Source: an uncultured Pelagibacteraceae bacterium (GTDB lineage Bacteria; Pseudomonadota; Alphaproteobacteria; Pelagibacterales; Pelagibacteraceae). From it: a stretch of DNA of 64,000 nt. Made by a program: the position numbers and the translations under genes. Shown here piece by piece: positions 1 through 64,000 of this stretch (its first letter is position 1; each line of letters begins with the position of its first letter). The notes under the pieces were generated by a model. The model ran no database searches. It had not been told where the DNA came from and saw only the letters and a program-made list of their open reading frames with translations. Location: positions 62,001 through 126,000 of the forward strand of contig CABYZT010000004.1 of the NCBI GenBank assembly GCA_902523515.1, in the 5' to 3' direction.

Positions 1-441
1 TATTGCAGGAATGTTTACCGTTGCTGCAGCCATCAAAGCTGCTGGAGTAGTTTTATCACATCCTGTTGTTAGGATAACTCCATCAATTGGGTATCCATAC
101 AAAACTTCAACTAGTGACAAGTAAGAAAGATTTCTATCCAACATTGCTGTCGGTCTTTTTCCAGTTTCTTGAATTGGGTGAGTAGGAAATTCCATTGGTA
201 TACCGCCTGCTCTTCTAATTCCATCTTTTATCCTTTTGCTTAAAGACATAAAATGCCTATTACATGGAGATAGATCACTGCCAGATTGCGCTATTCCTAT
301 AATTGGATTACCAGATTGTAATTCTTTTCTTGTAAGACCATAATTTAAATACCTTTCTAGATATAAGGCCGTCATGTCAGGGTTTTTTGGATTATTGAAC
401 CACTGTTGACTTCGAAAACTCTTTTTTCTTTTTTTTGGCAT
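1..441 (-). CDS. IlvD/Edd-family sugar-acid dehydratase, 5' part only
   Basis: The minus strand carries an open frame starting at the ATG at 441 and running off the left edge, 147 codons visible. It begins [15 protein letters not shown] and reaches the family signature with an iron-sulfur cysteine ([10 protein letters not shown] near residues 124-133). That is the N-terminal third of a dihydroxy-acid / sugar-acid dehydratase (IlvD/Edd superfamily, about 570-600 residues), which removes water from a sugar acid to give a 2-keto-3-deoxy acid. It is divergent from a UxaA-type dehydratase and near a 3-hydroxyisobutyrate-type reductase, so a catabolic arabinonate/xylonate-type enzyme is more likely than the valine-pathway IlvD. 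The substrate cannot be told from this fragment. Confidence 0.85.
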
Positions 442-487
442 AATTTAAATAATGGTTTGTTTAAGTTATTGGTTATATAATAAATTT

Positions 488-1993
488 ATGAATAATCTAA
501 TAGTTTTAAACAAGAATGACAATGTGGGCGTTAGCCAATTTATTATTCCTGAAAAAACTAAAATTGAAGGTCATGAAATCAGCACTATTGATCCAATCCC
601 TTTTGGACACAAAGTTTGTTTAAAAACTATTAAAAAAGGTGATCCAATCATAAAATATGATCAAATTATTGGATTTGCTTTAGATGATATTAAACCAGGA
701 CAACATGTTCATTCTCATAATTTAGAATTCAGAGAATTTAAAAGAGATTTTAAAGTTACAGATAAAAAATATGTTATTGATGAAAAAGCAGACACCTTCT
801 TTAATGGAATTTTAAGAGATAATGGACAGGTTGCTACCAGAAATTACATTGGAATTGTAAGTACTGTAAATTGCTCAGCTACTGTCACTAAAATGATAGT
901 TGAGAGGATTAAATATTCTGACATTTTAAAAGATTATCCAAATATTGATGGGATAGTTCCGATTACTCACTCAACAGGATGTGGAATGAATACTGAAAGT
1001 GAAGGAATGGAAATTTTTCAAAGAACTATAGATGGATTTAAAAATCATCCCAATTTTTCTCATGTATTTGTTATTGGTTTAGGATGTGAATGTGCGCAAG
1101 TCAGTTTATTTGATGAATCATTAAAAAAACATGACCGAATTCATTTTCTAACAATCCAAGATGAAGGTGGAACAAAAAAAATAGTAGAGAAGGTATTGTC
1201 TCAAATTAAAAATTTGCTTTCAGAAGCTAATAATGTTCAAAGAACTTCACAACCAGTAAGTCATCTAACTTTAGCTCTTCAATGTGGTGGTTCAGATGGA
1301 TATTCAGGAATAACTGCAAATCCAGCACTAGGAGTTGCAGCAGATCTCTTGGTTAAAAAAGGTGGAAGTTCAATTTTATCTGAAACTCCAGAGATTTATG
1401 GAGCTGAACATTTATTAATTAATAGAGCAAGCTCACAAGAGACTGCTGATAAACTTATTAAAAGAATTGAATGGTGGAAACATTATACTTCAATTAATAA
1501 TAGTTCTATGGACAACAATCCTGCGCCAGGAAATAAAAAAGGTGGTCTAACAACCATATTAGAAAAATCCTTAGGCGCTGTTGCAAAAGGAGGAAACTCT
1601 ATCCTTCAAGATGTATTGCACTATGCAGAACCTTTAAAAAATAAAGGTTTTAATTTTATGGACTCTCCTGGTTACGATCCCGTATCTGTAACTGGTCAAG
1701 TTGCATCAGGTGCTAATGTTATTTGTTTTACAACAGGACGTGGATCTTGCTTTGGCTGTAAACCAGTTCCAAGTTTAAAACTTTCAACAAACTCAGCGAT
1801 GTTTGAAAGAATGTCAGAAGATATGGATATTAATTGTGGCACAATTGCTGAAGGAAAAGAAAAAGTTGAAGAAGTTGGTCAAAAAATATTTGAATTAGTT
1901 GTAAATACTGCTTCAGGGAATAAATCAAAAAGTGAAATCAACGGCTACGGTGATGAGGAGTTTAATCCTTGGCAAGTTGGTGTTGTAATGTAA
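488..1993 (+). CDS. UxaA-family altronate/galactarate-type dehydratase
   Basis: 501 residues, similar in length to altronate dehydratases. An N-terminal SAF-like domain (roughly residues 1-90) is followed by the UxaA catalytic domain with metal/substrate segments containing NCSATVTK, THSTGCGM, GLGCECAQ, QCGGSDGYSGITANPALG and, near the C-terminus, GRGSCFGCKPVPSLKLSTN. The family dehydrates altronate or galactarate in the cytoplasm. The frame is open upstream to 452, but the ATG at 488 aligns with the expected N-terminus (MNNLIVLNKND), while the first 12 residues of the longer form look like leader. It is followed closely by an EamA transporter and a beta-hydroxyacid dehydrogenase, suggesting one sugar-acid operon. 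The exact substrate is unknown. Confidence 0.85.
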   Translation: MNNLIVLNKNDNVGVSQFIIPEKTKIEGHEISTIDPIPFGHKVCLKTIKKGDPIIKYDQIIGFALDDIKPGQHVHSHNLEFREFKRDFKVTDKKYVIDEKADTFFNGILRDNGQVATRNYIGIVSTVNCSATVTKMIVERIKYSDILKDYPNIDGIVPITHSTGCGMNTESEGMEIFQRTIDGFKNHPNFSHVFVIGLGCECAQVSLFDESLKKHDRIHFLTIQDEGGTKKIVEKVLSQIKNLLSEANNVQRTSQPVSHLTLALQCGGSDGYSGITANPALGVAADLLVKKGGSSILSETPEIYGAEHLLINRASSQETADKLIKRIEWWKHYTSINNSSMDNNPAPGNKKGGLTTILEKSLGAVAKGGNSILQDVLHYAEPLKNKGFNFMDSPGYDPVSVTGQVASGANVICFTTGRGSCFGCKPVPSLKLSTNSAMFERMSEDMDINCGTIAEGKEKVEEVGQKIFELVVNTASGNKSKSEINGYGDEEFNPWQVGVVM

Positions 1994-2005
1994 TTTATTT
2001 TTCTT

Positions 2006-2869
2006 GTGCATCAACAAACATCCTTAATTAACGTAATTTTATTAGCTGCCGGTGGTTTTTTCATGTTTGTTTGTATGGACTCCATGGCAAAATATCTTGG
2101 GACTGTTATGCCAATTACCCAAGCAATTTGGGGAAGATTTTTTTTTCACTTGGTATCTTTAATTATATTTTTTTTAATTTTTAAGCCAAAAGTAAATTTA
2201 AAAAAAAATTTTAAAGTCCAAATAATTAGATCGATATTAATGGTTACTGCAACCTCTTTTATGTTTTATTCTTTACAGAAATTTGACTTGGTAGATATTT
2301 ATGTTGTTTTCTTTACAGCTCCTCTAATCGTTTCACTACTTTCAGCATACTTCCTAAAAGACATCTTAAGTACAAAAGGTATATTTTTAATGTTATTGAG
2401 CTTTGGCTCGATTGTTTATTCACTAGGTCCAAGTATGAGAATATTTAGTTTAGATTTAATATTCCCTATTGTTCCTCCAATTTGTTGGGCTCTTTATCAA
2501 TTTTTTACCAAAGTTGTATCAGGCGATAACGATCCATTTGCTGCTATATTTTATACTTCAATTTTAGGTGCAATAATTTTTAGTATTTTTATATTTTTTA
2601 ATTGGGTGCCATTAGAGAAGAATATCTTTTGGCTTTATTTGGTAATTCTAGGTGTGGCAGGTTTTGTAAGTCATTCTTTAATTATATATGCAATACAACT
2701 TTCTAACTTGTCATTTGTAACTAATTTTCAATATTCGCAATTAGTTTGGTCTACAATTATTAATTTCTTAATTTTCGGCGTACCTTTTGATTATAATAAA
2801 ATTGTTGGGGTGATAGGAATTATTGTTTTTGGTATTATGTTCATAAGAACAGAAGGTAAAAAAAGTTAA
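2006..2869 (+). CDS. EamA/DMT-family membrane transporter
   Basis: 287 residues with about ten hydrophobic helices in two EamA halves, the usual size for a drug/metabolite transporter superfamily permease. The frame opens with GTG at 2006, 12 bp after the dehydratase stop. The first ATG in frame lies within helix 1 (MFVCMDSMAK), so the GTG is preferred. Membrane helices are obvious from runs such as VILLAAGGFFMFV and IVSLLSAYFL. Members export or import small metabolites. Here the neighbours suggest a sugar acid or its breakdown product, but substrate cannot be predicted from sequence. Confidence 0.85.
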   Translation: MHQQTSLINVILLAAGGFFMFVCMDSMAKYLGTVMPITQAIWGRFFFHLVSLIIFFLIFKPKVNLKKNFKVQIIRSILMVTATSFMFYSLQKFDLVDIYVVFFTAPLIVSLLSAYFLKDILSTKGIFLMLLSFGSIVYSLGPSMRIFSLDLIFPIVPPICWALYQFFTKVVSGDNDPFAAIFYTSILGAIIFSIFIFFNWVPLEKNIFWLYLVILGVAGFVSHSLIIYAIQLSNLSFVTNFQYSQLVWSTIINFLIFGVPFDYNKIVGVIGIIVFGIMFIRTEGKKS

Positions 2870-2883
2870 ATAGTGAGGTTTAA

Positions 2884-3741
2884 ATGAAAAATATAGGTTT
2901 TATTGGTGTTGGATATATGGGCTATGGAATAGCTAAAAATATTTTAAAACACAAAAATAAACTCTTTGTAATTGCTAATAAAAATAGAAAACCAATTGAG
3001 AAAATTGTTAGCGATGGAGCTGAAGAAGTAAAATCTTTTGAAGATTTTTCTAGTAAAAATTTAGATGCGATGTTTATGTGTGTTACCAACACTCCTATAG
3101 CAAAATTAATTTCTGAAAAAATATCTGATATTTTAGATAGTAAAACTTTAATTATTGATATCACCACTCACAACAAAACTGGTTCAATGGAAACTGAGGC
3201 CATATTCAAAGAAAAAAAAATAAATTATGTTGAGTGCCCTGTAATGGGAGGACCTGTTCAAGCAGAGGAAGGTATATTGGGAGGAATTGTTGGAGCGTCA
3301 GATGAAAATTTTAAAATTGCTGAACCATATTTTAATTTTTTCTGTAAAGAATATTTTCATTTTGGATCTGTTGGAATGGGAGCAAAATCTAAGCTTTTAA
3401 ATAATTTTTTATCCCTTGGAAATGCTGCATTAGTTAATCATTTGGCTAAAAGTGCTACAGAAATGGGTTTAGATTTAAAAAAAGTATTTGATGTTGCAAA
3501 ACTTGGTTCTGGAAATTCTGCAGCACTTAATAGAGTTTTTGATAATCTGTTAAAAGGAGACTTTACTGGATTTAAATTTACGGCAAGTAATTCCGTAAAA
3601 GATTTAACTTATATTCAAGATTTATTAAAAGATTTTCCTGAAGCTGAAAAAGTTGCTGAAATAAATAAAAATTATTTTCAAAAAGCTGTTGATGATGGTT
3701 ATGGTGAAAATTTTATTAGCGAATTAATAAATAAAAAATAA
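2884..3741 (+). CDS. NAD(P)-dependent beta-hydroxyacid dehydrogenase (3-hydroxyisobutyrate dehydrogenase family)
   Basis: 285 residues, full length for the HIBADH / tartronate-semialdehyde reductase family. The N-terminus has the Rossmann motif GFIGVGYMGYG. The substrate-binding segment is CPVMGGPVQAEEG, and the catalytic-lysine helix is GMGAKSKLLNNFLS. It would reversibly oxidise a 3-hydroxyacid or reduce a semialdehyde such as tartronate semialdehyde from galactarate/glucarate breakdown. It lies 14 bp downstream of the EamA gene with a GTGAGG ribosome binding site and is probably the last gene of the operon. Whether it acts as GarR, as a succinic-semialdehyde reductase or on another substrate is not decided by sequence alone. 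Confidence 0.85.
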   Translation: MKNIGFIGVGYMGYGIAKNILKHKNKLFVIANKNRKPIEKIVSDGAEEVKSFEDFSSKNLDAMFMCVTNTPIAKLISEKISDILDSKTLIIDITTHNKTGSMETEAIFKEKKINYVECPVMGGPVQAEEGILGGIVGASDENFKIAEPYFNFFCKEYFHFGSVGMGAKSKLLNNFLSLGNAALVNHLAKSATEMGLDLKKVFDVAKLGSGNSAALNRVFDNLLKGDFTGFKFTASNSVKDLTYIQDLLKDFPEAEKVAEINKNYFQKAVDDGYGENFISELINKK

Positions 3742-3860
3742 TTTTGGAAGTAACTTAAGTTAGCGGGAATCTACTAAAGCACTAGGTTGTATTCAATAAA
3801 TATATTTGCTCAAAATTAAAATAAATTAATTGAAATTGTATAATTTATAATTACCTTTTT

Positions 3861-4020
3861 TATAGAAGGAGGTTTATGTTAATACTTTCACCACCTGATA
3901 CTTAGCTGAACAGCTCATATTTCAATAAATATAACGAAAAATAAATTCCTCTCGGAATTATAATGCCAAAGAGGCGATACAAGGGAGCTCTTTAGGTATA
4001 CACTTAAAGAGCGAACCCTT
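3861..4020. other. structured intergenic region, function unknown
   Basis: The 285 bp between the reductase and the next gene hold an unusual density of inverted repeats for so AT-rich a genome. They are AGGAGGT 3867-3873 with ACCACCT 3890-3896 (one mismatch); AGCT arms 3904-3907 and 3912-3915; six-base arms 3944-3949 and 3954-3959; and an 8-bp perfect stem 3987-3994/4005-4012 capped outside by AAGGG/CCCTT (3981-3985/4016-4020). On the plus strand a strong Shine-Dalgarno (AAGGAGG) precedes an ATG at 3876 that opens only nine codons to a TAG at 3903. On the minus strand the same hairpins form a 3'-UTR-like structure. I see no match to tRNA, SRP RNA or tmRNA. It could be a small RNA, a leader peptide or a processed 3' UTR. 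Confidence 0.3.
3937..3959 (-). terminator. rho-independent terminator of the 175-residue ORF transcript
   Basis: Read on the minus strand, six-base arms AATTCC and GGAATT enclose a GAGA (GNRA-type) loop and are followed by TATTTTT, the shape of an intrinsic terminator. It lies about 70 bp after the stop of the minus-strand gene at 4027-4554. On the plus strand the loop is not GNRA and no U-run follows, so minus-strand use is favoured. Confidence 0.5.
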
Positions 4021-4026
4021 TAAAAA

Positions 4027-4554
4027 CTAATTTACAGATGTTAATATTTCTAGTGGAAGTGGAGCTTCTGGGTATTTTTTTTGACACAATTTTTCATAGT
4101 TTTCACAAAAACTCATGATAGTTTTTTTAACTTCTTTTTTATTTTTATTTGAAAGATTAAGGTCTTTAATTAATTCACTGCAATTTTTTTCTAATTCTTT
4201 TATTTGCTCTCCTGAAAAAAATTCTCCTGTTTCTATTTCCCAATAAGTGTCTTCAAGCTCATCATCAGTTAAATCATTTAATTTTTTCTGCAATAATTTA
4301 ATAGTTTCGTCCTCTGTTGCTTTATCTCTCATAGGAGAATCTTTAAGTTTTCCAAGACATTTATCCCTTAATCCATCAATAAAATGAAAATAAGGTTTAC
4401 CCTGTGAAAAATCTCTAAAATGATTTGTGTTAAAATATTTATCAATGGCTATTTCTGTTGAAACCTTTTCCTTACCCTTAATTATGGCTATTTGAACGTA
4501 CACTTCTTGGCTAATATATTCTTCAATATGGTCTTTAACTTTTTGAGGTATCAT
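4027..4554 (-). CDS. hypothetical protein, 175 residues
   Basis: No family recognised. The protein is soluble, with no signal peptide or membrane segment, charged and mostly helical: Lys/Glu-rich stretches around residues 87-140 and a C-terminal helix FCENYEKLCQKKYPE, then a PLPLEIL tail. The ATG at 4554 opens MIPQKVKDHIEEYI. It lies 13 bp downstream of the cytochrome c' gene on the same strand, so the two are probably co-transcribed, and a terminator-like hairpin follows. The C-terminal CE-x-YE-x-x-C pattern is loosely echoed in the 146-residue unknown at 45581-46021, but too weakly to claim homology. Confidence 0.6.
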   Translation of the reverse strand: MIPQKVKDHIEEYISQEVYVQIAIIKGKEKVSTEIAIDKYFNTNHFRDFSQGKPYFHFIDGLRDKCLGKLKDSPMRDKATEDETIKLLQKKLNDLTDDELEDTYWEIETGEFFSGEQIKELEKNCSELIKDLNLSNKNKKEVKKTIMSFCENYEKLCQKKYPEAPLPLEILTSVN

Positions 4555-4567
4555 TCTAACTTAGTAA

Positions 4568-5035
4568 TTAATGTTCTTCTCTGTACCTGCTGTGACAAGC
4601 CTTACAATTACTCCACATAAATTGTTTCAGAGTACCTCTTATATCTTCAGCATCTTCAATTACGGATGTAAGCTTTATCATATCATCAGAGGCTTTTTGC
4701 ATTAATGCATTGAAGTCGTCTTTTTCATCCCAAATGGTTAGTAAAGCTTCAGTATCAAAACCCTCTTGAGTATTTTCAGGAAACAAATCTATTAAAACTT
4801 TGTAATTTTCACTCATTTCTAGCATAAGTTTTTTTGCTTTTTCAAAATCTCCTTTTGATGAGAAAGCTTGTACTCTTTTGGCTGTACTATAGTTTTTGCT
4901 AAACAATGCTTGTCTACTTTTAATAATATCTTCAACTGTTAACTCAGCATTGGAATATGAGACGAAAAATACGCTTAAAATTGAGAATAAAATTATTTTA
5001 ATATATTTTTTTATGTGATTAAATAAATTATGCAT
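4568..5035 (-). CDS. cytochrome c' (class II c-type cytochrome)
   Basis: 155 residues. An N-terminal signal peptide (basic HIKKYIK, then hydrophobic IILFSILSVFFVSYSNA) leads into a four-helix-bundle-like sequence with the single haem motif CKACH about ten residues from the C-terminus (WSNCKACHSRYREEH). C-terminal placement of CxxCH is diagnostic of class II cytochrome c'. It is a periplasmic haem protein that binds small ligands such as NO or passes electrons. It is divergent from and overlaps a cytochrome b561 gene, a common partnership. The two start codons share the palindrome ATGCAT, so the promoter must lie inside the neighbouring gene. The downstream 175-residue ORF is probably co-transcribed. 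Confidence 0.8.
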   Translation of the reverse strand: MHNLFNHIKKYIKIILFSILSVFFVSYSNAELTVEDIIKSRQALFSKNYSTAKRVQAFSSKGDFEKAKKLMLEMSENYKVLIDLFPENTQEGFDTEALLTIWDEKDDFNALMQKASDDMIKLTSVIEDAEDIRGTLKQFMWSNCKACHSRYREEH

Positions 5036-5557
5036 GTAACAAATACCTTAACAGAGTATGGAATTATCTCAAAGGTGTTACATTGGCTCAGCGCTGCTAT
5101 TCTATTCATACAAATGCCTTTGGGGTTTTATCTAGTTGATTTAGATTTTGGTGATCAAAGAATAACTATTGAAGATATACACGTTACGTTAGGTTTAACT
5201 GTGTTTTATATAATAATAATTAGATTAATAAATAATATACTTAATCCAACTCCAAAATTAGATCCAAGTATTTTTAAAGGACAGAGGTTTTTGGCAAAAA
5301 TGAACCATGTGCTTTTATATATTGCTATTTTAGCAATAACAATTTCAGGAATATTAAAAAAATTGTTTAATGGGGAAACATTAACAATATTGTTTAAGGA
5401 AATTCAAATTAATGAAAATTTTGATTTAGCAGATCAGTTTTATGAAATTCATATTCTTTCGAATTATACCCTTATCGGTTTAATAGTGATTCATATATCT
5501 GCTGTTATTGTTCACAAACTATTTTTTGGGGACAATTTATTAAAGAGAATTCTTTAA
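5030..5557 (+). CDS. cytochrome b561 (CybB-type membrane dihaem protein)
   Basis: 175 residues with four hydrophobic helices and the histidines expected for two b haems: HW in helix 1 (KVLHWLSAAI), the IHVTLGL helix, the MNHVLLYI helix and the last helix IHISAVIVH. The family shuttles electrons between quinol and periplasmic acceptors such as the neighbouring cytochrome c'. A stop codon two codons upstream in frame fixes the start at 5030 or later, and the next Met is inside helix 1, so 5030 is the start even though it overlaps the divergent cytochrome c' start by 6 bp. No ribosome binding site is visible. Confidence 0.85.
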   Translation: MHVTNTLTEYGIISKVLHWLSAAILFIQMPLGFYLVDLDFGDQRITIEDIHVTLGLTVFYIIIIRLINNILNPTPKLDPSIFKGQRFLAKMNHVLLYIAILAITISGILKKLFNGETLTILFKEIQINENFDLADQFYEIHILSNYTLIGLIVIHISAVIVHKLFFGDNLLKRIL

Positions 5558-5559
5558 TC

Positions 5560-5997
5560 TTAATGACAAGCAATTCCAAATTTTTTTAATCTCCAATAAT
5601 TATAAGGCCAAGGAGTTAAAAAACCTACGATCAGCATTATTGGTACAACCCACCATGTTAAAATTGCGCCTCCAGTTAAAACATAGTCAGTTAAATTCAT
5701 CATGATTTCCATGCTAATCATTGAAATTAAACTCATACCACAAGCTGTTTTGAATGCGTTAACAAAATTAAAATTTTGTGTCATTAAAATTATTGTTTCT
5801 AAAATAATACTCGTAATCAATCCGTTAATGATTGCTAAAATCATTATTCCTAAAACTGGAAAAGGAATTTGAGTTAATTGAAAAAATAATATTGTTCCAA
5901 AATCTCCAATTGCACAACCAAGTACGCACCAGGCTGTATTTTTTGCGCTTCTTTTCCAGGTATGTCTACAAGACCAATGAAATGTAGAGGTATTCAT
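5560..5997 (-). CDS. DUF4396-type integral membrane protein
   Basis: 145 residues with four predicted membrane helices and an N-terminal HWSCRHTWKRSAKNTAWC segment rich in His and Cys that recalls DUF4396 proteins. A conserved-looking MSLISMISMEIMMNLTDY helix contains several Met and charged residues that could face a pore or bind copper. Function unknown. It converges on cytochrome b561 with a 2 bp gap and is divergent from the MBL-fold gene, 22 bp away. The haem proteins and persulfide-dioxygenase-like gene around it hint at a redox or metal-handling role, which is inference only. Confidence 0.65.
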   Translation of the reverse strand: MNTSTFHWSCRHTWKRSAKNTAWCVLGCAIGDFGTILFFQLTQIPFPVLGIMILAIINGLITSIILETIILMTQNFNFVNAFKTACGMSLISMISMEIMMNLTDYVLTGGAILTWWVVPIMLIVGFLTPWPYNYWRLKKFGIACH

Positions 5998-6019
5998 TAT
6001 AATTTGATATTAATGACAA

Positions 6020-6703
6020 ATGATTTTTAGACAAGTTTTCGATAATAAATCATCAACTTATACTTATTTAATTGCGTCGGCAAAAGGTCGCGAGGCAGTC
6101 ATAATTGATCCAGTAATAGAAAATGTTGAAAACTATATTGAGTTACTAAACGAATTAGATTTAAAATTAGTTAAAGTAATAGATACACATATACATGCTG
6201 ACCATGTAACTGGTGCAAGTAAACTTAAACTAGCAACAAATTGCTCTACAATTATGGGGGAACATACCCCTGCTGATGCCGTCGAAATTAAAGTAAAAGA
6301 CGATGAAATAATAAAAATTGATCAAATAGAAATCAAAGCGATGTATACACCTGGTCATACTTCTGACAGTTATAGTTTCTTAATGGATAACTATTTGTTT
6401 TCAGGAGATACTCTTTTAATTAATGGCACTGGTCGAACAGATTTTCAAAATGGTAGCTCAAAAGATGCTTATAATTCTATTTTTAATAGATTATTAAAAT
6501 TACCTGAGGACACCATTTTGTATCCTGGTCATGATTATAACGGCAAAGAATCTAGTACCATTGGTAATGAAAAAAAATTTAACCCAAGATTGCAGGTTAA
6601 AAATGTTGATGAATATGTTGATCTTATGTCAAATCTTAATTTAGCAAAACCAAAATTAATAGATATTAATGTAAGTAGAAATATTAAGTTAGGTGCTAAC
6701 TAA
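6020..6703 (+). CDS. MBL-fold hydrolase, persulfide dioxygenase (ETHE1/Blh)-like
   Basis: 227 residues. It has the metallo-beta-lactamase motif THIHADHVTGA, a second metal segment YTPGHTSDSYSF, SGDTLLINGTGRTDF and YPGHDYNGKESSTIGNEKKFNPRL. HxHxDH together with GRTDFQ and the NPRL tail are typical of ETHE1-type sulfur dioxygenases, which oxidise glutathione persulfide to sulfite using one non-haem iron. It is cytoplasmic with no signal peptide. It overlaps the convergent azlD stop by 8 bp. A generic glyoxalase II is less likely because the ETHE1-type GRTDF segment is present. Confidence 0.75.
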   Translation: MIFRQVFDNKSSTYTYLIASAKGREAVIIDPVIENVENYIELLNELDLKLVKVIDTHIHADHVTGASKLKLATNCSTIMGEHTPADAVEIKVKDDEIIKIDQIEIKAMYTPGHTSDSYSFLMDNYLFSGDTLLINGTGRTDFQNGSSKDAYNSIFNRLLKLPEDTILYPGHDYNGKESSTIGNEKKFNPRLQVKNVDEYVDLMSNLNLAKPKLIDINVSRNIKLGAN

Positions 6704-7013
6704 AGACAACAAATATTAAAAACCAATAAGAAACTAATCCAGCTGAAATTGTTGCAATAATATTTTTTGAAAAATAACCTACAATTACAGCAACTAATGC
6801 TCCAAAAATTTTGGGATCGTTCATTTCTATAAAAGTTCCAAAATCATTTATAAATATTCCTGGAAATATTATTGCTGGAAATACTGCAGAAGGAACATAT
6901 TCCAACACTGCTTTAATTTTATCTCCCAACATATCTCTACTTATTAAAGCAATCATAGTCATTCTGGTGAGGTAAGTTAATATTCCAGCAAAAATAATTG
7001 CAGTAAGTGTCAT
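6696..7013 (-). CDS. azlD: AzlD-family branched-chain amino acid exporter subunit
   Basis: 105 residues with four hydrophobic helices beginning MTLTAIIFAGILTYLTRM, the AzlD pattern with an early TR motif. AzlD is the small subunit of a two-gene exporter for branched-chain or related amino acids. It overlaps azlC by 4 bp (ATGA-type coupling). The 3' end overlaps the convergent MBL-fold gene. The pair lies 12 bp downstream of fbpC on the same strand and may be read from the iron-transport transcript. Confidence 0.85.
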   Translation of the reverse strand: MTLTAIIFAGILTYLTRMTMIALISRDMLGDKIKAVLEYVPSAVFPAIIFPGIFINDFGTFIEMNDPKIFGALVAVIVGYFSKNIIATISAGLVSYWFLIFVVFS

Positions 7014-7696
7014 TTTTTTAACCTCAGTAATAGTGCAGCTACAAATAAAGCAATTACTGGAGAAATAATTATGAAAGATTTAAATGGAGCATCAAAAAAT
7101 AACAGTGAACTTAAACCACAAGTAATCATTACAATTACATGATCTAATTTTTTTAAATCCTGAACAACAATTGCTATAAATGTTAAAGGAATTGCAAATT
7201 TTAACCCAAGTTCTTCTGGAACAAATGAACCCAAAACAATACCTGATAAGGTTGCAATTTGCCAACAAACCCACATTGTGCAACCAGTACCAATTAAATG
7301 ATAATGTAAAAATTCTTCATTTCTATTTTTTTTGAAAAACTTATTAGACTCTGCAAATCCTTGATCTACAACAACATAAGAAATTAATAATTTTTTTATA
7401 AAAGATAATTTTTCTAAATATTCAGATAAAACTGCTCCATATAACAGATGTCGAGAATTTATAATTCCAACAGATGCAACAGCAACTAAACTAGATGCAC
7501 CCCCTGATAACAATTGTAAAAATACTATCTGTGAAGCTCCTCCAAAAATGATGAAAGACATTGCGTAGACTAAATATGGGTGAAATCCAAGTTCGACCCC
7601 GATTGCTCCACAAATTATTCCAAATGGAATAACAGAGAGCATGTGTGGAGAAATATCCAACATCCCTCGAGTAAATAATTGTTTTTTGGTAAGCAT
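7010..7696 (-). CDS. azlC: AzlC-family branched-chain amino acid exporter subunit
   Basis: 228 residues, the usual AzlC length. It opens with MLDISPHMLSVIPFGIICGAIGVELG and has FGGASQIVFLQLLSGGAS and INSRHLLYGAVLSEYL, family landmarks in the first helices. About six to seven membrane helices. With AzlD it forms an inner-membrane exporter (AzlC supplies most of the channel). Its start is 12 bp downstream of the fbpC stop and the ATG at 7696 follows the family start. The link to iron uptake is positional only. Confidence 0.9.
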   Translation of the reverse strand: MLTKKQLFTRGMLDISPHMLSVIPFGIICGAIGVELGFHPYLVYAMSFIIFGGASQIVFLQLLSGGASSLVAVASVGIINSRHLLYGAVLSEYLEKLSFIKKLLISYVVVDQGFAESNKFFKKNRNEEFLHYHLIGTGCTMWVCWQIATLSGIVLGSFVPEELGLKFAIPLTFIAIVVQDLKKLDHVIVMITCGLSSLLFFDAPFKSFIIISPVIALFVAALLLRLKK

Positions 7697-7708
7697 TTGC
7701 TTGTTTTA

Positions 7709-8770
7709 TTAAAAACAAACTATGTGATCAATATTAATCGGTCTTTTAATTCCAAACTTTTCGTCAGCTTCATGTTGGTGTTCATGATGAGAATGAACAA
7801 AAACTGGTATTAATAAATCGCTATTAGTTTTTAAAGTATAAATAAAGTTGGTACCTCTAAATTTTCGATCAACTACTTCGAGCTTTAGGTTGCTTTTATC
7901 ATCGTGCTCAAGATCTTCTGGTTGCAATAATAATTGTACATTTGAACCTTTTGGATAATGCTTAATAAAATTACCTTTAATTGTTCCAAGATCATCATTT
8001 TCTAATGAATTTTCTCCCGTTACTTTTGCAGGAATTAAAATTCCACGATTTAAAAAATTTACTACTTCGACTGAGTTTGGAAAATGATAAACATTATAAG
8101 GATCATCAAACTGTTTAATTTGCCCATCTAATACAATTGCACATTTGGTACCAAGATAAAAAGCTTCGTAGGAGTCATGAGTAACGATTATTGTTGTAAT
8201 TTTTAATTTACTTAATATTTTTTTTAATCTTACTTGGATTTCTTCTTTAAAGCTTTGATCTACATTAGATAACGGTTCATCTAAAAGCAAAAGGTCAGGC
8301 TGTGTTAATAGCGATCTTGCAAGTGATGCTCTTTGTGCCTCCCCTGCACTAATTTCATGAGGAAATTTTGGTAATATTTTTTCTATATCAAGAAAATCTA
8401 TAATTTCTTTAAAACTAAGTTTTTTCTTTCTTTTTCCTTTATTTCTCTCAGCACCTAATAAAATATTTTTTTCAACTGTGTAATGAGGAAATAAACTATT
8501 ATCCTGAAAAGCTAAAGATATGTTTCTATCTTCAGGTTCTACATTTTGATCTTTAGACGATAATAATTTTCCGTTCAATTTTATTGAACCTTTATCAATT
8601 TTTTCTAAACCAGCTATAGTTCTAAGTATTGTGGTTTTACCAATACCAGATGGACCAAGAATACATAAAGTATCCCCTTCATTTTCAATCATAAAAGATG
8701 CATTCTTAACTTTAATTTTTCCACCTATAGTGAAATCAACATTTTTAATCTCTAAATAACTATCACTCAT
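7709..8770 (-). CDS. fbpC: Iron(III) ABC transporter ATP-binding protein
   Basis: 353 residues. The N-terminal ABC ATPase domain has Walker A GPSGIGKTT, signature SAGEAQRASLARSL, Walker B LLLLDEPLSNVD and switch VTHDSYEAF. The C-terminal 110 residues form a TOBE-like regulatory domain. Length and architecture match FbpC/PotA-type ATPases of ferric iron or spermidine importers, and the adjacent double-length permease and iron-type binding protein make this the iron system. Its ATG overlaps the fbpB stop by 4 bp, indicating coupled translation. The C-terminus is His-rich (HSHHEHQHEADE), which could bind metal and is unusual for the family. Confidence 0.9.
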   Translation of the reverse strand: MSDSYLEIKNVDFTIGGKIKVKNASFMIENEGDTLCILGPSGIGKTTILRTIAGLEKIDKGSIKLNGKLLSSKDQNVEPEDRNISLAFQDNSLFPHYTVEKNILLGAERNKGKRKKKLSFKEIIDFLDIEKILPKFPHEISAGEAQRASLARSLLTQPDLLLLDEPLSNVDQSFKEEIQVRLKKILSKLKITTIIVTHDSYEAFYLGTKCAIVLDGQIKQFDDPYNVYHFPNSVEVVNFLNRGILIPAKVTGENSLENDDLGTIKGNFIKHYPKGSNVQLLLQPEDLEHDDKSNLKLEVVDRKFRGTNFIYTLKTNSDLLIPVFVHSHHEHQHEADEKFGIKRPINIDHIVCF

Positions 8771-10389
8771 TTTTCCCTCAGTATATATTTAGATGTAAGC
8801 ATTATAAATAGAGTTGCAATCAAAATTAAAAATAATGAAGGAACAGCTGCGGCTTCTAATAAGTCCTCTGAAGCAGATATATAAGCTGTAGTTGCAAATG
8901 TTTCAAAATTGAAAGGTCTTAAAATCAAAGTGATTGGCAATTCTCTTATTATTTCTAAAGAAATTAGTATTCCAACAAATAAAAGAGAATTTCTTAAGAA
9001 AGGTAAATGAATATTCATAAAAGTTTTCTTTTTAGAGTAACCAAGTAAATATGAACTTTCATCAACGGAAATATTTATTTTTTCATAACCAGATTTTATT
9101 CCATTAAAAGCTAAAGAATAGAATCTTACAAAATAAACCAAGACAAGTCCTAGAATAGAACCAATAAACATTTTTTTAATAGATAAAAAACCAAACGCTT
9201 TTACAACATTGTCATCAAACCAAGCAATAAAAGTTATAAATGCCACTGCTAAAATTACTCCTGGAATTGCATAACCAGAAATAGATAAAGTAGATAAAGC
9301 GTTTAAAGTTTTATTTTTAGAAACTCTATTTCCATAATTAGAAATTAAAGAAAAAATTATTAAAACTAAGCTTGATAACAACACCAAGTACAAGGTGTTT
9401 AATGTTAAAGTTACTACTGGAATATCAAAAAGATTTTCAGGAAATTTTAATGTCCAATAAAGCATTTGACTTAGTGGAAATAAAAAACTTAGGAAAAAAA
9501 CTAAGAAACAAATTGAAAATGCAAAAAATGCTTTACTTCCTGATAGTTGGATTTTTTCTTTTTGTTTAAATCCTCCTTTAGTATTTGCGTGATACCTTGC
9601 CTTCTTTCTAGATAAATTTTCTAAAATAAATATTGCAAAAATGAATAAAAGAAGAAAAAAAGATATCCTGTTTGAGAAAGCTAAGTCATCAAATGTAATC
9701 CAAGAATTGTAAATACCTGTTGTTAAAGTATTTATAGAAAAGAAATCAACTGCCCCAAATTCGGCTAAAGTCTCCATCGCAACTAGAGAAAGGCCTGCAA
9801 CAATTGCTGGTCTAGCGGCAGGTAAAATTAAAGAATAAAAGGATTTTGCTTTTGAAAATCCTAAATTTCTACCTAAATCAATTAAATTTTGAGATTGATA
9901 CTGGAATGATGCTCTTGAGAGAATATAAACATAAGCAAATAGTGAGAAAGATAGTGAAAGCACAGCACCTATTAGACCATCAAACTTTGGAATGCTTTGA
10001 TTATAATTCGCCTCTCCAAATAGATTTTTCAATATTGAATATAAAGTTCCATAATTTTCAAAGAAAGCTGTTAAAGAATATGCGTAAATATAAGGAGGTA
10101 CAGCAAAAGATAATATAAGTGCCCATTTAAAAAAATTACTAAAGGGAAATTTATAAAAAGATACTAAATAAGCCGTACTGGTTCCAATTAAAAAAGTTAA
10201 AGCTAAAACACTAATTAGCAAAATTATTGAATTAAAAATGTATTCAAATAAAAAGGTATTTTTTAGAATTTGATAATAATTTGATGTGTCTTCAAAAAAA
10301 CTAGTAAATACAGTAACAATTGGTATAGCTACAAAAATTGACACCAATAAAGAGCTTAAAAACCAAAAATTAATTTTTTTTAAATACAT
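8767..10389 (-). CDS. fbpB: Iron(III) ABC transporter permease, double-length
   Basis: 540 residues from the ATG at 10389. A TTG at 10407 would add six residues (MNKRVK), but the ATG follows AAGGGT at good spacing and gives MYLKKINFW. It has two BPD_transp_1 halves, about 12 helices in all. EAA loops are visible as LGFSKAKSFYSLILPAARPAI in the first half and LGYSKKKTFMNIHLPFLRNSL in the second, each with the G-x8-LP spacing that docks the ATPase. This is the standard FbpB/FutB layout. It is preceded by a long intercistronic hairpin that may limit its translation. Confidence 0.9.
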   Translation of the reverse strand: MYLKKINFWFLSSLLVSIFVAIPIVTVFTSFFEDTSNYYQILKNTFLFEYIFNSIILLISVLALTFLIGTSTAYLVSFYKFPFSNFFKWALILSFAVPPYIYAYSLTAFFENYGTLYSILKNLFGEANYNQSIPKFDGLIGAVLSLSFSLFAYVYILSRASFQYQSQNLIDLGRNLGFSKAKSFYSLILPAARPAIVAGLSLVAMETLAEFGAVDFFSINTLTTGIYNSWITFDDLAFSNRISFFLLLFIFAIFILENLSRKKARYHANTKGGFKQKEKIQLSGSKAFFAFSICFLVFFLSFLFPLSQMLYWTLKFPENLFDIPVVTLTLNTLYLVLLSSLVLIIFSLISNYGNRVSKNKTLNALSTLSISGYAIPGVILAVAFITFIAWFDDNVVKAFGFLSIKKMFIGSILGLVLVYFVRFYSLAFNGIKSGYEKINISVDESSYLLGYSKKKTFMNIHLPFLRNSLLFVGILISLEIIRELPITLILRPFNFETFATTAYISASEDLLEAAAVPSLFLILIATLFIMLTSKYILREK

Positions 10390-10390
10390 T

Positions 10391-10455
10391 TTTACCCTTT
10401 TGTTCAAGTGAACATAATCAATAGTAGGGTAAATAACTATTGAGTTATGTTCACT
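10391..10455 (-). promoter_or_regulatory. intercistronic hairpin with loop complementary to the fbpB ribosome binding site
   Basis: Arms at 10407-10425 and 10436-10455 are inverted repeats of 19 pairs with a single extra base, enclosing a loop at 10426-10435. The plus-strand loop sequence AGGGTAAA (10426-10433) is the exact reverse complement of TTTACCCT (10391-10398), which on the mRNA is the AGGGUAAA ribosome binding region of fbpB. So the loop can pair with the Shine-Dalgarno (8 bp) to form a pseudoknot or, alternatively, an opened stem. Such a structure could stabilise the upstream fbpA mRNA and lower or switch fbpB translation. No U-run follows at the right place for a simple terminator. 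Confidence 0.6.
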
Positions 10456-10464
10456 TTTTGAAAA

Positions 10465-10659
10465 TTAACTTTTTAAATCAAAAACATTAATGACACGATC
10501 AATATCATCATTTCCGATCTCAGATAATTTTCTATTATTTATTTTTTTTTTAATTTTTTCACATTGTGACAAGCATGGCTCACAAGTTATCTGACCGTCT
10601 GGAGAACCATTATTGTCTGGAGAAATGTTTAAATTAAAATTAAATAAATTCTTTCTCAC
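10465..10659 (-). CDS. small cysteine-containing protein between fbpA and fbpB
   Basis: 64 residues, GTG start at 10659. The fbpA stop codon overlaps its AAGGAAC ribosome binding site, so it is tightly coupled to fbpA. The N-terminal half is Asn/Asp/Gly-rich (SPDNNGSPDG), followed by ITCEPCLSQCEKIKKK with cysteines spaced C-x2-C-x3-C and then a charged helix. No signal peptide or membrane helix. I recognise no family. A metal-binding or regulatory helper of iron uptake is plausible by position only. The clean ribosome binding site and operon position support it being real despite its size. Confidence 0.6.
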   Translation of the reverse strand: MRKNLFNFNLNISPDNNGSPDGQITCEPCLSQCEKIKKKINNRKLSEIGNDDIDRVINVFDLKS

Positions 10660-10666
10660 TTGTTCC

Positions 10667-11695
10667 TTACTTCCATCCAGCAGCTGTCATTACCTCTAAT
10701 GCAGCAGCTTGATTTTTTCCATAGCTTGAAACTTTAGTTGTTAAATCTTGTTTAAAATCTAATCCTAAATTATTCACTACTAATGGATTTGGCGATACCC
10801 CAGCTATCATTGGAAACTCAAAAGTATTATTTGTAAAATGTTCCTGAGCCTCTGGTGATAATAGAAAGTCAACAAGAGCGATAGCATTTGCCTTATTAGG
10901 AGCTCCTTTAACTAAAGCTGCACAACTAATATTCATGTGTGTTCCTCTATCATTTTGATTAGGAAAAAATGCCTTAACTTTCTTTGCAGCCGCTTGTTGT
11001 TCTGCTCCTTTATTACCAGATAACATAAGTGCTAAGTAATAAGTATTTGCTACAGCAATATCAGCTTCTCCAGCTGCAACTGCCATAATTTGAGCTCTAT
11101 CGTTTCCTTTTGGTGTTCTTGCCATGTTAGAAACAACTCCTTTAGACCATTCAGCAGCAGCTTTTTTTCCATTATTCTCAATTAATGAAGCTACAAGTGA
11201 CTTGTTATAAATGTTACTTGATTTTCTGATTACTAATCTACCTTTCCATTTTGGGTCAGCTAGACCTTCGTATGTTAATCCTGATAATTCAGCACCACTA
11301 ACTCTTTCTGGTGAGTAATAAATTATTCTTGCTCTTTTTGCTACTCCTACCCAGTGTGTGGTTCTAAAATTTTTTGGAACAGAAGATTTAATTGTTGGAG
11401 ACACCAAGCCACTTTGTGTCATTCCTTTAGCTTTGAAAGCTCCACATCTTCCAGCATCAGCAGTAATATAAAGATCAGCAGAAGAATCGGTGCCTTCTTC
11501 AATCATCCTTTTTTCTAATGCACTAGCCTTTCCATTAATCAGGTTTACTTTAATTCCAGTTTTGTTGGTAAATTTGCTATAAAGCTCATTATCTGCCTTG
11601 TAATGTCTTGCGTTGAAGATATTTACTTCATTTGCAAAAGCAAAAGACGAGACTATTAAAGAAACAAATAAACTTATTATTGTTACTTTTTTCAT
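10667..11695 (-). CDS. fbpA: Iron(III) ABC transporter substrate-binding protein
   Basis: 342 residues with a Sec signal peptide (MKKVTIISLFVSLIVSSFAFA) and mature start NEVNIFNARHY. It is a periplasmic type II binding-protein fold of the FbpA/FutA/IdiA family. The adjacent tyrosines that ligate ferric iron are present in VANTYYLALMLSG, and an early NARHY supplies another tyrosine. It captures Fe(III) in the periplasm for FbpB/FbpC. Two Fur-like palindromes lie 30-70 bp upstream, and an AAAGGAT ribosome binding site precedes the ATG. It is the first gene of the operon fbpA, small ORF, fbpB, fbpC, possibly azlCD. Confidence 0.93.
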   Translation of the reverse strand: MKKVTIISLFVSLIVSSFAFANEVNIFNARHYKADNELYSKFTNKTGIKVNLINGKASALEKRMIEEGTDSSADLYITADAGRCGAFKAKGMTQSGLVSPTIKSSVPKNFRTTHWVGVAKRARIIYYSPERVSGAELSGLTYEGLADPKWKGRLVIRKSSNIYNKSLVASLIENNGKKAAAEWSKGVVSNMARTPKGNDRAQIMAVAAGEADIAVANTYYLALMLSGNKGAEQQAAAKKVKAFFPNQNDRGTHMNISCAALVKGAPNKANAIALVDFLLSPEAQEHFTNNTFEFPMIAGVSPNPLVVNNLGLDFKQDLTTKVSSYGKNQAAALEVMTAAGWK

Positions 11696-11724
11696 TTTAT
11701 CCTTTTCTTTACCCTATTTATTTT

Positions 11725-11765
11725 GCGAATGAGAATTATTCGCAATGCGAATGATTATCAATCGC
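11725..11765 (-). promoter_or_regulatory. tandem Fur-like iron boxes upstream of fbpA
   Basis: Two 19-bp imperfect palindromes with identical outer arms lie in the 123 bp before fbpA. Box 1 is 11725-11743 (GCGAAT, seven-base centre, ATTCGC). Box 2 is 11747-11765 (GCGA, eleven-base centre ATGATTATCAA, TCGC). Centres are 22 bp apart, about two helical turns, so dimers would bind the same face. The cores (AATGAGAATTATT, AATGATTATCAAT) resemble the classical Fur box. The operator for iron repression of fbp is inferred; a Fur, Mur or RirA protein cannot be distinguished here. Confidence 0.7.
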
Positions 11766-11818
11766 ATATTTTGTCGCAGGATACAAGGATTATTTGATAT
11801 TATTTATATAGGAAATTG

Positions 11819-12706
11819 TTATTTCCAATCGCCAATTTTACTAAATAAGAAGTTTCTAAAAGCTTGGACTCTAGCTGTGTTTTTTAAGGATTGAGGATAA
11901 ACAAAGTGAGCTTCTGTTATTGGTCCTTCTACTTTTGGAAGTACTTTAATTATATTGCTAGTATTTGAAACTAAATATTCTGGCAATGCTGCCAAACCCA
12001 CTCCAGACTCAACACCATATAATAAACCACTAACACTATTAACTTTCATAATAGATTTTCTTTTTTTTCCATCATGCATTCCTATTTTTAAAGCCCAATC
12101 AGGATTATAAACTGGCGAAGGGGCACCTTTTCCAAATGAAATAAATTTATGCTTGTTTAAATCATTAACTGTTTTTGGCATCCCATTTTTTTCTAAGTAT
12201 TTATTTGATCCATAAATGTAATACTTGATATCAACTAATTTTTTCTGAATGTAGTTAAGCTGTTTTGGTCTCCTCATAAAAATTCCGATATCAGCTTGAC
12301 GAGTACTCAAATCTAATTCTTTATCATCGAAAACGAGTTCAATCTCAATTTCTGGATTAAGTGTCATAAATTCTTGAATTCTTGGTGTTAACCAATGTGT
12401 TCCAAAACTTCTTACAGTTGTAATTGTTAATTTTCCTGTTGGTTTGCTTTTTTGATCACCTAATGATGTTTCAACTTCTTTAAGTTTGCTAATCACCTCG
12501 TGAGCAGTTTTAAAAACATATTCTCCATTTTGTGTGAGAGTTAAGCCTCTTGCATGTCTTTCAAATAACTGCACTTTTAAATCTTGTTCTAATGATTGTA
12601 TTTGTCTACTTATAGCTGATTGGCTAAGATTTAAATTAACAGTAGCATTTGTAAAGCTTCCAGCTTCAGCCACAGCATGAAAAATTTTTAATTTATCCCA
12701 ATCCAT
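11819..12706 (-). CDS. LysR-family transcriptional regulator
   Basis: 295 residues. The N-terminal winged helix-turn-helix starts MDWDKLKIFHAVAEAGSFTNATVNLNLSQSAISRQIQSLE, and the effector-binding domain follows (TVRSFGTHWLTPRIQEF, VSGLLYGVESGVGLAALPEYL). It is a one-component regulator of the GcvA/LysR type. Its ATG overlaps the last base of the acuI stop, so it is co-translated with acuI and probably regulates the acuI/folE unit or acrylate metabolism. Target and ligand are unknown. Confidence 0.9.
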   Translation of the reverse strand: MDWDKLKIFHAVAEAGSFTNATVNLNLSQSAISRQIQSLEQDLKVQLFERHARGLTLTQNGEYVFKTAHEVISKLKEVETSLGDQKSKPTGKLTITTVRSFGTHWLTPRIQEFMTLNPEIEIELVFDDKELDLSTRQADIGIFMRRPKQLNYIQKKLVDIKYYIYGSNKYLEKNGMPKTVNDLNKHKFISFGKGAPSPVYNPDWALKIGMHDGKKRKSIMKVNSVSGLLYGVESGVGLAALPEYLVSNTSNIIKVLPKVEGPITEAHFVYPQSLKNTARVQAFRNFLFSKIGDWK

Positions 12707-13707
12707 TATTTATTTAAATCAACTAATACTCTTCCAGAAATTTCACCTTTTAAAATTTTAGGATAAGTCTCAATCAATTCCTCCAAGCTTACTGTTAAAA
12801 CTGATTTTTCCAATAAATCAAAATCAATTAAATTTGTTGCTTCTCCCCAAATAAAACCTCTTCTTTTTATGCTACAATTAGCAGAGTCCATGCCCCAAAC
12901 TTTAATACCTCTCAACATAAATGGTAACAAATTCGTATTAAGTTCATTACTGTTTGCATTTCCACAAACTGAAATTATCCCATTTGATTTTGTTTGAGCA
13001 ATTGCATTTGCTAAAATTTTTCCACCAACCGTATCTACCACTCCATCCCATAGACCTTTGTCTATTGGACGTGGATCTTTGTCAAATTCAGCCCTATTTA
13101 TAATGTTTTTTGCACCTAATGATTTTAAATAATCCGATTTTGAATCTTTTCCGGTAACAGCAGAAACATTATATCCCATTTTGGTTAATGCCATGATTGC
13201 TACACTACCAACTCCTCCTGTAGCACCTGTAACTAGAACGTCATTAACTTTTTCACCTAATAAAATACTTTCCCTTGCTTGAATTGCAAAAGCACTCATT
13301 AAGGAGGTAAAACCTGCAGTACCTAAAATCATAGCTTGTTTAGTTGTTAAGCTATCGGGTTTTTTTACTAAAAAATCTGCATTTACTTTTGCAATTTGCG
13401 AATATCCACCAAAGAATATTTCTCCAACTCTAAATCCAGTTAAAATTACCTCATCTCCTTCTTTAAATTTTGAATTTTCACTTTCAATTACTTTTCCTGA
13501 AAAATCTATTCCTGGAATATGTGGAAATTCTTTTACTAATCGTCCACCGTTTTTTAAAATCATTCCATCTTTAAAATTAAGATCAGAATAATCTACTTTT
13601 ACAGTTACATCTCCATGCTTTAGAAAACTTTTATCAATAGATTTAACTTCGCGTAAGAAGTTTTCACCCTCTTGATTAAGAATTAGTGCTTTAAATTGGT
13701 CAGACAC
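12706..13707 (-). CDS. acuI: Acrylyl-CoA reductase (NADPH), YhdH/AcuI family
   Basis: 333 residues, a zinc-less medium-chain dehydrogenase/reductase. Landmarks are VDYSDLNFKDGMILKNGG, FPHIPGIDFSGKV, the NADPH motif VTGATGGVGSVAIMAL and the C-terminal LEELIETYPKILKGEISGRVLVDL typical of YhdH/AcuI. The enzyme reduces toxic acryloyl-CoA to propionyl-CoA, a key step after DMSP cleavage. Start is GTG at 13707, just 1 bp after the folE stop. It is coupled to a LysR gene. A DddP-type lyase gene 13 kb away gives it a likely substrate source. Confidence 0.85.
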   Translation of the reverse strand: MSDQFKALILNQEGENFLREVKSIDKSFLKHGDVTVKVDYSDLNFKDGMILKNGGRLVKEFPHIPGIDFSGKVIESENSKFKEGDEVILTGFRVGEIFFGGYSQIAKVNADFLVKKPDSLTTKQAMILGTAGFTSLMSAFAIQARESILLGEKVNDVLVTGATGGVGSVAIMALTKMGYNVSAVTGKDSKSDYLKSLGAKNIINRAEFDKDPRPIDKGLWDGVVDTVGGKILANAIAQTKSNGIISVCGNANSNELNTNLLPFMLRGIKVWGMDSANCSIKRRGFIWGEATNLIDFDLLEKSVLTVSLEELIETYPKILKGEISGRVLVDLNK

Positions 13708-13708
13708 A

Positions 13709-14329
13709 CTAGTCTTTTAACTCAGTGCTGATAAATCGTAAATATCTATTTTGATAACTCAGATCTTCTTTGAATTGACCTAAGTAAAAATTAGTTACAG
13801 TTGTTGCTTGTTCTTTTTTAATACCCCTCATAGTCATACACTGATGGGTTGAATCTATTGTAACAGCTACACCTTTTGCATCTAACGCTTCCATTAGAGA
13901 ATTTGCAATCTGAACAGTTAATCTTTCTTGCGTTTGTAATCTTTTTGAAAATATTTCAACTACTCTTGCAATTTTACTCAATCCCACAACTCTCTCATTT
14001 GGTATATAGGCAACATGTGCTTTTCCAATAATTGGAGCCATATGATGTTCACAATGACTTTGAACTGAAATATTTTTTTGAACCACCATATCGCTATAAC
14101 CTTCTACATCACCAAAAGTTTTATCTAATACTTTTTTTGCGTCTTCATTATAGCCTTGAAAATATTCTTTAAATGCTTTTACAACTCTTTTAGGGGTTTC
14201 CAACAATCCTTCTCTTTTTGGATCTTCTCCCATCCATGACAAAATTGTTCTGATAGCTTCCTCTGCTTCTTTATCTGAAACTTTTTTTGTCTCTAAATTA
14301 TTGTTGTCTGTGTCTTTTACTAATTTCAT
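13709..14329 (-). CDS. folE: GTP cyclohydrolase I
   Basis: 206 residues, normal length for FolE. Zinc and active-site residues are visible in SVQSHCEHHMAPIIGKAHVAYIP and in STHQCMTMRGIKK (second zinc Cys), with LSKIARVVEIFSKRLQTQERLT. It makes dihydroneopterin triphosphate from GTP, the entry to folate. A folate supply fits the many tetrahydrofolate-dependent demethylases nearby. It is first in a folE-acuI-lysR unit with 1 bp gaps and divergent from the HisI-like gene. Confidence 0.95.
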   Translation of the reverse strand: MKLVKDTDNNNLETKKVSDKEAEEAIRTILSWMGEDPKREGLLETPKRVVKAFKEYFQGYNEDAKKVLDKTFGDVEGYSDMVVQKNISVQSHCEHHMAPIIGKAHVAYIPNERVVGLSKIARVVEIFSKRLQTQERLTVQIANSLMEALDAKGVAVTIDSTHQCMTMRGIKKEQATTVTNFYLGQFKEDLSYQNRYLRFISTELKD

Positions 14330-14406
14330 AGCGCCTTTTTATACAGTAAATACCTTAAATTAAAAATATTTAATATATTTAGATATGTGCTAAATAATCA
14401 CCCCGT

Positions 14407-14874
14407 ATGTTCAAAAAAAGAGAAAATATCTATGATATTGAAGAAGGAAATCTTCTTTCACCCAAGTTTGATAATGATGGACTGATTCCTGTAATTACCA
14501 TGTGCTCAAAAACTAAAGATATTTTAATGCATGGATACATGAATGTAGAAGCTCTAAAAAAGACAATTGAAACTAAAGAGGCGTATTATTATAGCAGATC
14601 TAGAAAAGCTATTTGGCATAAAGGTAAAACAAGTGGGTTTACCCAAAAAGTAACAGAAATTCGAATTGATGATGATCAAGACTCAATATGGTTAACAGTT
14701 GATATAGGTGATGGGGCTAGCTGTCATGTAGGATATAGATCATGTTTTTATAGATCAATTCCTATGGGACCAATTGATAACGGAAGAAAAATTGAAATGG
14801 AATTTCTTGAAAAAGAAAAAAAATTTGATCCAGAAGAAGTTTACAAAGGACAACCTAACCCAACAAAAATTTAA
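14407..14874 (+). CDS. hisI: HisI-family phosphoribosyl-AMP cyclohydrolase, zinc-ligand variant
   Basis: 155 residues, somewhat longer than the ~110-130 of typical HisI. The fold signature is present: YYYSRSRKAIWHKGKTSG, then SCHVGYRSCFYR. Two zinc cysteines (SCH and SCF) are kept, but the usual first cysteine in DCD-x-D is replaced here by Asp (RIDDDQDS), and SGH is SGF. HisI opens the ring of phosphoribosyl-AMP in histidine synthesis. The changed ligand set and location away from other his genes leave open a paralogue with altered metal use. It is co-transcribed with DUF2237 (adjacent, no gap). Confidence 0.75.
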   Translation: MFKKRENIYDIEEGNLLSPKFDNDGLIPVITMCSKTKDILMHGYMNVEALKKTIETKEAYYYSRSRKAIWHKGKTSGFTQKVTEIRIDDDQDSIWLTVDIGDGASCHVGYRSCFYRSIPMGPIDNGRKIEMEFLEKEKKFDPEEVYKGQPNPTKI

Positions 14875-15249
14875 ATGAGTGAAAAACAAAAAAATGTTCT
14901 AGGTGAAGACCTGGAAGAATGTTCAAATGACCCTTTAACAGGATGGTTTCGTGATGGTTGTTGTAACACTGACGAGAATGATCATGGACTTCATACAGTT
15001 TGTGCTAAAGTTACTACCGAGTGTTTAGAGTGGATGAAAGAAGCAGGTAATGACTTAATTACTCCACATCCTGAATTTGGGTTTCCAGGTTTAAAAGATG
15101 GAGATGGATGGTGTTTGTGTGCTAGTTGGTATGCAAAAGCAGTTGAAGCCGGTAAAGGATGTCCAATATTTTTGAAAAGAACTCACGAAAACACTCTTAA
15201 ATTTGTTCCTATTGAAACTTTAAAAAAGTTTGCAATAGATTTGTCCTAA
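14875..15249 (+). CDS. DUF2237 family protein
   Basis: 124 residues matching the pattern of DUF2237: KNVLGEDLEECSNDPLTGWFRDGCCNTDENDHGLHTVCA near the start, EWMKEAGNDLITPHPEFGFPGLKDGDGWCLCASW in the middle, and a basic helix at the end. Eight cysteines and several His/Asp suggest metal binding or structural roles. Function unknown. It follows the HisI-like gene without a gap (TAAATG) and ends 1 bp from the convergent ETF-QO gene. Confidence 0.85.
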   Translation: MSEKQKNVLGEDLEECSNDPLTGWFRDGCCNTDENDHGLHTVCAKVTTECLEWMKEAGNDLITPHPEFGFPGLKDGDGWCLCASWYAKAVEAGKGCPIFLKRTHENTLKFVPIETLKKFAIDLS

Positions 15250-15250
15250 T

Positions 15251-16870
15251 TTACATATTTCCATATCTTGGACCACCGCTTCCCTCTGGAGTAACCCATG
15301 TAATATTTTGAGATGGTTCTTTAATATCACAAGTTTTACAATGAATACAATTTTGAGAATTGATCACAAATTTGCTTACATCATTTTCTTTTTGAACTTC
15401 ATAAACACCTGCAGGACAATATCTTTGAGCAGGTTCATCAAATTTTTCTAAAGTATAATTTATTGGTAAATCAGCATCTTTGAGTTTTAGATGAACTGGT
15501 TGGTTATCTGCATGATTGGTTCCTGTTAAATATACTGAACTTGTTTTATCAAAAGTTATTACATTATCATATTTTGGATAATCTATTTTTGGCATTTGAT
15601 TTGCAGGTTTTAATGTTTCATGATCAGCATGTTTATGTTTAAGTGTAAAAGGAAGTTTGCCTCTAAATAAAATTTGATCGATACCTGTGAAAATTATACC
15701 TAAAATTAACCCCCAGCTAAAACTAGGTTTCACATTCCTAGCTTCATAAAGCTCTTTATGTAACCAGCTATTTTTAAATTTATCTTCATAAATAGATAAA
15801 TCTTTGTTTTCTTGTAAGTGTTCATTAATAGTTTCGGCTGCAATAATCCCACTTTTCATAGCTGTATGAGAGCCTTTAATTTTTGGCATATTTAAAGTTC
15901 CAGCATCACAACCAACCAACAAAGCTCCAGGCATGAACATTTTTGGCAAACTTTGAAATCCACCTTCAATTAAAGCTCTTGCACCGTAAGAAATTCTTTT
16001 TCCACCCTCTATAATTTTTTTAATTGCTGGATGTGTTTTAAACCTCTGAAATTCATCATAAGGTGATAAATGTGGATTTTTGTAATCTAGACCAATTACA
16101 TAGCCCAGAAAAACTTGTTTATTTTCTGCATGATACATAAAACTACCACCATATGTATTGTTATCTAATGGCCATCCAGCTGTGTGCATAACTAAGCCTT
16201 CTTCGTGATTTTTATCCTCTATTTCCCAAATTTCTTTAAAACCAATTCCGTATTGTTGAGGATCTTTGCCTTTATTTAACTCAAATTTTTCAATGAGTTG
16301 TTTTCCTAAGTGGCCTCTGCAACCTTCTGCAAAAACAGTTACTTTACCTAAAAGTTCAATACCTGGTTCAAAACTATCTTTTTTATTACCATCTTTATCT
16401 ATACCCATATCTTGAGTTGCAACACCTTTAACAGATCCATCTTCGTTATATAAAATTTCACTTGCTGGAAATCCTGGAAAGATTTCTACACCTAGACTCT
16501 CAGCTTGTTCTGCAAGCCATCTGCACAGATTAGCTAAACTGATAATATAATTTTTATGATTTTGTTGCACTGCAGGTAGTAGCCAGGTTGGCCAACTTAA
16601 AGATTTAGTTTTTCCTAAAAATAAAAATTTTTCTTTAGTTACTTTTGTTTTGATAGGAGAATTTAATTCTCTCCAATTTGGTAACAGTTCGTCTAGAGCG
16701 CGAGTTTCAAATACATTTCCACTTAAAATATGAGCTCCAATTTCTGATGCTTTTTCTAATAAACAAACGTTTAAATTTGGATTTAATTGTTTTAACTTTA
16801 TTGCGGTCGATAATCCTGATGGTCCTCCACCAATAATCACAACATCATATTCCATTGATTCTCTTGACAT
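15251..16870 (-). CDS. Electron transfer flavoprotein-ubiquinone oxidoreductase
   Basis: 539 residues, full length. N-terminal FAD Rossmann motif VVIIGGGPSGLSTAIKL, internal GAHILSGNVFE and LVGCDAGTLNMPKIKGSHTAMKSG, and the C-terminal 4Fe-4S domain CPAGVYE ... NCIHCKTCDIKEPSQNITWV ... GGPRY. It is membrane-associated and passes electrons from reduced ETF to ubiquinone. Lying directly downstream of etfA/etfB and a dimethylglycine-dehydrogenase-type gene, it completes the route from methylamine oxidation to the respiratory chain. Confidence 0.95.
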   Translation of the reverse strand: MSRESMEYDVVIIGGGPSGLSTAIKLKQLNPNLNVCLLEKASEIGAHILSGNVFETRALDELLPNWRELNSPIKTKVTKEKFLFLGKTKSLSWPTWLLPAVQQNHKNYIISLANLCRWLAEQAESLGVEIFPGFPASEILYNEDGSVKGVATQDMGIDKDGNKKDSFEPGIELLGKVTVFAEGCRGHLGKQLIEKFELNKGKDPQQYGIGFKEIWEIEDKNHEEGLVMHTAGWPLDNNTYGGSFMYHAENKQVFLGYVIGLDYKNPHLSPYDEFQRFKTHPAIKKIIEGGKRISYGARALIEGGFQSLPKMFMPGALLVGCDAGTLNMPKIKGSHTAMKSGIIAAETINEHLQENKDLSIYEDKFKNSWLHKELYEARNVKPSFSWGLILGIIFTGIDQILFRGKLPFTLKHKHADHETLKPANQMPKIDYPKYDNVITFDKTSSVYLTGTNHADNQPVHLKLKDADLPINYTLEKFDEPAQRYCPAGVYEVQKENDVSKFVINSQNCIHCKTCDIKEPSQNITWVTPEGSGGPRYGNM

Positions 16871-16893
16871 ACTCTAGTTTTTAACTGTAAGGA

Positions 16894-17847
16894 TTATTTT
16901 TGTATAGTGTTTAATTTGTTCAACTCTTCCATGAACTGAGGCAGTGCCTCAAATAAATCAGCCTCAAGTCCATAATCTGCAACACTAAAGATTGGCGCTT
17001 CACCATCTTTATTAATTGCAACTATAACTTTACTTTCCTTCATTCCTGCTAAATGCTGAATAGCACCTGAAATACCAACAGCGATATATAGATCTGGTAC
17101 CACTACTTTTCCTGTTTGACCTACTTGATGATCGTTACTTATATAACCAGCATCTACTGCCGCTCTTGATGCTCCAATTGCTGCACCTAGTTTATCAGCA
17201 ATTTCTGTAATTAATTTAAAATTGTCTCCACTTTGCATTCCTCTACCACCTGATACAACAATTCTAGCTGTTCCAAGTTCAGGTCGATCAGATTTAATTT
17301 CTTCTCTTTTGATAAATTTTGTATTTGAAAACTCTTCACTAGGATCAACTTTTTCAATTGTGGCTGATCCACCTGTACTTTCACACGGATCGAAAGAAGT
17401 AGGTCTGATTGTAACACACTTTTTAGCATCATTACTCTTAATTGTTGCAAAAGCATTACCTGCATAAATTGGTCTTAAAAAAGTATCTTGTGATATTACT
17501 TTAATAATGTCACTTACTTGCGATGTATCAAGATGAGCAGCAATTCTTGGCATCAAATTTTTTCCAAATGTATTTGCCGAACAAACAATATGAGAATAAT
17601 TTTCTGCAAGTTTAACAATCACTGGAGCAAAATTTTCTGCTGTGAAGTTTTCATAGTGAGCTCCTTCTACACTCAATACCTTTTTAACTACTGGAAGTTC
17701 AGATAATTGTTTTGCAGCATCTGCAGAGTTTTGACCAATAATCACAGCATGAACATCTGAATCAATTTGAGATGCTGCTGTAGCAGCATTAAGAGTAAAT
17801 GGTCTTAACTCTTTATTATTGTGTTCTGCTATAAGTAAAACTGCCAT
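16894..17847 (-). CDS. etfA: Electron transfer flavoprotein alpha subunit
   Basis: 317 residues. The N-terminal domain begins [25 protein letters not shown]. The C-terminal FAD domain has [39 protein letters not shown] and [25 protein letters not shown], all classical EtfA motifs. It forms the FAD-binding half of the ETF heterodimer with EtfB, its immediate neighbour (1 bp overlap). It accepts electrons from the dehydrogenases encoded just upstream and delivers them to ETF-QO. Confidence 0.95.
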
Positions 17848-18596
17848 TAAATTACCTTCGCCTCATTTTTTAATTTTTGAACTAATTCTGCAACATTTGC
17901 TACTTTTATGCCTGCTTTTCTTTTTGGAGGTTCCTCTACTTTTAATTGCTCTAATCTTGGTGATACATCTACGCCTAAATCAGAAGCTGCAATTTCCTCT
18001 ATAGGTTTTTTCTTAGCCTTCATTATATTTGGTAGTGATGCATATCTTGGTTCATTCAGCCTAAGATCACAAGTTACAATAGCTGGAACATTTATTTCGA
18101 TTGTTTCTAGACCTTCGTCTATTTCTCTAGTTACTTCTAATTTATTATCTTTCACATTAATCTTTGAGGCAAATGTTGCTTGTGGCCAATTTAATAAAGC
18201 ACTCAACATTTGGCCTGTTTGATTACAATCATCATCAATTGCTTGTTTGCCCATAAATACTAAATCTGGTTGTTCTTTATCTACTATTTTTTGTAAAATT
18301 TTTGAAACCGCGAGTGGTTCTAAAATTCCATCGACTTTCACATGAATACCTCTGTCCGCACCAACCGCTAAAGCTTTCCTAACAGTTTCTTGAGCTTTTT
18401 CTTCACCAACAGTTACTGCAACTACTTCTGTAGCTTTGCCTGCCTCTTTTATTTTTACAGCCTCCTCTATTGCATTATCATCAGGAGGATTAGTTGACAT
18501 TTTAACGTTGTCAGTAACTACACCTGTTCCATCTTCTTTAACTCTTATTTGAACGTTGTAATCAATAACCCTTTTTACAGCTACTAAAATTTTCAT
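17847..18596 (-). CDS. etfB: Electron transfer flavoprotein beta subunit
   Basis: 249 residues, full length. Family segments are [53 protein letters not shown], and [29 protein letters not shown] (AMP/FAD contact). The recognition loop region [15 protein letters not shown] is present. Its start shares a base with the preceding dehydrogenase stop, and the 3' end overlaps etfA, so dehydrogenase, EtfB and EtfA are probably made together. Confidence 0.95.
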
Positions 18597-21028
18597 TATG
18601 CTCTTAATAAATTATTTTCTGAATCATATGGACTCTCATCTAAGACAGTAGCGTCGTACATTTCACCCAATATATCAACTTGTAATTTGTCGCCCACATT
18701 TGAACAATCTGGCTTAACCATTGCAAGAGCTATTGATTTATCTAATCTAAAACCGAATTCACCTCCGGTTGCTCTTCCAACAACTTTTCCGTCTTTAAAA
18801 ATTGGATTATTTCCAAGCACATCTGCATCTTTAGTATTATGAACCTCTAAAGTGACCAATTTATTATCAAACCCTTTTTCTCTCCATTTATTAAGTGCTT
18901 CTAACCCAATAAAGTTTCCTTTATTAGGATGAACAAATCTATCAAGACCAGACTCATATGGTGAGTATTCAATTGATAATTCTGTACCAACTAGTTTATA
19001 AGATTTTTCTACTCTCAAACTATTCATTGCTCTAATCCCAAAAGGTTTAATTCCTAAATCTTTTCCCGCTTCCATTAATTTATCAAAAATATGGTTTTGA
19101 TATTCAATTGGATGATGTAGTTCCCAACCAAGCTCACCCACAAAGTTTACTCTCATTGCATTTACTGGAGCATATCCAACATTTACATTTTTAGCAGTCA
19201 ACCATTTGAAATTTTCATTAGAAAAATCGTCTGTTGAAACCTTTTGCATTAATTGTCTGGCTTTTGGACCAGCTACAACTAAAACTCCTGTACTGTTAGT
19301 TAAATCTTCAAAAATAACAGATCCATCATCTGGCATCCATTTTTGTATCCAATCATGGTCCAATCTTAAATTTGCTCCAGCAGAAACTAGATAATAACTA
19401 TTTTCCGCTTCTTTCATTATCGTAAATTCTGAATGCACTCCACCTTTAGTGTTCAAAGCATGACATAAATTTATTCTTCCAATTTTTTTAGGAAGTTTGT
19501 TTGCAACTAAATAATCTAAAAATTCCTCTGCTTTAGGTCCTCTAATTCTACATTTTGCAAACGCAGTCATATCTAAAAGACCTACGTTTTCTTTAACATT
19601 TTGACATTCTTTTTTAATAGCATCAAACCATTTCGATCTTCTAAATGACCAATCATCTTTTTGTTCCATTCCGTCTGTTGCAAAAAAATTAGGTCTTTCC
19701 CATCCAAACTTCTGGCCAAACACAGCGCCTAAATTTTTCATTCGTTCATAACAAGGAGCTGTTCTTAATGGTCTTGCCGCTGGCCTTTCTTCATCTGGGT
19801 AGTGAACAATAAATACATGGCTGTATGCTTCTTCATTTTTTGCTTTTAAATAAGATTTAGTTGCGTAGTTACCGTAACGTCTTGGTTCAACTCCTAACAT
19901 ATCAATTGTTGGTTCACCATCAACGATCCATTCTGCTAATTGCCAACCTGCACCACCTGCTGCTGTTATTCCAAAACTATGTCCTTCATTAATCCAAAAA
20001 TTCTTAAGTCCCCAAGCTGGTCCAACAATTGGATTTCCATCAGGAGTATAACAGATTGCTCCATTATAAACTTTCTTTACTCCAACTTCTCCAAACGCAG
20101 GTACTCTATGAATTGCTCCTTCTATGTGTGGAGCTAATCTGTCTAAGTCTTCTTGAAATAATTCATATTCTGAATTTTTTGATGGACCTTCTACATAACA
20201 AGCTGGTGCACCATCTTCATAAGGACCCAAAATTAATCCTCCAGCTTCCTCTCTCATATACCATCTACTATCACTGTCTCTTAAGACTCCCATTTCTGGT
20301 AATCCATCTTTTTTTCTTTTTTGAATTGCAGGGTGAGGTTCTGTAACAATGTATTGATGTTCAACAGGTATTACTGGAATATCTAGCCCTACCATTTCAC
20401 CTGTTTGTCGTGCAAAATTTCCTGAGCAAGAAATAACATGCTCACATTCTATTGATCCCTTATCTGTTTCTACAACCCATCCATCTTTAGTTTGTCTCAT
20501 CGATAGTACAGTTGTATTTCTATAAATTTCTGCTCCTCTATTTCTTGCACCTGTTGCTAATGCTTGTGTTAAATCTGCTGGTTGAATATATCCATCTTCA
20601 GGGTGTTGTATTGCACCAACTAAATCATCTGTATGACATAATGGCCAAATTTCTTTTACTTGTTCTGGTTTCAAAAATTTAACATCTACTCCGATAGTTC
20701 GAGCGACGCCTGCGTATTGATGATATTCATCCATTCTATCTTTTGTACTTGCTAGACGAATATTTGAAACAACACTAAAGCCAACATTTTTTCCAGTTTC
20801 TTCTTCTAATGTTTTGTAAAGATTAACCGCATATTTATGAAGTTGTCCAACTGAGTAACTCATATTAAATAAAGGCAACAAACCTGCAGCGTGCCAAGTA
20901 GATCCCGAAGTTAACTCTTTTCTTTCAACTAGAACAACATCAGACCAGCCCTTTTTTGCTAAATGATATAGGGCACTTACACCTACAACTCCTCCACCAA
21001 CTACTACAACTTTAGTTTTTGTTTTCAT
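18596..21028 (-). CDS. Dimethylglycine dehydrogenase-type FAD/GcvT oxidoreductase
   Basis: 810 residues. An N-terminal DAO/FAD domain has [21 protein letters not shown], and the histidine that covalently holds FAD in DMGDH/sarcosine dehydrogenase is in [16 protein letters not shown]-type linker leads to a C-terminal GcvT domain ([56 protein letters not shown]) that transfers the released C1 unit to tetrahydrofolate. It likely oxidises dimethylglycine or sarcosine. It is directly coupled to etfBA, its natural electron acceptors. A paralogue of similar build lies at 28060-30465, so the two may differ in substrate. Confidence 0.85.
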
Positions 21029-21085
21029 TCAGGGATTCCTACTAAATTTTTAATTGTTACGAAACAAAAATGTATATGTGGACAA

Positions 21086-21547
21086 TCAAATTGAGCTTCC
21101 AAGAGGGATTGGACTAGATACCATTGTGGTTAACCAACAGTCTTTCAAAGTTCCCTCAGAGGTGTACTTTTCGACTTGCCAATTGAATTTGTGATAAATT
21201 TTATCCTTATCAAGAATGATAACTTCAAATTGAGCCCATTTGTCACTACTTCCAAGTTCAGTGATTGTGTGACTTAAGTGATTAATCATCATCCCGTAAG
21301 AGTCGCTTTTTATCATCATCTTAAAATTGCTTAATGGTCCTGTAACTCTTTTGTTGTTTGGGTGAGCAAATTTCCATGTTTGTTCAATTCCACTATCTTT
21401 AAATTTAGAGTCATTTTGTTGAAGCCCATTAAGTTGAATCTTTATAACTTCTCTCGGTTTAATATTGCTATTTGGATTTAATAGTTCAGCGTTTGAAAAA
21501 GTCGAAGTTATCAATAATAAAATTAATACTTTAAAAATAGTTTTCAT
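21086..21547 (-). CDS. exported DUF4864-like protein
   Basis: 153 residues with a Sec signal peptide (MKTIFKVLILLLITSTFSNA). The mature part resembles DUF4864: VIKIQLNGLQQNDSKFKDSGIEQTWKFAHPNNKRVTGPL and DGCWLT-type ending (here DCWLTTMV). Small periplasmic protein of unknown function. It is 9 bp downstream of the MFS gene and 57 bp upstream of the dehydrogenase, the widest gap in this part of the operon. Confidence 0.7.
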   Translation of the reverse strand: MKTIFKVLILLLITSTFSNAELLNPNSNIKPREVIKIQLNGLQQNDSKFKDSGIEQTWKFAHPNNKRVTGPLSNFKMMIKSDSYGMMINHLSHTITELGSSDKWAQFEVIILDKDKIYHKFNWQVEKYTSEGTLKDCWLTTMVSSPIPLGSSI

Positions 21548-21556
21548 TTAAAATAA

Positions 21557-23167
21557 TTACTCAGATGTTTTGTATTTACTGTTATTGATAATAATTACAA
21601 ATAATATTGGAAGAATTAATGTCAAAAGTGTCACAACAATTAATAAAATCCCAAGTTCAGAATAATCTGCTGTTGTTTGGATTTCACCTGAAACTTTATC
21701 TTTTACTTCTCTTGTAACAGTAAAGATTTCATTTAAATACTTAGTTCCTAGTGCACTTGCTGATAAGGCAAGATTTGTAAAGGATGCAAAAACTGCAAAA
21801 AAAGTTGCTTTTAAATGTGCTGGAGCATTTTTTGCTATCCATGCTAAAAGAGGAATCATTGAAACTTGTCCCAAAGGGGATTCGAGAGCTGTGTTTATTA
21901 ATGCAATGAACTTAGCATCTACTACTCCACCTGTTAATGAAGCTGTCCAATTATGAAAACCATAATACATTCCAACACTTGGTAAAAACAAAATTGCTCC
22001 TGCAATGCTTAAAACAACAATTATTTTAGCAATTGAATTATTCGCCATAAATGGTCTTAATAAAACAATACCAGCTAATGTTAAAATTGATGCAAGTAAT
22101 GAGAGTACAGAAAAAAACTGCTCATTAAATCCGAGCTCATCAATTTCAAACCATGTCAATCCTGGTCCAGGTCCAGGCATAGCTCTAAATATAAAAATAA
22201 TAACTGCTGTACCTACAATAGTTAATCTTAATTCTTGAGGTAACTCCTTAATAAGCTTAAACATTAAAAACAAAATAATTATTACAGAACCTATAAATAC
22301 AATTTCTTGGGCGAAAGGTACGTTAAAAGATCCAATAGATAATGTAAAAATTACAAAAACTAAACTCCCTCCTAATATCCACCAATTTATTTTTGTTTTC
22401 TCGTTACCTCTTTCTTCTTTAAATTCTAGACCTTTAGATTTTAAAGTTTGTATTTTTTTATGTCTTAAATAATTGGCTAAAATTACACCTAGTATAGAAA
22501 CCAAAGGTATTACAAGTGCATAGATATAAATAGAACCGTATAAATTTATCTTATCCGCTTGCTCTAAACTTTCCACGTCTCTAAATAAAACTACGTTTAC
22601 TAAAGCAACAAGTACTGTACCGCCAATAATCGCAAATCTTCCGAGGGTTTGCATTGTTGTATGCATTATTTTTATTTGATCTTTGGAATAATCATTTCCT
22701 ATCTCATCAACTAAAGGAACTGCTTCAACTGTCATAGCGTCAGCTACAACATCCTGAACCACGTAACCAACTGGAGCTAAAATCACACTTATTACAAACC
22801 ATGTTTCTACCGAAAAAACTTCAGACATATCTTCTGTATGAATAATTAATCCATACATAATCAGTAAACTAAGAGCTATCAATGAAGCTCCGAAGTAGAC
22901 CATATAATTTTTTCTCTCCCAAATAAGATCTACTAGATGACCTAATGGCATTTTTAATGCCCAAGGAATTCCTGCCCAAAAACCTAGGCCTGCAAGAAAT
23001 GCTGCTGATAAGTTTAAATAATCTTTAACAAAAAATGTGCCAACAATACCTGTTAAACCAGAAATACCTGCAGCCATATAAACCATTAATGGTGGTAGAT
23101 AAGTCCATTTAAATTGACGACCCAAATCTAAAAATGTGCTGTCTAAAAATTTAATTATTTTGCTCAT
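21557..23167 (-). CDS. MFS transporter, folate-biopterin (BT1)-like
   Basis: 536 residues, about 12 membrane helices. The N-terminal part (LSAAFLAGLGFWAGIPWALKMPLGHLVDLIW) resembles folate/biopterin transporters of the BT1 family, which keep a conserved helix-2/3 loop of this kind. A long cytoplasmic loop near residues 225-255 separates the halves. Position inside a tetrahydrofolate-centred operon makes a pterin, folate or methylated-compound substrate attractive, but this is inference. Coupled to the CoA-binding gene by a 1 bp overlap. Confidence 0.65.
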   Translation of the reverse strand: MSKIIKFLDSTFLDLGRQFKWTYLPPLMVYMAAGISGLTGIVGTFFVKDYLNLSAAFLAGLGFWAGIPWALKMPLGHLVDLIWERKNYMVYFGASLIALSLLIMYGLIIHTEDMSEVFSVETWFVISVILAPVGYVVQDVVADAMTVEAVPLVDEIGNDYSKDQIKIMHTTMQTLGRFAIIGGTVLVALVNVVLFRDVESLEQADKINLYGSIYIYALVIPLVSILGVILANYLRHKKIQTLKSKGLEFKEERGNEKTKINWWILGGSLVFVIFTLSIGSFNVPFAQEIVFIGSVIIILFLMFKLIKELPQELRLTIVGTAVIIFIFRAMPGPGPGLTWFEIDELGFNEQFFSVLSLLASILTLAGIVLLRPFMANNSIAKIIVVLSIAGAILFLPSVGMYYGFHNWTASLTGGVVDAKFIALINTALESPLGQVSMIPLLAWIAKNAPAHLKATFFAVFASFTNLALSASALGTKYLNEIFTVTREVKDKVSGEIQTTADYSELGILLIVVTLLTLILPILFVIIINNSKYKTSE

Positions 23168-23601
23168 TAGTCACTTAAAACTGGAAAAGCTTGTCTAACT
23201 TTTAAAAAGTATTTTTGATATTCCATTTTAGTACATTTGTTTTCAATATACTTAATATCATTTTTTTCCATCAATTCTTTTGCCTTTTCGTCTCGTATAC
23301 CGAGCTGTAACCATAAAACTTTAGCACCAATTTTAACTGCATCTTCTGCAATAGCATAAACCTCTTTTGATGGTCTAAAAACATCTACAATATCAACCTG
23401 ATCATTAATATCAGATATTTTAGCAAAAACCTCTTCTCCTAAAATTTTTTGACCCTCAGCTCTAGGATTGACAGGATAAACTTTAAATCCATATTTTTGC
23501 ATATATTTCATTACTATAGTTGATGCTTTAGTAGGATCATTGCTAACTCCTACCATAGCAATAGTCTTATATTTTGAGAGAATTTCCCTAATATCGCTCA
23601 T
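23167..23601 (-). CDS. CoA-binding domain protein (YccU-like)
   Basis: 144 residues, a single Rossmann CoA-binding domain: TIAMVGVSNDPTKASTIVMKYMQKYGFKVYPVNPRAEGQKILGEEV and VDIVDVFRPSKEV, the same landmarks as E. coli YccU. The family resembles the N-terminal domain of succinyl-CoA synthetase alpha but lacks the catalytic domain. Role unknown. It overlaps the MFS gene and the 60-residue ORF by one base each, so it is firmly within this operon. Confidence 0.85.
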   Translation of the reverse strand: MSDIREILSKYKTIAMVGVSNDPTKASTIVMKYMQKYGFKVYPVNPRAEGQKILGEEVFAKISDINDQVDIVDVFRPSKEVYAIAEDAVKIGAKVLWLQLGIRDEKAKELMEKNDIKYIENKCTKMEYQKYFLKVRQAFPVLSD

Positions 23602-23783
23602 TAATTATTTTTAATTTGTTCTTCACAAAATATTTTAGCTTCAGGAACTGTCATTGGTTTTTCTAGTTTTTGGCTACCAGCAATACATGCATCTATTGCT
23701 CTTTTTTGATTATGATCTTTAAAATTATAAATTACAAACATTCCAACAACTATAAAAAGAATTATTAAAACATTCTTTATCAT
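23601..23783 (-). CDS. 60-residue membrane-anchored small protein
   Basis: An N-terminal hydrophobic helix (KNVLIILFIVVGMFVIYNF) acts as anchor or signal, followed by a short charged periplasmic-side tail with two cysteines (ACIAGSQKL and KIFCEEQIKNN) 19 residues apart that could form a disulfide. One-base overlaps with both neighbours support it as a real gene. No family recognised. It lies between the crotonase-like and CoA-binding genes. Confidence 0.6.
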   Translation of the reverse strand: MIKNVLIILFIVVGMFVIYNFKDHNQKRAIDACIAGSQKLEKPMTVPEAKIFCEEQIKNN

Positions 23784-24562
23784 TATTTATTTTTCCATTT
23801 TGGTTTTCGTTTTTCGAGGAATGCAGAAATTCCTTCTTTTGCATCCATTGCCATCATATTAAGAGTCATCATTTTACTTGTATAAGCGTAAGCTTTACTT
23901 AATGGCATTTCTAATTGTTTGTAAAAAGCTTGCTTTCCAATTTTTATTGTTAAATTAGATTTAGAAGCAATTTTATTTGCTACTTTTAATACTTCGTTGT
24001 TTAATTTAAATTTTGAAAAATTATCATTTATCAACCCTATTTCTTTTGCATAATTTGCGTTGATAGGTTCTCCAGTTAATAACATTTTCATCATTGGTTT
24101 TCGATTTATCTTTCTACTGACAGCAACCATAGGTGTGCTACAAAACAGACCAATGTTTACTCCGGGTGTAGCAAATAATGCATCTTTAGTGCTGTATGCT
24201 AAATCACAACTTGCAACCAATTGACATCCAGCTGCAAACGCTGCTCCATGAACTTTGGCAATTACAGGTTTTCTACCTTCAACAATTTGAAGCATTACTT
24301 TTGAACAAAGATTAAATAATTTTAAATATTTATCTCTCTTTTTTAGACCTCTAACTTCTTTTAAATTATGACCTGCACTAAATCCTTTACCAGCACCCTC
24401 TAATATTATTACTTTAACTTTTTTATCAGCATCTAATTTTTTTAATGCCTTTAATAAATCTGAAAGATTTTTGAATGATAAAGAGTTATAAGTTTTTGGT
24501 TCATCAATAATAATTGATGAAACTTCGTTGTTATTTTTTTTAATTTTAATGTTACTAGTCAT
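23783..24562 (-). CDS. enoyl-CoA hydratase/isomerase family protein, ECHDC3-like
   Basis: 259 residues, a crotonase fold with oxyanion-hole segments FSAGHNLKEVRG and VHGAAFAAGCQLVASCDLAY. The two glutamates that hydratases use are absent: the first is Gln in GCQLVAS and the second is Gly in FATPGVNIGLF. This pattern (AAGCQLVASCD, TPGVNIGLFCSTP) matches the ECHDC3 subfamily, whose reaction is not well established. It lies 0-1 bp from the hydroxylase gene and the 60-residue ORF. A CoA-thioester step in catabolism of the operon's substrate is likely, hydration less so. Confidence 0.8.
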   Translation of the reverse strand: MTSNIKIKKNNNEVSSIIIDEPKTYNSLSFKNLSDLLKALKKLDADKKVKVIILEGAGKGFSAGHNLKEVRGLKKRDKYLKLFNLCSKVMLQIVEGRKPVIAKVHGAAFAAGCQLVASCDLAYSTKDALFATPGVNIGLFCSTPMVAVSRKINRKPMMKMLLTGEPINANYAKEIGLINDNFSKFKLNNEVLKVANKIASKSNLTIKIGKQAFYKQLEMPLSKAYAYTSKMMTLNMMAMDAKEGISAFLEKRKPKWKNK

Positions 24563-25414
24563 TTAATCAGTTAATCCATCGGATCTAGCCTGATTTCTTT
24601 CTATATGAATTGGTAAAACTTTACCATAAATAGCTTTGGAATGTTCTGGAGTATTTACTCTCCATGGATCTAAAACATAAGCTGGAATACACATATATCT
24701 TGATTTTTGACCTTCTACTTTTGTTACCCTATGCAAAGTAAATCTACCTTTAAATATTTGTAAATCTCCTGGCTCTAATTTTAATTTTCTTACTCTAGTT
24801 CTGTCTCCTGCTATAACTTTTTGAACTTCTTCGAAATTTTCATTTCCAGGTTCTCTAATATTTGGACAGTACTCAAATACTCCTCCCTTCTCAGGTTTTT
24901 GTATCATTAAACTAAGTGTAAATTCACAACTATCAAAATGCCATGGGAGTACTCCATCTGGTTTCATAACATTATATGCGTGACATGCTAAAGGGTCTGC
25001 CCATCTGTAAATAGGAGAAATACCTAAACAAGCAGATACAAATTTTAAAAGTTCCTCAGTTTCGTATAAATATTTCATTTCAGAATCTTTTGAAAAACAA
25101 TCTGAATTCAAATATCCATTGTATCTATTCATAAAAGTTCTTTTTGGATGATCTTTTGGTAATGAAGGATCGTCCTTTGCATACAAGTATGCATTTATAC
25201 TCTCTTTAGACATATAAACTTCGTCTATTTGTTTTTCTAACTCAGAATTCATTACCTTAAGTGATTTAGGCAAAATAAAATTTGGAATTGTTGAGCAACT
25301 ATGTTGATCAAGTTCTTCTTTACATTTTTTAACTAGATTTTTAATTATTGGTGAATTTAAATCGTGTATTGGATATTTTTTTAAATCTACAATAGTCTTT
25401 AGTCTATCGTTCAT
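24563..25414 (-). CDS. Fe(II)/2-oxoglutarate dioxygenase, HalD/BesE-like hydroxylase
   Basis: 283 residues. The double-stranded beta-helix core has the iron triad His159-x-Asp161 (LPWHFDSCEF) and His228 (LHRVTKVEG), with Arg239 in KSRYMC for 2-oxoglutarate. The N-terminus (VDLKKYPIHDLNSP), KGGVFEYCPNIR and LKLEPGDLQIFKGR recall the HalD/BesE group of amino-acid hydroxylases/halogenases. Asp161 is kept, so it should hydroxylate rather than halogenate. The likely substrate is a small amino acid or quaternary amine, consistent with the osmolyte operon. Flanked closely by the nucleotidyltransferase (6 bp) and ECHDC3-like gene. Confidence 0.7.
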   Translation of the reverse strand: MNDRLKTIVDLKKYPIHDLNSPIIKNLVKKCKEELDQHSCSTIPNFILPKSLKVMNSELEKQIDEVYMSKESINAYLYAKDDPSLPKDHPKRTFMNRYNGYLNSDCFSKDSEMKYLYETEELLKFVSACLGISPIYRWADPLACHAYNVMKPDGVLPWHFDSCEFTLSLMIQKPEKGGVFEYCPNIREPGNENFEEVQKVIAGDRTRVRKLKLEPGDLQIFKGRFTLHRVTKVEGQKSRYMCIPAYVLDPWRVNTPEHSKAIYGKVLPIHIERNQARSDGLTD

Positions 25415-25420
25415 TTAATT

Positions 25421-25795
25421 TTATTTTAACTTTCCCTCTTCTCTCATTTTTGCTCTTATTTTGGTTGCTGATATTTTTTGAGTTTCTTCATCCAAAACTA
25501 TTTCCTCAATCTTATATCCAACTCCCCTGCCATAACAAATATTTGTAATATTAGGTACTAACATAATTTTAAATTTTCCTTCAAATTCAGAATTTAATCT
25601 GTCTTCAATGTTTTTTTTTACTGTTTCAAAATCAAAAGGATTATCATCTACACCTTGTACATCTCTAATTTGAATACAAACTTGTCCAGTTTTTTTAATA
25701 ATTTCTTTGAACAAAGTATAATGTCCATCGTGAAAAGGTTGCCATCTTCCTAACATTTGTGCTGTTGGTTTTTTGTTATCCCATTGGTGTGTCAT
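25421..25795 (-). CDS. nucleotidyltransferase (cytidylyltransferase-like)
   Basis: 124 residues from the ATG at 25795, which forms an ATGA overlap with the kinase stop. An upstream ATG at 25828 would add 11 residues but lies inside the kinase. The HxGH-type site is seen in GRWQPFHDGH and the C-terminal ISATKIRAKM matches the ISxTKIR motif of NMN/phosphocholine-type nucleotidyltransferases. The domain links a nucleotide to a small phosphorylated molecule. With the P-loop kinase next door it could form a two-step activation (phosphorylate, then nucleotidylate). The substrate is not known. Confidence 0.75.
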   Translation of the reverse strand: MTHQWDNKKPTAQMLGRWQPFHDGHYTLFKEIIKKTGQVCIQIRDVQGVDDNPFDFETVKKNIEDRLNSEFEGKFKIMLVPNITNICYGRGVGYKIEEIVLDEETQKISATKIRAKMREEGKLK

Positions 25796-26202
25796 TTTTT
25801 TATCTCCTCTATTATTTTTGGTGCCCAACTTTTTGCATCCTGAGTTGTTACGTGAAAATCAAAATTTTTAGGATTAACAAACATTTGATTAGTGTCTTCA
25901 AATCTTCCTTCTTTGATTGTATCGACCCATACTCTAAAATCTGCTGGAAACAAACTTCTTGCCTCAGGAGTCGGTGCAATAAAATCAGCAATTACATAAT
26001 GACCTTCTGCTTTTAATTTTAAAGCAGCTTCAGCCATTCTTTTTGCTTGTCTTATTCTTCCCTCTTCAGAAAAATCCCAATCGTTTGCTGCTTTTCTCAC
26101 TTCGTCTGCATTCAGTCTTTTTGCATTTAAGAGTGGTGCCATTTCATCTGCTAGAGTTGTTTTGCCAGCTCCAGGCAAACCCATTACTAAAATAATTTTC
26201 AT
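25792..26202 (-). CDS. APS-kinase-like P-loop kinase
   Basis: 136 residues. Walker A GLPGAGKTT (about residues 8-16), then LNADEVR, DWDFSEEGRIRQAKRMAEAA and IADFIAPTPEARSLF follow the adenylylsulfate kinase (CysC) pattern, including the D-x-x-R and FIAPT elements. It is about 50-60 residues shorter than CysC and lacks the usual N-terminal extension. No sulfate-activation genes lie nearby, so a different acceptor (a small hydroxylated or amine metabolite) is possible. Overlaps the lyase gene by one base and the transferase by four. Confidence 0.75.
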   Translation of the reverse strand: MKIILVMGLPGAGKTTLADEMAPLLNAKRLNADEVRKAANDWDFSEEGRIRQAKRMAEAALKLKAEGHYVIADFIAPTPEARSLFPADFRVWVDTIKEGRFEDTNQMFVNPKNFDFHVTTQDAKSWAPKIIEEIKK

Positions 26203-27437
26203 TAAATATCTTCTAACGGATGATGGGACATTAATTCAAGTCCATTTTCACCTACAAGATACTGTTGTTCAAGTTTTACACCTTCTTTACCACCAACTTT
26301 ACCAATATAACTCTCAAGTGTAATTGTCATGTTCTTCTCAAAAGTTCCTCCTTCTTCTCCACCATCAGTTGGATATCTTATTTGAGGCCACTCATCACAC
26401 AACCCAATTCCATGAACCATACATGAATACCTATTTCCATAATACTCATCAGGCAAAACCCAAGATTTTTTTATAAATTCTTTAAAACTCATTCCTGGTT
26501 TTATTAATCTAAAGTTATGATCAATTTGATTTCTAGCCATTGAATATAGTTTTTTTTGCTCATCATTAAATTTATGCCCAACTACAAAGGCTCTTGATAT
26601 GTCAGCACAGTATCCATAGGGACCAACCATATCTGTATCAAAAGCAACAATTTCTCCTTGTTGCATAACTTTATTACTACTCTCTTGCATCCATGGATTT
26701 GTTCTTTCACCAGACGATAAAATCCTACACTCAATCCACTCACCTCCATTTTCAATATTCGTTTTATGTAAAATTGACCACAACTCATCTTCAGTCATTC
26801 CTGGCTTAAGATCTGATCTCATTTTTGATACACCCTTTTCTGCAACTTCTATTGCTGCTTTCATACAAGTCAATTCATCAGGTGATTTTATTACTCTTGC
26901 CTGTTCTAAAATCAATTTTGCATCTACAACTTCAATTCCTTCTTTATTTAAAGCTGTAACCGCAGGACCATTTAAAACATCGATTGCAATTTTTTTAGTT
27001 TTAAAATAATTTTTTGATAAATCTTTAACTTCATTTATCCATTTTAATAATTGATTGTCTGCTTGATCTCCATTGCTAAAATAATCCCATGTAATTGCTG
27101 GTCTTATTTCATCAATTAGATTTAAATGCTTCGATAATATTTCACAATTAAAATACTCATAAAGAATAGTTGGTCCATTGACCGGTACAAAACAATATCT
27201 TGTTAAATTATGCATATTATAGACACTCATGTTCACAGTATCTAAAGCATAACGAACATTCACTGGATCAAATAGAATACAAGCTTCTAAATTGTTTTTT
27301 ACTAATTCTTTTCTAACCCTGTCTAAACGATATGATCTTAATTTATCAAAATCAATCTCGTCTTCTCTTAATCTTTTTTTAGTAATAAAATTTTGTCTTG
27401 GTTTTATCTCGGGAGCTATTTTTCTACTAAATCTCAT
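26202..27437 (-). CDS. dddP: DMSP lyase DddP, M24 metallopeptidase fold
   Basis: 411 residues with creatinase-like N-terminal domain and pita-bread C-terminal domain. Metal ligands are Asp267, Asp269, Asp279, His342, Glu375 and Glu390, whose spacing matches characterised DddP almost exactly. The proposed catalytic pair is also present: Asp348 in GIGLCDEW and Tyr337 in NRYSCM. Segments FDPVNVRYALDTVNM and GGEWIECRILSSGERTNPW are DddP-type, not Xaa-Pro peptidase. It would cleave DMSP to acrylate and DMS. Its one-base overlap with the kinase and 4-bp overlap with the methyltransferase place it within the C1 operon. Activity should be checked, as M24 paralogues exist. Confidence 0.75.
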   Translation of the reverse strand: MRFSRKIAPEIKPRQNFITKKRLREDEIDFDKLRSYRLDRVRKELVKNNLEACILFDPVNVRYALDTVNMSVYNMHNLTRYCFVPVNGPTILYEYFNCEILSKHLNLIDEIRPAITWDYFSNGDQADNQLLKWINEVKDLSKNYFKTKKIAIDVLNGPAVTALNKEGIEVVDAKLILEQARVIKSPDELTCMKAAIEVAEKGVSKMRSDLKPGMTEDELWSILHKTNIENGGEWIECRILSSGERTNPWMQESSNKVMQQGEIVAFDTDMVGPYGYCADISRAFVVGHKFNDEQKKLYSMARNQIDHNFRLIKPGMSFKEFIKKSWVLPDEYYGNRYSCMVHGIGLCDEWPQIRYPTDGGEEGGTFEKNMTITLESYIGKVGGKEGVKLEQQYLVGENGLELMSHHPLEDI

Positions 27438-28060
27438 AATACCCTATATAATCCTAACCATGCGTTGACATCTTTGCTTGCAATATAGTCGGATTTAAAA
27501 AATTCTACTTCTTCCCACTTCTTGCTATCTTTTAGTATATCAATTTTTTTATCAAAACCATACTCTTCATGAATTCCTTCATTAATCGTGAAGCAAATTA
27601 AACCACCTAGTTTTGTTATTCTTATAAATTCATCTAATGCATTTGGTTTTACATGCCCAAAAGTAAATGTTCCTACACACATAACTCCACCATAAAAGTT
27701 GTCCTCAACCTCTATTGGTTTATTTAAATCAACCTTTACCAATTTTTGATAAAGGTCTTTTGGTACAGTATCTAATAAAGTTTGAGATAAATCGGCTCCA
27801 TGAAAATTTTCGAACCCATATTTTTTTAATTCAACTCCAACTAAACCTGTTCCACAGCCTGCATCAAAGATTAGTGTGTCTTTATTATCTTCGTGCTTAT
27901 TGAAAGTTGCTACGGTTTCCTTTGGGCCTGTATAGTTCCAATCAATCATATCTTTATTATACTTATCTTTTTCTCCCCACTCATCGTAGTACCTCATAAC
28001 TTCATCAGTAGTTTTAAGTTTATAAATTGGAATTTTGTTTCCTACGTCTTTTTGAGCCAT
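27434..28060 (-). CDS. class I SAM-dependent methyltransferase
   Basis: 208 residues. The SAM-binding motif I is LIFDAGCGTGLVGVELKKYG, followed by FHGADLSQTLLDT (motif II Asp). A helical lid EVMRYYDEWGEKDKYNKDMIDWNYTGP precedes it, a layout seen in small-molecule methyltransferases (UbiE/TPMT-like). Substrate unknown. A one-base overlap with the upstream dehydrogenase and a four-base overlap with dddP suggest stoichiometric expression. In an operon that otherwise removes methyl groups it stands out. Confidence 0.8.
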   Translation of the reverse strand: MAQKDVGNKIPIYKLKTTDEVMRYYDEWGEKDKYNKDMIDWNYTGPKETVATFNKHEDNKDTLIFDAGCGTGLVGVELKKYGFENFHGADLSQTLLDTVPKDLYQKLVKVDLNKPIEVEDNFYGGVMCVGTFTFGHVKPNALDEFIRITKLGGLICFTINEGIHEEYGFDKKIDILKDSKKWEEVEFFKSDYIASKDVNAWLGLYRVL

Positions 28061-30465
28061 TAGCTTCTCATTTTTTGACCACTTGGATCGTAAAGTGGTT
28101 CTTTAATAATTGAACAATTAAATAAATCTCCATTTATCTCTACTTGAATTTTATTTTCAGATTTAATGTTTTTTTGATCAACAAAAGTAAAAGCTACACT
28201 TTTGTTTACAAAATGAGCAAACCCACCTGAAGTTACATAGCCAATACTTTGATCTCCATTCAAGACGGCTTCATTATTTGTTACATCAATTTCATTTGTT
28301 TCAACAATTAATGGTACGAGTTTATTTGAAGAATTTTCCTTTTGTGCACTTTCTTTACCAATAAACTCTTTGTCCCAATTTATAAAAGCATCTAAGCCTG
28401 TCTCTTTTGCAGTAAAATCAGGTCTATAATCTAAAGTCCAAGCTCCCCAATTTTTCTCCAACCTCATTGACATTAATGCTCTTCCACCAAAAGGTTTAAT
28501 ATTAAATTCTTTTCCAGCTTCCATTAATTCTTCATAAAGTTTTAGTTGATAGTGAGGTGCTACATAAATTTCATAACCGAGTTCGCCAGTAAATGAAATT
28601 CTATTTATTATAGCTGGAACTCCACCAACAAACATTCTTCTAGAATCTCTAAATTTAAATTTTTCATTTGAAACATCATCTCTTACAATTTTTTCCAAAA
28701 CTTTCCTTGAATTTGGTCCTGCAATAGACAAACCATGATACTCATCAGATCTATTAGAATAACTTAAATTAAATTTATCTATGTGACTCTCAAACCAACG
28801 TCTATGCATTTCTTGAGCAGCTCCAGAACCAAATACCATAAATTCATTTTCATCTAAACAAGCAACCGTTAAATCACCACATAATTTTCCTCTATACGAC
28901 AACATTGGAGATAAAGATATTCTTCCTGGTTTTGGAAGTCTTCCAGCCATTATGTGATCTAAAAATTTTCTAGCATCAGGACCTTTGAATTCGTGTTTTG
29001 AAAAGTTGGCAACTTCGATTAAACCAACATTTTCTCTTACATTAATAACTTCTTTTGAAACATAGTCATGTGATCTTGATCTTTTAATAGTAGGTTCTTC
29101 ATGAGCATCTTCTTTATTATTTGCAAACCACAAAACATTTTCTAATCCAAAGCTATCTCCCATAACAGCACCTTGATTTACAAAACGATCATACAATGCA
29201 GTAGTTTTTTGTTTTCTTCCCTTTGGTAAAGTTTCGTTTGGAAAAGTCATAATAAATCTTCGCTCATAATTTTCTGAGGATTTTATTGTTCCATATTGAG
29301 GTGATGCATAATCTCCAAATCTTGCAACATCCATTGCCCAAACGTCAATTGATGGTTCTCCATCAATAATCCATTCTGCTATACATTTTCCAACACCACC
29401 GCCTTGGCAAAATCCAGCCATAACACCAACAGCAACCCAATAATTTTTCATTCCTGGTACTGGACCAATAAGAGGGCTTCCATCTGGACCAAAAGTAAAA
29501 GGTCCATTAACTATATTTTTTATTCCTGCCCGCTCTAATGCTGGCATTCTCTCAAACCCAATTGCCAATCTATCTTCAATGTTATCTAACTTTGGCTCAA
29601 GTAACTCATGACCAAAATTCATTGGTGTGCCTTCAACTTTCCAAGGAGTTGATTTTGGCTCATAAGTTCCAAGCAACATTCCTTTTCCTTCTTGTCTAAA
29701 GTAAATATTTCCCTCAAAATCAGTTCCTATTGGTAATCTTTGGTCACCCATTGCTTCAATTTCTGGAATAGGTTCAGTGATTAAATAATGATGCTCCATT
29801 GGTTGAACAGGAAGATTAAGTCCAGCTAATTGTCCAACTTCTCTTGCCCACAGACCACCTGCATTTATTACTATTTCAGCATTTATATTTCCTTTTTCCG
29901 TAAACACATCCCAGGTTCCATCTTCTTTTTGTTTCGTATCTTTTACGACAGTGTGAGTGTAATATTTTCCACCATGAACTTTTGCAGCTTTTGCAAAAGC
30001 ATAAGTAACTCCTGAAGGATCAACTTCACCATCGATAGGATCCCATAAGGCCAACAAATATCTAGATGGATCAATTAGAGGATTTTTCTTTTTAACTTCC
30101 TCTAAAGAAATAAATTCTTGGTCAAGCCCCATATATCTTGCTTTTGATCTTTCTCTCTTTAAATAATCAGCCCACACTTCATTTGAAGCTAAATAAAAAC
30201 CTCCACTAGGTTTAAATCCTACAGAATGACCTGACTCTTTTTCTATTTCTTTATACAAGCCTATTGTATAAGCCATCATCCTAGAGATATTAGGGTCAGA
30301 TGAAATAACGTGAACATTTCCCGCTGCGTGCCAAGACGATCCTGAGGTAAGTTCATTTCTCTCAAGTAAAATGCAATCCTTTAATCCAAATTTAGATAAA
30401 TGGTAAAGAATAGAACAACCCACTACACCACCACCTATAATTACAACTTTGGCATTTTTCTCCAT
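28060..30465 (-). CDS. Dimethylglycine/sarcosine dehydrogenase-type FAD/GcvT protein (paralogue 2)
   Basis: 801 residues with the same layout as the enzyme at 18596-21028: FAD motif VVIIGGGVVGCSILYHLSKFG, flavin-His segment LTSGSSWHAAGNV, FAO linker, and C-terminal GcvT domain (VANFSKHEFKGPDARKFLDHI, TGELGYEIYVAPHY, ETGLDAFINWDKEFIG). It would oxidise an N-methyl substrate and load the C1 unit on tetrahydrofolate. Positioned after bhmT and a methyltransferase-like gene, dimethylglycine made by BhmT or the Rieske enzyme is a natural substrate. Which of the two paralogues is the true DMGDH is not decided. Confidence 0.85.
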   Translation of the reverse strand: MEKNAKVVIIGGGVVGCSILYHLSKFGLKDCILLERNELTSGSSWHAAGNVHVISSDPNISRMMAYTIGLYKEIEKESGHSVGFKPSGGFYLASNEVWADYLKRERSKARYMGLDQEFISLEEVKKKNPLIDPSRYLLALWDPIDGEVDPSGVTYAFAKAAKVHGGKYYTHTVVKDTKQKEDGTWDVFTEKGNINAEIVINAGGLWAREVGQLAGLNLPVQPMEHHYLITEPIPEIEAMGDQRLPIGTDFEGNIYFRQEGKGMLLGTYEPKSTPWKVEGTPMNFGHELLEPKLDNIEDRLAIGFERMPALERAGIKNIVNGPFTFGPDGSPLIGPVPGMKNYWVAVGVMAGFCQGGGVGKCIAEWIIDGEPSIDVWAMDVARFGDYASPQYGTIKSSENYERRFIMTFPNETLPKGRKQKTTALYDRFVNQGAVMGDSFGLENVLWFANNKEDAHEEPTIKRSRSHDYVSKEVINVRENVGLIEVANFSKHEFKGPDARKFLDHIMAGRLPKPGRISLSPMLSYRGKLCGDLTVACLDENEFMVFGSGAAQEMHRRWFESHIDKFNLSYSNRSDEYHGLSIAGPNSRKVLEKIVRDDVSNEKFKFRDSRRMFVGGVPAIINRISFTGELGYEIYVAPHYQLKLYEELMEAGKEFNIKPFGGRALMSMRLEKNWGAWTLDYRPDFTAKETGLDAFINWDKEFIGKESAQKENSSNKLVPLIVETNEIDVTNNEAVLNGDQSIGYVTSGGFAHFVNKSVAFTFVDQKNIKSENKIQVEINGDLFNCSIIKEPLYDPSGQKMRS

Positions 30466-30473
30466 AAATTTAT

Positions 30474-31556
30474 TTATAACCTTTCTTTTTCAAAATTTAC
30501 AATATTGTCTTCAAAATAAATATTTTTTAATTTGGACAATCTCTTTTGAAGAATATTTATATTTTTTTTAGTAAATGAAACTTTTTTTTGCTCTATTTCA
30601 GAAACTTGTGCCACATAGTTAATTGCATTCCAGACAGAAAAAATATTATTTAGTGAGAATTCCTTCAAATTGATAGATAAATTATTGAAAGTATATTTTA
30701 GTTTTTCTAGTTTTATTTTAAATTTATCTTTTTCTATATTTTTTTTTATTTGAGATATTAATTTTTTGGGTTCTGAATTTTTATAAAAACCATTCCTTGG
30801 ATAGTAATATTTGAGAAATGATCCTGTAAAATCCTTTCCTGATGAGTATATAAGGAACATTTTTCCTTTAAAATTTAGCAAAGATAAAAGAGGTTTAATA
30901 ACATTTTTTACAGTCTGAGTTAAAGGAGACCGAAGCTTAAAACATTGAGATGCAATAATAAAATCATATTTTTTTGGAATTTCACTTATATTTCTGGGTA
31001 TAAAGTCTTTTAATTTTTTTTTTTGATCTTTTCTGTAAATAGTCAAAAAAATTTTTGACTTGGGTTTAATTGAACCATTTTTGTTATTAAAAGATAATTT
31101 CCAATTTTTTCTAATATAAGGACTTAAACTCATTAAGATCTTAGTAAAATCAATACCTTTTTTTCCAACTAATTCTAATTTTTCAAATTTTACATTGTCA
31201 GATGTAGAGTTATTTAGATCTTTATAGCTACAATTAGTAATATTAAAAATTAAAGTTTTATGTTCAGCAAATCTATCCCCTAAAAAACTTAGAAGCACAT
31301 TAATATCATCGATACTTATTTCTTTACCTACAATAAATATAGGTTTATTTGGCAGATATTTATGCAGGCCTGACAAAAAAGTAGATATAATTGTTCCCTC
31401 ACCAGTACCCGCGTCTAATACGTTAAAAATTGGTGACCGAGTACTGATTTTTTCTATTTTTTTAAATAAATAAAAAGCAATTTTTGATTTTTCATTAGTT
31501 GAGTTTACAAATGATAAATATTTGTCTCTAGAATCAAAAAAAGTTTTTCTCTTCAT
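30474..31556 (-). CDS. methyltransferase-like protein of unknown function, 360 residues
   Basis: A Rossmann SAM-type glycine motif VLDAGTGEGTIISTF lies at residues 46-60, and VGKEISIDDIN follows as a possible motif II. A conserved-looking FFDSRDKYLSFVNSTNEKSKIAFYLF helix precedes. The rest is Lys/Asn-rich, with more lysine than its neighbours, and I do not recognise a family. It lies between bhmT (8 bp gap) and the dehydrogenase (8 bp gap). An N- or S-methyltransferase of a small acceptor is plausible. Confidence 0.6.
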   Translation of the reverse strand: MKRKTFFDSRDKYLSFVNSTNEKSKIAFYLFKKIEKISTRSPIFNVLDAGTGEGTIISTFLSGLHKYLPNKPIFIVGKEISIDDINVLLSFLGDRFAEHKTLIFNITNCSYKDLNNSTSDNVKFEKLELVGKKGIDFTKILMSLSPYIRKNWKLSFNNKNGSIKPKSKIFLTIYRKDQKKKLKDFIPRNISEIPKKYDFIIASQCFKLRSPLTQTVKNVIKPLLSLLNFKGKMFLIYSSGKDFTGSFLKYYYPRNGFYKNSEPKKLISQIKKNIEKDKFKIKLEKLKYTFNNLSINLKEFSLNNIFSVWNAINYVAQVSEIEQKKVSFTKKNINILQKRLSKLKNIYFEDNIVNFEKERL

Positions 31557-31564
31557 ATTTATTA

Positions 31565-32605
31565 TTAGTATTTGATCTCCTTATTTACTTTTTTAAGAGA
31601 TTTATCTGTTCCATGGTGAAAATGTTTGCTCATATCTGGCATATATTTCATTGAAATTGGTTTTTTACCAATTGCAACAGACATTTCTCTGACATGATGA
31701 GCTTCGGCACCACAACATATACCAATAAAATTTATTTTATTCTGAACACAATCTTTTGCAAATTCTGCCATTTCAAATCTATTACAAAACAAATTATCTA
31801 AAGCTACTGGGAATGCATTTCCACCTGGAATACAGTCGCAACCATGATCAGTGATATTTAAGAAACCAGGTTCTTCCTCTGTTGTTCTGTAAGGTACTGG
31901 AAGTCCTGCAACATGACATGAAACTTTTTCTCTAACCTTTTTTAATAATTTCATTGTCATTTCAGGTCCTCTGTAACAATTCAATCCAACAACATCAGCG
32001 CCCAGATCCTCCATCATCTTACATGCATCCTCAGTACTATGACCTTCTCTAGTTTTATCCCCTCTAGGGATTGCAAAATTACAAACTGCAATAAGTCCAG
32101 CATCTTTAATTGCTTTTAATGCAATTTTCATTTCATCAGTCCAACTTATTGTTTCTGCTATTACAAAATCAACACCAGCCTCTTTTGCCCAAGCTACTTG
32201 TTCTTCATACATTTGTTGACATTGTTTGTGAGTATTAGGATCCCCTGGATCAAATACATTTGTATTAGCCACGTCTCCGCAAACCATAAGATCTAAATCT
32301 TTAAACTCAGCGGCAGCATCTTTTGCAATTTTAAGAGCACCTTTTTGCATTGGTTCTAACAAATGTTCTTTACCAATTATTCTGAGCTTTTCTCTATGAC
32401 CGTAATAAGTAAATGCTTGAACAACATCAGATCCCGCTCTAATAAATTCTCGATGTAACTGAGTTACTACCTCAGGATGTTCCATAACAACTTCTGGAAC
32501 AAATGGACCTGCTGAAAGATAACCCCTTCTTTCCATTGCAAAAAGATAGCCTTCTGCACACATTATTGGACCTTCATTTAATCTTGTAATAAGATCTTTT
32601 TTCAT
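31565..32605 (-). CDS. bhmT: Betaine-homocysteine S-methyltransferase
   Basis: 346 residues, a (beta/alpha)8 homocysteine methyltransferase. Zinc cysteines are in VVGLNCYRGP and FIGICCGAEAHHVREM. The N-terminus has DVVQAFTYYG and the middle FVIAETISW. The enzyme moves a methyl group from glycine betaine to homocysteine, giving methionine and dimethylglycine. In the same run a Rieske monooxygenase offers an alternative first demethylation and two DMGDH-type enzymes consume dimethylglycine. No SAM riboswitch is visible upstream, as the gene sits 11 bp after the Rieske gene. Confidence 0.85.
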   Translation of the reverse strand: MKKDLITRLNEGPIMCAEGYLFAMERRGYLSAGPFVPEVVMEHPEVVTQLHREFIRAGSDVVQAFTYYGHREKLRIIGKEHLLEPMQKGALKIAKDAAAEFKDLDLMVCGDVANTNVFDPGDPNTHKQCQQMYEEQVAWAKEAGVDFVIAETISWTDEMKIALKAIKDAGLIAVCNFAIPRGDKTREGHSTEDACKMMEDLGADVVGLNCYRGPEMTMKLLKKVREKVSCHVAGLPVPYRTTEEEPGFLNITDHGCDCIPGGNAFPVALDNLFCNRFEMAEFAKDCVQNKINFIGICCGAEAHHVREMSVAIGKKPISMKYMPDMSKHFHHGTDKSLKKVNKEIKY

Positions 32606-32616
32606 AATTTACCCTC

Positions 32617-33804
32617 TCATTTAGTTAAATTGGTTGCAACCCACTTATGAAACATCAAAGTAGGAGTATCCATTACAGGTGAAAAATTCCCACCATTGTA
32701 AGCTGGAGAATTTCGCCCGTTTTGCATTCCTTCTATTGCAGTTACATCTTCATTCATGACTTCTTGCCAAAATGCAAAATTTTTTTCTCTTATGTCTTTA
32801 AACTCATCACTAGAGGCACTTTCGTCTCCAACATAATATAATTCAAAATGTTCTTTAGTTTGATTGTTAGAAATTGGCTCTAACCAAAATGCATAGAAAT
32901 GATCAATATGTATTCCTAACATTACGTTTGGATATAATGATACATATTCAGATTTTTCATAAAGTTCAGTAGGCCAGTTAGGAAAGCATTTAAATTTAAT
33001 GTTTCCATCAAACTGTTGTGAATATTTATTACTTCCTTGTCCTGAAAAATTTAAATTCTCATCTTCAATATGATAGTGATCTGAAATATTTGAAACTTTA
33101 TTTAGTTCTGGATGTATCCACGGCAAATGATAACTTTCACAATAATTCTCAATTGCAAATTTCCAATTACTATTTACTGTCATATTAAAATATCCGTTAT
33201 CAGTCGAATGTCTTATTAATTTTTGATCTTTTTTAGAAATAAACTTAGACCATCTATCCTCTAGAGGTTTAATAAAATCTTCAAATGGTTTTGCATTAGA
33301 ATTAATATTAATAAAAATTAAATCCATCCAAATATTTGATTTAATTTCTTTTAAGTTACTCTTGTTTTTATTGAACCCTTCAACCTCATGTTTTCCTAGT
33401 CCTCCTATATGTGGAGTAACAGTTAATTTTCCATTAAAATCATAGGACCAAGAATGATAAGGGCATCTTATTACATTTTTTAATTTACATTCCTGATCAA
33501 CTAATTTGAAACCTCTATGACTACAAACATTATGAAAAACTTTTACTTCATTCTCTTTGTTTCTAACTATTAGTATTGGTATTCCTAAAAGATTAAAAGG
33601 TTTTGCATCGCCTGGATTTGGTACAGAGCTTGCAACCCCAATCATAGTCCAATTATTTTTAAATATTTTTTCTTTTTCAAACTCTAAATAATCATTATTC
33701 AAATAACATTCGTTAGGTAATCCATGAGCTTTCTCTATAGGATTTTTAACAACTTCTATTTTATTTGGATCTAAGATGTCTGATAATTTTTTATTTAAAT
33801 TCAT
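32617..33804 (-). CDS. Rieske non-haem iron oxygenase alpha subunit, GbcA-like
   Basis: 395 residues. The Rieske centre is C-x-H (FHNVCSHRGF) and C-x2-H (IRCPYHSWSYDFNGKL). The catalytic iron His pair is in ENYCESYHLPWIHPEL. Architecture and size match GbcA/choline-monooxygenase-like enzymes that demethylate glycine betaine. No reductase partner (GbcB) is in the window, so electrons must come from elsewhere. A strong AAAGGAGG ribosome binding site lies upstream and a candidate promoter at 33866-33895 makes it the first gene of the long minus-strand run. Confidence 0.8.
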   Translation of the reverse strand: MNLNKKLSDILDPNKIEVVKNPIEKAHGLPNECYLNNDYLEFEKEKIFKNNWTMIGVASSVPNPGDAKPFNLLGIPILIVRNKENEVKVFHNVCSHRGFKLVDQECKLKNVIRCPYHSWSYDFNGKLTVTPHIGGLGKHEVEGFNKNKSNLKEIKSNIWMDLIFININSNAKPFEDFIKPLEDRWSKFISKKDQKLIRHSTDNGYFNMTVNSNWKFAIENYCESYHLPWIHPELNKVSNISDHYHIEDENLNFSGQGSNKYSQQFDGNIKFKCFPNWPTELYEKSEYVSLYPNVMLGIHIDHFYAFWLEPISNNQTKEHFELYYVGDESASSDEFKDIREKNFAFWQEVMNEDVTAIEGMQNGRNSPAYNGGNFSPVMDTPTLMFHKWVATNLTK

Positions 33805-34080
33805 AAACCTCCTTTTTTTTTAATTAATTAAAAAATTAATCGAGGCTTAAAATTATCTTTCTCTAATTATGATTTGTTGAAAAACAGTTTTGCAATTTAA
33901 AATATAAACAAATTCTTTGAAAAAAAAATTTGCAGAAAAAATCATACTATAACTTTAAACAAAAATTTTGGTCAGTTAAAGACAATTTTACTACAACCAA
34001 TAGTTGAATTAAATTTGCATTATTGGCCTCGATATGTTCAATTTATTTTTTAAATGAATCAAATGTTGGGAGATATAATA
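33805..34080. promoter_or_regulatory. divergent intergenic region between the Rieske/bhmT operon and proX, with inverted GCCTCGAT motif
   Basis: 276 bp, mostly A/T. The octamer GCCTCGAT occurs once in each divergent leader: at 33839-33846 (minus) and 34026-34033 (plus), both 30-50 bp before the start codon and both followed by an AT-rich inverted repeat. GC-rich octamers are rare here, so a shared control element is possible. A strong Shine-Dalgarno lies before 33804. Apart from these I see no known riboswitch fold. Confidence 0.35.
33866..33895 (-). promoter_or_regulatory. candidate sigma-70 promoter of the Rieske/bhmT operon
   Basis: Read on the minus strand, TTGCAA (33890-33895) and CATAAT (33866-33871) are 18 bp apart, upstream of a leader of about 55 bases ending in AAAAGGAGGTTT before the ATG at 33804. 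It is the best-scoring pair by eye in this intergenic region and has not been tested. Confidence 0.4.
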
Positions 34081-35091
34081 ATGAAGATTAAAAGAATACT
34101 ACTTTCACTAGCTGTTGTGTTTGGTCTTACTTCTTTTGGAAGTGTTGCGAATGCAGCTTGTGGAAATATAACAATTGCTAATATGAACTGGGCTTCTGCA
34201 AACTTCATGGCTGAAGTTGACAAAATCATATTAGAAGAAGGTTATGGATGTAATGTTGAGCTTGTGCCTGGTGCAACTCAGCCAACTTTTGCATCTATGC
34301 AAGAAAAAGGTGAGCCAGATGTTGCTCCAGAATTTTGGGCAAACGCTGCTATCATCGCTTTGAATAAAGCAATTGATGAAGGAAGAATGCACTCACTTAA
34401 TAAAGCGCCGATTACTGGTTTGGGTGAAGGATGGTGGGTATTACCTCACACACTTAAAAAACATCCAGAGCTAACAACTGCTGAAGCAATTTTAGCAAGA
34501 CCAGATCTGTTTCCTCATCCAGAAGATCCATCAAAAGGTGGTTTTCATATTTGTCCTCCAGGTTGGAACTGTGAGCTAAGTAATAGAAATCTTTACAAAG
34601 CTTTTGACATGGAAGCAAAAGGTTGGGCTATTGTTGAAACAGGTTCTGCTGCAGGATTAGATGGTTCAATTGCTAAAGCTGCTGAGCGAGGTGAAAACTG
34701 GTTTGGTTACTATTGGTCACCGACAGCTATCATTGGTAAATATGATATGAGAGCTGTGGACATGGGAGCTTGGGGTGGAAAAGATAACTGGGATAAATGT
34801 ATAGTTTTACCAGAACAAGAATGTGGAGACCCTAAAGCAACTTCATGGACAAAATCTGAAGTTTACACAATCGTAACTGACAATTTCAAAAATACAGCTG
34901 GAAGTGCTGGTATGGAATACTTTAAGAAGAGAACATACCCAGGTCCAGTTATGAACGGTATGTTAGTTTGGATGGGTGAAAACCAAGCAGAAGGTGCTGA
35001 TGCTGCAATTGAATTCCTTAAAACTCAAGAGAGCGTTTGGAGTAAATGGGTTTCAAGTGATGCTGCAAAAAAAATCAAAAAAGCACTTTAA
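34081..35091 (+). CDS. proX: Glycine betaine ABC transporter substrate-binding protein
   Basis: 336 residues from the ATG at 34081, preceded by GGGAGA. An ATG at 34054 would add nine residues before the signal peptide and is disfavoured. Signal peptide MKIKRILLSLAVVFGLTSFGSVANA. The mature domain is OpuAC/ProX type with many tryptophans typical of an aromatic cage for quaternary amines. It is the first gene of a transporter unit with the permease at 35141. The intercistronic UUCG hairpin may keep its level above the permease. Confidence 0.85.
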   Translation: MKIKRILLSLAVVFGLTSFGSVANAACGNITIANMNWASANFMAEVDKIILEEGYGCNVELVPGATQPTFASMQEKGEPDVAPEFWANAAIIALNKAIDEGRMHSLNKAPITGLGEGWWVLPHTLKKHPELTTAEAILARPDLFPHPEDPSKGGFHICPPGWNCELSNRNLYKAFDMEAKGWAIVETGSAAGLDGSIAKAAERGENWFGYYWSPTAIIGKYDMRAVDMGAWGGKDNWDKCIVLPEQECGDPKATSWTKSEVYTIVTDNFKNTAGSAGMEYFKKRTYPGPVMNGMLVWMGENQAEGADAAIEFLKTQESVWSKWVSSDAAKKIKKAL

Positions 35092-35102
35092 TTAAAAATA
35101 TT

Positions 35103-35128
35103 ATCAAACCCGCTTCGGCGGGTTTGAT
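35103..35128 (+). promoter_or_regulatory. intercistronic UUCG hairpin after proX
   Basis: Perfect 11-bp stem (arms 35103-35113 and 35118-35128) closed by a TTCG tetraloop, ending 12 bp before the permease start. It lacks a U-run on the plus strand, so it is more likely an mRNA-stabilising hairpin or partial attenuator than a full terminator. Confidence 0.75.
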
Positions 35129-35140
35129 TAAATAAAAATT

Positions 35141-36028
35141 ATGGACTTCTTTAATAAAATTCCTGTAATGGATAGAACGGCTCTTAGGGAGCTGAAAAAG
35201 GGTATTGATTTAAGTTTTAAAGATTTTTCAAGAGCTTATGGAGATGGAATAGAAAGTTTTTTTGATCCACTACTATATTTTTTAATTTGGTTAGAAAAAT
35301 TATTAGTAAACAGTCCATGGCCTTTAGTAATTGGTGTATTTGCTTTATTAGCTTGGATTGGATCAAGAAGTATTAAGCTTGTAATTGGTACAGTGGTTTG
35401 TTTCTTGGTAATTGGCTACTTTGGAATGTGGAAAAATTGTATGGCTACAGTTGCAATCATTTCCGTTTCTACACTTGTCTGTATTGTTGTTGGAATACCT
35501 ATTGGAGTATTAATGTCAAAATCACGTAGAGCAGAAAAAGCAATTTTACCTGTTTTAGATATGATGCAAACTATTCCAAGCTTTGTATATTTAATTCCAA
35601 TCATTATGCTTCTTGGTATTGGTAAAGTTCCAGGGCTACTTGCAGTATGTATTTATGCATTACCTCCAATTGTAAGATTAACAAATCTAGGGATTAGAGA
35701 AGTTGATAAGGAAACTTTAGAAGCTAGCGAAGCTTTTGGGGCAACACCGATGCAAAAATTAAGATCTGTTCAAATCCCACTTTCTCTACCAACTATTTTT
35801 GCTGGGATTAACCAAACGATTATGATGGCTTTAGCAATGGTAGTGATAGCTTCAATGATAGGTGTAAAAGGCTTGGGAGTCCCTATTTTACAGGCTATTT
35901 CCAACCAATATTTAGCTCTTGGAATGATGAATGGTTTAGCAATCGTAGCTCTAGCAATTATCTTTGATAGAGTAACTCAACAGTACGGACAAAGAATTCA
36001 AAAGCACAGAGGTCAGTTAAAAAAGTAA
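35141..36028 (+). CDS. proW: Glycine betaine ABC transporter permease
   Basis: 295 residues, N-terminal extension then about six membrane helices. Permease loop EASEAFGATPMQKLRSVQIPLSLPTIFAGINQTIMMA is the EAA motif. It pairs with the preceding binding protein to import betaine-like solutes. No ATPase follows; the only ProV-type ATPase in the window is at 60685-61713, 25 kb away with another permease. The next gene, metF, is 57 bp downstream. Confidence 0.9.
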   Translation: MDFFNKIPVMDRTALRELKKGIDLSFKDFSRAYGDGIESFFDPLLYFLIWLEKLLVNSPWPLVIGVFALLAWIGSRSIKLVIGTVVCFLVIGYFGMWKNCMATVAIISVSTLVCIVVGIPIGVLMSKSRRAEKAILPVLDMMQTIPSFVYLIPIIMLLGIGKVPGLLAVCIYALPPIVRLTNLGIREVDKETLEASEAFGATPMQKLRSVQIPLSLPTIFAGINQTIMMALAMVVIASMIGVKGLGVPILQAISNQYLALGMMNGLAIVALAIIFDRVTQQYGQRIQKHRGQLKK

Positions 36029-36085
36029 ATTAGTCTCAATCGAATTTTCTAGACTCACATTTCAAAATAAATAAAGATCTTCCCT

Positions 36086-36814
36086 ATGAATTTTTCATTG
36101 GAAATAGGTCCTAAAACAGAGGTTGATACAGTTCCAGCGTTGTCTGACATTTATATAACAATGCTACCTGGGGGTGATTATAGAGAAACTGCTGATAAAG
36201 CAGTAGAACTTGTAAAAAAAGGATTTAACCCTGTACCTCATTTTCCTGCTAGATCAATGCATGATGAAAAAGAACTAAAAGATTACGTTTCTATATGCAA
36301 AGATGGAGGGGTGAAGCAAGCCTTAATTATTGGAGGTGGGAGAGAGCCAGCAGGTAAATTTGATAGTTCATTTCAACTTTTGGAGACAGGTTACTTTGAA
36401 AAAATGAAAATAGGAATTGCTGGACATCCTGAGGGGAGTCCTGATATATCCGACTCAGATTTAGAAAAAGCTATGATAGATAAAAAGCCTTATGCTGACT
36501 ACATTGTAACTCAATGGTTGCTAGATCCTCAGCCTATTATAGATTTTATTTCTAAGCAAAGCGTACCAGTGCATGTGGGAATTACTGGACCTTTAAAAAT
36601 ATCTAGCTTAATTAAATTTGCTAATATTGTAGGGGCAAAAAATTCCATTAACTTTCTTAAATCTAATTTTACTAAGGCATTAGATTTATTGAAACCTAAA
36701 GACCCTAATGATTTAATTGGGAAAGTTAAATCGCATACTGATAACTTCCACATTTATACATTCGGCGGCTTGAAGGAAACTAACAAGTGGTTGAAGGAGA
36801 ATAGTTATGTCTAA
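36086..36814 (+). CDS. metF: Methylenetetrahydrofolate reductase, short form
   Basis: 242 residues, shorter than the ~290-300 of typical MetF. TIM-barrel landmarks are visible (YITMLPGGDYRETADKAVELVKKGF, PHFPARSMHDEKEL, ALIIGGGREPAGKFDSSF, VTQWLLDPQP). It interconverts 5,10-methylene- and 5-methyl-THF. A 4-base-shifted overlap (ATG within the stop region, 8 bp) couples it to the GcvT-like demethylase gene, which would produce methyl-THF. Short MetF next to a GcvT-type demethylase also occurs in lignin O-demethylation (LigM-MetF) clusters. Confidence 0.75.
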   Translation: MNFSLEIGPKTEVDTVPALSDIYITMLPGGDYRETADKAVELVKKGFNPVPHFPARSMHDEKELKDYVSICKDGGVKQALIIGGGREPAGKFDSSFQLLETGYFEKMKIGIAGHPEGSPDISDSDLEKAMIDKKPYADYIVTQWLLDPQPIIDFISKQSVPVHVGITGPLKISSLIKFANIVGAKNSINFLKSNFTKALDLLKPKDPNDLIGKVKSHTDNFHIYTFGGLKETNKWLKENSYV

Positions 36815-38165
36815 AGAGTTTGACTATACTAAAATACAACATGTTACTTCTGTTGATCAATCTGATAGAGAAGTACCATATAATTTAAGACAAAGTGGGC
36901 CAACTAAAGTTGAATTATTAATTTCAACAAGGGTAAGAAAGTCACCTTATTGGCATTTATCAATGCAGGCAGGTTGTTGGAGAGCTACTGTATACAATCG
37001 AATTTATCATCCACGAGGTTACGTAAAACCTGAAGATGGTGGAGCAATGGTTGAGTATGATGCAATAGTTAACCATGTAACAATGTGGAACGTTGCTGTT
37101 GAAAGACAAATAAGAGTTAAAGGTCCGGATGCAGAAAAATTTACTGACTATGTTATAACCAGAGATGCAACAAAAATTTCTCCTATGAGAGCAAGATATG
37201 TAATTTTGTGTAACGCTTATGGTGGAGTTTTAAATGATCCAATTCTTTTAAGAATTTCAAAAGATGAATTTTGGTTTTCATTGTCAGACTCTGATATTGG
37301 AATGTATTTACAAGGTGTAAATGCAGATGGAAAATTTAATTGTACAATTGAGGAAATAGATGCATGTCCAGTACAAATTCAAGGTCCTAAATCAAAAGCT
37401 TTAATGCAAGACCTTTGTGGTGACCAAGTTGATTTTGATAATATGCCTTTCTATGGATTAGCAGAAGCAACAGTTGGTGGAAGAAGTTGTGTAATTTCTC
37501 AATCTGGTTTTTCAGGAGAAGCTGGTTACGAGATATATTTAAGAAATGCAACTTTATATGCTGAAGATATGTGGAACGCAGTATTAGATGCAGGAAAAAA
37601 ACATAAATTGATGGTGATTGCACCTGCGCACCATAGAAGAATTCAAGCTGGGATACTTTCATGGGGGCAAGACATGGATCAACAACATAATCCATTTCAA
37701 TGTAATTTAGGCTATCAAGTTTCATTATCTGGTAAAGGTGAATGGAATAAAAAAGCTGATTATGTTGGTAAAGCTGCTCTAGAGAAAATGGGAGCGGATA
37801 TTAAAGCTGGAAAAAAACCATATAAACTTCAATTAGTTGGAATGGAGTTGGGCGGTAAACCAATTGATGATTATGCGCCAGACTTTTGGCTTGTATCACC
37901 AGAAAGTGGTGGAGATCCAGTTGGATTTCTTACTTCACCATGGTGGCATCCTGAGAAGAAAACCAATATTGCTATGGGATACGTTCCATTTGATGGAACT
38001 TTAAACCCTAATGGATTTCCAAAAAATAAAGTTGGAACTAAGTTTAAAGTTCATCTTCCAGAAAAATACTCAGATACTCCAGGAACACCTGTAGATGCTG
38101 TAGTTGTGGATATTCCATTCAAAGAGTCTTTCAACGCAAATACTAGAGAAGTTGTAAAAGGCTAA
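36807..38165 (+). CDS. GcvT-family tetrahydrofolate-dependent methyltransferase, putative demethylase
   Basis: 452 residues, larger than GcvT (~370) and DmdA (~370). GcvT-type segments are IRVKGPDAEKFTDYVITRDATKISPMRARYVILCNAYGGVLNDPI and VQIQGPKSKALMQDL. SGFSGEAGYEIYLRNATLYAEDMW and PAHHRRIQAGILSWGQDMD define the folate and substrate regions. It likely moves a methyl group from an osmolyte to THF. Coupling with metF and betaine transport genes suggests betaine, DMSP or a related compound, but no characterised member comes to mind as a close match. Confidence 0.75.
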   Translation: MSKEFDYTKIQHVTSVDQSDREVPYNLRQSGPTKVELLISTRVRKSPYWHLSMQAGCWRATVYNRIYHPRGYVKPEDGGAMVEYDAIVNHVTMWNVAVERQIRVKGPDAEKFTDYVITRDATKISPMRARYVILCNAYGGVLNDPILLRISKDEFWFSLSDSDIGMYLQGVNADGKFNCTIEEIDACPVQIQGPKSKALMQDLCGDQVDFDNMPFYGLAEATVGGRSCVISQSGFSGEAGYEIYLRNATLYAEDMWNAVLDAGKKHKLMVIAPAHHRRIQAGILSWGQDMDQQHNPFQCNLGYQVSLSGKGEWNKKADYVGKAALEKMGADIKAGKKPYKLQLVGMELGGKPIDDYAPDFWLVSPESGGDPVGFLTSPWWHPEKKTNIAMGYVPFDGTLNPNGFPKNKVGTKFKVHLPEKYSDTPGTPVDAVVVDIPFKESFNANTREVVKG

Positions 38166-38176
38166 AATTTACTATT

Positions 38177-38202
38177 GGGGAGCTAATTTCAGCTCCCCTT
38201 TT
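38177..38202 (+). terminator. rho-independent terminator after the metF/GcvT-like unit
   Basis: Perfect 8-bp stem GGGGAGCT/AGCTCCCC with a six-base loop (arms 38177-38184 and 38191-38198), followed by TTTT. It lies 12 bp after the stop of the 452-residue gene and ends 9 bp before the next small ORF. Confidence 0.85.
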
Positions 38203-38210
38203 CAATTCTA

Positions 38211-38321
38211 ATGACAAAAAGTTTTTTAATAGCAGTTTGCATTATCATTGCTATTGCTTTAATAATATTTCCATTAATAGTTTCTTATAAGGCTCAAAAA
38301 AATAAAAATAAAAAAAATTAA
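38211..38321 (+). CDS. 36-residue single-span membrane microprotein
   Basis: ATG at 38211 to TAA at 38319-38321, 36 residues: one hydrophobic helix (FLIAVCIIIAIALIIFPLIV) and a Lys/Asn tail. The stop overlaps the start of the YIP1-like gene by one base (TAATG), a typical coupling. It follows the terminator of the previous operon. A microprotein partner or leader for the membrane protein is plausible. No homologue recognised. Confidence 0.5.
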   Translation: MTKSFLIAVCIIIAIALIIFPLIVSYKAQKNKNKKN

Positions 38322-38866
38322 TGTTTGCTGAATTTTTAAATATAATTTTTAAGTCAATAAAATTAGACAAAACTCTTTATTCAGATAATAAAAATTTTGG
38401 AGAAGCATCAATATACTTTGCTGGTATTATAATGATCCTAGATGGTATCGCTGGAGCAGTAGCAGCGAATACGATTATTAAAACAGCTATCGCAATGTCT
38501 GGTCTAACTGCAATAGTTACTTGGCTAATATGGGCGATATTTATTTTTGTAATTGGAGTTAAATTATTTCCTGATAAGCAAACCAAAGTTTCATTCAAAA
38601 AAGTTTTAACAGCTGTTGGATTTGCACATGCCCCTGGTTTATTAAGATTTTTTGCGGTCACACCAGATTTAATGATACCAATAATTTTTCTTACCCAATT
38701 TTGGATTTTTGCAGGTTTAATAATTGCAACTAAACAAATATTGAGTTTAAAATCTAATTTTAAATCTTTTGGGATTGTACTTTTATCTTTTTTAATAATT
38801 GCATTTTTATCTATCTCATTTGTGATGAGTAGAATGAATATGCTTCCAGTTAGTCAAATTAGTTAA
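38321..38866 (+). CDS. YIP1-family integral membrane protein
   Basis: 181 residues, about five membrane helices with the Yip1-type pattern (FKSIKLDKTLYSDNKNFGEASIYFAGIIMILDGIAGAV, GFAHAPGLLRFFAVTPDLMIPIIF). Function in bacteria unknown. Coupled to the 36-residue microprotein. The 3' end overlaps the convergent small zinc-ribbon-like ORF by 4 bp. Confidence 0.75.
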   Translation: MFAEFLNIIFKSIKLDKTLYSDNKNFGEASIYFAGIIMILDGIAGAVAANTIIKTAIAMSGLTAIVTWLIWAIFIFVIGVKLFPDKQTKVSFKKVLTAVGFAHAPGLLRFFAVTPDLMIPIIFLTQFWIFAGLIIATKQILSLKSNFKSFGIVLLSFLIIAFLSISFVMSRMNMLPVSQIS

Positions 38867-39030
38867 AGTGGAAAAATAGTCTTAGATACTCTACAAGATT
38901 TACATAATTTAAACCCAGTAAGAATTAAATTTTGAGTGACACTTTCGTCTTCCTCTTTGCATTCATCGCAAATATTATTTAATTCTTCAGTATCTGTATT
39001 AATATATTTTTCACCAATTTTATCAGTCAT
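38863..39030 (-). CDS. 55-residue CxxC/CxxC zinc-ribbon-like protein
   Basis: Begins with an ATG at 39030 that overlaps the DUF3726 stop (ATGACTGA), indicating translational coupling. Contains ICDEC and KLCKSC pairs separated by 19 residues, a small zinc-ribbon spacing, and an acidic stretch between. No signal peptide. Codon use matches its neighbours. Function unknown; operon partners are DUF3726, a 553-residue unknown and an M19-type protein. It is shorter than usual ORF cut-offs and easily missed. Confidence 0.55.
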   Translation of the reverse strand: MTDKIGEKYINTDTEELNNICDECKEEDESVTQNLILTGFKLCKSCRVSKTIFPL

Positions 39031-39634
39031 TATCAGTCAAACCAGCACCTGCCGCACCTTCTTTTAAACTGTCGCTTTCTTCGACAAAAGTTTCTTCAGA
39101 TAACTTGTATAAATTATTCCATTCATCGTCTGTAAAGTTGTCTTCATTTTCAAGTAGATTTACCTCAATTGTATTCACTAATTTTGGAAATTCTTTTTCA
39201 ATAAAATTTGAACTAATATTTACATTTAAATTTAGTAAAATTTTGTTTTCATCCATTTTTACATAAATTTTTTTTCCAATAATTTCTGATGAACGACTTA
39301 TAAAGGAAATAAAAATTATTGGATAAGCAACATTTTTGAATTCAATTTTTTTTAAATTTTCTAAAATATTTATTTGATCTAAAAAACTAACACCTAAAGT
39401 AATTGGACAGTAAGGATTTTTTGATGAAGAGTTATTTTCACTAATTAAATTTAAATTTTCAAATTTACTTTTGTTTTTTTCATTAAAATATTCATTAAGG
39501 TGCTTAATACCCGGTAAACTAAATAGCTCTAACAACCTTATACTTTTTCCTGTTTCCTCAGAAACTCCCCAAGAATATCCTGCTGCCTTTGAAGCTCTTT
39601 TAACAGTAGTTTCAATTTCACTCAGTGATTTCAT
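39023..39634 (-). CDS. DUF3726 family protein
   Basis: 203 residues. N-terminal ETTVKRASKAAGYSWGVSEETGKSIRLLELFSLPGIKHLNEYF resembles DUF3726 proteins, found in roseobacters and SAR11. Soluble, mostly helical, with an acidic C-terminal tail. Function unknown. Sits 2 bp after the 553-residue gene and overlaps the small zinc-ribbon ORF. Confidence 0.7.
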   Translation of the reverse strand: MKSLSEIETTVKRASKAAGYSWGVSEETGKSIRLLELFSLPGIKHLNEYFNEKNKSKFENLNLISENNSSSKNPYCPITLGVSFLDQINILENLKKIEFKNVAYPIIFISFISRSSEIIGKKIYVKMDENKILLNLNVNISSNFIEKEFPKLVNTIEVNLLENEDNFTDDEWNNLYKLSEETFVEESDSLKEGAAGAGLTDND

Positions 39635-39636
39635 TA

Positions 39637-41298
39637 TTAAATATTGGTTTTATATACCCACTGCTCGTCATAACTTTTTAACTCATTTGGAAGTGGAGCA
39701 CCTTGGAACATGCAAATTCTTAACCATTTGTCAGATCGTGGATCAAATTTTAATGCCCCAAAAAAAGATAATTTTAGTCTTAGCATATCAATTGGCATTA
39801 AATCTTTACCAATTGTATTATCTTGTATTTCTGAATAAGGAAATTTTTCTACAATGAACGCTCTTCTTACAACATGTCTTAACTCAGAATTTGATGTTAA
39901 AAACTCAGCAATAGTTAAACTATTTTTTGAGACTAATAATTTGTCATAAAGTTTTTTGATATCTCTTGCTATTGCTAAAGGTTGTTCTAATTCTGATCCA
40001 TGTTCTTCAAAACGATCCGCCAATCTAGGTTCTTCTTTATTTTTTGAAATAAACCAAAAGTTTTTATTATTTTCTTTTTCTTCAAAATTAATATCTATAA
40101 TATTAGGATACTTTGCTTCAATGATATTACGCAATTCTTCAACTTTTCTATGAGTTGGAATATTAAAATATTTTTCTTCGTCTGAACTCATTTCTTTTAC
40201 CAAAGGATTTATAATATCGTTATAAGGTTCCATCATTATTGACACTATGTATTCAATACATTCCTCACAAGTATTATCCTCTAACCATTGATAGATTTTG
40301 TTAAAAGGATATTCGCTACTAAAATTAAAATCTTTATCTATAAAATTTAAGAATTTTTCAACATCCTTTAATAATGAAGAAATTTTTTTTTGCTGATATT
40401 CACTATCAGTATTCCAGCTTGTAATATTTTTTAATGATTTTTTTACACAATCAATAAACAAATCGCTATCTTGACTTTCTACATCTTTGATTTCTCTAAT
40501 TTTCTTAAGTGCTTTTTCTCTACTTAAAATCCAATTATTTAATAAAGTTGGATGATTGACTATAAATGGAGCCATACCCAAGCCTGTGGAATTACCTATT
40601 CCCAAGTTTTTACAAATATTATCATCTAGCTTAACAGCTTTTTTTGGATTTTTATGATAAGCAACATGATTAACTTGATCAAAAGTAAATTGTCTTACCA
40701 AATAAACCAACATCATCTCTAATCTAAATGGACCATTTATTTCTTCACGATTTTTAATTCTAAATCGATCTGCAAGACCAAATTTGCCTGAGCCATATAC
40801 TGCTGTAGTCCTATATAAATAGCCAACTTTTGATAATAAGTTTAAATCTGGCTGCTTACCTTTGCTCAAACTTTCAACTACATGATTATAAATTCTTACT
40901 GATTTGTTTGCTCTCGATAAAGTTAATTCTTTATAAGAAAGTCTACCAACTTCTTGTTTTGGAACTTCATTTTTTAATCTTTCAATGTCTTTTTTTGTAG
41001 GAACTCCATCATGTAATGTAAAAGCTGCATCCCATTTTGTTGCAATAACTCTGTCTGATCTTTCTTCATCTTTGATTTCATTTGCAAAACAAATTAAAGA
41101 ATAAACTCTTTTTTTTTTTTTAAATGAATAAACAGCTTCTCCAAAACCATTTTCATTTAAATTAAATAAATCTCTTTTATATTCCCACTCTTTAAATTCA
41201 TTAAGAAAACTTCTTAAAAAAGATAATTTTGATTGATGAAAAGATCCTAGCCTTGATAATTTCATTATCTTATTCGGGTCTCTTAATTCAACACTCAT
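39637..41298 (-). CDS. conserved hypothetical protein, 553 residues
   Basis: Soluble, no signal peptide or membrane helices. Possible landmarks include KWDAAFTLHDGVPTKKDIERL, YLYRTTAVYGSGKFGLADRF, FRLEMMLVYLVRQF, NSTGLGMAPFIVNHP, CEECIEYIVSIMMEPYNDIINPLV and WVYKTNI at the C-terminus. An internal Cys pair (CEEC) could bind metal. I do not recognise the family. The gene is 2 bp from both neighbours in the M19, 553-aa, DUF3726, zinc-ribbon unit, so a shared pathway is likely. Confidence 0.6.
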   Translation of the reverse strand: MSVELRDPNKIMKLSRLGSFHQSKLSFLRSFLNEFKEWEYKRDLFNLNENGFGEAVYSFKKKKRVYSLICFANEIKDEERSDRVIATKWDAAFTLHDGVPTKKDIERLKNEVPKQEVGRLSYKELTLSRANKSVRIYNHVVESLSKGKQPDLNLLSKVGYLYRTTAVYGSGKFGLADRFRIKNREEINGPFRLEMMLVYLVRQFTFDQVNHVAYHKNPKKAVKLDDNICKNLGIGNSTGLGMAPFIVNHPTLLNNWILSREKALKKIREIKDVESQDSDLFIDCVKKSLKNITSWNTDSEYQQKKISSLLKDVEKFLNFIDKDFNFSSEYPFNKIYQWLEDNTCEECIEYIVSIMMEPYNDIINPLVKEMSSDEEKYFNIPTHRKVEELRNIIEAKYPNIIDINFEEKENNKNFWFISKNKEEPRLADRFEEHGSELEQPLAIARDIKKLYDKLLVSKNSLTIAEFLTSNSELRHVVRRAFIVEKFPYSEIQDNTIGKDLMPIDMLRLKLSFFGALKFDPRSDKWLRICMFQGAPLPNELKSYDEQWVYKTNI

Positions 41299-41300
41299 AA

Positions 41301-42266
41301 TTAAATAGTTTTATAAAAATTGTACCAGTTATTTCCAAGTATTCCATGTGTCTCGGTATCTGAAAAACCTACTTTTTTTAGACCTTTTTCAATATTTGAG
41401 AACCCTCTTGCATCAAGAAACCAGTCAGGTTGTTTAGGAAAACCTGGTTTATTTTTCGAACCTTCACCATAATTTTTACTTTTAGACCAAGAACCATTTC
41501 TCATCCATTCAACAACAGTATCTGGATGATCTAAACAAAGATCTGATCCTATTCCTATTTTTTTTACATCCATTATTTCAGCTGTTTTTGCTACCATTTC
41601 ACAAAAACTATCTAGAGTACAATTTGTGTTATCTTTTAAGTGATGAGGGTATAATGATAAACCCAACATACCACCACTATCACTCAAAATTTTTAATAAA
41701 TCTGAGGATTTATTTCTTTTAGCTGGATGCCAAAAAGAAGGATTAGCATGAGTAACTGCTATCGGTTTTTCACTGAATTCAATTGCATCTAGAGTACTTT
41801 TTTCTGCAGAATGTGACATGTCTACCACGAGGCCAACTCTATTCATTTCTCTTATAACCTCACGTCCAAAATTTGTAACTCCGCTATCTACTTTTTCATA
41901 ACAACCTGTTGCTAGCAAAGACTGGTTATTATAAGTAAGTTGCATAAATCTGCATCCTAATTGATGAACCTTTTCAACAAGATTTATGTCATCTTCAATT
42001 GGTGAACAGTTTTGAAAACCAAAAAATATTGCAGTTTTGTTTTCTTTATTAGCTTTATCAATATCTTGGAAATTCTTTCCAAGAAAAATTAAATCAGAAT
42101 TTTCATGAAATAATTTTTCCCATTTTTTAATTTCAAGTTGTAATTCGTCAAAATCTTCATGGTAGACAATGGTAGCATGGACAGCATCTAATCCGGCAGA
42201 TCTATTGATCTCAAAGATTTTCCTAGACCAATTACAATATTGAAGATTATCGATTTTATAATTCAT
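41301..42266 (-). CDS. M19-family (renal dipeptidase-like) hydrolase, divergent
   Basis: 321 residues from the ATG at 42266. A TTG seven codons upstream is possible but has a worse N-terminus. The TIM barrel keeps second-site ligands in MSHSAEKS, VTHANPSF and GIGSDLCLDH, but the first His-x-Asp and the bridging Glu of canonical dipeptidases are missing (CNWSRKIF and FGFQNCSP at those points). M19-like proteins of this type occur near glycine betaine catabolic genes in Pseudomonas. The likely substrate is a small amide or betaine derivative, not a dipeptide. It leads the minus-strand unit and is divergent from purE. Confidence 0.8.
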   Translation of the reverse strand: MNYKIDNLQYCNWSRKIFEINRSAGLDAVHATIVYHEDFDELQLEIKKWEKLFHENSDLIFLGKNFQDIDKANKENKTAIFFGFQNCSPIEDDINLVEKVHQLGCRFMQLTYNNQSLLATGCYEKVDSGVTNFGREVIREMNRVGLVVDMSHSAEKSTLDAIEFSEKPIAVTHANPSFWHPAKRNKSSDLLKILSDSGGMLGLSLYPHHLKDNTNCTLDSFCEMVAKTAEIMDVKKIGIGSDLCLDHPDTVVEWMRNGSWSKSKNYGEGSKNKPGFPKQPDWFLDARGFSNIEKGLKKVGFSDTETHGILGNNWYNFYKTI

Positions 42267-42360
42267 AGTATGCTTAACTCTAATCAATATGTATTTTAAA
42301 TACTATTAATTTTATTGAAATTTTAAGTTAATTTTGAAATAAACAGATTGATCAATTTTC

Positions 42361-42852
42361 ATGAAAAAAAATAGTAAATTAAAAGTTTCAATCATAATGG
42401 GAAGTCAATCTGACTATAAAATAATGAAACTAGCCGAAAAAACCCTAAAAAAAATTGGAGTTTCATTTGAAACAAAAATTATATCTGCTCACAGAACACC
42501 ACAAAGAATGTATGAATATGCTGCAAAAGTTGAACGTAATCATATAGGAGTAATTATTGCTGGTGCTGGGGGATCTGCTCATCTTCCAGGTATGATATCA
42601 GCACTTACACATGTGCCAGTACTTGGTGTTCCTGTTGAAAGTAAAAAACTTAAAGGTTTGGATAGTTTGTTATCAATTGCACAAATGCCTAAAGGAATAC
42701 CTGTAGGAACGCTTGCTATAGGAGAGGATGGCGCCATTAATGCTGCTTTATTAGCTGCAGCAATAATTGCTAATAATAATTCAAATGTTCGAAAAAAACT
42801 TAAAAATTTTAGAACATCACAAACTAAATCTGTAAAGAAATCACCACAATAA
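42361..42852 (+). CDS. purE: N5-carboxyaminoimidazole ribonucleotide mutase
   Basis: 163 residues. Class I PurE motifs MGSQSDYKIM, SAHRTPQRMYEYA, AGAGGSAHLPGMISALTHVPVLGVPV and QMPKGIPVGTLAIG. It converts N5-CAIR to CAIR in purine synthesis, working with PurK, which starts 1 bp after its stop. The C-terminus carries a Lys-rich tail. Confidence 0.95.
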   Translation: MKKNSKLKVSIIMGSQSDYKIMKLAEKTLKKIGVSFETKIISAHRTPQRMYEYAAKVERNHIGVIIAGAGGSAHLPGMISALTHVPVLGVPVESKKLKGLDSLLSIAQMPKGIPVGTLAIGEDGAINAALLAAAIIANNNSNVRKKLKNFRTSQTKSVKKSPQ

Positions 42853-42853
42853 A

Positions 42854-43900
42854 ATGTCAGAAATTACTCTTGGTATCATTGGGGGTGGTCAACTTGGAAG
42901 TATGCTTGCAATAGCAGCTAAAAAATTAAATGTTAAAACTGTTATTTTTTGTGATGACGTAGATGCTCCAGCACAAAATTTTTGCAATCAATTTGTTACT
43001 GGAGATTATGACAATAAAGAAAAAATATCAGAATTTATAAATCAGGTTGATTTAGTAACTTATGAATTTGAAAATATTCCGTTTCATACATTAAATGAAA
43101 TTAACAAATTTAAACCTGTTCTGCCAAAGCCTTCGGTTAATAGATTAATTCAACATCGATTAGCTGAAAAAGATTTTGTTAATAAATTAAATATTAGAAC
43201 AACTAGATATGTTTCAATTGAAAAAAAATCTGACATAGATGCCTTAGAAGATTTTTTACCAGGAATATTAAAAACAACAACGCTTGGTTATGATGGTAAA
43301 GGTCAATATCCAGTTAAATCAAGTAATGAACTTAATTTATTGAATATTGATTTTTCAAAAGGATATATTCTTGAAAAACTTGTAAAATTAAAAACGGAGA
43401 TTTCGATTATAATTACAAGATTTAGTAATAATAAATATGAAATTTATGAACCAATAGAAAACACTCACGAAGATCAAATTTTAAAATATTCAAAAATACC
43501 TGCTGAAATTAATGAAAAGATTTTTAATCAATCTAAAGATTGGGCAATGCTAATAGCTGAAGAACTTAAATATGTCGGAACTTTGTGTGTAGAATTTTTT
43601 ATTGATAGAAATGATAATCTTTATGTTAATGAGATTGCTCCAAGAGTACACAATTCAGGACATCTAACAATAAATGCCTTTAATGTGAGTCAATTTGAAA
43701 ATCATATTAGAGCTGTCTGTGGTTTAGAACAAATTCCATTAAAAAAAATATCTAATGCTAAAATGATGAATTTGCTTGGCGATCAAATTACTCATTACAG
43801 AAATATACAAAAGTTTAATGAAAATGAATTTTTCTTTGATTATTTAAAAAAAGATATAAAAGAAAAAAGAAAAATGGGTCATATCACAACTTTAGTATAA
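42854..43900 (+). CDS. purK: N5-carboxyaminoimidazole ribonucleotide synthase
   Basis: 348 residues, ATP-grasp fold. N-terminal LGIIGGGQLGSMLAIAAKKLN, central KTTTLGYDGKGQYPV and the C-terminal EIAPRVHNSGHLTINA are PurK motifs. It makes N5-CAIR from AIR, bicarbonate and ATP and feeds PurE. Tightly linked behind purE, with a GNAT gene next at no gap. Confidence 0.95.
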   Translation: MSEITLGIIGGGQLGSMLAIAAKKLNVKTVIFCDDVDAPAQNFCNQFVTGDYDNKEKISEFINQVDLVTYEFENIPFHTLNEINKFKPVLPKPSVNRLIQHRLAEKDFVNKLNIRTTRYVSIEKKSDIDALEDFLPGILKTTTLGYDGKGQYPVKSSNELNLLNIDFSKGYILEKLVKLKTEISIIITRFSNNKYEIYEPIENTHEDQILKYSKIPAEINEKIFNQSKDWAMLIAEELKYVGTLCVEFFIDRNDNLYVNEIAPRVHNSGHLTINAFNVSQFENHIRAVCGLEQIPLKKISNAKMMNLLGDQITHYRNIQKFNENEFFFDYLKKDIKEKRKMGHITTLV

Positions 43901-44368
43901 ATGTTAAAATCAATTGAAGGTAATTTTGATAATCCAGAAGTTAATGAACTTCTAACTAAACATTTTGTTGAGCTTAGAGCTGCTTCTCCTGAGGGAAGTG
44001 CTCACGTACTTGATATTCCAGGTTTAAAAGTACCGTCTATTAAATTTTGGAGTCTATGGGATGATGAAAAACTAATCGGATGTGGTGCTTTAAAATTTTT
44101 GGATAAAAAACACGGGGAATTTAAATCGATAAGAATTCACGACAATTTTAGAAAGCAAGGCCGAGGAATTAATGTAATCAACCATTTAATTAATGAAGCT
44201 AAAAAGCTTAAAATAAAAAGATTAAGTATTGAAACAGGAGCAGGTGATTTTTTTATACCAGCAAGAAAGCTTTTCAAAAAAACTGGTTTCACGGTGTGCG
44301 AACCTTTTGCACACTATAAAGAGGACATTAATTCTGTTTATTTAACTATGCTTATTGATGATATTTAA
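43901..44368 (+). CDS. GNAT-family N-acetyltransferase
   Basis: 155 residues. The acetyl-CoA site is RKQGRGINVINHLINEA (R/Q-x-x-G-x-G/A), with KSIRIHDNFRK before it and RLSIETGAGDFFIPARKLFKKTGFTVCEPF near the end. Substrate unknown. Starts right after the purK stop (TAAATG), so it is probably read with purEK. Confidence 0.85.
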   Translation: MLKSIEGNFDNPEVNELLTKHFVELRAASPEGSAHVLDIPGLKVPSIKFWSLWDDEKLIGCGALKFLDKKHGEFKSIRIHDNFRKQGRGINVINHLINEAKKLKIKRLSIETGAGDFFIPARKLFKKTGFTVCEPFAHYKEDINSVYLTMLIDDI

Positions 44369-44430
44369 TAAATTATTTTAATAGTTGATCTATTTTGTTG
44401 ACAAAACCCAATAAAATCTAAAGAAAGCCA

Positions 44431-44454
44431 TTATTACTTAATTATAAGTAATAA
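44431..44454 (+). promoter_or_regulatory. inverted repeat in the cold-shock gene leader
   Basis: TTATTACTTA (44431-44440), ATTA loop, TAAGTAATAA (44445-44454): a perfect 10-bp AT-only hairpin about 30 bp before the csp start. A TTGACA hexamer at 44398-44403 could be a -35 element, though no clear -10 follows at the usual spacing. The hairpin could act in temperature-dependent translation, which is inference. Confidence 0.35.
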
Positions 44455-44483
44455 TAAATATAACAAAAAGTAAGAAGATAAAT

Positions 44484-44690
44484 ATGAGTCTACAAGGTAA
44501 AGTAAAATGGTTCAATCCAACCAAAGGTTTTGGTTTTATTGAAAGAGAAGATAAAGAAAAAGATGTGTTTGTACATGTTTCAGCAGTAAGAGACGCTGGT
44601 ATGAACGGTTTAGATGAGGGTCAAGCTTTGACTTTCGATGTTGAAGATGGTCCTAAAGGTCCTTCAGCAGTTAACTTAAAAACTGCATAA
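44484..44690 (+). CDS. cspA: CspA-family cold shock protein
   Basis: 68 residues, one cold-shock domain: [29 protein letters not shown] holds both RNP motifs (KGFGFIE, VFVHVS), and [10 protein letters not shown] closes the fold. It binds single-stranded nucleic acid and acts as an RNA chaperone. It is monocistronic, with a leader hairpin and a long hairpin downstream. Confidence 0.95.
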
Positions 44691-44704
44691 TTTCACACTT
44701 CCTG

Positions 44705-44751
44705 TTGGCTGAAAAATTTTATTTGTAACAACAAATTTAATATTCAGCCAA
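44705..44751 (+). terminator. long hairpin after cspA
   Basis: Outer arms TTGGCTGAA (44705-44713) and TTCAGCCAA (44743-44751) enclose an inner stem ATTTGT/ACAAAT (44721-44726/44731-44736). There is no U-run immediately after, so it may be a 3'-end stabiliser rather than a strict terminator. Confidence 0.5.
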
Positions 44752-44830
44752 TACCTTAATTGATAACAACCTTTAAACACAATTATTAATTATAGAATTA
44801 AATTTAAAAATTAATAAATTAATAAAAAAT

Positions 44831-45577
44831 ATGATTGGAATTTTAGGTGGAATGGGAACTCAAGCTGGTCTTGATTTTTGTAACAAGCTTGCAGTTCTAA
44901 ATAGAGGAAAGATTGACCAAGAGTATCCACTATTTTTACTTTATAACAAATCAAATATTCCAGGCAGACCTGAGTCGATTGGCTCTCAAACTAAAGATCT
45001 TTCAAACAAATCTACAAATAAAAAAAGTAGAGAAAAATATAACAAAGTTTTAAAGAGTTTATTAAAAGGTTGTAAGCTTCTTGAAAAGAATAAATGTAAA
45101 TTTATAGTTATACCCTGTAATACGGCCCATTATTGGTTCGATGATTTACAAAATAAAATCAATATTCCAATAATCAATATGCCAAAAGAAGTTTACAAAT
45201 TTACAAAAAAAAAATGTAAGAAAAAATCTAAAGTTGGTCTCTTAGCAACTGAGGGTACTCTTAAAACTGGAGTTTATAAAAAATTTTTTGAAAAAGATTA
45301 TCAATTAATAGAGCCATCACAAAAAATTCAAAAATTGTCAGTCAATAAAGCTATTAAATTAGTTAAAATGGGAAAAGTAAAATTAGCAGCAAAAGCAATT
45401 AAACCTGCAATTGATTCCTTAATTAAAATGAAATGTAAAAAAATTATTTTAGGTTGTACAGAGCTCCCTATCGCGATTTTTGCATTTAAATCATTTAAAA
45501 ATGTTAAATCCTCAAAAGTTTTCTTAGATCCTAATTTAATTTTAGCTCATTCAGCTATGATTAAGCATAAAAATTAG
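44831..45577 (+). CDS. Aspartate/glutamate racemase family protein
   Basis: 248 residues, with IGILGGMGTQAGLDF at the start and the two catalytic cysteines in VIPCNTAHYW and ILGCTELPIAI. Both are kept, so racemase activity is expected on aspartate, glutamate or a related amino acid. An insertion rich in Lys follows each half. Three bp before the next ORF. Confidence 0.9.
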   Translation: MIGILGGMGTQAGLDFCNKLAVLNRGKIDQEYPLFLLYNKSNIPGRPESIGSQTKDLSNKSTNKKSREKYNKVLKSLLKGCKLLEKNKCKFIVIPCNTAHYWFDDLQNKINIPIINMPKEVYKFTKKKCKKKSKVGLLATEGTLKTGVYKKFFEKDYQLIEPSQKIQKLSVNKAIKLVKMGKVKLAAKAIKPAIDSLIKMKCKKIILGCTELPIAIFAFKSFKNVKSSKVFLDPNLILAHSAMIKHKN

Positions 45578-45580
45578 TTT

Positions 45581-46021
45581 ATGTCTAACAAGACTGAAAA
45601 ACCATATGTATTGAGAGCTGCTGAATTTGTTTATTCAAATATAATAGAAATTAAACAACAAAATCCTGAAATCAATAATATACAAGCTTTTGAAATTTTC
45701 ATGACTACTAAAGAATATGACATTTTAAGTTCTGGAGAATTTCATGATAAATGGTTTTTAGAACTTAAGAATAATAAATTTATTGACCAAACAACTAAAA
45801 AAAAAATTAATGAAGAAACTTTAAGACTTTTAGAGTTACAAAAGGACTCCATGGTTAAATTTTTAATGAAAATACCAAAACTTTATTATACTAAGAGTCA
45901 TTTTCCACTGGAAATTTCTCAAAGAGCTTTTGATCACTTGTGGAGAGTTTGTGAGAGCTATGAAATGTGGTGTAAAGAAACTAAACAAGAAAACTTGATA
46001 TATCTAAATATTATTGAGTAG
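45581..46021 (+). CDS. hypothetical protein, 146 residues
   Basis: No family recognised. Soluble, helical, with FVYSNIIEIKQQNPEINNIQAFEIFMTTKEYDIL at the start and RAFDHLWRVCESYEMWCKETKQ near the end. Three bp after the racemase gene and overlapping the convergent 128-residue ORF by 11 bp. Confidence 0.6.
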   Translation: MSNKTEKPYVLRAAEFVYSNIIEIKQQNPEINNIQAFEIFMTTKEYDILSSGEFHDKWFLELKNNKFIDQTTKKKINEETLRLLELQKDSMVKFLMKIPKLYYTKSHFPLEISQRAFDHLWRVCESYEMWCKETKQENLIYLNIIE

Positions 46022-46397
46022 TATTATTTTTATTAAGTATTGATCTAGTAACCTCAATTCGTTTCTTAAGTAGTTTTTGTAAATTTTGATTATCTAGTTT
46101 TTGTCTAGTTATTTTTATTCTTGTTTCAACTAATTGTCTTAAGTCTTCATCAAACAAATTTTTTTTAATTTTTTTATCTTTTTCTTCGACTAAAGTTTCT
46201 TTAATTAAAGCTAAAGAATTTTTTCCAGTTTCTTTTTCTATACGTTGATTAACTATAAATTGTGCACTAGCTTTATAGATATTGCCTGAAGTAAGAGCAG
46301 TTACACCCGGGCCAACAAATGAAAGAATGGGCACAAAACCCGTCAATAAGAAGAAAGACAGTATAACTGTTAAAATTCTAAATAATTTAAACTTCAT
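46011..46397 (-). CDS. exported or anchored protein of unknown function, with two short repeats
   Basis: 128 residues. An N-terminal hydrophobic stretch (LFRILTVILSFFLLTGFVPIL) looks like a signal or membrane anchor. Residues 86-101 and 106-121 are near-copies (L-x-x-L-[VL]-x-x-R-I-x-[IV]-T-R-x-x-L), suggesting a duplicated helix. Function unknown. Converges on the 146-residue gene with 11 bp overlap. Confidence 0.6.
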   Translation of the reverse strand: MKFKLFRILTVILSFFLLTGFVPILSFVGPGVTALTSGNIYKASAQFIVNQRIEKETGKNSLALIKETLVEEKDKKIKKNLFDEDLRQLVETRIKITRQKLDNQNLQKLLKKRIEVTRSILNKNNTTQ

Positions 46398-46497
46398 AGT
46401 TGAACCTTAGGTGATTTGTTATTTCATTTCCACTTCTAATTTGTTCATAATAGGTGCCGATTTGTTTGATTTTATTTAATATATTTGATTATTAAAC

Positions 46498-47349
46498 ATG
46501 ATGATTAAAATATTTCCTTTCATATTTATACTTCTATGGTCCTCCGCATTTATAACTACTAAACCTATTATAGATAACAGTGATCCATTTGCTGCTCTAG
46601 CTTTTAGATTTGCTTTAGTTGCTTTTGGTTTTTTTTTATTTTCTATTTATTCAAATCAAAAAATTCTAGTAAACAAAAGAAACTTTTTTGAGTCTTTTTT
46701 TAGTGGCGTCTTATTTCATGGTTTTTATCTTGGGGGTGTCTTTTACTCAATTTCAATAGGCATGCCTACAGCAATAGCTGCATTAATTGTAACCCTTCAA
46801 CCAATTCTCACAAATGCATTGAGTGGTCCAATTTTAAATGAAAAAGTGTCTACAAAACAATGGATTGGTGTTTTATTGGGATTTGTTGGCGCTGCACTTG
46901 TGTTAGGTTTTGATGTTGGTTCTAAAATACCAACAAGCGGATTAATCGCAACAATAATAGCTTTATTAGCTATTACATTTTCAACTTTATGGCAAAAAAA
47001 ATTAAGCAACAACTTACCTTTATCTGTGAGCAATATGAATCAAGCTCTTGGTGGGTGTTTGTTTCATTTATTAATAATTATTTTATTTGTTGATCCATAT
47101 ATAGATTTCTCACAAACTTTTGTTATTGCAATGAGTCATCAAATATTTTTAGTATCTTTTGGTGCATTTACAATATTGATGTTTTTAATAAAAAATAATT
47201 CAGCTAGCAAAACTGTTTCTATATTTTTTTTAATACCAGTAACATCTGCCTTTATGGCATGGCTTTTCTTAAATGAAAGTTTAACTAGATTGGATCTAAT
47301 TGGATTTATAATTACTTCAGTGGGTGTTTATATTGCAACAAGAGATTGA
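46498..47349 (+). CDS. EamA/DMT-family membrane transporter
   Basis: 283 residues, ten helices in two EamA repeats. Opens MMIKIFPFIFILLWSSAFITTKPII, with DPFAALAFRFALVAFGF and the second half GLIATIIALLAITFSTLWQKKL. Likely exports a small metabolite. Its stop is 10 bp from the convergent soxG stop. Two Met codons start in tandem; either can be used. Confidence 0.9.
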   Translation: MMIKIFPFIFILLWSSAFITTKPIIDNSDPFAALAFRFALVAFGFFLFSIYSNQKILVNKRNFFESFFSGVLFHGFYLGGVFYSISIGMPTAIAALIVTLQPILTNALSGPILNEKVSTKQWIGVLLGFVGAALVLGFDVGSKIPTSGLIATIIALLAITFSTLWQKKLSNNLPLSVSNMNQALGGCLFHLLIIILFVDPYIDFSQTFVIAMSHQIFLVSFGAFTILMFLIKNNSASKTVSIFFLIPVTSAFMAWLFLNESLTRLDLIGFIITSVGVYIATRD

Positions 47350-47359
47350 AAAGTTAAGT

Positions 47360-47947
47360 TTATATAGTTTCAAAACCAAACTCTAGAGAGGCGTCTGTTA
47401 TAGAGTGATATAAAGACTCTCCAAAGCTTCTTAGCGTAAATATCCTTACTTTATTTGGATCCTCACTTAACCTATCTACAGTAAAAGCTATTCCATTATA
47501 AGTTGAGTTAATTGAATTGTTTTTACCTAATTTATTAAAATTAAAAGGACATCCTTTTTTCAAAACTTCTATCGTATCATTTCCTTCGATTTCTATAATG
47601 GCTCTAGAATGAGATAAATCTGTTACAGCAAAATCTGAGTCTTTAAATATATCTACTATATTTTTTATTAAATCTTTTTTTGTTGAAACTAAAAGCCAGT
47701 TTTTTGGTCCATTCCACATAATCCTTGTATTTTCATTAAATACTACGGTCAAAGGTTCATTTTTTAATTTTAAACCATCAATATCAATACCATCAAATGA
47801 AACTAAAGAATTTTTATACTGAACTATTTGAACAATTAATAAATTTTTGATTTCAGATATTTTAAGTATATCATTTTCATTTTTACCTTCATAATCTCCG
47901 AATTGACCTTTTGTATGAACATTTGATAAAGCTGAAATTAATGTCAT
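47360..47947 (-). CDS. soxG: Sarcosine oxidase gamma subunit
   Basis: 195 residues, the last gene of soxBDAG. The SoxG-type pattern is a short GcvT-like domain: [81 protein letters not shown]. It completes the heterotetrameric enzyme that demethylates sarcosine. Its start overlaps soxA by 4 bp. Confidence 0.9.
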
Positions 47948-50940
47948 GATCTAACTCTTTCACCTTTCGGGTCTACATAATGTGATGAAACTATCTCAAC
48001 TGGTATTACTTTATTTTTAAGTGGCGACATCGCAAAAAGCTTTTGACCGATCATATTTTTTCCGTCTTTCAAAATTGCCAGAGAAAAAGGATTATCATAT
48101 TCAACACTCCAACAAGATGCAGAGATATGACCTAATTTTGGATTTGGTAACGGTGCTTTATCATCTTTAACTAAGTGAGAGCCTTCTGGTATACTTGTTT
48201 GTTTATCTAATGGAACTACGCCGACTATTCTTTGTCTATCTTCAGCTATAAATGCAGATCTTTGTAATGATCTTTTTCCGATAAAATCTTTCTTTTTACT
48301 AACAAGACCTTCTAAGGCGTTGTCGAATGGAATTGTTCTACCATCAAGTTCTGATCCAGCAACATGTCCCATTTCAATTCTAAGAGTTGATAATGCTTCA
48401 GTTCCATATGGTTGAATATTAAATTCTTCACCAACTTCAATTATTTTTTCCCACATAAAATTTCCATAATCAGACTCAACATTTACCTCATAAGCAAGCT
48501 CACCTGAAAAAGAAATTCTATATATTCTTGCTTTAACACCAAATAAATCTCCTTCCATATAGCCCATAAAAGGTAAGCCTTCATTTGATACATCAGAGTT
48601 TGGAAATAATTTTTGTAATAAATCTCTAGATTTAGGTCCAGCGATAGCTGCTCCAGCCCACTGTTCTGTAGTTGAAACTACATTCACATTTAATTCAGGC
48701 CAAACGAGTTGCAAATAATATTCTAAATGAGAAAGAACGTTTGCTGCTTGAGCTGTTGTCGTTGTCATATGATAGTGATTTTCTGAAATTCTTGTTGTTG
48801 TTCCGTCATCCATCACAATTCCATCTTCTCTTAACATTACGCCATATCTAGCTTTACCAACTGGTAGCTTTAGCCACGAATTTGTATAAACTCTATTTAA
48901 CAATTCAGCTGCATCAGGTCCTTTAACATCTATTTTACCCAAAGTGGTTACGTCACAAACACCTACATTCATTCTTACATTTTTTGCTTCTCTTTTTGAT
49001 CCCTCGAATAAATTTTCATTTCCTCTTTTATAATATCTTGGTCTTAACCAAACACCTGCATCTACAAAAACTGCATTATTTTTTTCATGCCAAGAATGCA
49101 TTGGAGATTTTCTAGTCGGTTTTGAGTGTTTGCCAACCTCTCTACCTACTATTGCACCAATGGAAACTGGAGTGTATGGAGGTCTAAAAGTTGTATGGCC
49201 TACTGCAGGAACAACTTTATTTTCAATTTCTGACACTAATTGTAATCCATTTAAATTACTTGTTTTCCCTTGGTCTGTCGCCATACCTAGTGTAGTATAT
49301 CTTTTTACGTGTTCAATTGATCGATACCCTTCTCTTAAAGCTATTTCTACATCAGATACCGCTACATCGTTTTGAAAATCTAAAAATCTTTTGTAATTTT
49401 TACCTTTTGGCAATGGAACACACCAAAACTTATCATGCTGAGAAGATTTTTTTTCAACAACATTTGGAATAGCTATCTTATTATCATTTTCAGTAATTTT
49501 TTTTGATAATTCACTTCCTGCTGTAAATGATGTTTTTAAAGTTTCCTCTAATGAAAATACTCCATTAGCTGCACCTAAAGTAATTTCATTTTGTTTTGAT
49601 TGTCCTGGAACAAATGCATCAATTTCGTCTTTAAATTTTGTTTTATTTCCTGATTGAGAAGCTAAATGAATAGTTGGTGTCCAAAAACCTGAAACACAAA
49701 TACAATCGCATTGTATATTTTCTATTTTACCAAGTTGTTTTTTGTCTTCAGAAATACTTGCAATATCTGCCGATTTTACCTTTTTGTATCCTTGTGCTGC
49801 AACAACAACATATGAATTTTTTATATTTATTCCTAAATTTTTTGCCTCATCAATTATTTCTGACTCAGGATTTTTTCTTGAGTCTAAAATAACTGGATCT
49901 ACTCCATGTTTTTTAAATTCAATTGCTGTTTCGTATCCACTATCGTTATTTGTAAATACCACTGGTTTTCTTCCAACTAAAACACCATATACTTTTAAAT
50001 ATTCTTTAGCAGCTGAAGAAAGCATTACCCCTGGTGTATCATTATTTCCAAAAACTATTGGTCTTTCAATTGAGCCTGAGGAAATCAAAACTTCTTTTGC
50101 TCGAATGTACCATAACCTTTTGTTAGGGTGATATTTTTTAGTTGATGGTAAATGATCACTAACTTTTTCTGACATCACAAGCATGTTGTGATCATAGTAT
50201 CCAAAAATTTGAGATCTATTTTTTACAACAACATTTGGCATTGTTTTTAATTCAGCAACTATGCCATCAGCCCAATCTTTTCCTGATTGATTACCAATAT
50301 TGACATCACTAGTTAGTAAAGATCCACCAAATCTTGGTTTATCCTCAGCTAAAATTACTTTAGCTCCATTTTTTGCTGCAGCATATGCACCAGCTAAACC
50401 TGAGGGTCCTGAACCTGCAATTAATAGATCACAATATTCATATTTATGTTCATATCTTTCATTATCATGTTTAGTTGAAGCTACTCCTAAACCAGCTGCT
50501 TTTCTTATGAAAGGCTCATATATTCGATACCAAAAACTTTTTGGCCACATAAAAGTTTTATAATAAAAACCTGCTGGTAAAAAAATTTTTAAAAAATTGT
50601 TTATTGCACCAATATCAAAATTCACACTTGGCCAGCAGTTTACACTTTTTGCCTCTAAACCCTCAAAAAGTTCCTGTTCAGTTGCTTTAATATTTGGCTC
50701 TGTTTCACCATTTCTAAAAAGTTGAACTATTGCATAAGGTTCATCTACCCCTGCTCCAAAGAAACCTCTTGGTCTATGATATTTAAAACTTCTTCCTATT
50801 AAATGAACCCCGTTTGCCAACAAAGCTGAAGCTAATGTGTCACCCTCGTAACCATAGTATGTTTTACCATTGAATTTAAAAGATAATTTTTTATCTCTGT
50901 TTACTAATCCAACATTTTCAATTCTAAATGTTTGAGTCAT
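47944..50940 (-). CDS. soxA: Sarcosine oxidase alpha subunit
   Basis: 998 residues from the ATG at 50940, which overlaps the soxD stop (ATGA). A TTG one codon upstream is less likely. N-terminal ferredoxin-like/SoxA_A3 region ([39 protein letters not shown]), NAD(P)/FAD domain ([29 protein letters not shown]) and C-terminal GcvT domain ([39 protein letters not shown]). It oxidises sarcosine to glycine and gives methylene-THF. Confidence 0.95.
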
Positions 50941-51209
50941 CAAGCAACTTCCTCATCAGCTTTAAAGGTTCTGAATATTTCATGGGTCGCAGTATCTCTT
51001 TCGACCTTTATCCACTGCCTACATCCCGAGATGTGTTGCCATAGCTCTAAATGCTTTCCTCTCAAACTTTTTCTATTGTAAACAAAATCATCCCACTCTT
51101 GATCAGAAACCTCTTTATTTAACTCTGGTCTTTTTACACTCGCATCTCCTCCATATGAGAATTCATTTTGAGATCTCATTCCACAATGTGGACAATTTAT
51201 ATAAAGCAT
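50940..51209 (-). CDS. soxD: Sarcosine oxidase delta subunit
   Basis: 89 residues with zinc ligands in INCPHCGMRSQNEFSYGG and HISGCRQWI, matching SoxD, which binds structural zinc in the tetramer. Located directly after soxB and overlapping soxA. Confidence 0.95.
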   Translation of the reverse strand: MLYINCPHCGMRSQNEFSYGGDASVKRPELNKEVSDQEWDDFVYNRKSLRGKHLELWQHISGCRQWIKVERDTATHEIFRTFKADEEVA

Positions 51210-52466
51210 TTATGATATCCAGGTTTTTGTTCCAAGTCCCTTTTCATCAATAAGATGACCAGTATTAAATCTATTTAAGCTATAACCAGCATTTAATTCA
51301 TGAACTCTATCTTGTGCAATCGTGTGAGCAAATGTCCAACCTGAAGCAGGTGTAGCTTTAAACCCACCATAGCACCAACCACAATTTAAATACAAACCTT
51401 CAATGTGTGTTTTATCAATTATAGGTGATCCATCCATTGACATATCCATGATACCGCCCCATGTTCTAAGCATTTTTAATTTACTTAAAAATGGCATCAT
51501 TGCTATTCCTTCGGTTAATACATGTTGCAATGTTGGTAAGTTACCTCTTTGAGCATAACTATTATATCCATCAAGATCACCACCCATTACCATCTCACCT
51601 TTATCTGATTGACTTACATAAAAGTGTCCTGCACCAAATGTAACTATATTATCTAAAACTGGTTTTACTGGTTCAGAAACACATGCTTGAAGTAAATGAG
51701 TTTCGATGGGTAAAGTCATGTTTAATTTTTCTGCTAAAATATTTGTGCTTCCAGCAACACATATACCAACTTTTTTAGCTTTAATATTTCCTCTTGAGGT
51801 TCTTATTCCTTTAATTTTACCAGCAGCAACATCAAAACCTGTTACTTCACAGTTTTGAATTATGTCCACACCCATAGAGTCTGCTTGACGTGCATAACCC
51901 CAAGCTACTGCATCATGTCTTGCTGTACCTGCACTTGGCTGCATCAATCCTCCAAAAATTGGAAATCTTACATTTTCAGAAAAATCAGCCATTGGAATTA
52001 TTTCTTTAACTTGTTCTCTGTTAAGCAAAACTGCATCAATTCCATTTAATCTCATTGAATTTCCTCTTCTGGCGTAAGCATTCATTTGTGCATCTGAGTG
52101 TGCAAGATTAATTATTCCTCTAGGTGAAAACATTACATTGTAGTTCAAATCTTGACTCATCTTTCTCCATAAATTCATTCCGAACTCACTGAAAAGACCA
52201 TTTTCATCATGCATATAATTTGATCTAATTATCGTAGTGTTACGTCCAACGTTTCCACCGCCTATCCAGCCTTTTTCTATAATTGCTACATTGGTAATGT
52301 TATGTTCTTTAGCAAGATAATAGGCTGTAGCCAGTCCATGGCCTCCTCCACCTATAATTACAACATCATATTCCTCTTTTGGTGTTGGGTCTTTCCATGC
52401 CAAATCCCAATTTTCATGGTTTGAAAAAGCGTTTTTAACTAAGTTAAATATAGAATATTTTTGCAT
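51210..52466 (-). CDS. soxB: Sarcosine oxidase beta subunit
   Basis: 418 residues. DAO-type FAD domain VVIIGGGGHGLATAYYLAKEHN, NVGRNTTIIRSNY (flavin and substrate region), QPSAGTARHDAVAWGYAR and NCGWCYGGFKATPASGWTFAHTIA. It holds FAD, covalent FMN and the sarcosine site. First gene of soxBDAG. A candidate promoter lies at 52509-52536. Divergent from fhs, which uses the same C1 pool. Confidence 0.95.
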   Translation of the reverse strand: MQKYSIFNLVKNAFSNHENWDLAWKDPTPKEEYDVVIIGGGGHGLATAYYLAKEHNITNVAIIEKGWIGGGNVGRNTTIIRSNYMHDENGLFSEFGMNLWRKMSQDLNYNVMFSPRGIINLAHSDAQMNAYARRGNSMRLNGIDAVLLNREQVKEIIPMADFSENVRFPIFGGLMQPSAGTARHDAVAWGYARQADSMGVDIIQNCEVTGFDVAAGKIKGIRTSRGNIKAKKVGICVAGSTNILAEKLNMTLPIETHLLQACVSEPVKPVLDNIVTFGAGHFYVSQSDKGEMVMGGDLDGYNSYAQRGNLPTLQHVLTEGIAMMPFLSKLKMLRTWGGIMDMSMDGSPIIDKTHIEGLYLNCGWCYGGFKATPASGWTFAHTIAQDRVHELNAGYSLNRFNTGHLIDEKGLGTKTWIS

Positions 52467-52508
52467 CTTATAATTTTATAACAATCAATTTAAATAGTGC
52501 TTATTTTT

Positions 52509-52536
52509 TTTATATATATTTTTTAGAAGTTTCCAA
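52509..52536 (-). promoter_or_regulatory. candidate promoter for soxBDAG
   Basis: Minus strand TTGGAA (52531-52536) and TATAAA (52509-52514) with a 16 bp spacer, about 40 bp before the soxB ATG. The region is very AT-rich, so this is only a plausible pair. Confidence 0.35.
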
Positions 52537-52596
52537 AAATAACAAAAAAGGATAAGAAGTCACAGATAAAAAAACTTTTAATTTATTTGATTATTT

Positions 52597-54279
52597 ATGG
52601 CTGAAGTAAAATCCGACATCCAAATAGCTCGAGAAGCTAAAATGCAACCCATTAAAGATATTCTATCTAAAGTTGGTGTACCAGATGAAAATTTTGCTTT
52701 CAGTCCAATGGGTAGACATATAGCCAAAATAAATTTGGAATATTTAAATACTCTTAAAAAAGAGAATGGCAAATTAATTTTAGTTACTGCAATTACTCCC
52801 ACTCCAGCTGGTGAAGGTAAAACTACAACTTCTGTTGGTTTAAATGACGGTTTAAATAAAATTGGAAAAAAATCTATTGTTTGTTTAAGGGAACCAAGTC
52901 TTGGTCCATCATTTGGAATGAAGGGTGGAGCTGCTGGTGGTGGTTATGCCCAAGTAGTACCAATGGAACAAATCAATCTTCATTTTACAGGTGACTTTCA
53001 TGCTATTACATCTGCTCATAATTTATTATCTGCATTAATTGATAATCATATCTATTGGGGCAACAAACTTAACATTGATGTTAGAAGAGTTGTTTGGAGA
53101 AGGGTAATGGATATGAATGATAGATCCTTAAGATCTATCATTGTTGATCTGGGAGGAGTGGCTAATGGTTACCCTAGACAAGATAGTTTTGATATTACAG
53201 TTGCATCTGAGCTTATGGCTATTTTTTGTTTAGCAATAGACCTTAAAGATTTAGAAAATAGAATTGGTAACATTACAATTGGTTATACAAGAGATAAGCA
53301 ATCAATTTATGCAAAAGATTTAAATGCACAAGGTCCAATGACAGTTTTGCTTAAAGAGGCAATAAGACCCAATGTAACTCAAACTCTAGAAAACAATCCT
53401 GCAATAATTCATGGTGGCCCTTTTGCAAATATTGCTCATGGATGTAATTCAGTTATTGCAACTAAAGCTGGACTTAAATTAGCTGACTACGTTGTAACAG
53501 AGGCAGGATTCGGAGCTGATTTGGGAGCTGAAAAATTTCTGGATATTAAGTGCAGAAAATCTGGTCTAAAACCAGATTGTGTTGTTATTGTTGCAACTAT
53601 AAGAGCTCTGAAAATGCATGGTGGAGTTGCTAAAGAAGATTTAAAAAAAGAAAATGTATCAGCACTCAAAGAGGGAATGGTAAATTTACGTAGACATATT
53701 AATAATATTAGAAAATTTGGATTACCTGTTACTGTTGCAGTTAATCATTTTATTACTGATACTGAAGATGAAATGAAAACCTTGTTAGATTTTTGTGAAA
53801 CGCAAGGAGTAAAAGCCTCTAAATGTAGTCATTGGTCAAATGGAAGTGAAGGAACTATTGAACTGGCTAAAAATGTTACAGAAATTTGTGAAGATAAAAA
53901 AGATACATTTAAATTTTTATATGAGGATGATCTTCCGTTATTCAAAAAAATAGAAAAAATTGCACAAGAAATTTATAGCGCATCTGAAGTGGTAGCTGAT
54001 ACAAAAGTAAGACAACAATTAAAAGATTTTGAAGAAAAAGGTTACGGTAAGTTACCTGTTTGTATTGCAAAAACTCAATATAGTTTTTCAACAGATCCAA
54101 ATTTAAAAGGTGCACCCACAGGTCATGTTTTGCCTGTAAGAGAGGTAAGACTTTCTTCAGGTGCTGAATTTATAGTTGTTGTGTGTGGAGAAATTATGAC
54201 AATGCCAGGTCTTCCAAGAGTTCCTGCAGCCGATTCAATAAAATTAAATGACAAGGGTGAAATAGAAGGTTTATTCTAA
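52597..54279 (+). CDS. fhs: Formate-tetrahydrofolate ligase
   Basis: 560 residues, full length. P-loop [44 protein letters not shown] and [30 protein letters not shown] are Fhs motifs. It links formate and formyl-THF with ATP, and run in reverse yields ATP from C1 units taken from sarcosine, TMAO or dimethylglycine. Divergent from soxBDAG and overlaps the convergent amidotransferase by 9 bp. No ribosome binding site is visible before the ATG. Confidence 0.95.
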
Positions 54280-55059
54280 ATTTAGATATTCTAACCAGTT
54301 CTCCAATTCTCTCATTCTAGAAACTTTATCTAATTTATTATTCTCAGTTTCTATATATTTAATATGATTATCGATTTCATCCTCATTTTTAAAAGCACCT
54401 TTTTCTAAAAGTCTCTTTTTTCTGAAAATAATCAAATTGATCATTTTATTATAAGTAATCTCAGGGTGATATTGAAGTCCCCATATATTACAGTTACCAA
54501 CTTTGAAATTTATTCCTTGAACGTTATTTATTGAGTTTGAGGCTAATAAAATTGAATCTTCTGGCATTGTTACGACTTCATCAAAATTAAATGCTGGTGT
54601 GTTAAATTTTTGATCTTTATTTTTATAAAGTGGATGATTTAAACCATTTTCATTAATTTCTATATTTGAGGCAATGCCTCTATGAGATCCTTTTGTCGCT
54701 TTTTTAACCTCCCCTCCTGCTGCTGTTACAGCTACTTGCATGCCCCAACATATTGCTAAAATTTTTTTTATTTTTTTCTGACATTCTCTCATAAATTCAA
54801 TTTGTGTTTTTATTTCTGGGGTATTGTTATAGATGTTTAAACTACTTCCTCCCCAAATAAGACCATCGTAGCTTTCAAGTGCATCAATTTTTTGATCGAT
54901 ATTTTCATCTGAAGAAGGATTTACCACGTGGGTTTCTAATTTATCTGTAAAAAACGCTAAACTATCTTTAAGGCTTTCTGTATGTGTTTGAATACCAGCT
55001 GCAGAAAAACTTTGATTTTCTTCTCGTAAGTTTCCTTCTACTATCAATATTTTTTTCAT
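54271..55059 (-). CDS. class I glutamine amidotransferase-like protein
   Basis: 262 residues. The nucleophile elbow is [16 protein letters not shown] and the His-Glu pair is in [10 protein letters not shown], so the triad is complete. It stands alone, without a synthetase domain, so it may be a gamma-glutamyl hydrolase type enzyme or an ammonia-supplying partner. One-base overlap with the Fe-ADH gene suggests an operon. Substrate not evident. Confidence 0.8.
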
Positions 55060-56213
55060 TAAAATAATTCTCCAGAAATACTTTTTATATACATTTCTTT
55101 TAGATCATTTTGACTTAATTTTTTGGGATTTCCTCCTGTAGATGGATCTTCAAATGCCATTAAGGAAAGTTCATCTAAATCAATATTATTACAATCCATC
55201 ACATCTGATAATTTGTGTGGAATATTTAAATTTTGTCTTAATTCCAAAATCCAATTTAAAAAACTATCAAAATTTTTATTTAAATTAAGATAATCACAAA
55301 TCGATATTATTTTATTTTCAATTGAGTGTTTATTAAATGTCAAAACATAAGGCATAAATATTGCATTTGATAAGCCGTGGTGGACATTAAATTTACCGTT
55401 TACTGGGTGGCTCAATGAGTGAATTGCTCCCAGTCCTTTCTGAAATGCAGTCGAGCCCATTGAAGCAGCTGAAAGCAAATCCATTCTAGCGTTAACATCT
55501 TTTCCATTTGTAAATGCTTTAATTAATGAATTTTTAATTAATTTCATTCCTTCTATTGCCATACCATCAGCCATTGGATGATATCCTGGCGCACAAAACG
55601 CTTCTAAATTATGAGCTAGTGCATCCATTCCAGTTGCTGCTGTTAATCTTGGAGATAAATCTAGTGTAAGTAAAGGATCTAAAATAACAATCGATGGTAA
55701 CATTTTTGGGTGAAAAATAATTTTTTTTACACCTGTTTCTTTATTTATGATTGCAGATGCTCTACCTGTTTCGGATCCTGTTCCAGCAGTGGTTGGAACT
55801 GCAATAATTTTTGAAATTTTAGAACTATCAGCTCTTGTCCAGTAATCACCAATATCTTCGAAATCCCATAACGGTCGAGATTGATTACACATAAATGCTA
55901 TAGCTTTTCCAACATCTAAACCACTTCCACCTCCTAAAGCTATTACGCCATCACAGTCCGAGGTATTATAAACTTTAACGCCTTCTTCTACATTTTCTCC
56001 AATTGGATTTCCCGTAAAATTAGAAAAGGTAACTAAATTTTGAAAACTTTTTTTTAATCTTAATATTATATTTTTTATTAAACCCAAGTTAATTAAATCC
56101 TTGTCTGTTACAAATAATGGATTTGAAATATTTAACTCTTTACATGCTAAGGATAAGTCTTCAATTCTATTTTCTCCTATCCACATAGTGGTAGGATAAT
56201 TCCAATTGACCAT
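55059..56213 (-). CDS. iron-containing alcohol dehydrogenase
   Basis: 384 residues. NAD-binding GGGSGLDVGKAIAF and VPTTAGTGSETGRAS; metal ligands in GMDALAHNLEAFCAPGYHP and HSLSHPVNGKFNVHHG. This is the Fe-ADH (PF00465) family with all expected ligands. It would oxidise or reduce a small alcohol. Near gpsA and glpK, a glycerol- or propanediol-like substrate is possible; in SAR11 such enzymes have also been linked to oxidation of short alcohols (inference). Confidence 0.9.
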   Translation of the reverse strand: MVNWNYPTTMWIGENRIEDLSLACKELNISNPLFVTDKDLINLGLIKNIILRLKKSFQNLVTFSNFTGNPIGENVEEGVKVYNTSDCDGVIALGGGSGLDVGKAIAFMCNQSRPLWDFEDIGDYWTRADSSKISKIIAVPTTAGTGSETGRASAIINKETGVKKIIFHPKMLPSIVILDPLLTLDLSPRLTAATGMDALAHNLEAFCAPGYHPMADGMAIEGMKLIKNSLIKAFTNGKDVNARMDLLSAASMGSTAFQKGLGAIHSLSHPVNGKFNVHHGLSNAIFMPYVLTFNKHSIENKIISICDYLNLNKNFDSFLNWILELRQNLNIPHKLSDVMDCNNIDLDELSLMAFEDPSTGGNPKKLSQNDLKEMYIKSISGELF

Positions 56214-56221
56214 AATAATAC

Positions 56222-57178
56222 TTAATAATTTATTTTTAATTTTTTATTTTTAACAATTGCTATCAACAAAGAAAACATTAATGGAATTTTTCTTTTATTA
56301 ATTTTTTTAAATATAAAAGGAGCTATTTCTATTGCTAAATCAGCACCTTCCACTGTATCATTTTTCATAAATTTTTTCTTTGCTTGGTTAAAAGTATAGC
56401 CTTTTCCAAGATATTCTCCCATTTTACTATTTCTTCCTCCCATTGCACTTACATATAAGTCTCCCAAACCTGCCAAGCCATAGACAGTTTCTTTTTTTCC
56501 TTTAAAATAATTTGCAAGATATTTCATTTCATCAATTGATTTTCTAAATAAAGCCGATGATGTATTGTGCCACTGTCCAGCTCCAATTATCATTGAATAA
56601 ATATTTTTTATAGCAGATAAAAACTCAACTCCATTAACATCTCTGCTAAATTCAGTTCGATAATAATTTGTTGAAATTAATTTTCCAATTTTTTTCGCAA
56701 TGTTAATATTTTTGTTTGCAACAACTGTGAAGCTTTTAACTTTTTTAGCTAATTCTATTGCTAAACATGGGCCCTTCAAAACAGAAATATTTAAATTTTT
56801 ATTATATTTTCTTAATAAGCTAGACATTGAAATCAAATTTCTATCATCTAATTTAAGACCTTTTGTTAATACCAAAATAGGTGATTTATTTTTAATTTTT
56901 GAAAGATTTTTTCCAATCAGGTCTATTCCGATCGAACTCACAGCAATTACAATTAAGTCCCATTTGCTATTTAAAATGTCACTTGAAAATTTATTTATTT
57001 TTAATTTTTTTGGTAAATTTATATTCAATGATGGGTGAATTTTTTTTTTTGAGTTTAATTTTTGTAATAATTTAAAGTTGTATGGCTCTGTTAAAGTGAC
57101 CGAGTGACCATTATCTAACAATGGTATTGAGAAAGCAGCTCCCATAGCCCCCGCACCAACAATTAATATTTTTTTCAT
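56222..57178 (-). CDS. gpsA: Glycerol-3-phosphate dehydrogenase [NAD(P)+]
   Basis: 318 residues. Rossmann ILIVGAGAMGAAFSIPLL; PILVLTKGL; catalytic Lys in SAIKNIYSMIIGAG; GLAGLGDLYVSAMGGRNSKMG; ends with NDTVEGADLAIEI. Interconverts DHAP and glycerol-3-phosphate. Adjacent to glpK, it could draw glycerol-3-phosphate toward DHAP. No GlpD is in the window. Confidence 0.9.
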   Translation of the reverse strand: MKKILIVGAGAMGAAFSIPLLDNGHSVTLTEPYNFKLLQKLNSKKKIHPSLNINLPKKLKINKFSSDILNSKWDLIVIAVSSIGIDLIGKNLSKIKNKSPILVLTKGLKLDDRNLISMSSLLRKYNKNLNISVLKGPCLAIELAKKVKSFTVVANKNINIAKKIGKLISTNYYRTEFSRDVNGVEFLSAIKNIYSMIIGAGQWHNTSSALFRKSIDEMKYLANYFKGKKETVYGLAGLGDLYVSAMGGRNSKMGEYLGKGYTFNQAKKKFMKNDTVEGADLAIEIAPFIFKKINKRKIPLMFSLLIAIVKNKKLKINY

Positions 57179-57186
57179 TTTTATCT

Positions 57187-58665
57187 TTATGCTAAGGTTT
57201 TTTTAATTGCTTGCTTCCAACCATGCAATATATGATTTCTAAGTTTTTTGTTAATTTTTGGCTTAAAAGCTTTATCTTTTTTCCATGTATTTTTAATCTG
57301 ATTTAATGATTTGAATTCTCCTACTTGATAACCTGCCAACAGAGCCGCTCCAAGAGCAGTGGTTTCTAAAACTTTAGGTCGAATTACTTTTAAATTAATT
57401 ATATTTGCCAAAAATTGTGAAAACCAATTATTAGCTACCATGCCACCATCAATTTTAACTATTCTAGGCTTTAAGCCATCTTTCTTCATTGAATAAAATA
57501 AATCATAACTTTGATAAGCAACAGACTCGACGGTTGCTCTCACTAAAGTTTTCCAATCACTATCTCTTGTAAGTCCTGTTATTAAGCCTCTTGCATCAGG
57601 TCTCCAATAAGGTGCGCCTATTCCACTAAAAGCTGGGACAACATAAACTTCGTTATTGCTTTTTGTTGATTTAGCTATTTTTTCAGTTTCATAAGCATTG
57701 TTTATTAATTTAATTTTATCCCTTAACCATTGTACGCCTGCTCCTGCTATGAAAATAGATCCTTCAAGAGCATACGTTGTCTTATTATTCAATCTATAGC
57801 AAATTGTAGTTAATAACTTATTTTTTGAATTAATTTTTTTTGATCCAGTGTTCATTATTATAAACGCACCAGTACCATAAGTGCTTTTTATTGATCCTTT
57901 TTCAAAACAAGCTTGTCCAACAGCAGCTGCTTGTTGATCACCTAAAACGGCTGAAATGGGAATTTCTTTTCCTGTAACTCCCTTATCTGTTTTTCCAAAA
58001 TTATCTGCAGAATTTTTTACTTCTGGCAAGATGCTCCTTGGAATTTTTAATTTCTGTAAAATTTCATTATCCCATTTATTGTTATTGATATTAAACAACA
58101 TAGTTCTGCTTGCATTGGTAGCTTCGGTTAAATGCTGTTTACCTTTAGTTAGTTTCCAGATTAAAAAGGTGTCTACTGTACCAAACAATAAATTATTGGT
58201 TTTTAATAACTTTTTTGAAACTTTTACATTGTCTAAAATCCATTTTATTTTAGTAGCTGAAAAATAAGGATCTATAAATAATCCTGTTTTTTTTCTAAAA
58301 GTTTTTTCAAAATTATTATTCTTTAGAGATTTACAATATTCCTGGGTTCTTCTATCTTGCCACACGATTGCATTATAAATAGGTTTTCCAGTTTTTTTAT
58401 TCCACAAAATTGTAGTTTCTCTTTGATTTGTAATTCCAATTGTAAGTATATGACCTTTCAAACTTTTTGTTTTTTTGATTACTTGTTTTAGAGCTTTAAG
58501 TGTTGTTGACCAAATTTCATTTGGATTGTGTTCTACCCAGCCATTTTTTGGAAAATATTGTTTAAATTCGTATTGTGAAATAAATTTAATGTTCCCTTTA
58601 ATGTCAAACAAAATAACTCTAGATGAGGTCGTTCCTTGATCAATTGATACTATGAATTTTTTCAT
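57187..58665 (-). CDS. glpK: Glycerol kinase
   Basis: 492 residues from the ATG at 58665; the TTG one codon upstream is not needed. FGGY motifs SIDQGTTSSRVILFD, WQDRRTQEYCKSL, GTVDTFLIWKLTKG and KSTYGTGAFIIMNTG, with KIDGGMVANNWFSQFLANI. It phosphorylates glycerol to glycerol-3-phosphate. Eight bp before gpsA and 14 bp after tmoW; read with the minus-strand run. Confidence 0.93.
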   Translation of the reverse strand: MKKFIVSIDQGTTSSRVILFDIKGNIKFISQYEFKQYFPKNGWVEHNPNEIWSTTLKALKQVIKKTKSLKGHILTIGITNQRETTILWNKKTGKPIYNAIVWQDRRTQEYCKSLKNNNFEKTFRKKTGLFIDPYFSATKIKWILDNVKVSKKLLKTNNLLFGTVDTFLIWKLTKGKQHLTEATNASRTMLFNINNNKWDNEILQKLKIPRSILPEVKNSADNFGKTDKGVTGKEIPISAVLGDQQAAAVGQACFEKGSIKSTYGTGAFIIMNTGSKKINSKNKLLTTICYRLNNKTTYALEGSIFIAGAGVQWLRDKIKLINNAYETEKIAKSTKSNNEVYVVPAFSGIGAPYWRPDARGLITGLTRDSDWKTLVRATVESVAYQSYDLFYSMKKDGLKPRIVKIDGGMVANNWFSQFLANIINLKVIRPKVLETTALGAALLAGYQVGEFKSLNQIKNTWKKDKAFKPKINKKLRNHILHGWKQAIKKTLA

Positions 58666-58679
58666 CAAAAAGATTAAAA

Positions 58680-60692
58680 TTAAACTTTAAAGCCTAATTT
58701 TGATTTCATCTGTGATGACCATTCAACTAATAGTCTATCAGCTGTTAAGCCTATAAATGCAACGCATAAACCAATTATCAAACCTTTGCCTCCGTCACTG
58801 AACGATAAAGCCCTAAATATTTCTTGAGATAAATCAACTGTTCCGATAAATCCTGCAATCATAACCATAAATAATGCAAACATTAGTGTTTGATTAGCTC
58901 CAAGTATTATTTCAGGAAAAGCTAGTGGCATTTTTACTTTCCATAATAGTTGTCTATCTGTACACCCTGAGGTAATAGATGCTTCTATAATTTGCTGAGG
59001 TACATTTCTTAAACCAAAAACAGTGTACCTAACCATTGGTATTGAAGAATATATTACTATTGCAAATATTGCCGAAACATCGCTAATTTGAAATAACATT
59101 ATTGCTGGAAGCAAGTATATAAATGACGGAAATGTTTGAAAAATATCACAAATATTTAAAACAATCTTTGTTCTACTTTCTTTCTTAGATGCCCATATTC
59201 CTAATGGTATTCCAATTAGAGCGCAAATAATTAATGAAGCAAAAACCATGTACACCGTGATCATTGCCCTTACCCAATAGCCAGATGATGCTATAAAAAA
59301 TACGAATAACATTACTGTTAACGCTAGTCTCATTTTACCAAGTTTCCACCCAATTGCTCCGACAAATAAAATTACTCCAGTCCATGGCATAGATTGAAAT
59401 ACAGCTTTAAGAGGCATCAAAAAATATATTAACATCCAATCTCTAAATATTCCTAACGGTACAAACAAAGATCTTGTAAATGATTTAATGGCATTATCTA
59501 AATATACAGATGCTGAAACTGTTAGCTCCTTTGGATATTCATTAAAAAATGGAAAAAGAAAAACTAAGATAGAGCAAATTATAATTGCAAAAAAAGTTGC
59601 ACATAAATATGGATTTCTCTTTACAAAATTTCCCTCTCTTCGCTCTGGTTCTTTTAATGCTAAAGCTTGACTATATCTATCAAGTGTAATTGCAATCAAA
59701 ACAACTGCAACACCAATTTCAAAAGCCTCACCTAATCTTAAACCTTGTAACCGAATTAATAAATCATGACCAAGACCTGGTTGACCAATAAATGCTGCTA
59801 TAACAATCATAGCAAGACATTGCATAATAACTTGATTTACCCCAAGCATTATTGGAGATCTGGCTGCTGGAATCTCAACTTTAAATAACATTTGCCACTT
59901 TGTGCAGCCTGCCATGACACCTGCCTCTTTTATTTCTTGAGATATATTTTGTAAGCCTAATATCGTTAATCTAGCCATGGGAGGAAATGCAAATATTACA
60001 GTTGCTATTACTCCGGCTTTTGTGCCTATTCCAACAAATATAACTACTAATATTAAATATGAAAAATGAGGTAACGATTGTAAAATGTTAAGCATTGGCC
60101 ATAAAAAGTTTGCAAATCTTTTTCTTTTTACCGCAAGTATACCTAAACACAGTCCGATTAATGCTGCTAGTGGTGCTGAAACAGAGATGGCCGCCAAGGA
60201 TTTCATAGACAGTTCCCAAATACCTCTTTTGCTAAATAATATTAAATATGAAAAACATGCTCCACCTAATAAAGCTAATCTCCAGCCTCTTAAATAAAAT
60301 CCCAATATAATTGTAAGAGTTAAAATAAATATCCAAGGTAAAGGTCCTACATCATAACCTGGAAAACCTTTGTGTAAGACTGCTTCTGTAAAATCTAAAA
60401 ATTTATCAACATAGCTAGCAATTCCTCTTGTAAAATCTCTAAAAGTAAACAAACCGAATATTTCGTACTTTCTTAAAAATTGAATTAATGCATTTGTCCA
60501 ATCAACAAAAGGTATAAGACCATCTATTGATCCACAGCCACCTAAGCAACTTTTTGGTGGAATGTATGCCCAATGAGGTGTTTTAGATGAAATAGTATAA
60601 TTTGGAATAATATAACGTAAGAGCCACAAGAAAATGAAAGGCCCAAATATAAAAAAAAATTTTCCCCTTAAAATGGTTTTAATTTTATTCAT
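58680..60692 (-). CDS. tmoW: TMAO/betaine ABC permease, two domains fused
   Basis: 670 residues from the ATG at 60692 (a TTG at 60707 would add five). It contains two ProW-like permease halves: IKEAGVMAGCTKWQMLFKVEIPAARSPIMLG and IIEASITSGCTDRQLLWKVKMPLAFPEIILG are the two EAA loops. Usual OpuAB/ProW are single-domain dimers; here one chain supplies both. Co-located with tmoV, tmoX and tdm, so TMAO import is the best guess. Overlaps tmoV by 8 bp. Confidence 0.8.
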   Translation of the reverse strand: MNKIKTILRGKFFFIFGPFIFLWLLRYIIPNYTISSKTPHWAYIPPKSCLGGCGSIDGLIPFVDWTNALIQFLRKYEIFGLFTFRDFTRGIASYVDKFLDFTEAVLHKGFPGYDVGPLPWIFILTLTIILGFYLRGWRLALLGGACFSYLILFSKRGIWELSMKSLAAISVSAPLAALIGLCLGILAVKRKRFANFLWPMLNILQSLPHFSYLILVVIFVGIGTKAGVIATVIFAFPPMARLTILGLQNISQEIKEAGVMAGCTKWQMLFKVEIPAARSPIMLGVNQVIMQCLAMIVIAAFIGQPGLGHDLLIRLQGLRLGEAFEIGVAVVLIAITLDRYSQALALKEPERREGNFVKRNPYLCATFFAIIICSILVFLFPFFNEYPKELTVSASVYLDNAIKSFTRSLFVPLGIFRDWMLIYFLMPLKAVFQSMPWTGVILFVGAIGWKLGKMRLALTVMLFVFFIASSGYWVRAMITVYMVFASLIICALIGIPLGIWASKKESRTKIVLNICDIFQTFPSFIYLLPAIMLFQISDVSAIFAIVIYSSIPMVRYTVFGLRNVPQQIIEASITSGCTDRQLLWKVKMPLAFPEIILGANQTLMFALFMVMIAGFIGTVDLSQEIFRALSFSDGGKGLIIGLCVAFIGLTADRLLVEWSSQMKSKLGFKV

Positions 60693-61713
60693 TTTTGTCT
60701 TCAGCAAATAAAGCTTTAATTAATTCTTTTTTACTCACTGAACCTATAACCTCTTTGTTGTCATCAACTACAGAAAAAATACTTTCTGACTTTAAAACTT
60801 TTGATGCAATTTTTTCAATTTTATCACTATAATTAACTGTGTTTTCGTAAGGTTTTTTATCTTTTTCATTCATAATGCTTTCTGCATTTAATAATTTTGA
60901 TCTTGGTATATCTTTTGTAAATTCTGCGACATAATCAGTAGCTGGTTTTGTAATCAATTCTTCGGGGGTTCCTACTTGAACAATTAATCCCTCATACATT
61001 ATTGCTATCCTATCTGCTAATCTAATTGCCTCATCAAAATCATGGGTAATAAAAACAATCGTTTTCTTTAACATGCTTTGAAGTCTTAAAAACTCGTTTT
61101 GCATTTCTTTTCTTATTAATGGATCTAATGCAGAAAAAGGTTCATCTAAAAACCAAACATCTGGTTCAACTGCTAAAGATCTCGCAAGACCAACTCTTTG
61201 TTGTTGTCCCCCTGATAATTCCCTTGGATAATATTTTTCTCTTCCTTCTAAACCTACTAGCTTTATTACATCTTTTGCTCTTTCCTCTCTTTTTTGAATT
61301 TCTTGTCCTTGAACCTCAAGTGGAAATGCAACATTTTGCAAAACTGTTCGGTGAGGCAAAAGTGCGAAGTGTTGAAACACCATACCCATCTTATGCCGTC
61401 TTATATCTATTAACTCTTTTTCAGAAGCTTTTAACAAATCATTTCCCTCAAAAAATACCTGGCCATGAGTTGGTTCAATTAATTTTGACATACATCTAAG
61501 CAATGTTGATTTTCCTGAACCGCTTAGTCCCATAATAACTAGTATTTCACCTGTATTAACATCTATTGATGCATCTCTTACAGCAGGTATATAATTATTT
61601 TTTTTAATCTCTTCAGTTGTGGGGTTGTTATTTGTATTCTTTAGAAACTTTTCTGGAGCTTCACCATATAATTTCCAGATATTTTTGCAGGATATTTTCG
61701 CTTCTTTGTTCAT
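60685..61713 (-). CDS. tmoV: TMAO/betaine ABC transporter ATP-binding protein
   Basis: 342 residues. Walker A MGLSGSGKSTLLRC, Q-loop MGMVFQHFALLPHRTV, signature LSGGQQQRVGLARSL, Walker B VWFLDEPFSALDP. The C-terminal part looks like a shortened CBS-type regulatory region (SIFSVVDDNKEVIGSVSKKEL). It is ProV/OpuAA type. This is the only such ATPase seen in the window and could also serve the proXW system at 34-36 kb. Confidence 0.85.
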   Translation of the reverse strand: MNKEAKISCKNIWKLYGEAPEKFLKNTNNNPTTEEIKKNNYIPAVRDASIDVNTGEILVIMGLSGSGKSTLLRCMSKLIEPTHGQVFFEGNDLLKASEKELIDIRRHKMGMVFQHFALLPHRTVLQNVAFPLEVQGQEIQKREERAKDVIKLVGLEGREKYYPRELSGGQQQRVGLARSLAVEPDVWFLDEPFSALDPLIRKEMQNEFLRLQSMLKKTIVFITHDFDEAIRLADRIAIMYEGLIVQVGTPEELITKPATDYVAEFTKDIPRSKLLNAESIMNEKDKKPYENTVNYSDKIEKIASKVLKSESIFSVVDDNKEVIGSVSKKELIKALFAEDKNE

Positions 61714-61745
61714 GCTTAAATTTTAATTTATCATAAAATAAAAAA

Positions 61746-61777
61746 AAACGAACCGACTTATAAAAATCGGTTCGTTT
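61746..61777 (-). terminator. intercistronic hairpin with U-run between tmoX and tmoV
   Basis: Read on the minus strand: an 11-bp perfect stem (arms 61767-61777 and 61746-61756, core ACGAACCGA) with a ten-base loop, followed by eight T. It lies between the tmoX stop and tmoV start and is a partial terminator that should leave tmoX more abundant than tmoV/tmoW. Confidence 0.75.
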
Positions 61778-61793
61778 ATATATTTTCAATTAC

Positions 61794-62747
61794 TTATTTT
61801 GATGAAGCAACCCAAGGCTCCCACTTAGATTTATGATCATTTAACCATTTCTGAGCGGCAGCAGATACTTCAAGTCCGTCTGTGTCTTTATAATTTGCCA
61901 TCTTGTCGATGTCTGGACCAGAAAAGTTCATCTGTTTCAGTAATTTATATCCGTTTGGATGATTATTCTTAAAGTCAGCATTTACTGCTAATTTTAAATA
62001 ACCACTAGCTGGGTTACCACAGTCATATAGTGCTGTTTTGTTAATTCCCCAAGCTGGATCCGTTGTACAAGCAGGGTCATGCTTTGGAAACTCAACAAAT
62101 TTTCCTGGATATTTTGCACCTATGAAGTTTGGCGACCAGTTAAAAACTACAACTGCTTTGCCTTGAGCGACACCAGCATCTAATTCTGCCCATATTGCAT
62201 CTGCTGATCCTGCATTTTTAACCATAAAATTCATGCCTAATGCTTCAACTTTTTCAGCATCGTGCTTTAACCAGTCAACTGGACCACCAATAAACACTCC
62301 TTTACCACCAGAGTCAGCTCTAGCAAACTTATCGCTACATTTATCTAATGCCTTCCAGTCAGGTAAACCTGGACATAATTTCTCTACATGGTCTGGATAC
62401 CACCAGTCCTCTCTAGTTACTGCATCGTGTGTAAGAATTTCTTCAATTCCTCCACCTGCTTTCGCCTTATCATAAGAAGCACCAAAAGCACCTTCCCAAA
62501 TTTCGTGAACTAGATCTATATCTCCATCAGCCATGGCTTGGTAAACAGCTTGTGAATCCATGTTGATATATTCGACTTTTTCACCAACCATTTTTAATAA
62601 TTCACCAACCACTTCTGCTCCAACTAATTGACTTGACCAGTTATGAGTTGGGATTTTTACTACTCCGCTCTTATCTGCATTTGCACTACTTAAAGTCAGA
62701 GCAAATGTTAATATTAAAGCGGAAAATAATGATATTATTTTTTTCAT
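61794..62747 (-). CDS. tmoX: TMAO/betaine ABC transporter substrate-binding protein
   Basis: 317 residues, signal peptide MKKIISLFSALILTFALTLSSANA. OpuAC-type ligand-binding domain with many tryptophans (HNWSSQL, IWEGAFG, EDWWYPD, WKALDK, WAELDAG) suited to a quaternary or N-oxide ammonium head group. Divergent from tdm, so TMAO is the likely ligand. A glycine betaine or choline specificity cannot be excluded. Confidence 0.8.
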   Translation of the reverse strand: MKKIISLFSALILTFALTLSSANADKSGVVKIPTHNWSSQLVGAEVVGELLKMVGEKVEYINMDSQAVYQAMADGDIDLVHEIWEGAFGASYDKAKAGGGIEEILTHDAVTREDWWYPDHVEKLCPGLPDWKALDKCSDKFARADSGGKGVFIGGPVDWLKHDAEKVEALGMNFMVKNAGSADAIWAELDAGVAQGKAVVVFNWSPNFIGAKYPGKFVEFPKHDPACTTDPAWGINKTALYDCGNPASGYLKLAVNADFKNNHPNGYKLLKQMNFSGPDIDKMANYKDTDGLEVSAAAQKWLNDHKSKWEPWVASSK

Positions 62748-62781
62748 ATATACCCCTCTATAATTAATATATTAATAATAA

Positions 62782-62810
62782 AGTATGTTCCTATTTAAAG
62801 TTATAGTCAA
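62782..62810 (-). promoter_or_regulatory. candidate promoter for tmoXVW
   Basis: Minus strand TTGACT (62805-62810) and CATACT (62782-62787) with a 17 bp spacer, about 35 bp before the tmoX start codon, which is preceded by GAGGGG. No operator is obvious. The tdm promoter must lie in the same 102 bp gap. Confidence 0.45.
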
Positions 62811-62849
62811 CTCGTTTTGATTATATTATGGTCTCACTTAAATTTAAAA

Positions 62850-64000
62850 ATGTTAGGAATAAGCAAAGACATCAAATATCCTGGTTTAAATATTTTACCA
62901 CCTGGAGTTGAAAGACATGTTGTTAATGGTGGTGGTCTAACTGGTTTTCAAATTTTTCCTGATGATGAAATAGACATAATAAATAATGAAGGAAATCAAA
63001 TATGTGAGATTATTTGTTTTGGAAAAGATGGAAATTCAGATCTTGGAATTTTAAATCTTAAATCAAATAACGAAAAAAACTTTATAAAAAATATTCTTAG
63101 TGGGAATGATGAAACAATTTTAGCAACCAACTATCAATTAAAAAAAAGAAATTTAAAAATTTCTAATTCAAAATCATCAATTATATTTGATCTAGACACA
63201 GCGCCTGGTGAAAAAATTAAATTAAAATCAAAAGATAAATGTTACGCAATATTTTCAGCACCTAGCGAAGATATGGATGTTACAAAACAAAATCCACCAA
63301 CTGATTTAACTATATTTGTTAAAAGAGCTAAAATTGTTAATGATAAGGAATTAAATGTAATTCCTGATCCTGTTTTTGAACCTGTTTATGAAGAAAATAT
63401 AAATAAAGAAACCTCAATATCTTATGAGGTTAAAGAAGGAGATTATATTCAAGTGATAAGTCCAACTGGCAGACAATGTTCTGACTTTGTGGCTTTTGAT
63501 ACTAGAAAATTAGAAAAAGGAATTGAAAAAGGATTAGACTGGCAAACAACAAGAACATTCATGGGTAATACTTTTCCAGGACCAGGTTTGTTCTCTAAAT
63601 TTTATGACACAGATCATGAACCACTTGTTGAAGTAATAAGAGATACTGTTGGAAAACACGATACTTTTAATCTTGCATGTACTTCAAAATATTATGAAGA
63701 TGCGGGATACTTTGGCCACCCAAACTGTTCGGATAATTTAACTGAAAGTATGTCGAAATACGGTGTTCAGAAACAAAAGGGTTGGCATGCAATTAATTTG
63801 TTTTTTAACACCTCTGCTGGAGGATTGAATTCTGTTATTTCTGATGAATCTTATTCAAGACCTGGTGACTATGTAATGTTTAAGGCTTTAAAAGATTTAA
63901 CAATAGGAACAACCGCATGTCCAAGTGATATAGATCCTTGTAATTCGTGGAATCCTACTAATATATTTGTTAGAACTTACGACAAAAACAAAGAATTTAG
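62850..64000 (+). CDS. tdm: Trimethylamine N-oxide demethylase (Tdm), N-terminal part
   Basis: Begins with the ATG at 62850 and is cut by the right edge after 383 codons. The visible part is the DUF1989-type domain: YIQVISPTGRQCSDFVAFD, TFPGPGLFSKFYD, GHPNCSDNLTESM, GGLNSVISDESYSRPGDYVMF and TACPSDIDPCNSWNPT. Its conserved cysteines (Cys210, Cys293, Cys357, Cys364) are candidates for zinc binding. Tdm adds a GcvT domain beyond this point (about 750 residues in all). It converts TMAO to dimethylamine and formaldehyde, the latter captured on THF. Divergent from tmoXVW. Confidence 0.8.
   Translation, partial: MLGISKDIKYPGLNILPPGVERHVVNGGGLTGFQIFPDDEIDIINNEGNQICEIICFGKDGNSDLGILNLKSNNEKNFIKNILSGNDETILATNYQLKKRNLKISNSKSSIIFDLDTAPGEKIKLKSKDKCYAIFSAPSEDMDVTKQNPPTDLTIFVKRAKIVNDKELNVIPDPVFEPVYEENINKETSISYEVKEGDYIQVISPTGRQCSDFVAFDTRKLEKGIEKGLDWQTTRTFMGNTFPGPGLFSKFYDTDHEPLVEVIRDTVGKHDTFNLACTSKYYEDAGYFGHPNCSDNLTESMSKYGVQKQKGWHAINLFFNTSAGGLNSVISDESYSRPGDYVMFKALKDLTIGTTACPSDIDPCNSWNPTNIFVRTYDKNKEF

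Follow-up and report, generated by a model that had tools for sequence, protein, structure and literature searches.

A kinase-nucleotidyltransferase gene pair of SAR11 bacteria and phages that looks like an unrecognised minimal sulfate-to-PAPS enzyme

In the genome of an uncultured Pelagibacteraceae bacterium of the SAR11 group, two adjacent genes look like an unrecognised minimal enzyme for converting sulfate into PAPS. They lie on the reverse strand at positions 25421-26202 of a stretch of 64,000 nucleotides, referred to here as the window, which belongs to contig 4 of a 1.2 Mb genome that is 89.6% complete. The pair, consisting of a short APS-kinase-like protein and an HxGH nucleotidyltransferase, is probably a minimal two-component PAPS synthase. 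This reading is built on the families of both proteins, the fold of the kinase in a homologue, the conserved motifs, the pairing and fusion of the two genes, and their genomic contexts, from which sulfate as the acceptor, the two reactions and their direction, and the existence of a sulfated target are predicted. In the proposed route, the nucleotidyltransferase would convert ATP and sulfate into APS and PPi, the kinase would convert APS and ATP into PAPS and ADP, and the PAPS would be used by sulfotransferases.

To our knowledge, ATP sulfurylases are of two kinds, Sat and CysDN. More tentatively, and with a chance that we place somewhat below even, the nucleotidyltransferase may represent a third, separate class of about 120 residues with an NMNAT-like sequence, which SAR11 would employ in both directions and which phages would carry as part of a mobile PAPS module beside sulfotransferases and 2-oxoglutarate (2OG) oxygenases, sulfating in hosts without sulfate activation. 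Literature searches of partial coverage returned no paper on a PAPS synthase of this kind in SAR11 or phages and none describing a new family of ATP sulfurylases, in agreement with the remark in an initial annotation of the window that no SAR11 pathway of this shape had been described.

Genes of the locus and their predicted identities

The kinase gene (25792..26202, reverse strand), the proposed APS kinase of the pair, encodes 136 residues with the Walker A motif GLPGAGKT at 26158-26181. The nucleotidyltransferase gene (25421..25795, reverse strand), the proposed minimal sulfate adenylyltransferase, encodes 124 residues with the motif GRWQPFHDGH, of which HDGH lies at 25721-25732, and its ATG overlaps the kinase TGA as ATGA. 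The gene of a HalD-like Fe(II)/2OG enzyme of the hydroxylase type (24563..25414, reverse strand; 283 residues; HFD at 24932-24940), regarded here as an optional passenger outside the pair, starts 6 bp further on. The three reading frames are considered real rather than due to chance because all of them are conserved in relatives. The placement, order, and tight spacing of the trio in the initial annotation were confirmed from the coordinates, and its family assignments (APS-kinase-like, HxGH nucleotidyltransferase, HalD-like) were borne out by the cut-offs of PF01583, PF01467, and PF23169. Its description of the flanks held in part: the crotonase is indeed an ECHDC3-like enoyl-CoA hydratase (23783..24562, reverse strand; PRK08139, 350.2 bits, cut-off 313), whereas the upstream M24-family DddP-like protein (26202..27437, reverse strand; PF00557, 117.1 bits), given here as context only, is not a safe DddP, because it scored 352.1 bits against the DddP equivalog NF043017, whose cut-off is 600. 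The other neighbours comprise a methyltransferase, a DAO+GCV_T enzyme, a homocysteine S-methyltransferase-family protein, and a Rieske oxygenase.

The kinase is best read as a short APS kinase, a prediction from sequence and modelling under which APS would be the molecule phosphorylated. It scored 42.6 bits against APS_kinase (PF01583, cut-off 21.1), and the best solved match of its profile was the adenylyl-sulfate kinase 2yvu (E 2.4e-13); against the apsK equivalog TIGR00455 it reached 34.7 bits, under the cut-off of 138.7. In the model of a fused phage homologue (L187, pLDDT 92.8), the kinase half, here standing in for the window protein, superposed on APS kinases with a Z score of 18.7 and an rmsd of 2.0 over 139 residues, with gluconate kinase next at Z 15.6; human PAPS synthetase 1 aligned over both halves of L187, but at 16 A rmsd. 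The positions of the adenylylsulfate site are those that we presume from fungal APS kinase. D33, R36, F44, R55, F74, and P77 are identical in all 126 aligned kinase copies and R49 is present in 124, as is Gln52, at a position where the known APS site has Asn. The likeness to the APS kinase CysC (PF01583) extends over the family score, the fold, and the conserved D33, R36, F44, R49, F74, and P77, while the window kinase differs in its length of 136 residues, in Gln52, in its score under the apsK cut-off, and in the absence of the long C-terminal lid of known APS kinases, the last two of which count against the APS-kinase reading.

The nucleotidyltransferase exceeded the cut-off of the CTP_transf_like family (PF01467, 22.4 bits, cut-off 21). 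Across 134-135 copies, its motifs GRxQPxHxGH, NP, PN, YGRxVGY, and ISATxxR show little or no variation, with HxGH and R114 found in every aligned copy. It is likely an ATP-using adenylyltransferase, as predicted from its being nearest in sequence to the archaeal NMN adenylyltransferases (NMNAT/NadM), of which 1f9a was the best solved match of its profile (E 2.4e-8). The two are alike in the GRxQPxHxGH, NPF, and ISxTxxR regions, whereas the window enzyme has 124 rather than about 170 residues and a YGRxVGY motif of its own, and lies far under the cut-off of the NMN adenylyltransferase model TIGR01527 (24.2 bits against 181.2). In addition, the middle of the NMN adenylyltransferase fold is absent from the alignment, and the L187 model, in which the middle strands are missing, shows three strands in the nucleotidyltransferase half; the kinase half took up all places in the fold search of this fused model, so that the likeness of the nucleotidyltransferase rests on sequence. 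Sat is likewise an HxxH-type nucleotidyltransferase. Sat (PF01747) and CysDN carry out the same reaction as the one proposed, but the window enzyme has neither a PF01747 match nor the Sat motif Q-x-R-N-P-x-H-x-x-H, and CysN, a GTPase, has no relationship to it. That the acceptor would be sulfate is suggested by the genomic contexts described below.

The two genes are a near-inseparable pair. Within the order, 229 of 297 genomes have the nucleotidyltransferase and 214 gave kinase matches, of which eight were weak (E 1e-5 to 1e-6), two of them within frames of 627-639 aa; since all eight occur in genomes with CysN over its cut-off, the genuine kinase count is about 206. Among the 80 nearest SAR11 loci (best 80 of at least 581), 74 have the two genes side by side, and a gene of the c25 family, in the one case tested an autotransporter, stands between them in 9 of 60 SAR11 stretches. 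Moreover, the two are fused in five SAR11 genomes of the genera g5 and g6 (L054-L058, 255-281 aa) and in one other alphaproteobacterium (G666, 272 aa). A phylum-wide search matched 20 of 398 genomes, including that of the window; G666 reached 142.6 bits, and the other 18 matches were weak (21 to 41 bits, in frames of 341-417 aa) and are taken as NMNAT/Nudix-type proteins, so that beyond SAR11 only G666 looks like a true homologue by sequence. The view in the initial annotation that kinase and nucleotidyltransferase belong together is supported by this adjacency and fusion.

Relatives of the pair are also encoded in at least 594 viral stretches. In the best 80 of these, one fused protein was found in 23 loci and both halves were recognised in 71. 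The fused query aligned unbroken over 95-96% in five phage isolates (three Stenotrophomonas phages, one Xanthomonas phage, and Clavibacter phage 33), and in each of the two isolates inspected one annotated gene covers both halves. The kinase half comes first in the fused copies examined from the g5/g6 SAR11 genomes, and the PHROGs entry corresponding to the fusion, phrog_10255, is named kinase. Human PAPSS1/2 and the fusions of APS kinase with Sat offer a known counterpart, sharing the proposed chemistry, the fusion, the kinase-first order (as in PAPSS1), and a kinase half that superposes. PAPSS1, however, has about 600 residues compared with about 260 for the fused pair, and its second half is a PF01747 sulfurylase, whereas that of the fused pair is a short NMNAT-like HxGH domain; the window pair itself is split into two genes.

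Sulfotransferase, Sat, and APS-reductase contexts

In viruses, a sulfotransferase lies near the pair in 26 of the best 80 of at least 594 loci, directly adjacent in 20, as found with a model built from that same family, of which the member tested scored 55.4 bits against PF00685. Counting against a general association, 23 of these 26 loci fall in one kinase clade of 27; outside it, the sulfotransferase is adjacent in L196 and stands 5 and 4 genes away in L230 and L262, respectively, and the largest viral kinase clade (39 members) shows no sulfotransferase within the flanks. Conversely, among the best 80 of at least 588 viral sulfotransferase loci, the kinase is present in 20 (directly adjacent in 19) and was not found within the stretch read in the remaining 60, a count that is not independent of the first because at least nine contigs are shared with the first viral set. 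It is as though the pair had been placed next to the viral sulfotransferase as an optional insert. Phage Suzuki carries the fused gene, and 50,000 of its 56,042 bases revealed no recognisable sulfotransferase. The viral loci of the pair often contain 2OG-Fe oxygenases as well. Sulfotransferases were found in the genomes of OM43 phages by a 2023 study, which describes their role as unclear (PMC10580990).

Sulfotransferases also accompany the pair in SAR11, for which a 2007 study lists genes annotated as sulfotransferases (PMC2217521). In a polysaccharide-cluster locus (L056), the gene 2 bp beyond the fused one encodes a Sulfotransfer_1 protein (26.2 bits, cut-off 22), and L063 has a sulfotransferase-like gene three genes from the kinase, with 19.4 bits against a cut-off of 27 that it does not reach. 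Across 80 genomes hand-chosen from the 297 to span presence, absence, and all families, and hence not random, the presence of the kinase and that of a sulfotransferase were unassociated (34/47 versus 20/33, p 0.33), and 8 of the 54 sulfotransferase-positive genomes were without an APS-kinase-family gene, so that the presence of the pair does not follow from a need for PAPS. The window genome itself has four sulfotransferase-like genes, three of which encode proteins of 281-283 aa with YPKSGNT (the two tested were both over the Sulfotransfer_1 cut-off), while the fourth is of the TPR type and over the Sulfotransfer_3 cut-off. The window kinase is the sole APS-kinase-family match in this genome, in which the PF01747 search found no Sat and the best CysN match reached 107 bits against a cut-off of 336.1, absences that are not final at a completeness below 90%. 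A CysQ-like gene near aprMBA scored 178.4 bits on an end-cut piece, under the cut-off of 228.8. The initial annotation had stated that no sulfate-assimilation or LPS genes are near, which is correct for the window and fails for its relatives, where sulfotransferases, aprMBA, and polysaccharide genes are found.

In some SAR11 polysaccharide clusters, Sat occupies a place parallel to that of the pair. PF01747 ATP sulfurylases occur in 5 of the 80 chosen genomes; Sat lies beside a pyruvate-kinase-like gene in L290, L291, and L292, it is preceded by an APS-kinase-family gene of 153-154 aa in L290 and L291, and it is followed by a sulfotransferase and a TauE gene in L291. The fused pair comes directly after another pyruvate-kinase-like gene in L057 and L058, with a TauE gene also near in L057. 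Because the two pyruvate-kinase-like kinds share only about 26-33% identity, these contexts are a parallel and not synteny. One genome (G279) carries Sat as well as the fused pair, which counts against the PAPS reading.

A further context is provided by the APS reductase genes. Of the 21 genomes of the genus g5 that carry the nucleotidyltransferase, 17 gave no kinase match, and in the three g5 loci read the nucleotidyltransferase directly precedes aprM-aprB-aprA (aprA, aprB, and xsc were identified by curated models, and the TauE-like, SuyAB-like, and AprM labels were given by eye). Here the enzyme would probably work backwards, converting the APS formed from sulfite by AprBA into ATP and sulfate. 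In the family f2, the pair converges on aprA in nine loci. Among the 35 f2 genomes of the chosen 80, the 28 with the nucleotidyltransferase were all AprA-positive and had no CysN over the cut-off, while the 7 without it had CysN and no AprA (Fisher p 1.5e-7, a value that ignores relatedness). In the main genus, AprA was present in 11 of 12 chosen genomes with the nucleotidyltransferase and in 12 of 12 without it, and a HIT-family gene precedes aprM in the three main-genus apr loci read. In these AprA counts over the chosen genomes, G095 and G129 were scored as positive from matching contig-end fragments. The candidate role of the nucleotidyltransferase as the general APS-clearing enzyme of SAR11 is weakened, as main-genus genomes without it keep aprMBA.

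The Fe/2OG gene and the rival readings

The Fe(II)/2OG enzyme scored 46.5 bits against the HalD family of carrier-free amino-acid halogenases (PF23169, cut-off 26). Its metal triad H159-x-D161...H228, which the initial annotation had called intact, is present in the window protein, and H159, D161, H228, and R239 are invariant in 14 relatives. Halogenases of the HalD type have H-x-G/A in place of H-x-D. Since the window enzyme and its 14 relatives have H159-F-D161 and not the halogenase site, it is assigned to the hydroxylase type. As a single sequence it matched HalD 7u6h (E 0.0047), while a profile search of solved structures with the 14 close relatives gave nothing up to E 1, and the model built from these relatives had a pLDDT of 39.9.

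The distribution of this gene is central to the question of whether all three genes serve one pathway, as the initial annotation had supposed in suggesting that an osmolyte-related substrate is hydroxylated, phosphorylated, and nucleotidylated. The tight spacing in the window, the methyl-group and Rieske genes around it, and the position of the 2OG gene directly after the nucleotidyltransferase in all 45 loci that carry it (best 80 of at least 581 SAR11 loci) are consistent with such a trio. However, the 2OG enzyme is present in only 73 of the 297 genomes, compared with 229 for the nucleotidyltransferase, and 18 of the 73 carriers have it at a site away from the pair, as counted by eye from coordinates and loci, with three adjacent cases judged from the loci L049 and L075 or from the kinase distance (G247). 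Stray copies stand beside genes for 3-hydroxyacid dehydrogenase-like, SDR, class II aldolase, or FrhB-like proteins (e.g., L038, L042, L051). When co-occurrence was followed across relatives, a check that the initial annotation had proposed, the outcome that it had named as refuting was reached for the trio but not for the pair. In sixty stretches from other SAR11 genomes, the recurring main-genus core consists of the kinase, the nucleotidyltransferase, the hydratase, and a CoA-binding protein, the hydratase coming after the pair, with or without insertions in between, in most of the main-genus loci read, and the 2OG enzyme, the M24 protein, the methyltransferase, and the DAO+GCV_T enzyme vary around it. 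The three genes probably do not form one pathway, and the Fe/2OG enzyme is probably a separate passenger belonging to a catabolic gene set; a trio acting on one substrate in osmolyte metabolism was set aside on this distribution as highly improbable. The related suggestion of a CDP- or ADP-linked osmolyte also gives way, as sulfate activation is a better fit to relatives that lie beside sulfotransferases, aprMBA, and polysaccharide genes.

Two other readings concern the pair itself. Because the nucleotidyltransferase resembles NMNAT, to which it is nearest in sequence, NadR-like NAD salvage was considered, in which the kinase would act on nicotinamide riboside, the nucleotidyltransferase would adenylate NMN, and phages would thereby restore NAD; the kinase also matches NadR weakly (14 bits, E 0.022), which points the same way. 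Nevertheless, this is quite unlikely given that the kinase half is best matched by APS kinases, that the neighbours are sulfotransferases and aprMBA, and that the nucleotidyltransferase falls far short of the NMN adenylyltransferase model and is missing the middle of its fold in the alignment. It is also unlikely, if slightly easier to entertain, that the pair makes another nucleotide-linked compound, either by joining a phosphorylated small molecule to AMP or CMP for surface polymers or through a kinase that adds a 3'-phosphate. APS-kinase-like kinases with other nucleotide substrates do exist, such as the CDP-phosphoramidate kinase of Campylobacter, which adds a 3'-phosphate, and several fused copies lie in polysaccharide clusters, with the L055 copy standing before a GmhA-like SIS protein and the L058 copy before a CDP-glycerol transferase-family protein; such a product would, however, leave the aprMBA contexts and the directly adjacent sulfotransferases unexplained. 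Heptose activation, prompted by the GmhA-like protein after the fused L055 gene, was dropped as a single case.

Significance of a proposed minimal PAPS synthase

SAR11 bacteria are among the most abundant on Earth, and their sulfate pathways are called incomplete in a 2025 study (PMC12636525). If the pair is a PAPS synthase as proposed, a third ATP sulfurylase of 124 residues would fill this gap in sulfate activation, and the fused form would constitute a one-protein source of PAPS. A gene found in at least 594 viral stretches would thereby receive a name, and what SAR11 bacteria and phages sulfate would become a testable question.

Genes interrupting and adjoining the pair

The kinase and the nucleotidyltransferase are separated in 9 of 60 SAR11 loci (L040, L046, L048, L049, L052, L074, L075, L083 and L085) by genes of family c25, which encode proteins of about 710-820 aa and carry an autotransporter beta-domain in the one member tested. 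At locus L064 of genome G174, the kinase match (contig 6:43224-43488) is split into two separate pieces followed by an intact nucleotidyltransferase, and the kinase gene reads as if broken. A nucleotidyltransferase of the SAR11 type, 95% identical, is also found on a contig filed under a Flavobacterium MAG (L153, JALRGT010000067.1), which is probably mis-binned SAR11 DNA.

A divergent second HalD-like 2OG enzyme, with 49-53% identity, accompanies the first copy in five genomes, being located at L042:9428-10270 and in G116, G184, G190 and G028, the last of which carries its HalD-like copies in tandem. Several loci of the main SAR11 genus contain, between the hydratase and a CoA-binding gene, an SBP56-family gene (L078:5112-6485; family c38 in other loci), which may encode a methanethiol oxidase. 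Pyruvate-kinase-like genes directly adjoin the fused pair (L057:5530-6495, L058:5034-6014) as well as APS kinase-Sat genes (L290:5933-7279, L291:7981-9330, L292:8062-9408). The same gene run as the pair includes a 360-aa protein (30474-31556 of the window), for which no Pfam match was obtained up to E 1e-5.

The HIT-family gene at the APS reductase locus

In the main SAR11 genus, the APS reductase genes aprM-aprB-aprA are preceded by a HIT-family gene of 131-132 aa (L296:7070-7468 in G000, the genome of the window; L297:7538-7936 in G003; L298:11961-12356 in G030); the last of these genomes is devoid of the nucleotidyltransferase. The known APS:phosphate adenylyltransferase is a member of the HIT/GalT superfamily, and the gene preceding aprM could encode such an enzyme.

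The viral arrangement

In nine viral loci (L198-L201, L206, L208, L218, L242 and L255), as many as three genes of the 2OG-Fe oxygenase type come after the kinase and nucleotidyltransferase, together with a large gene that is probably structural; a whole or partial sulfotransferase also lies within the stretch in seven of these loci. The whole arrangement resembles a modification cassette.
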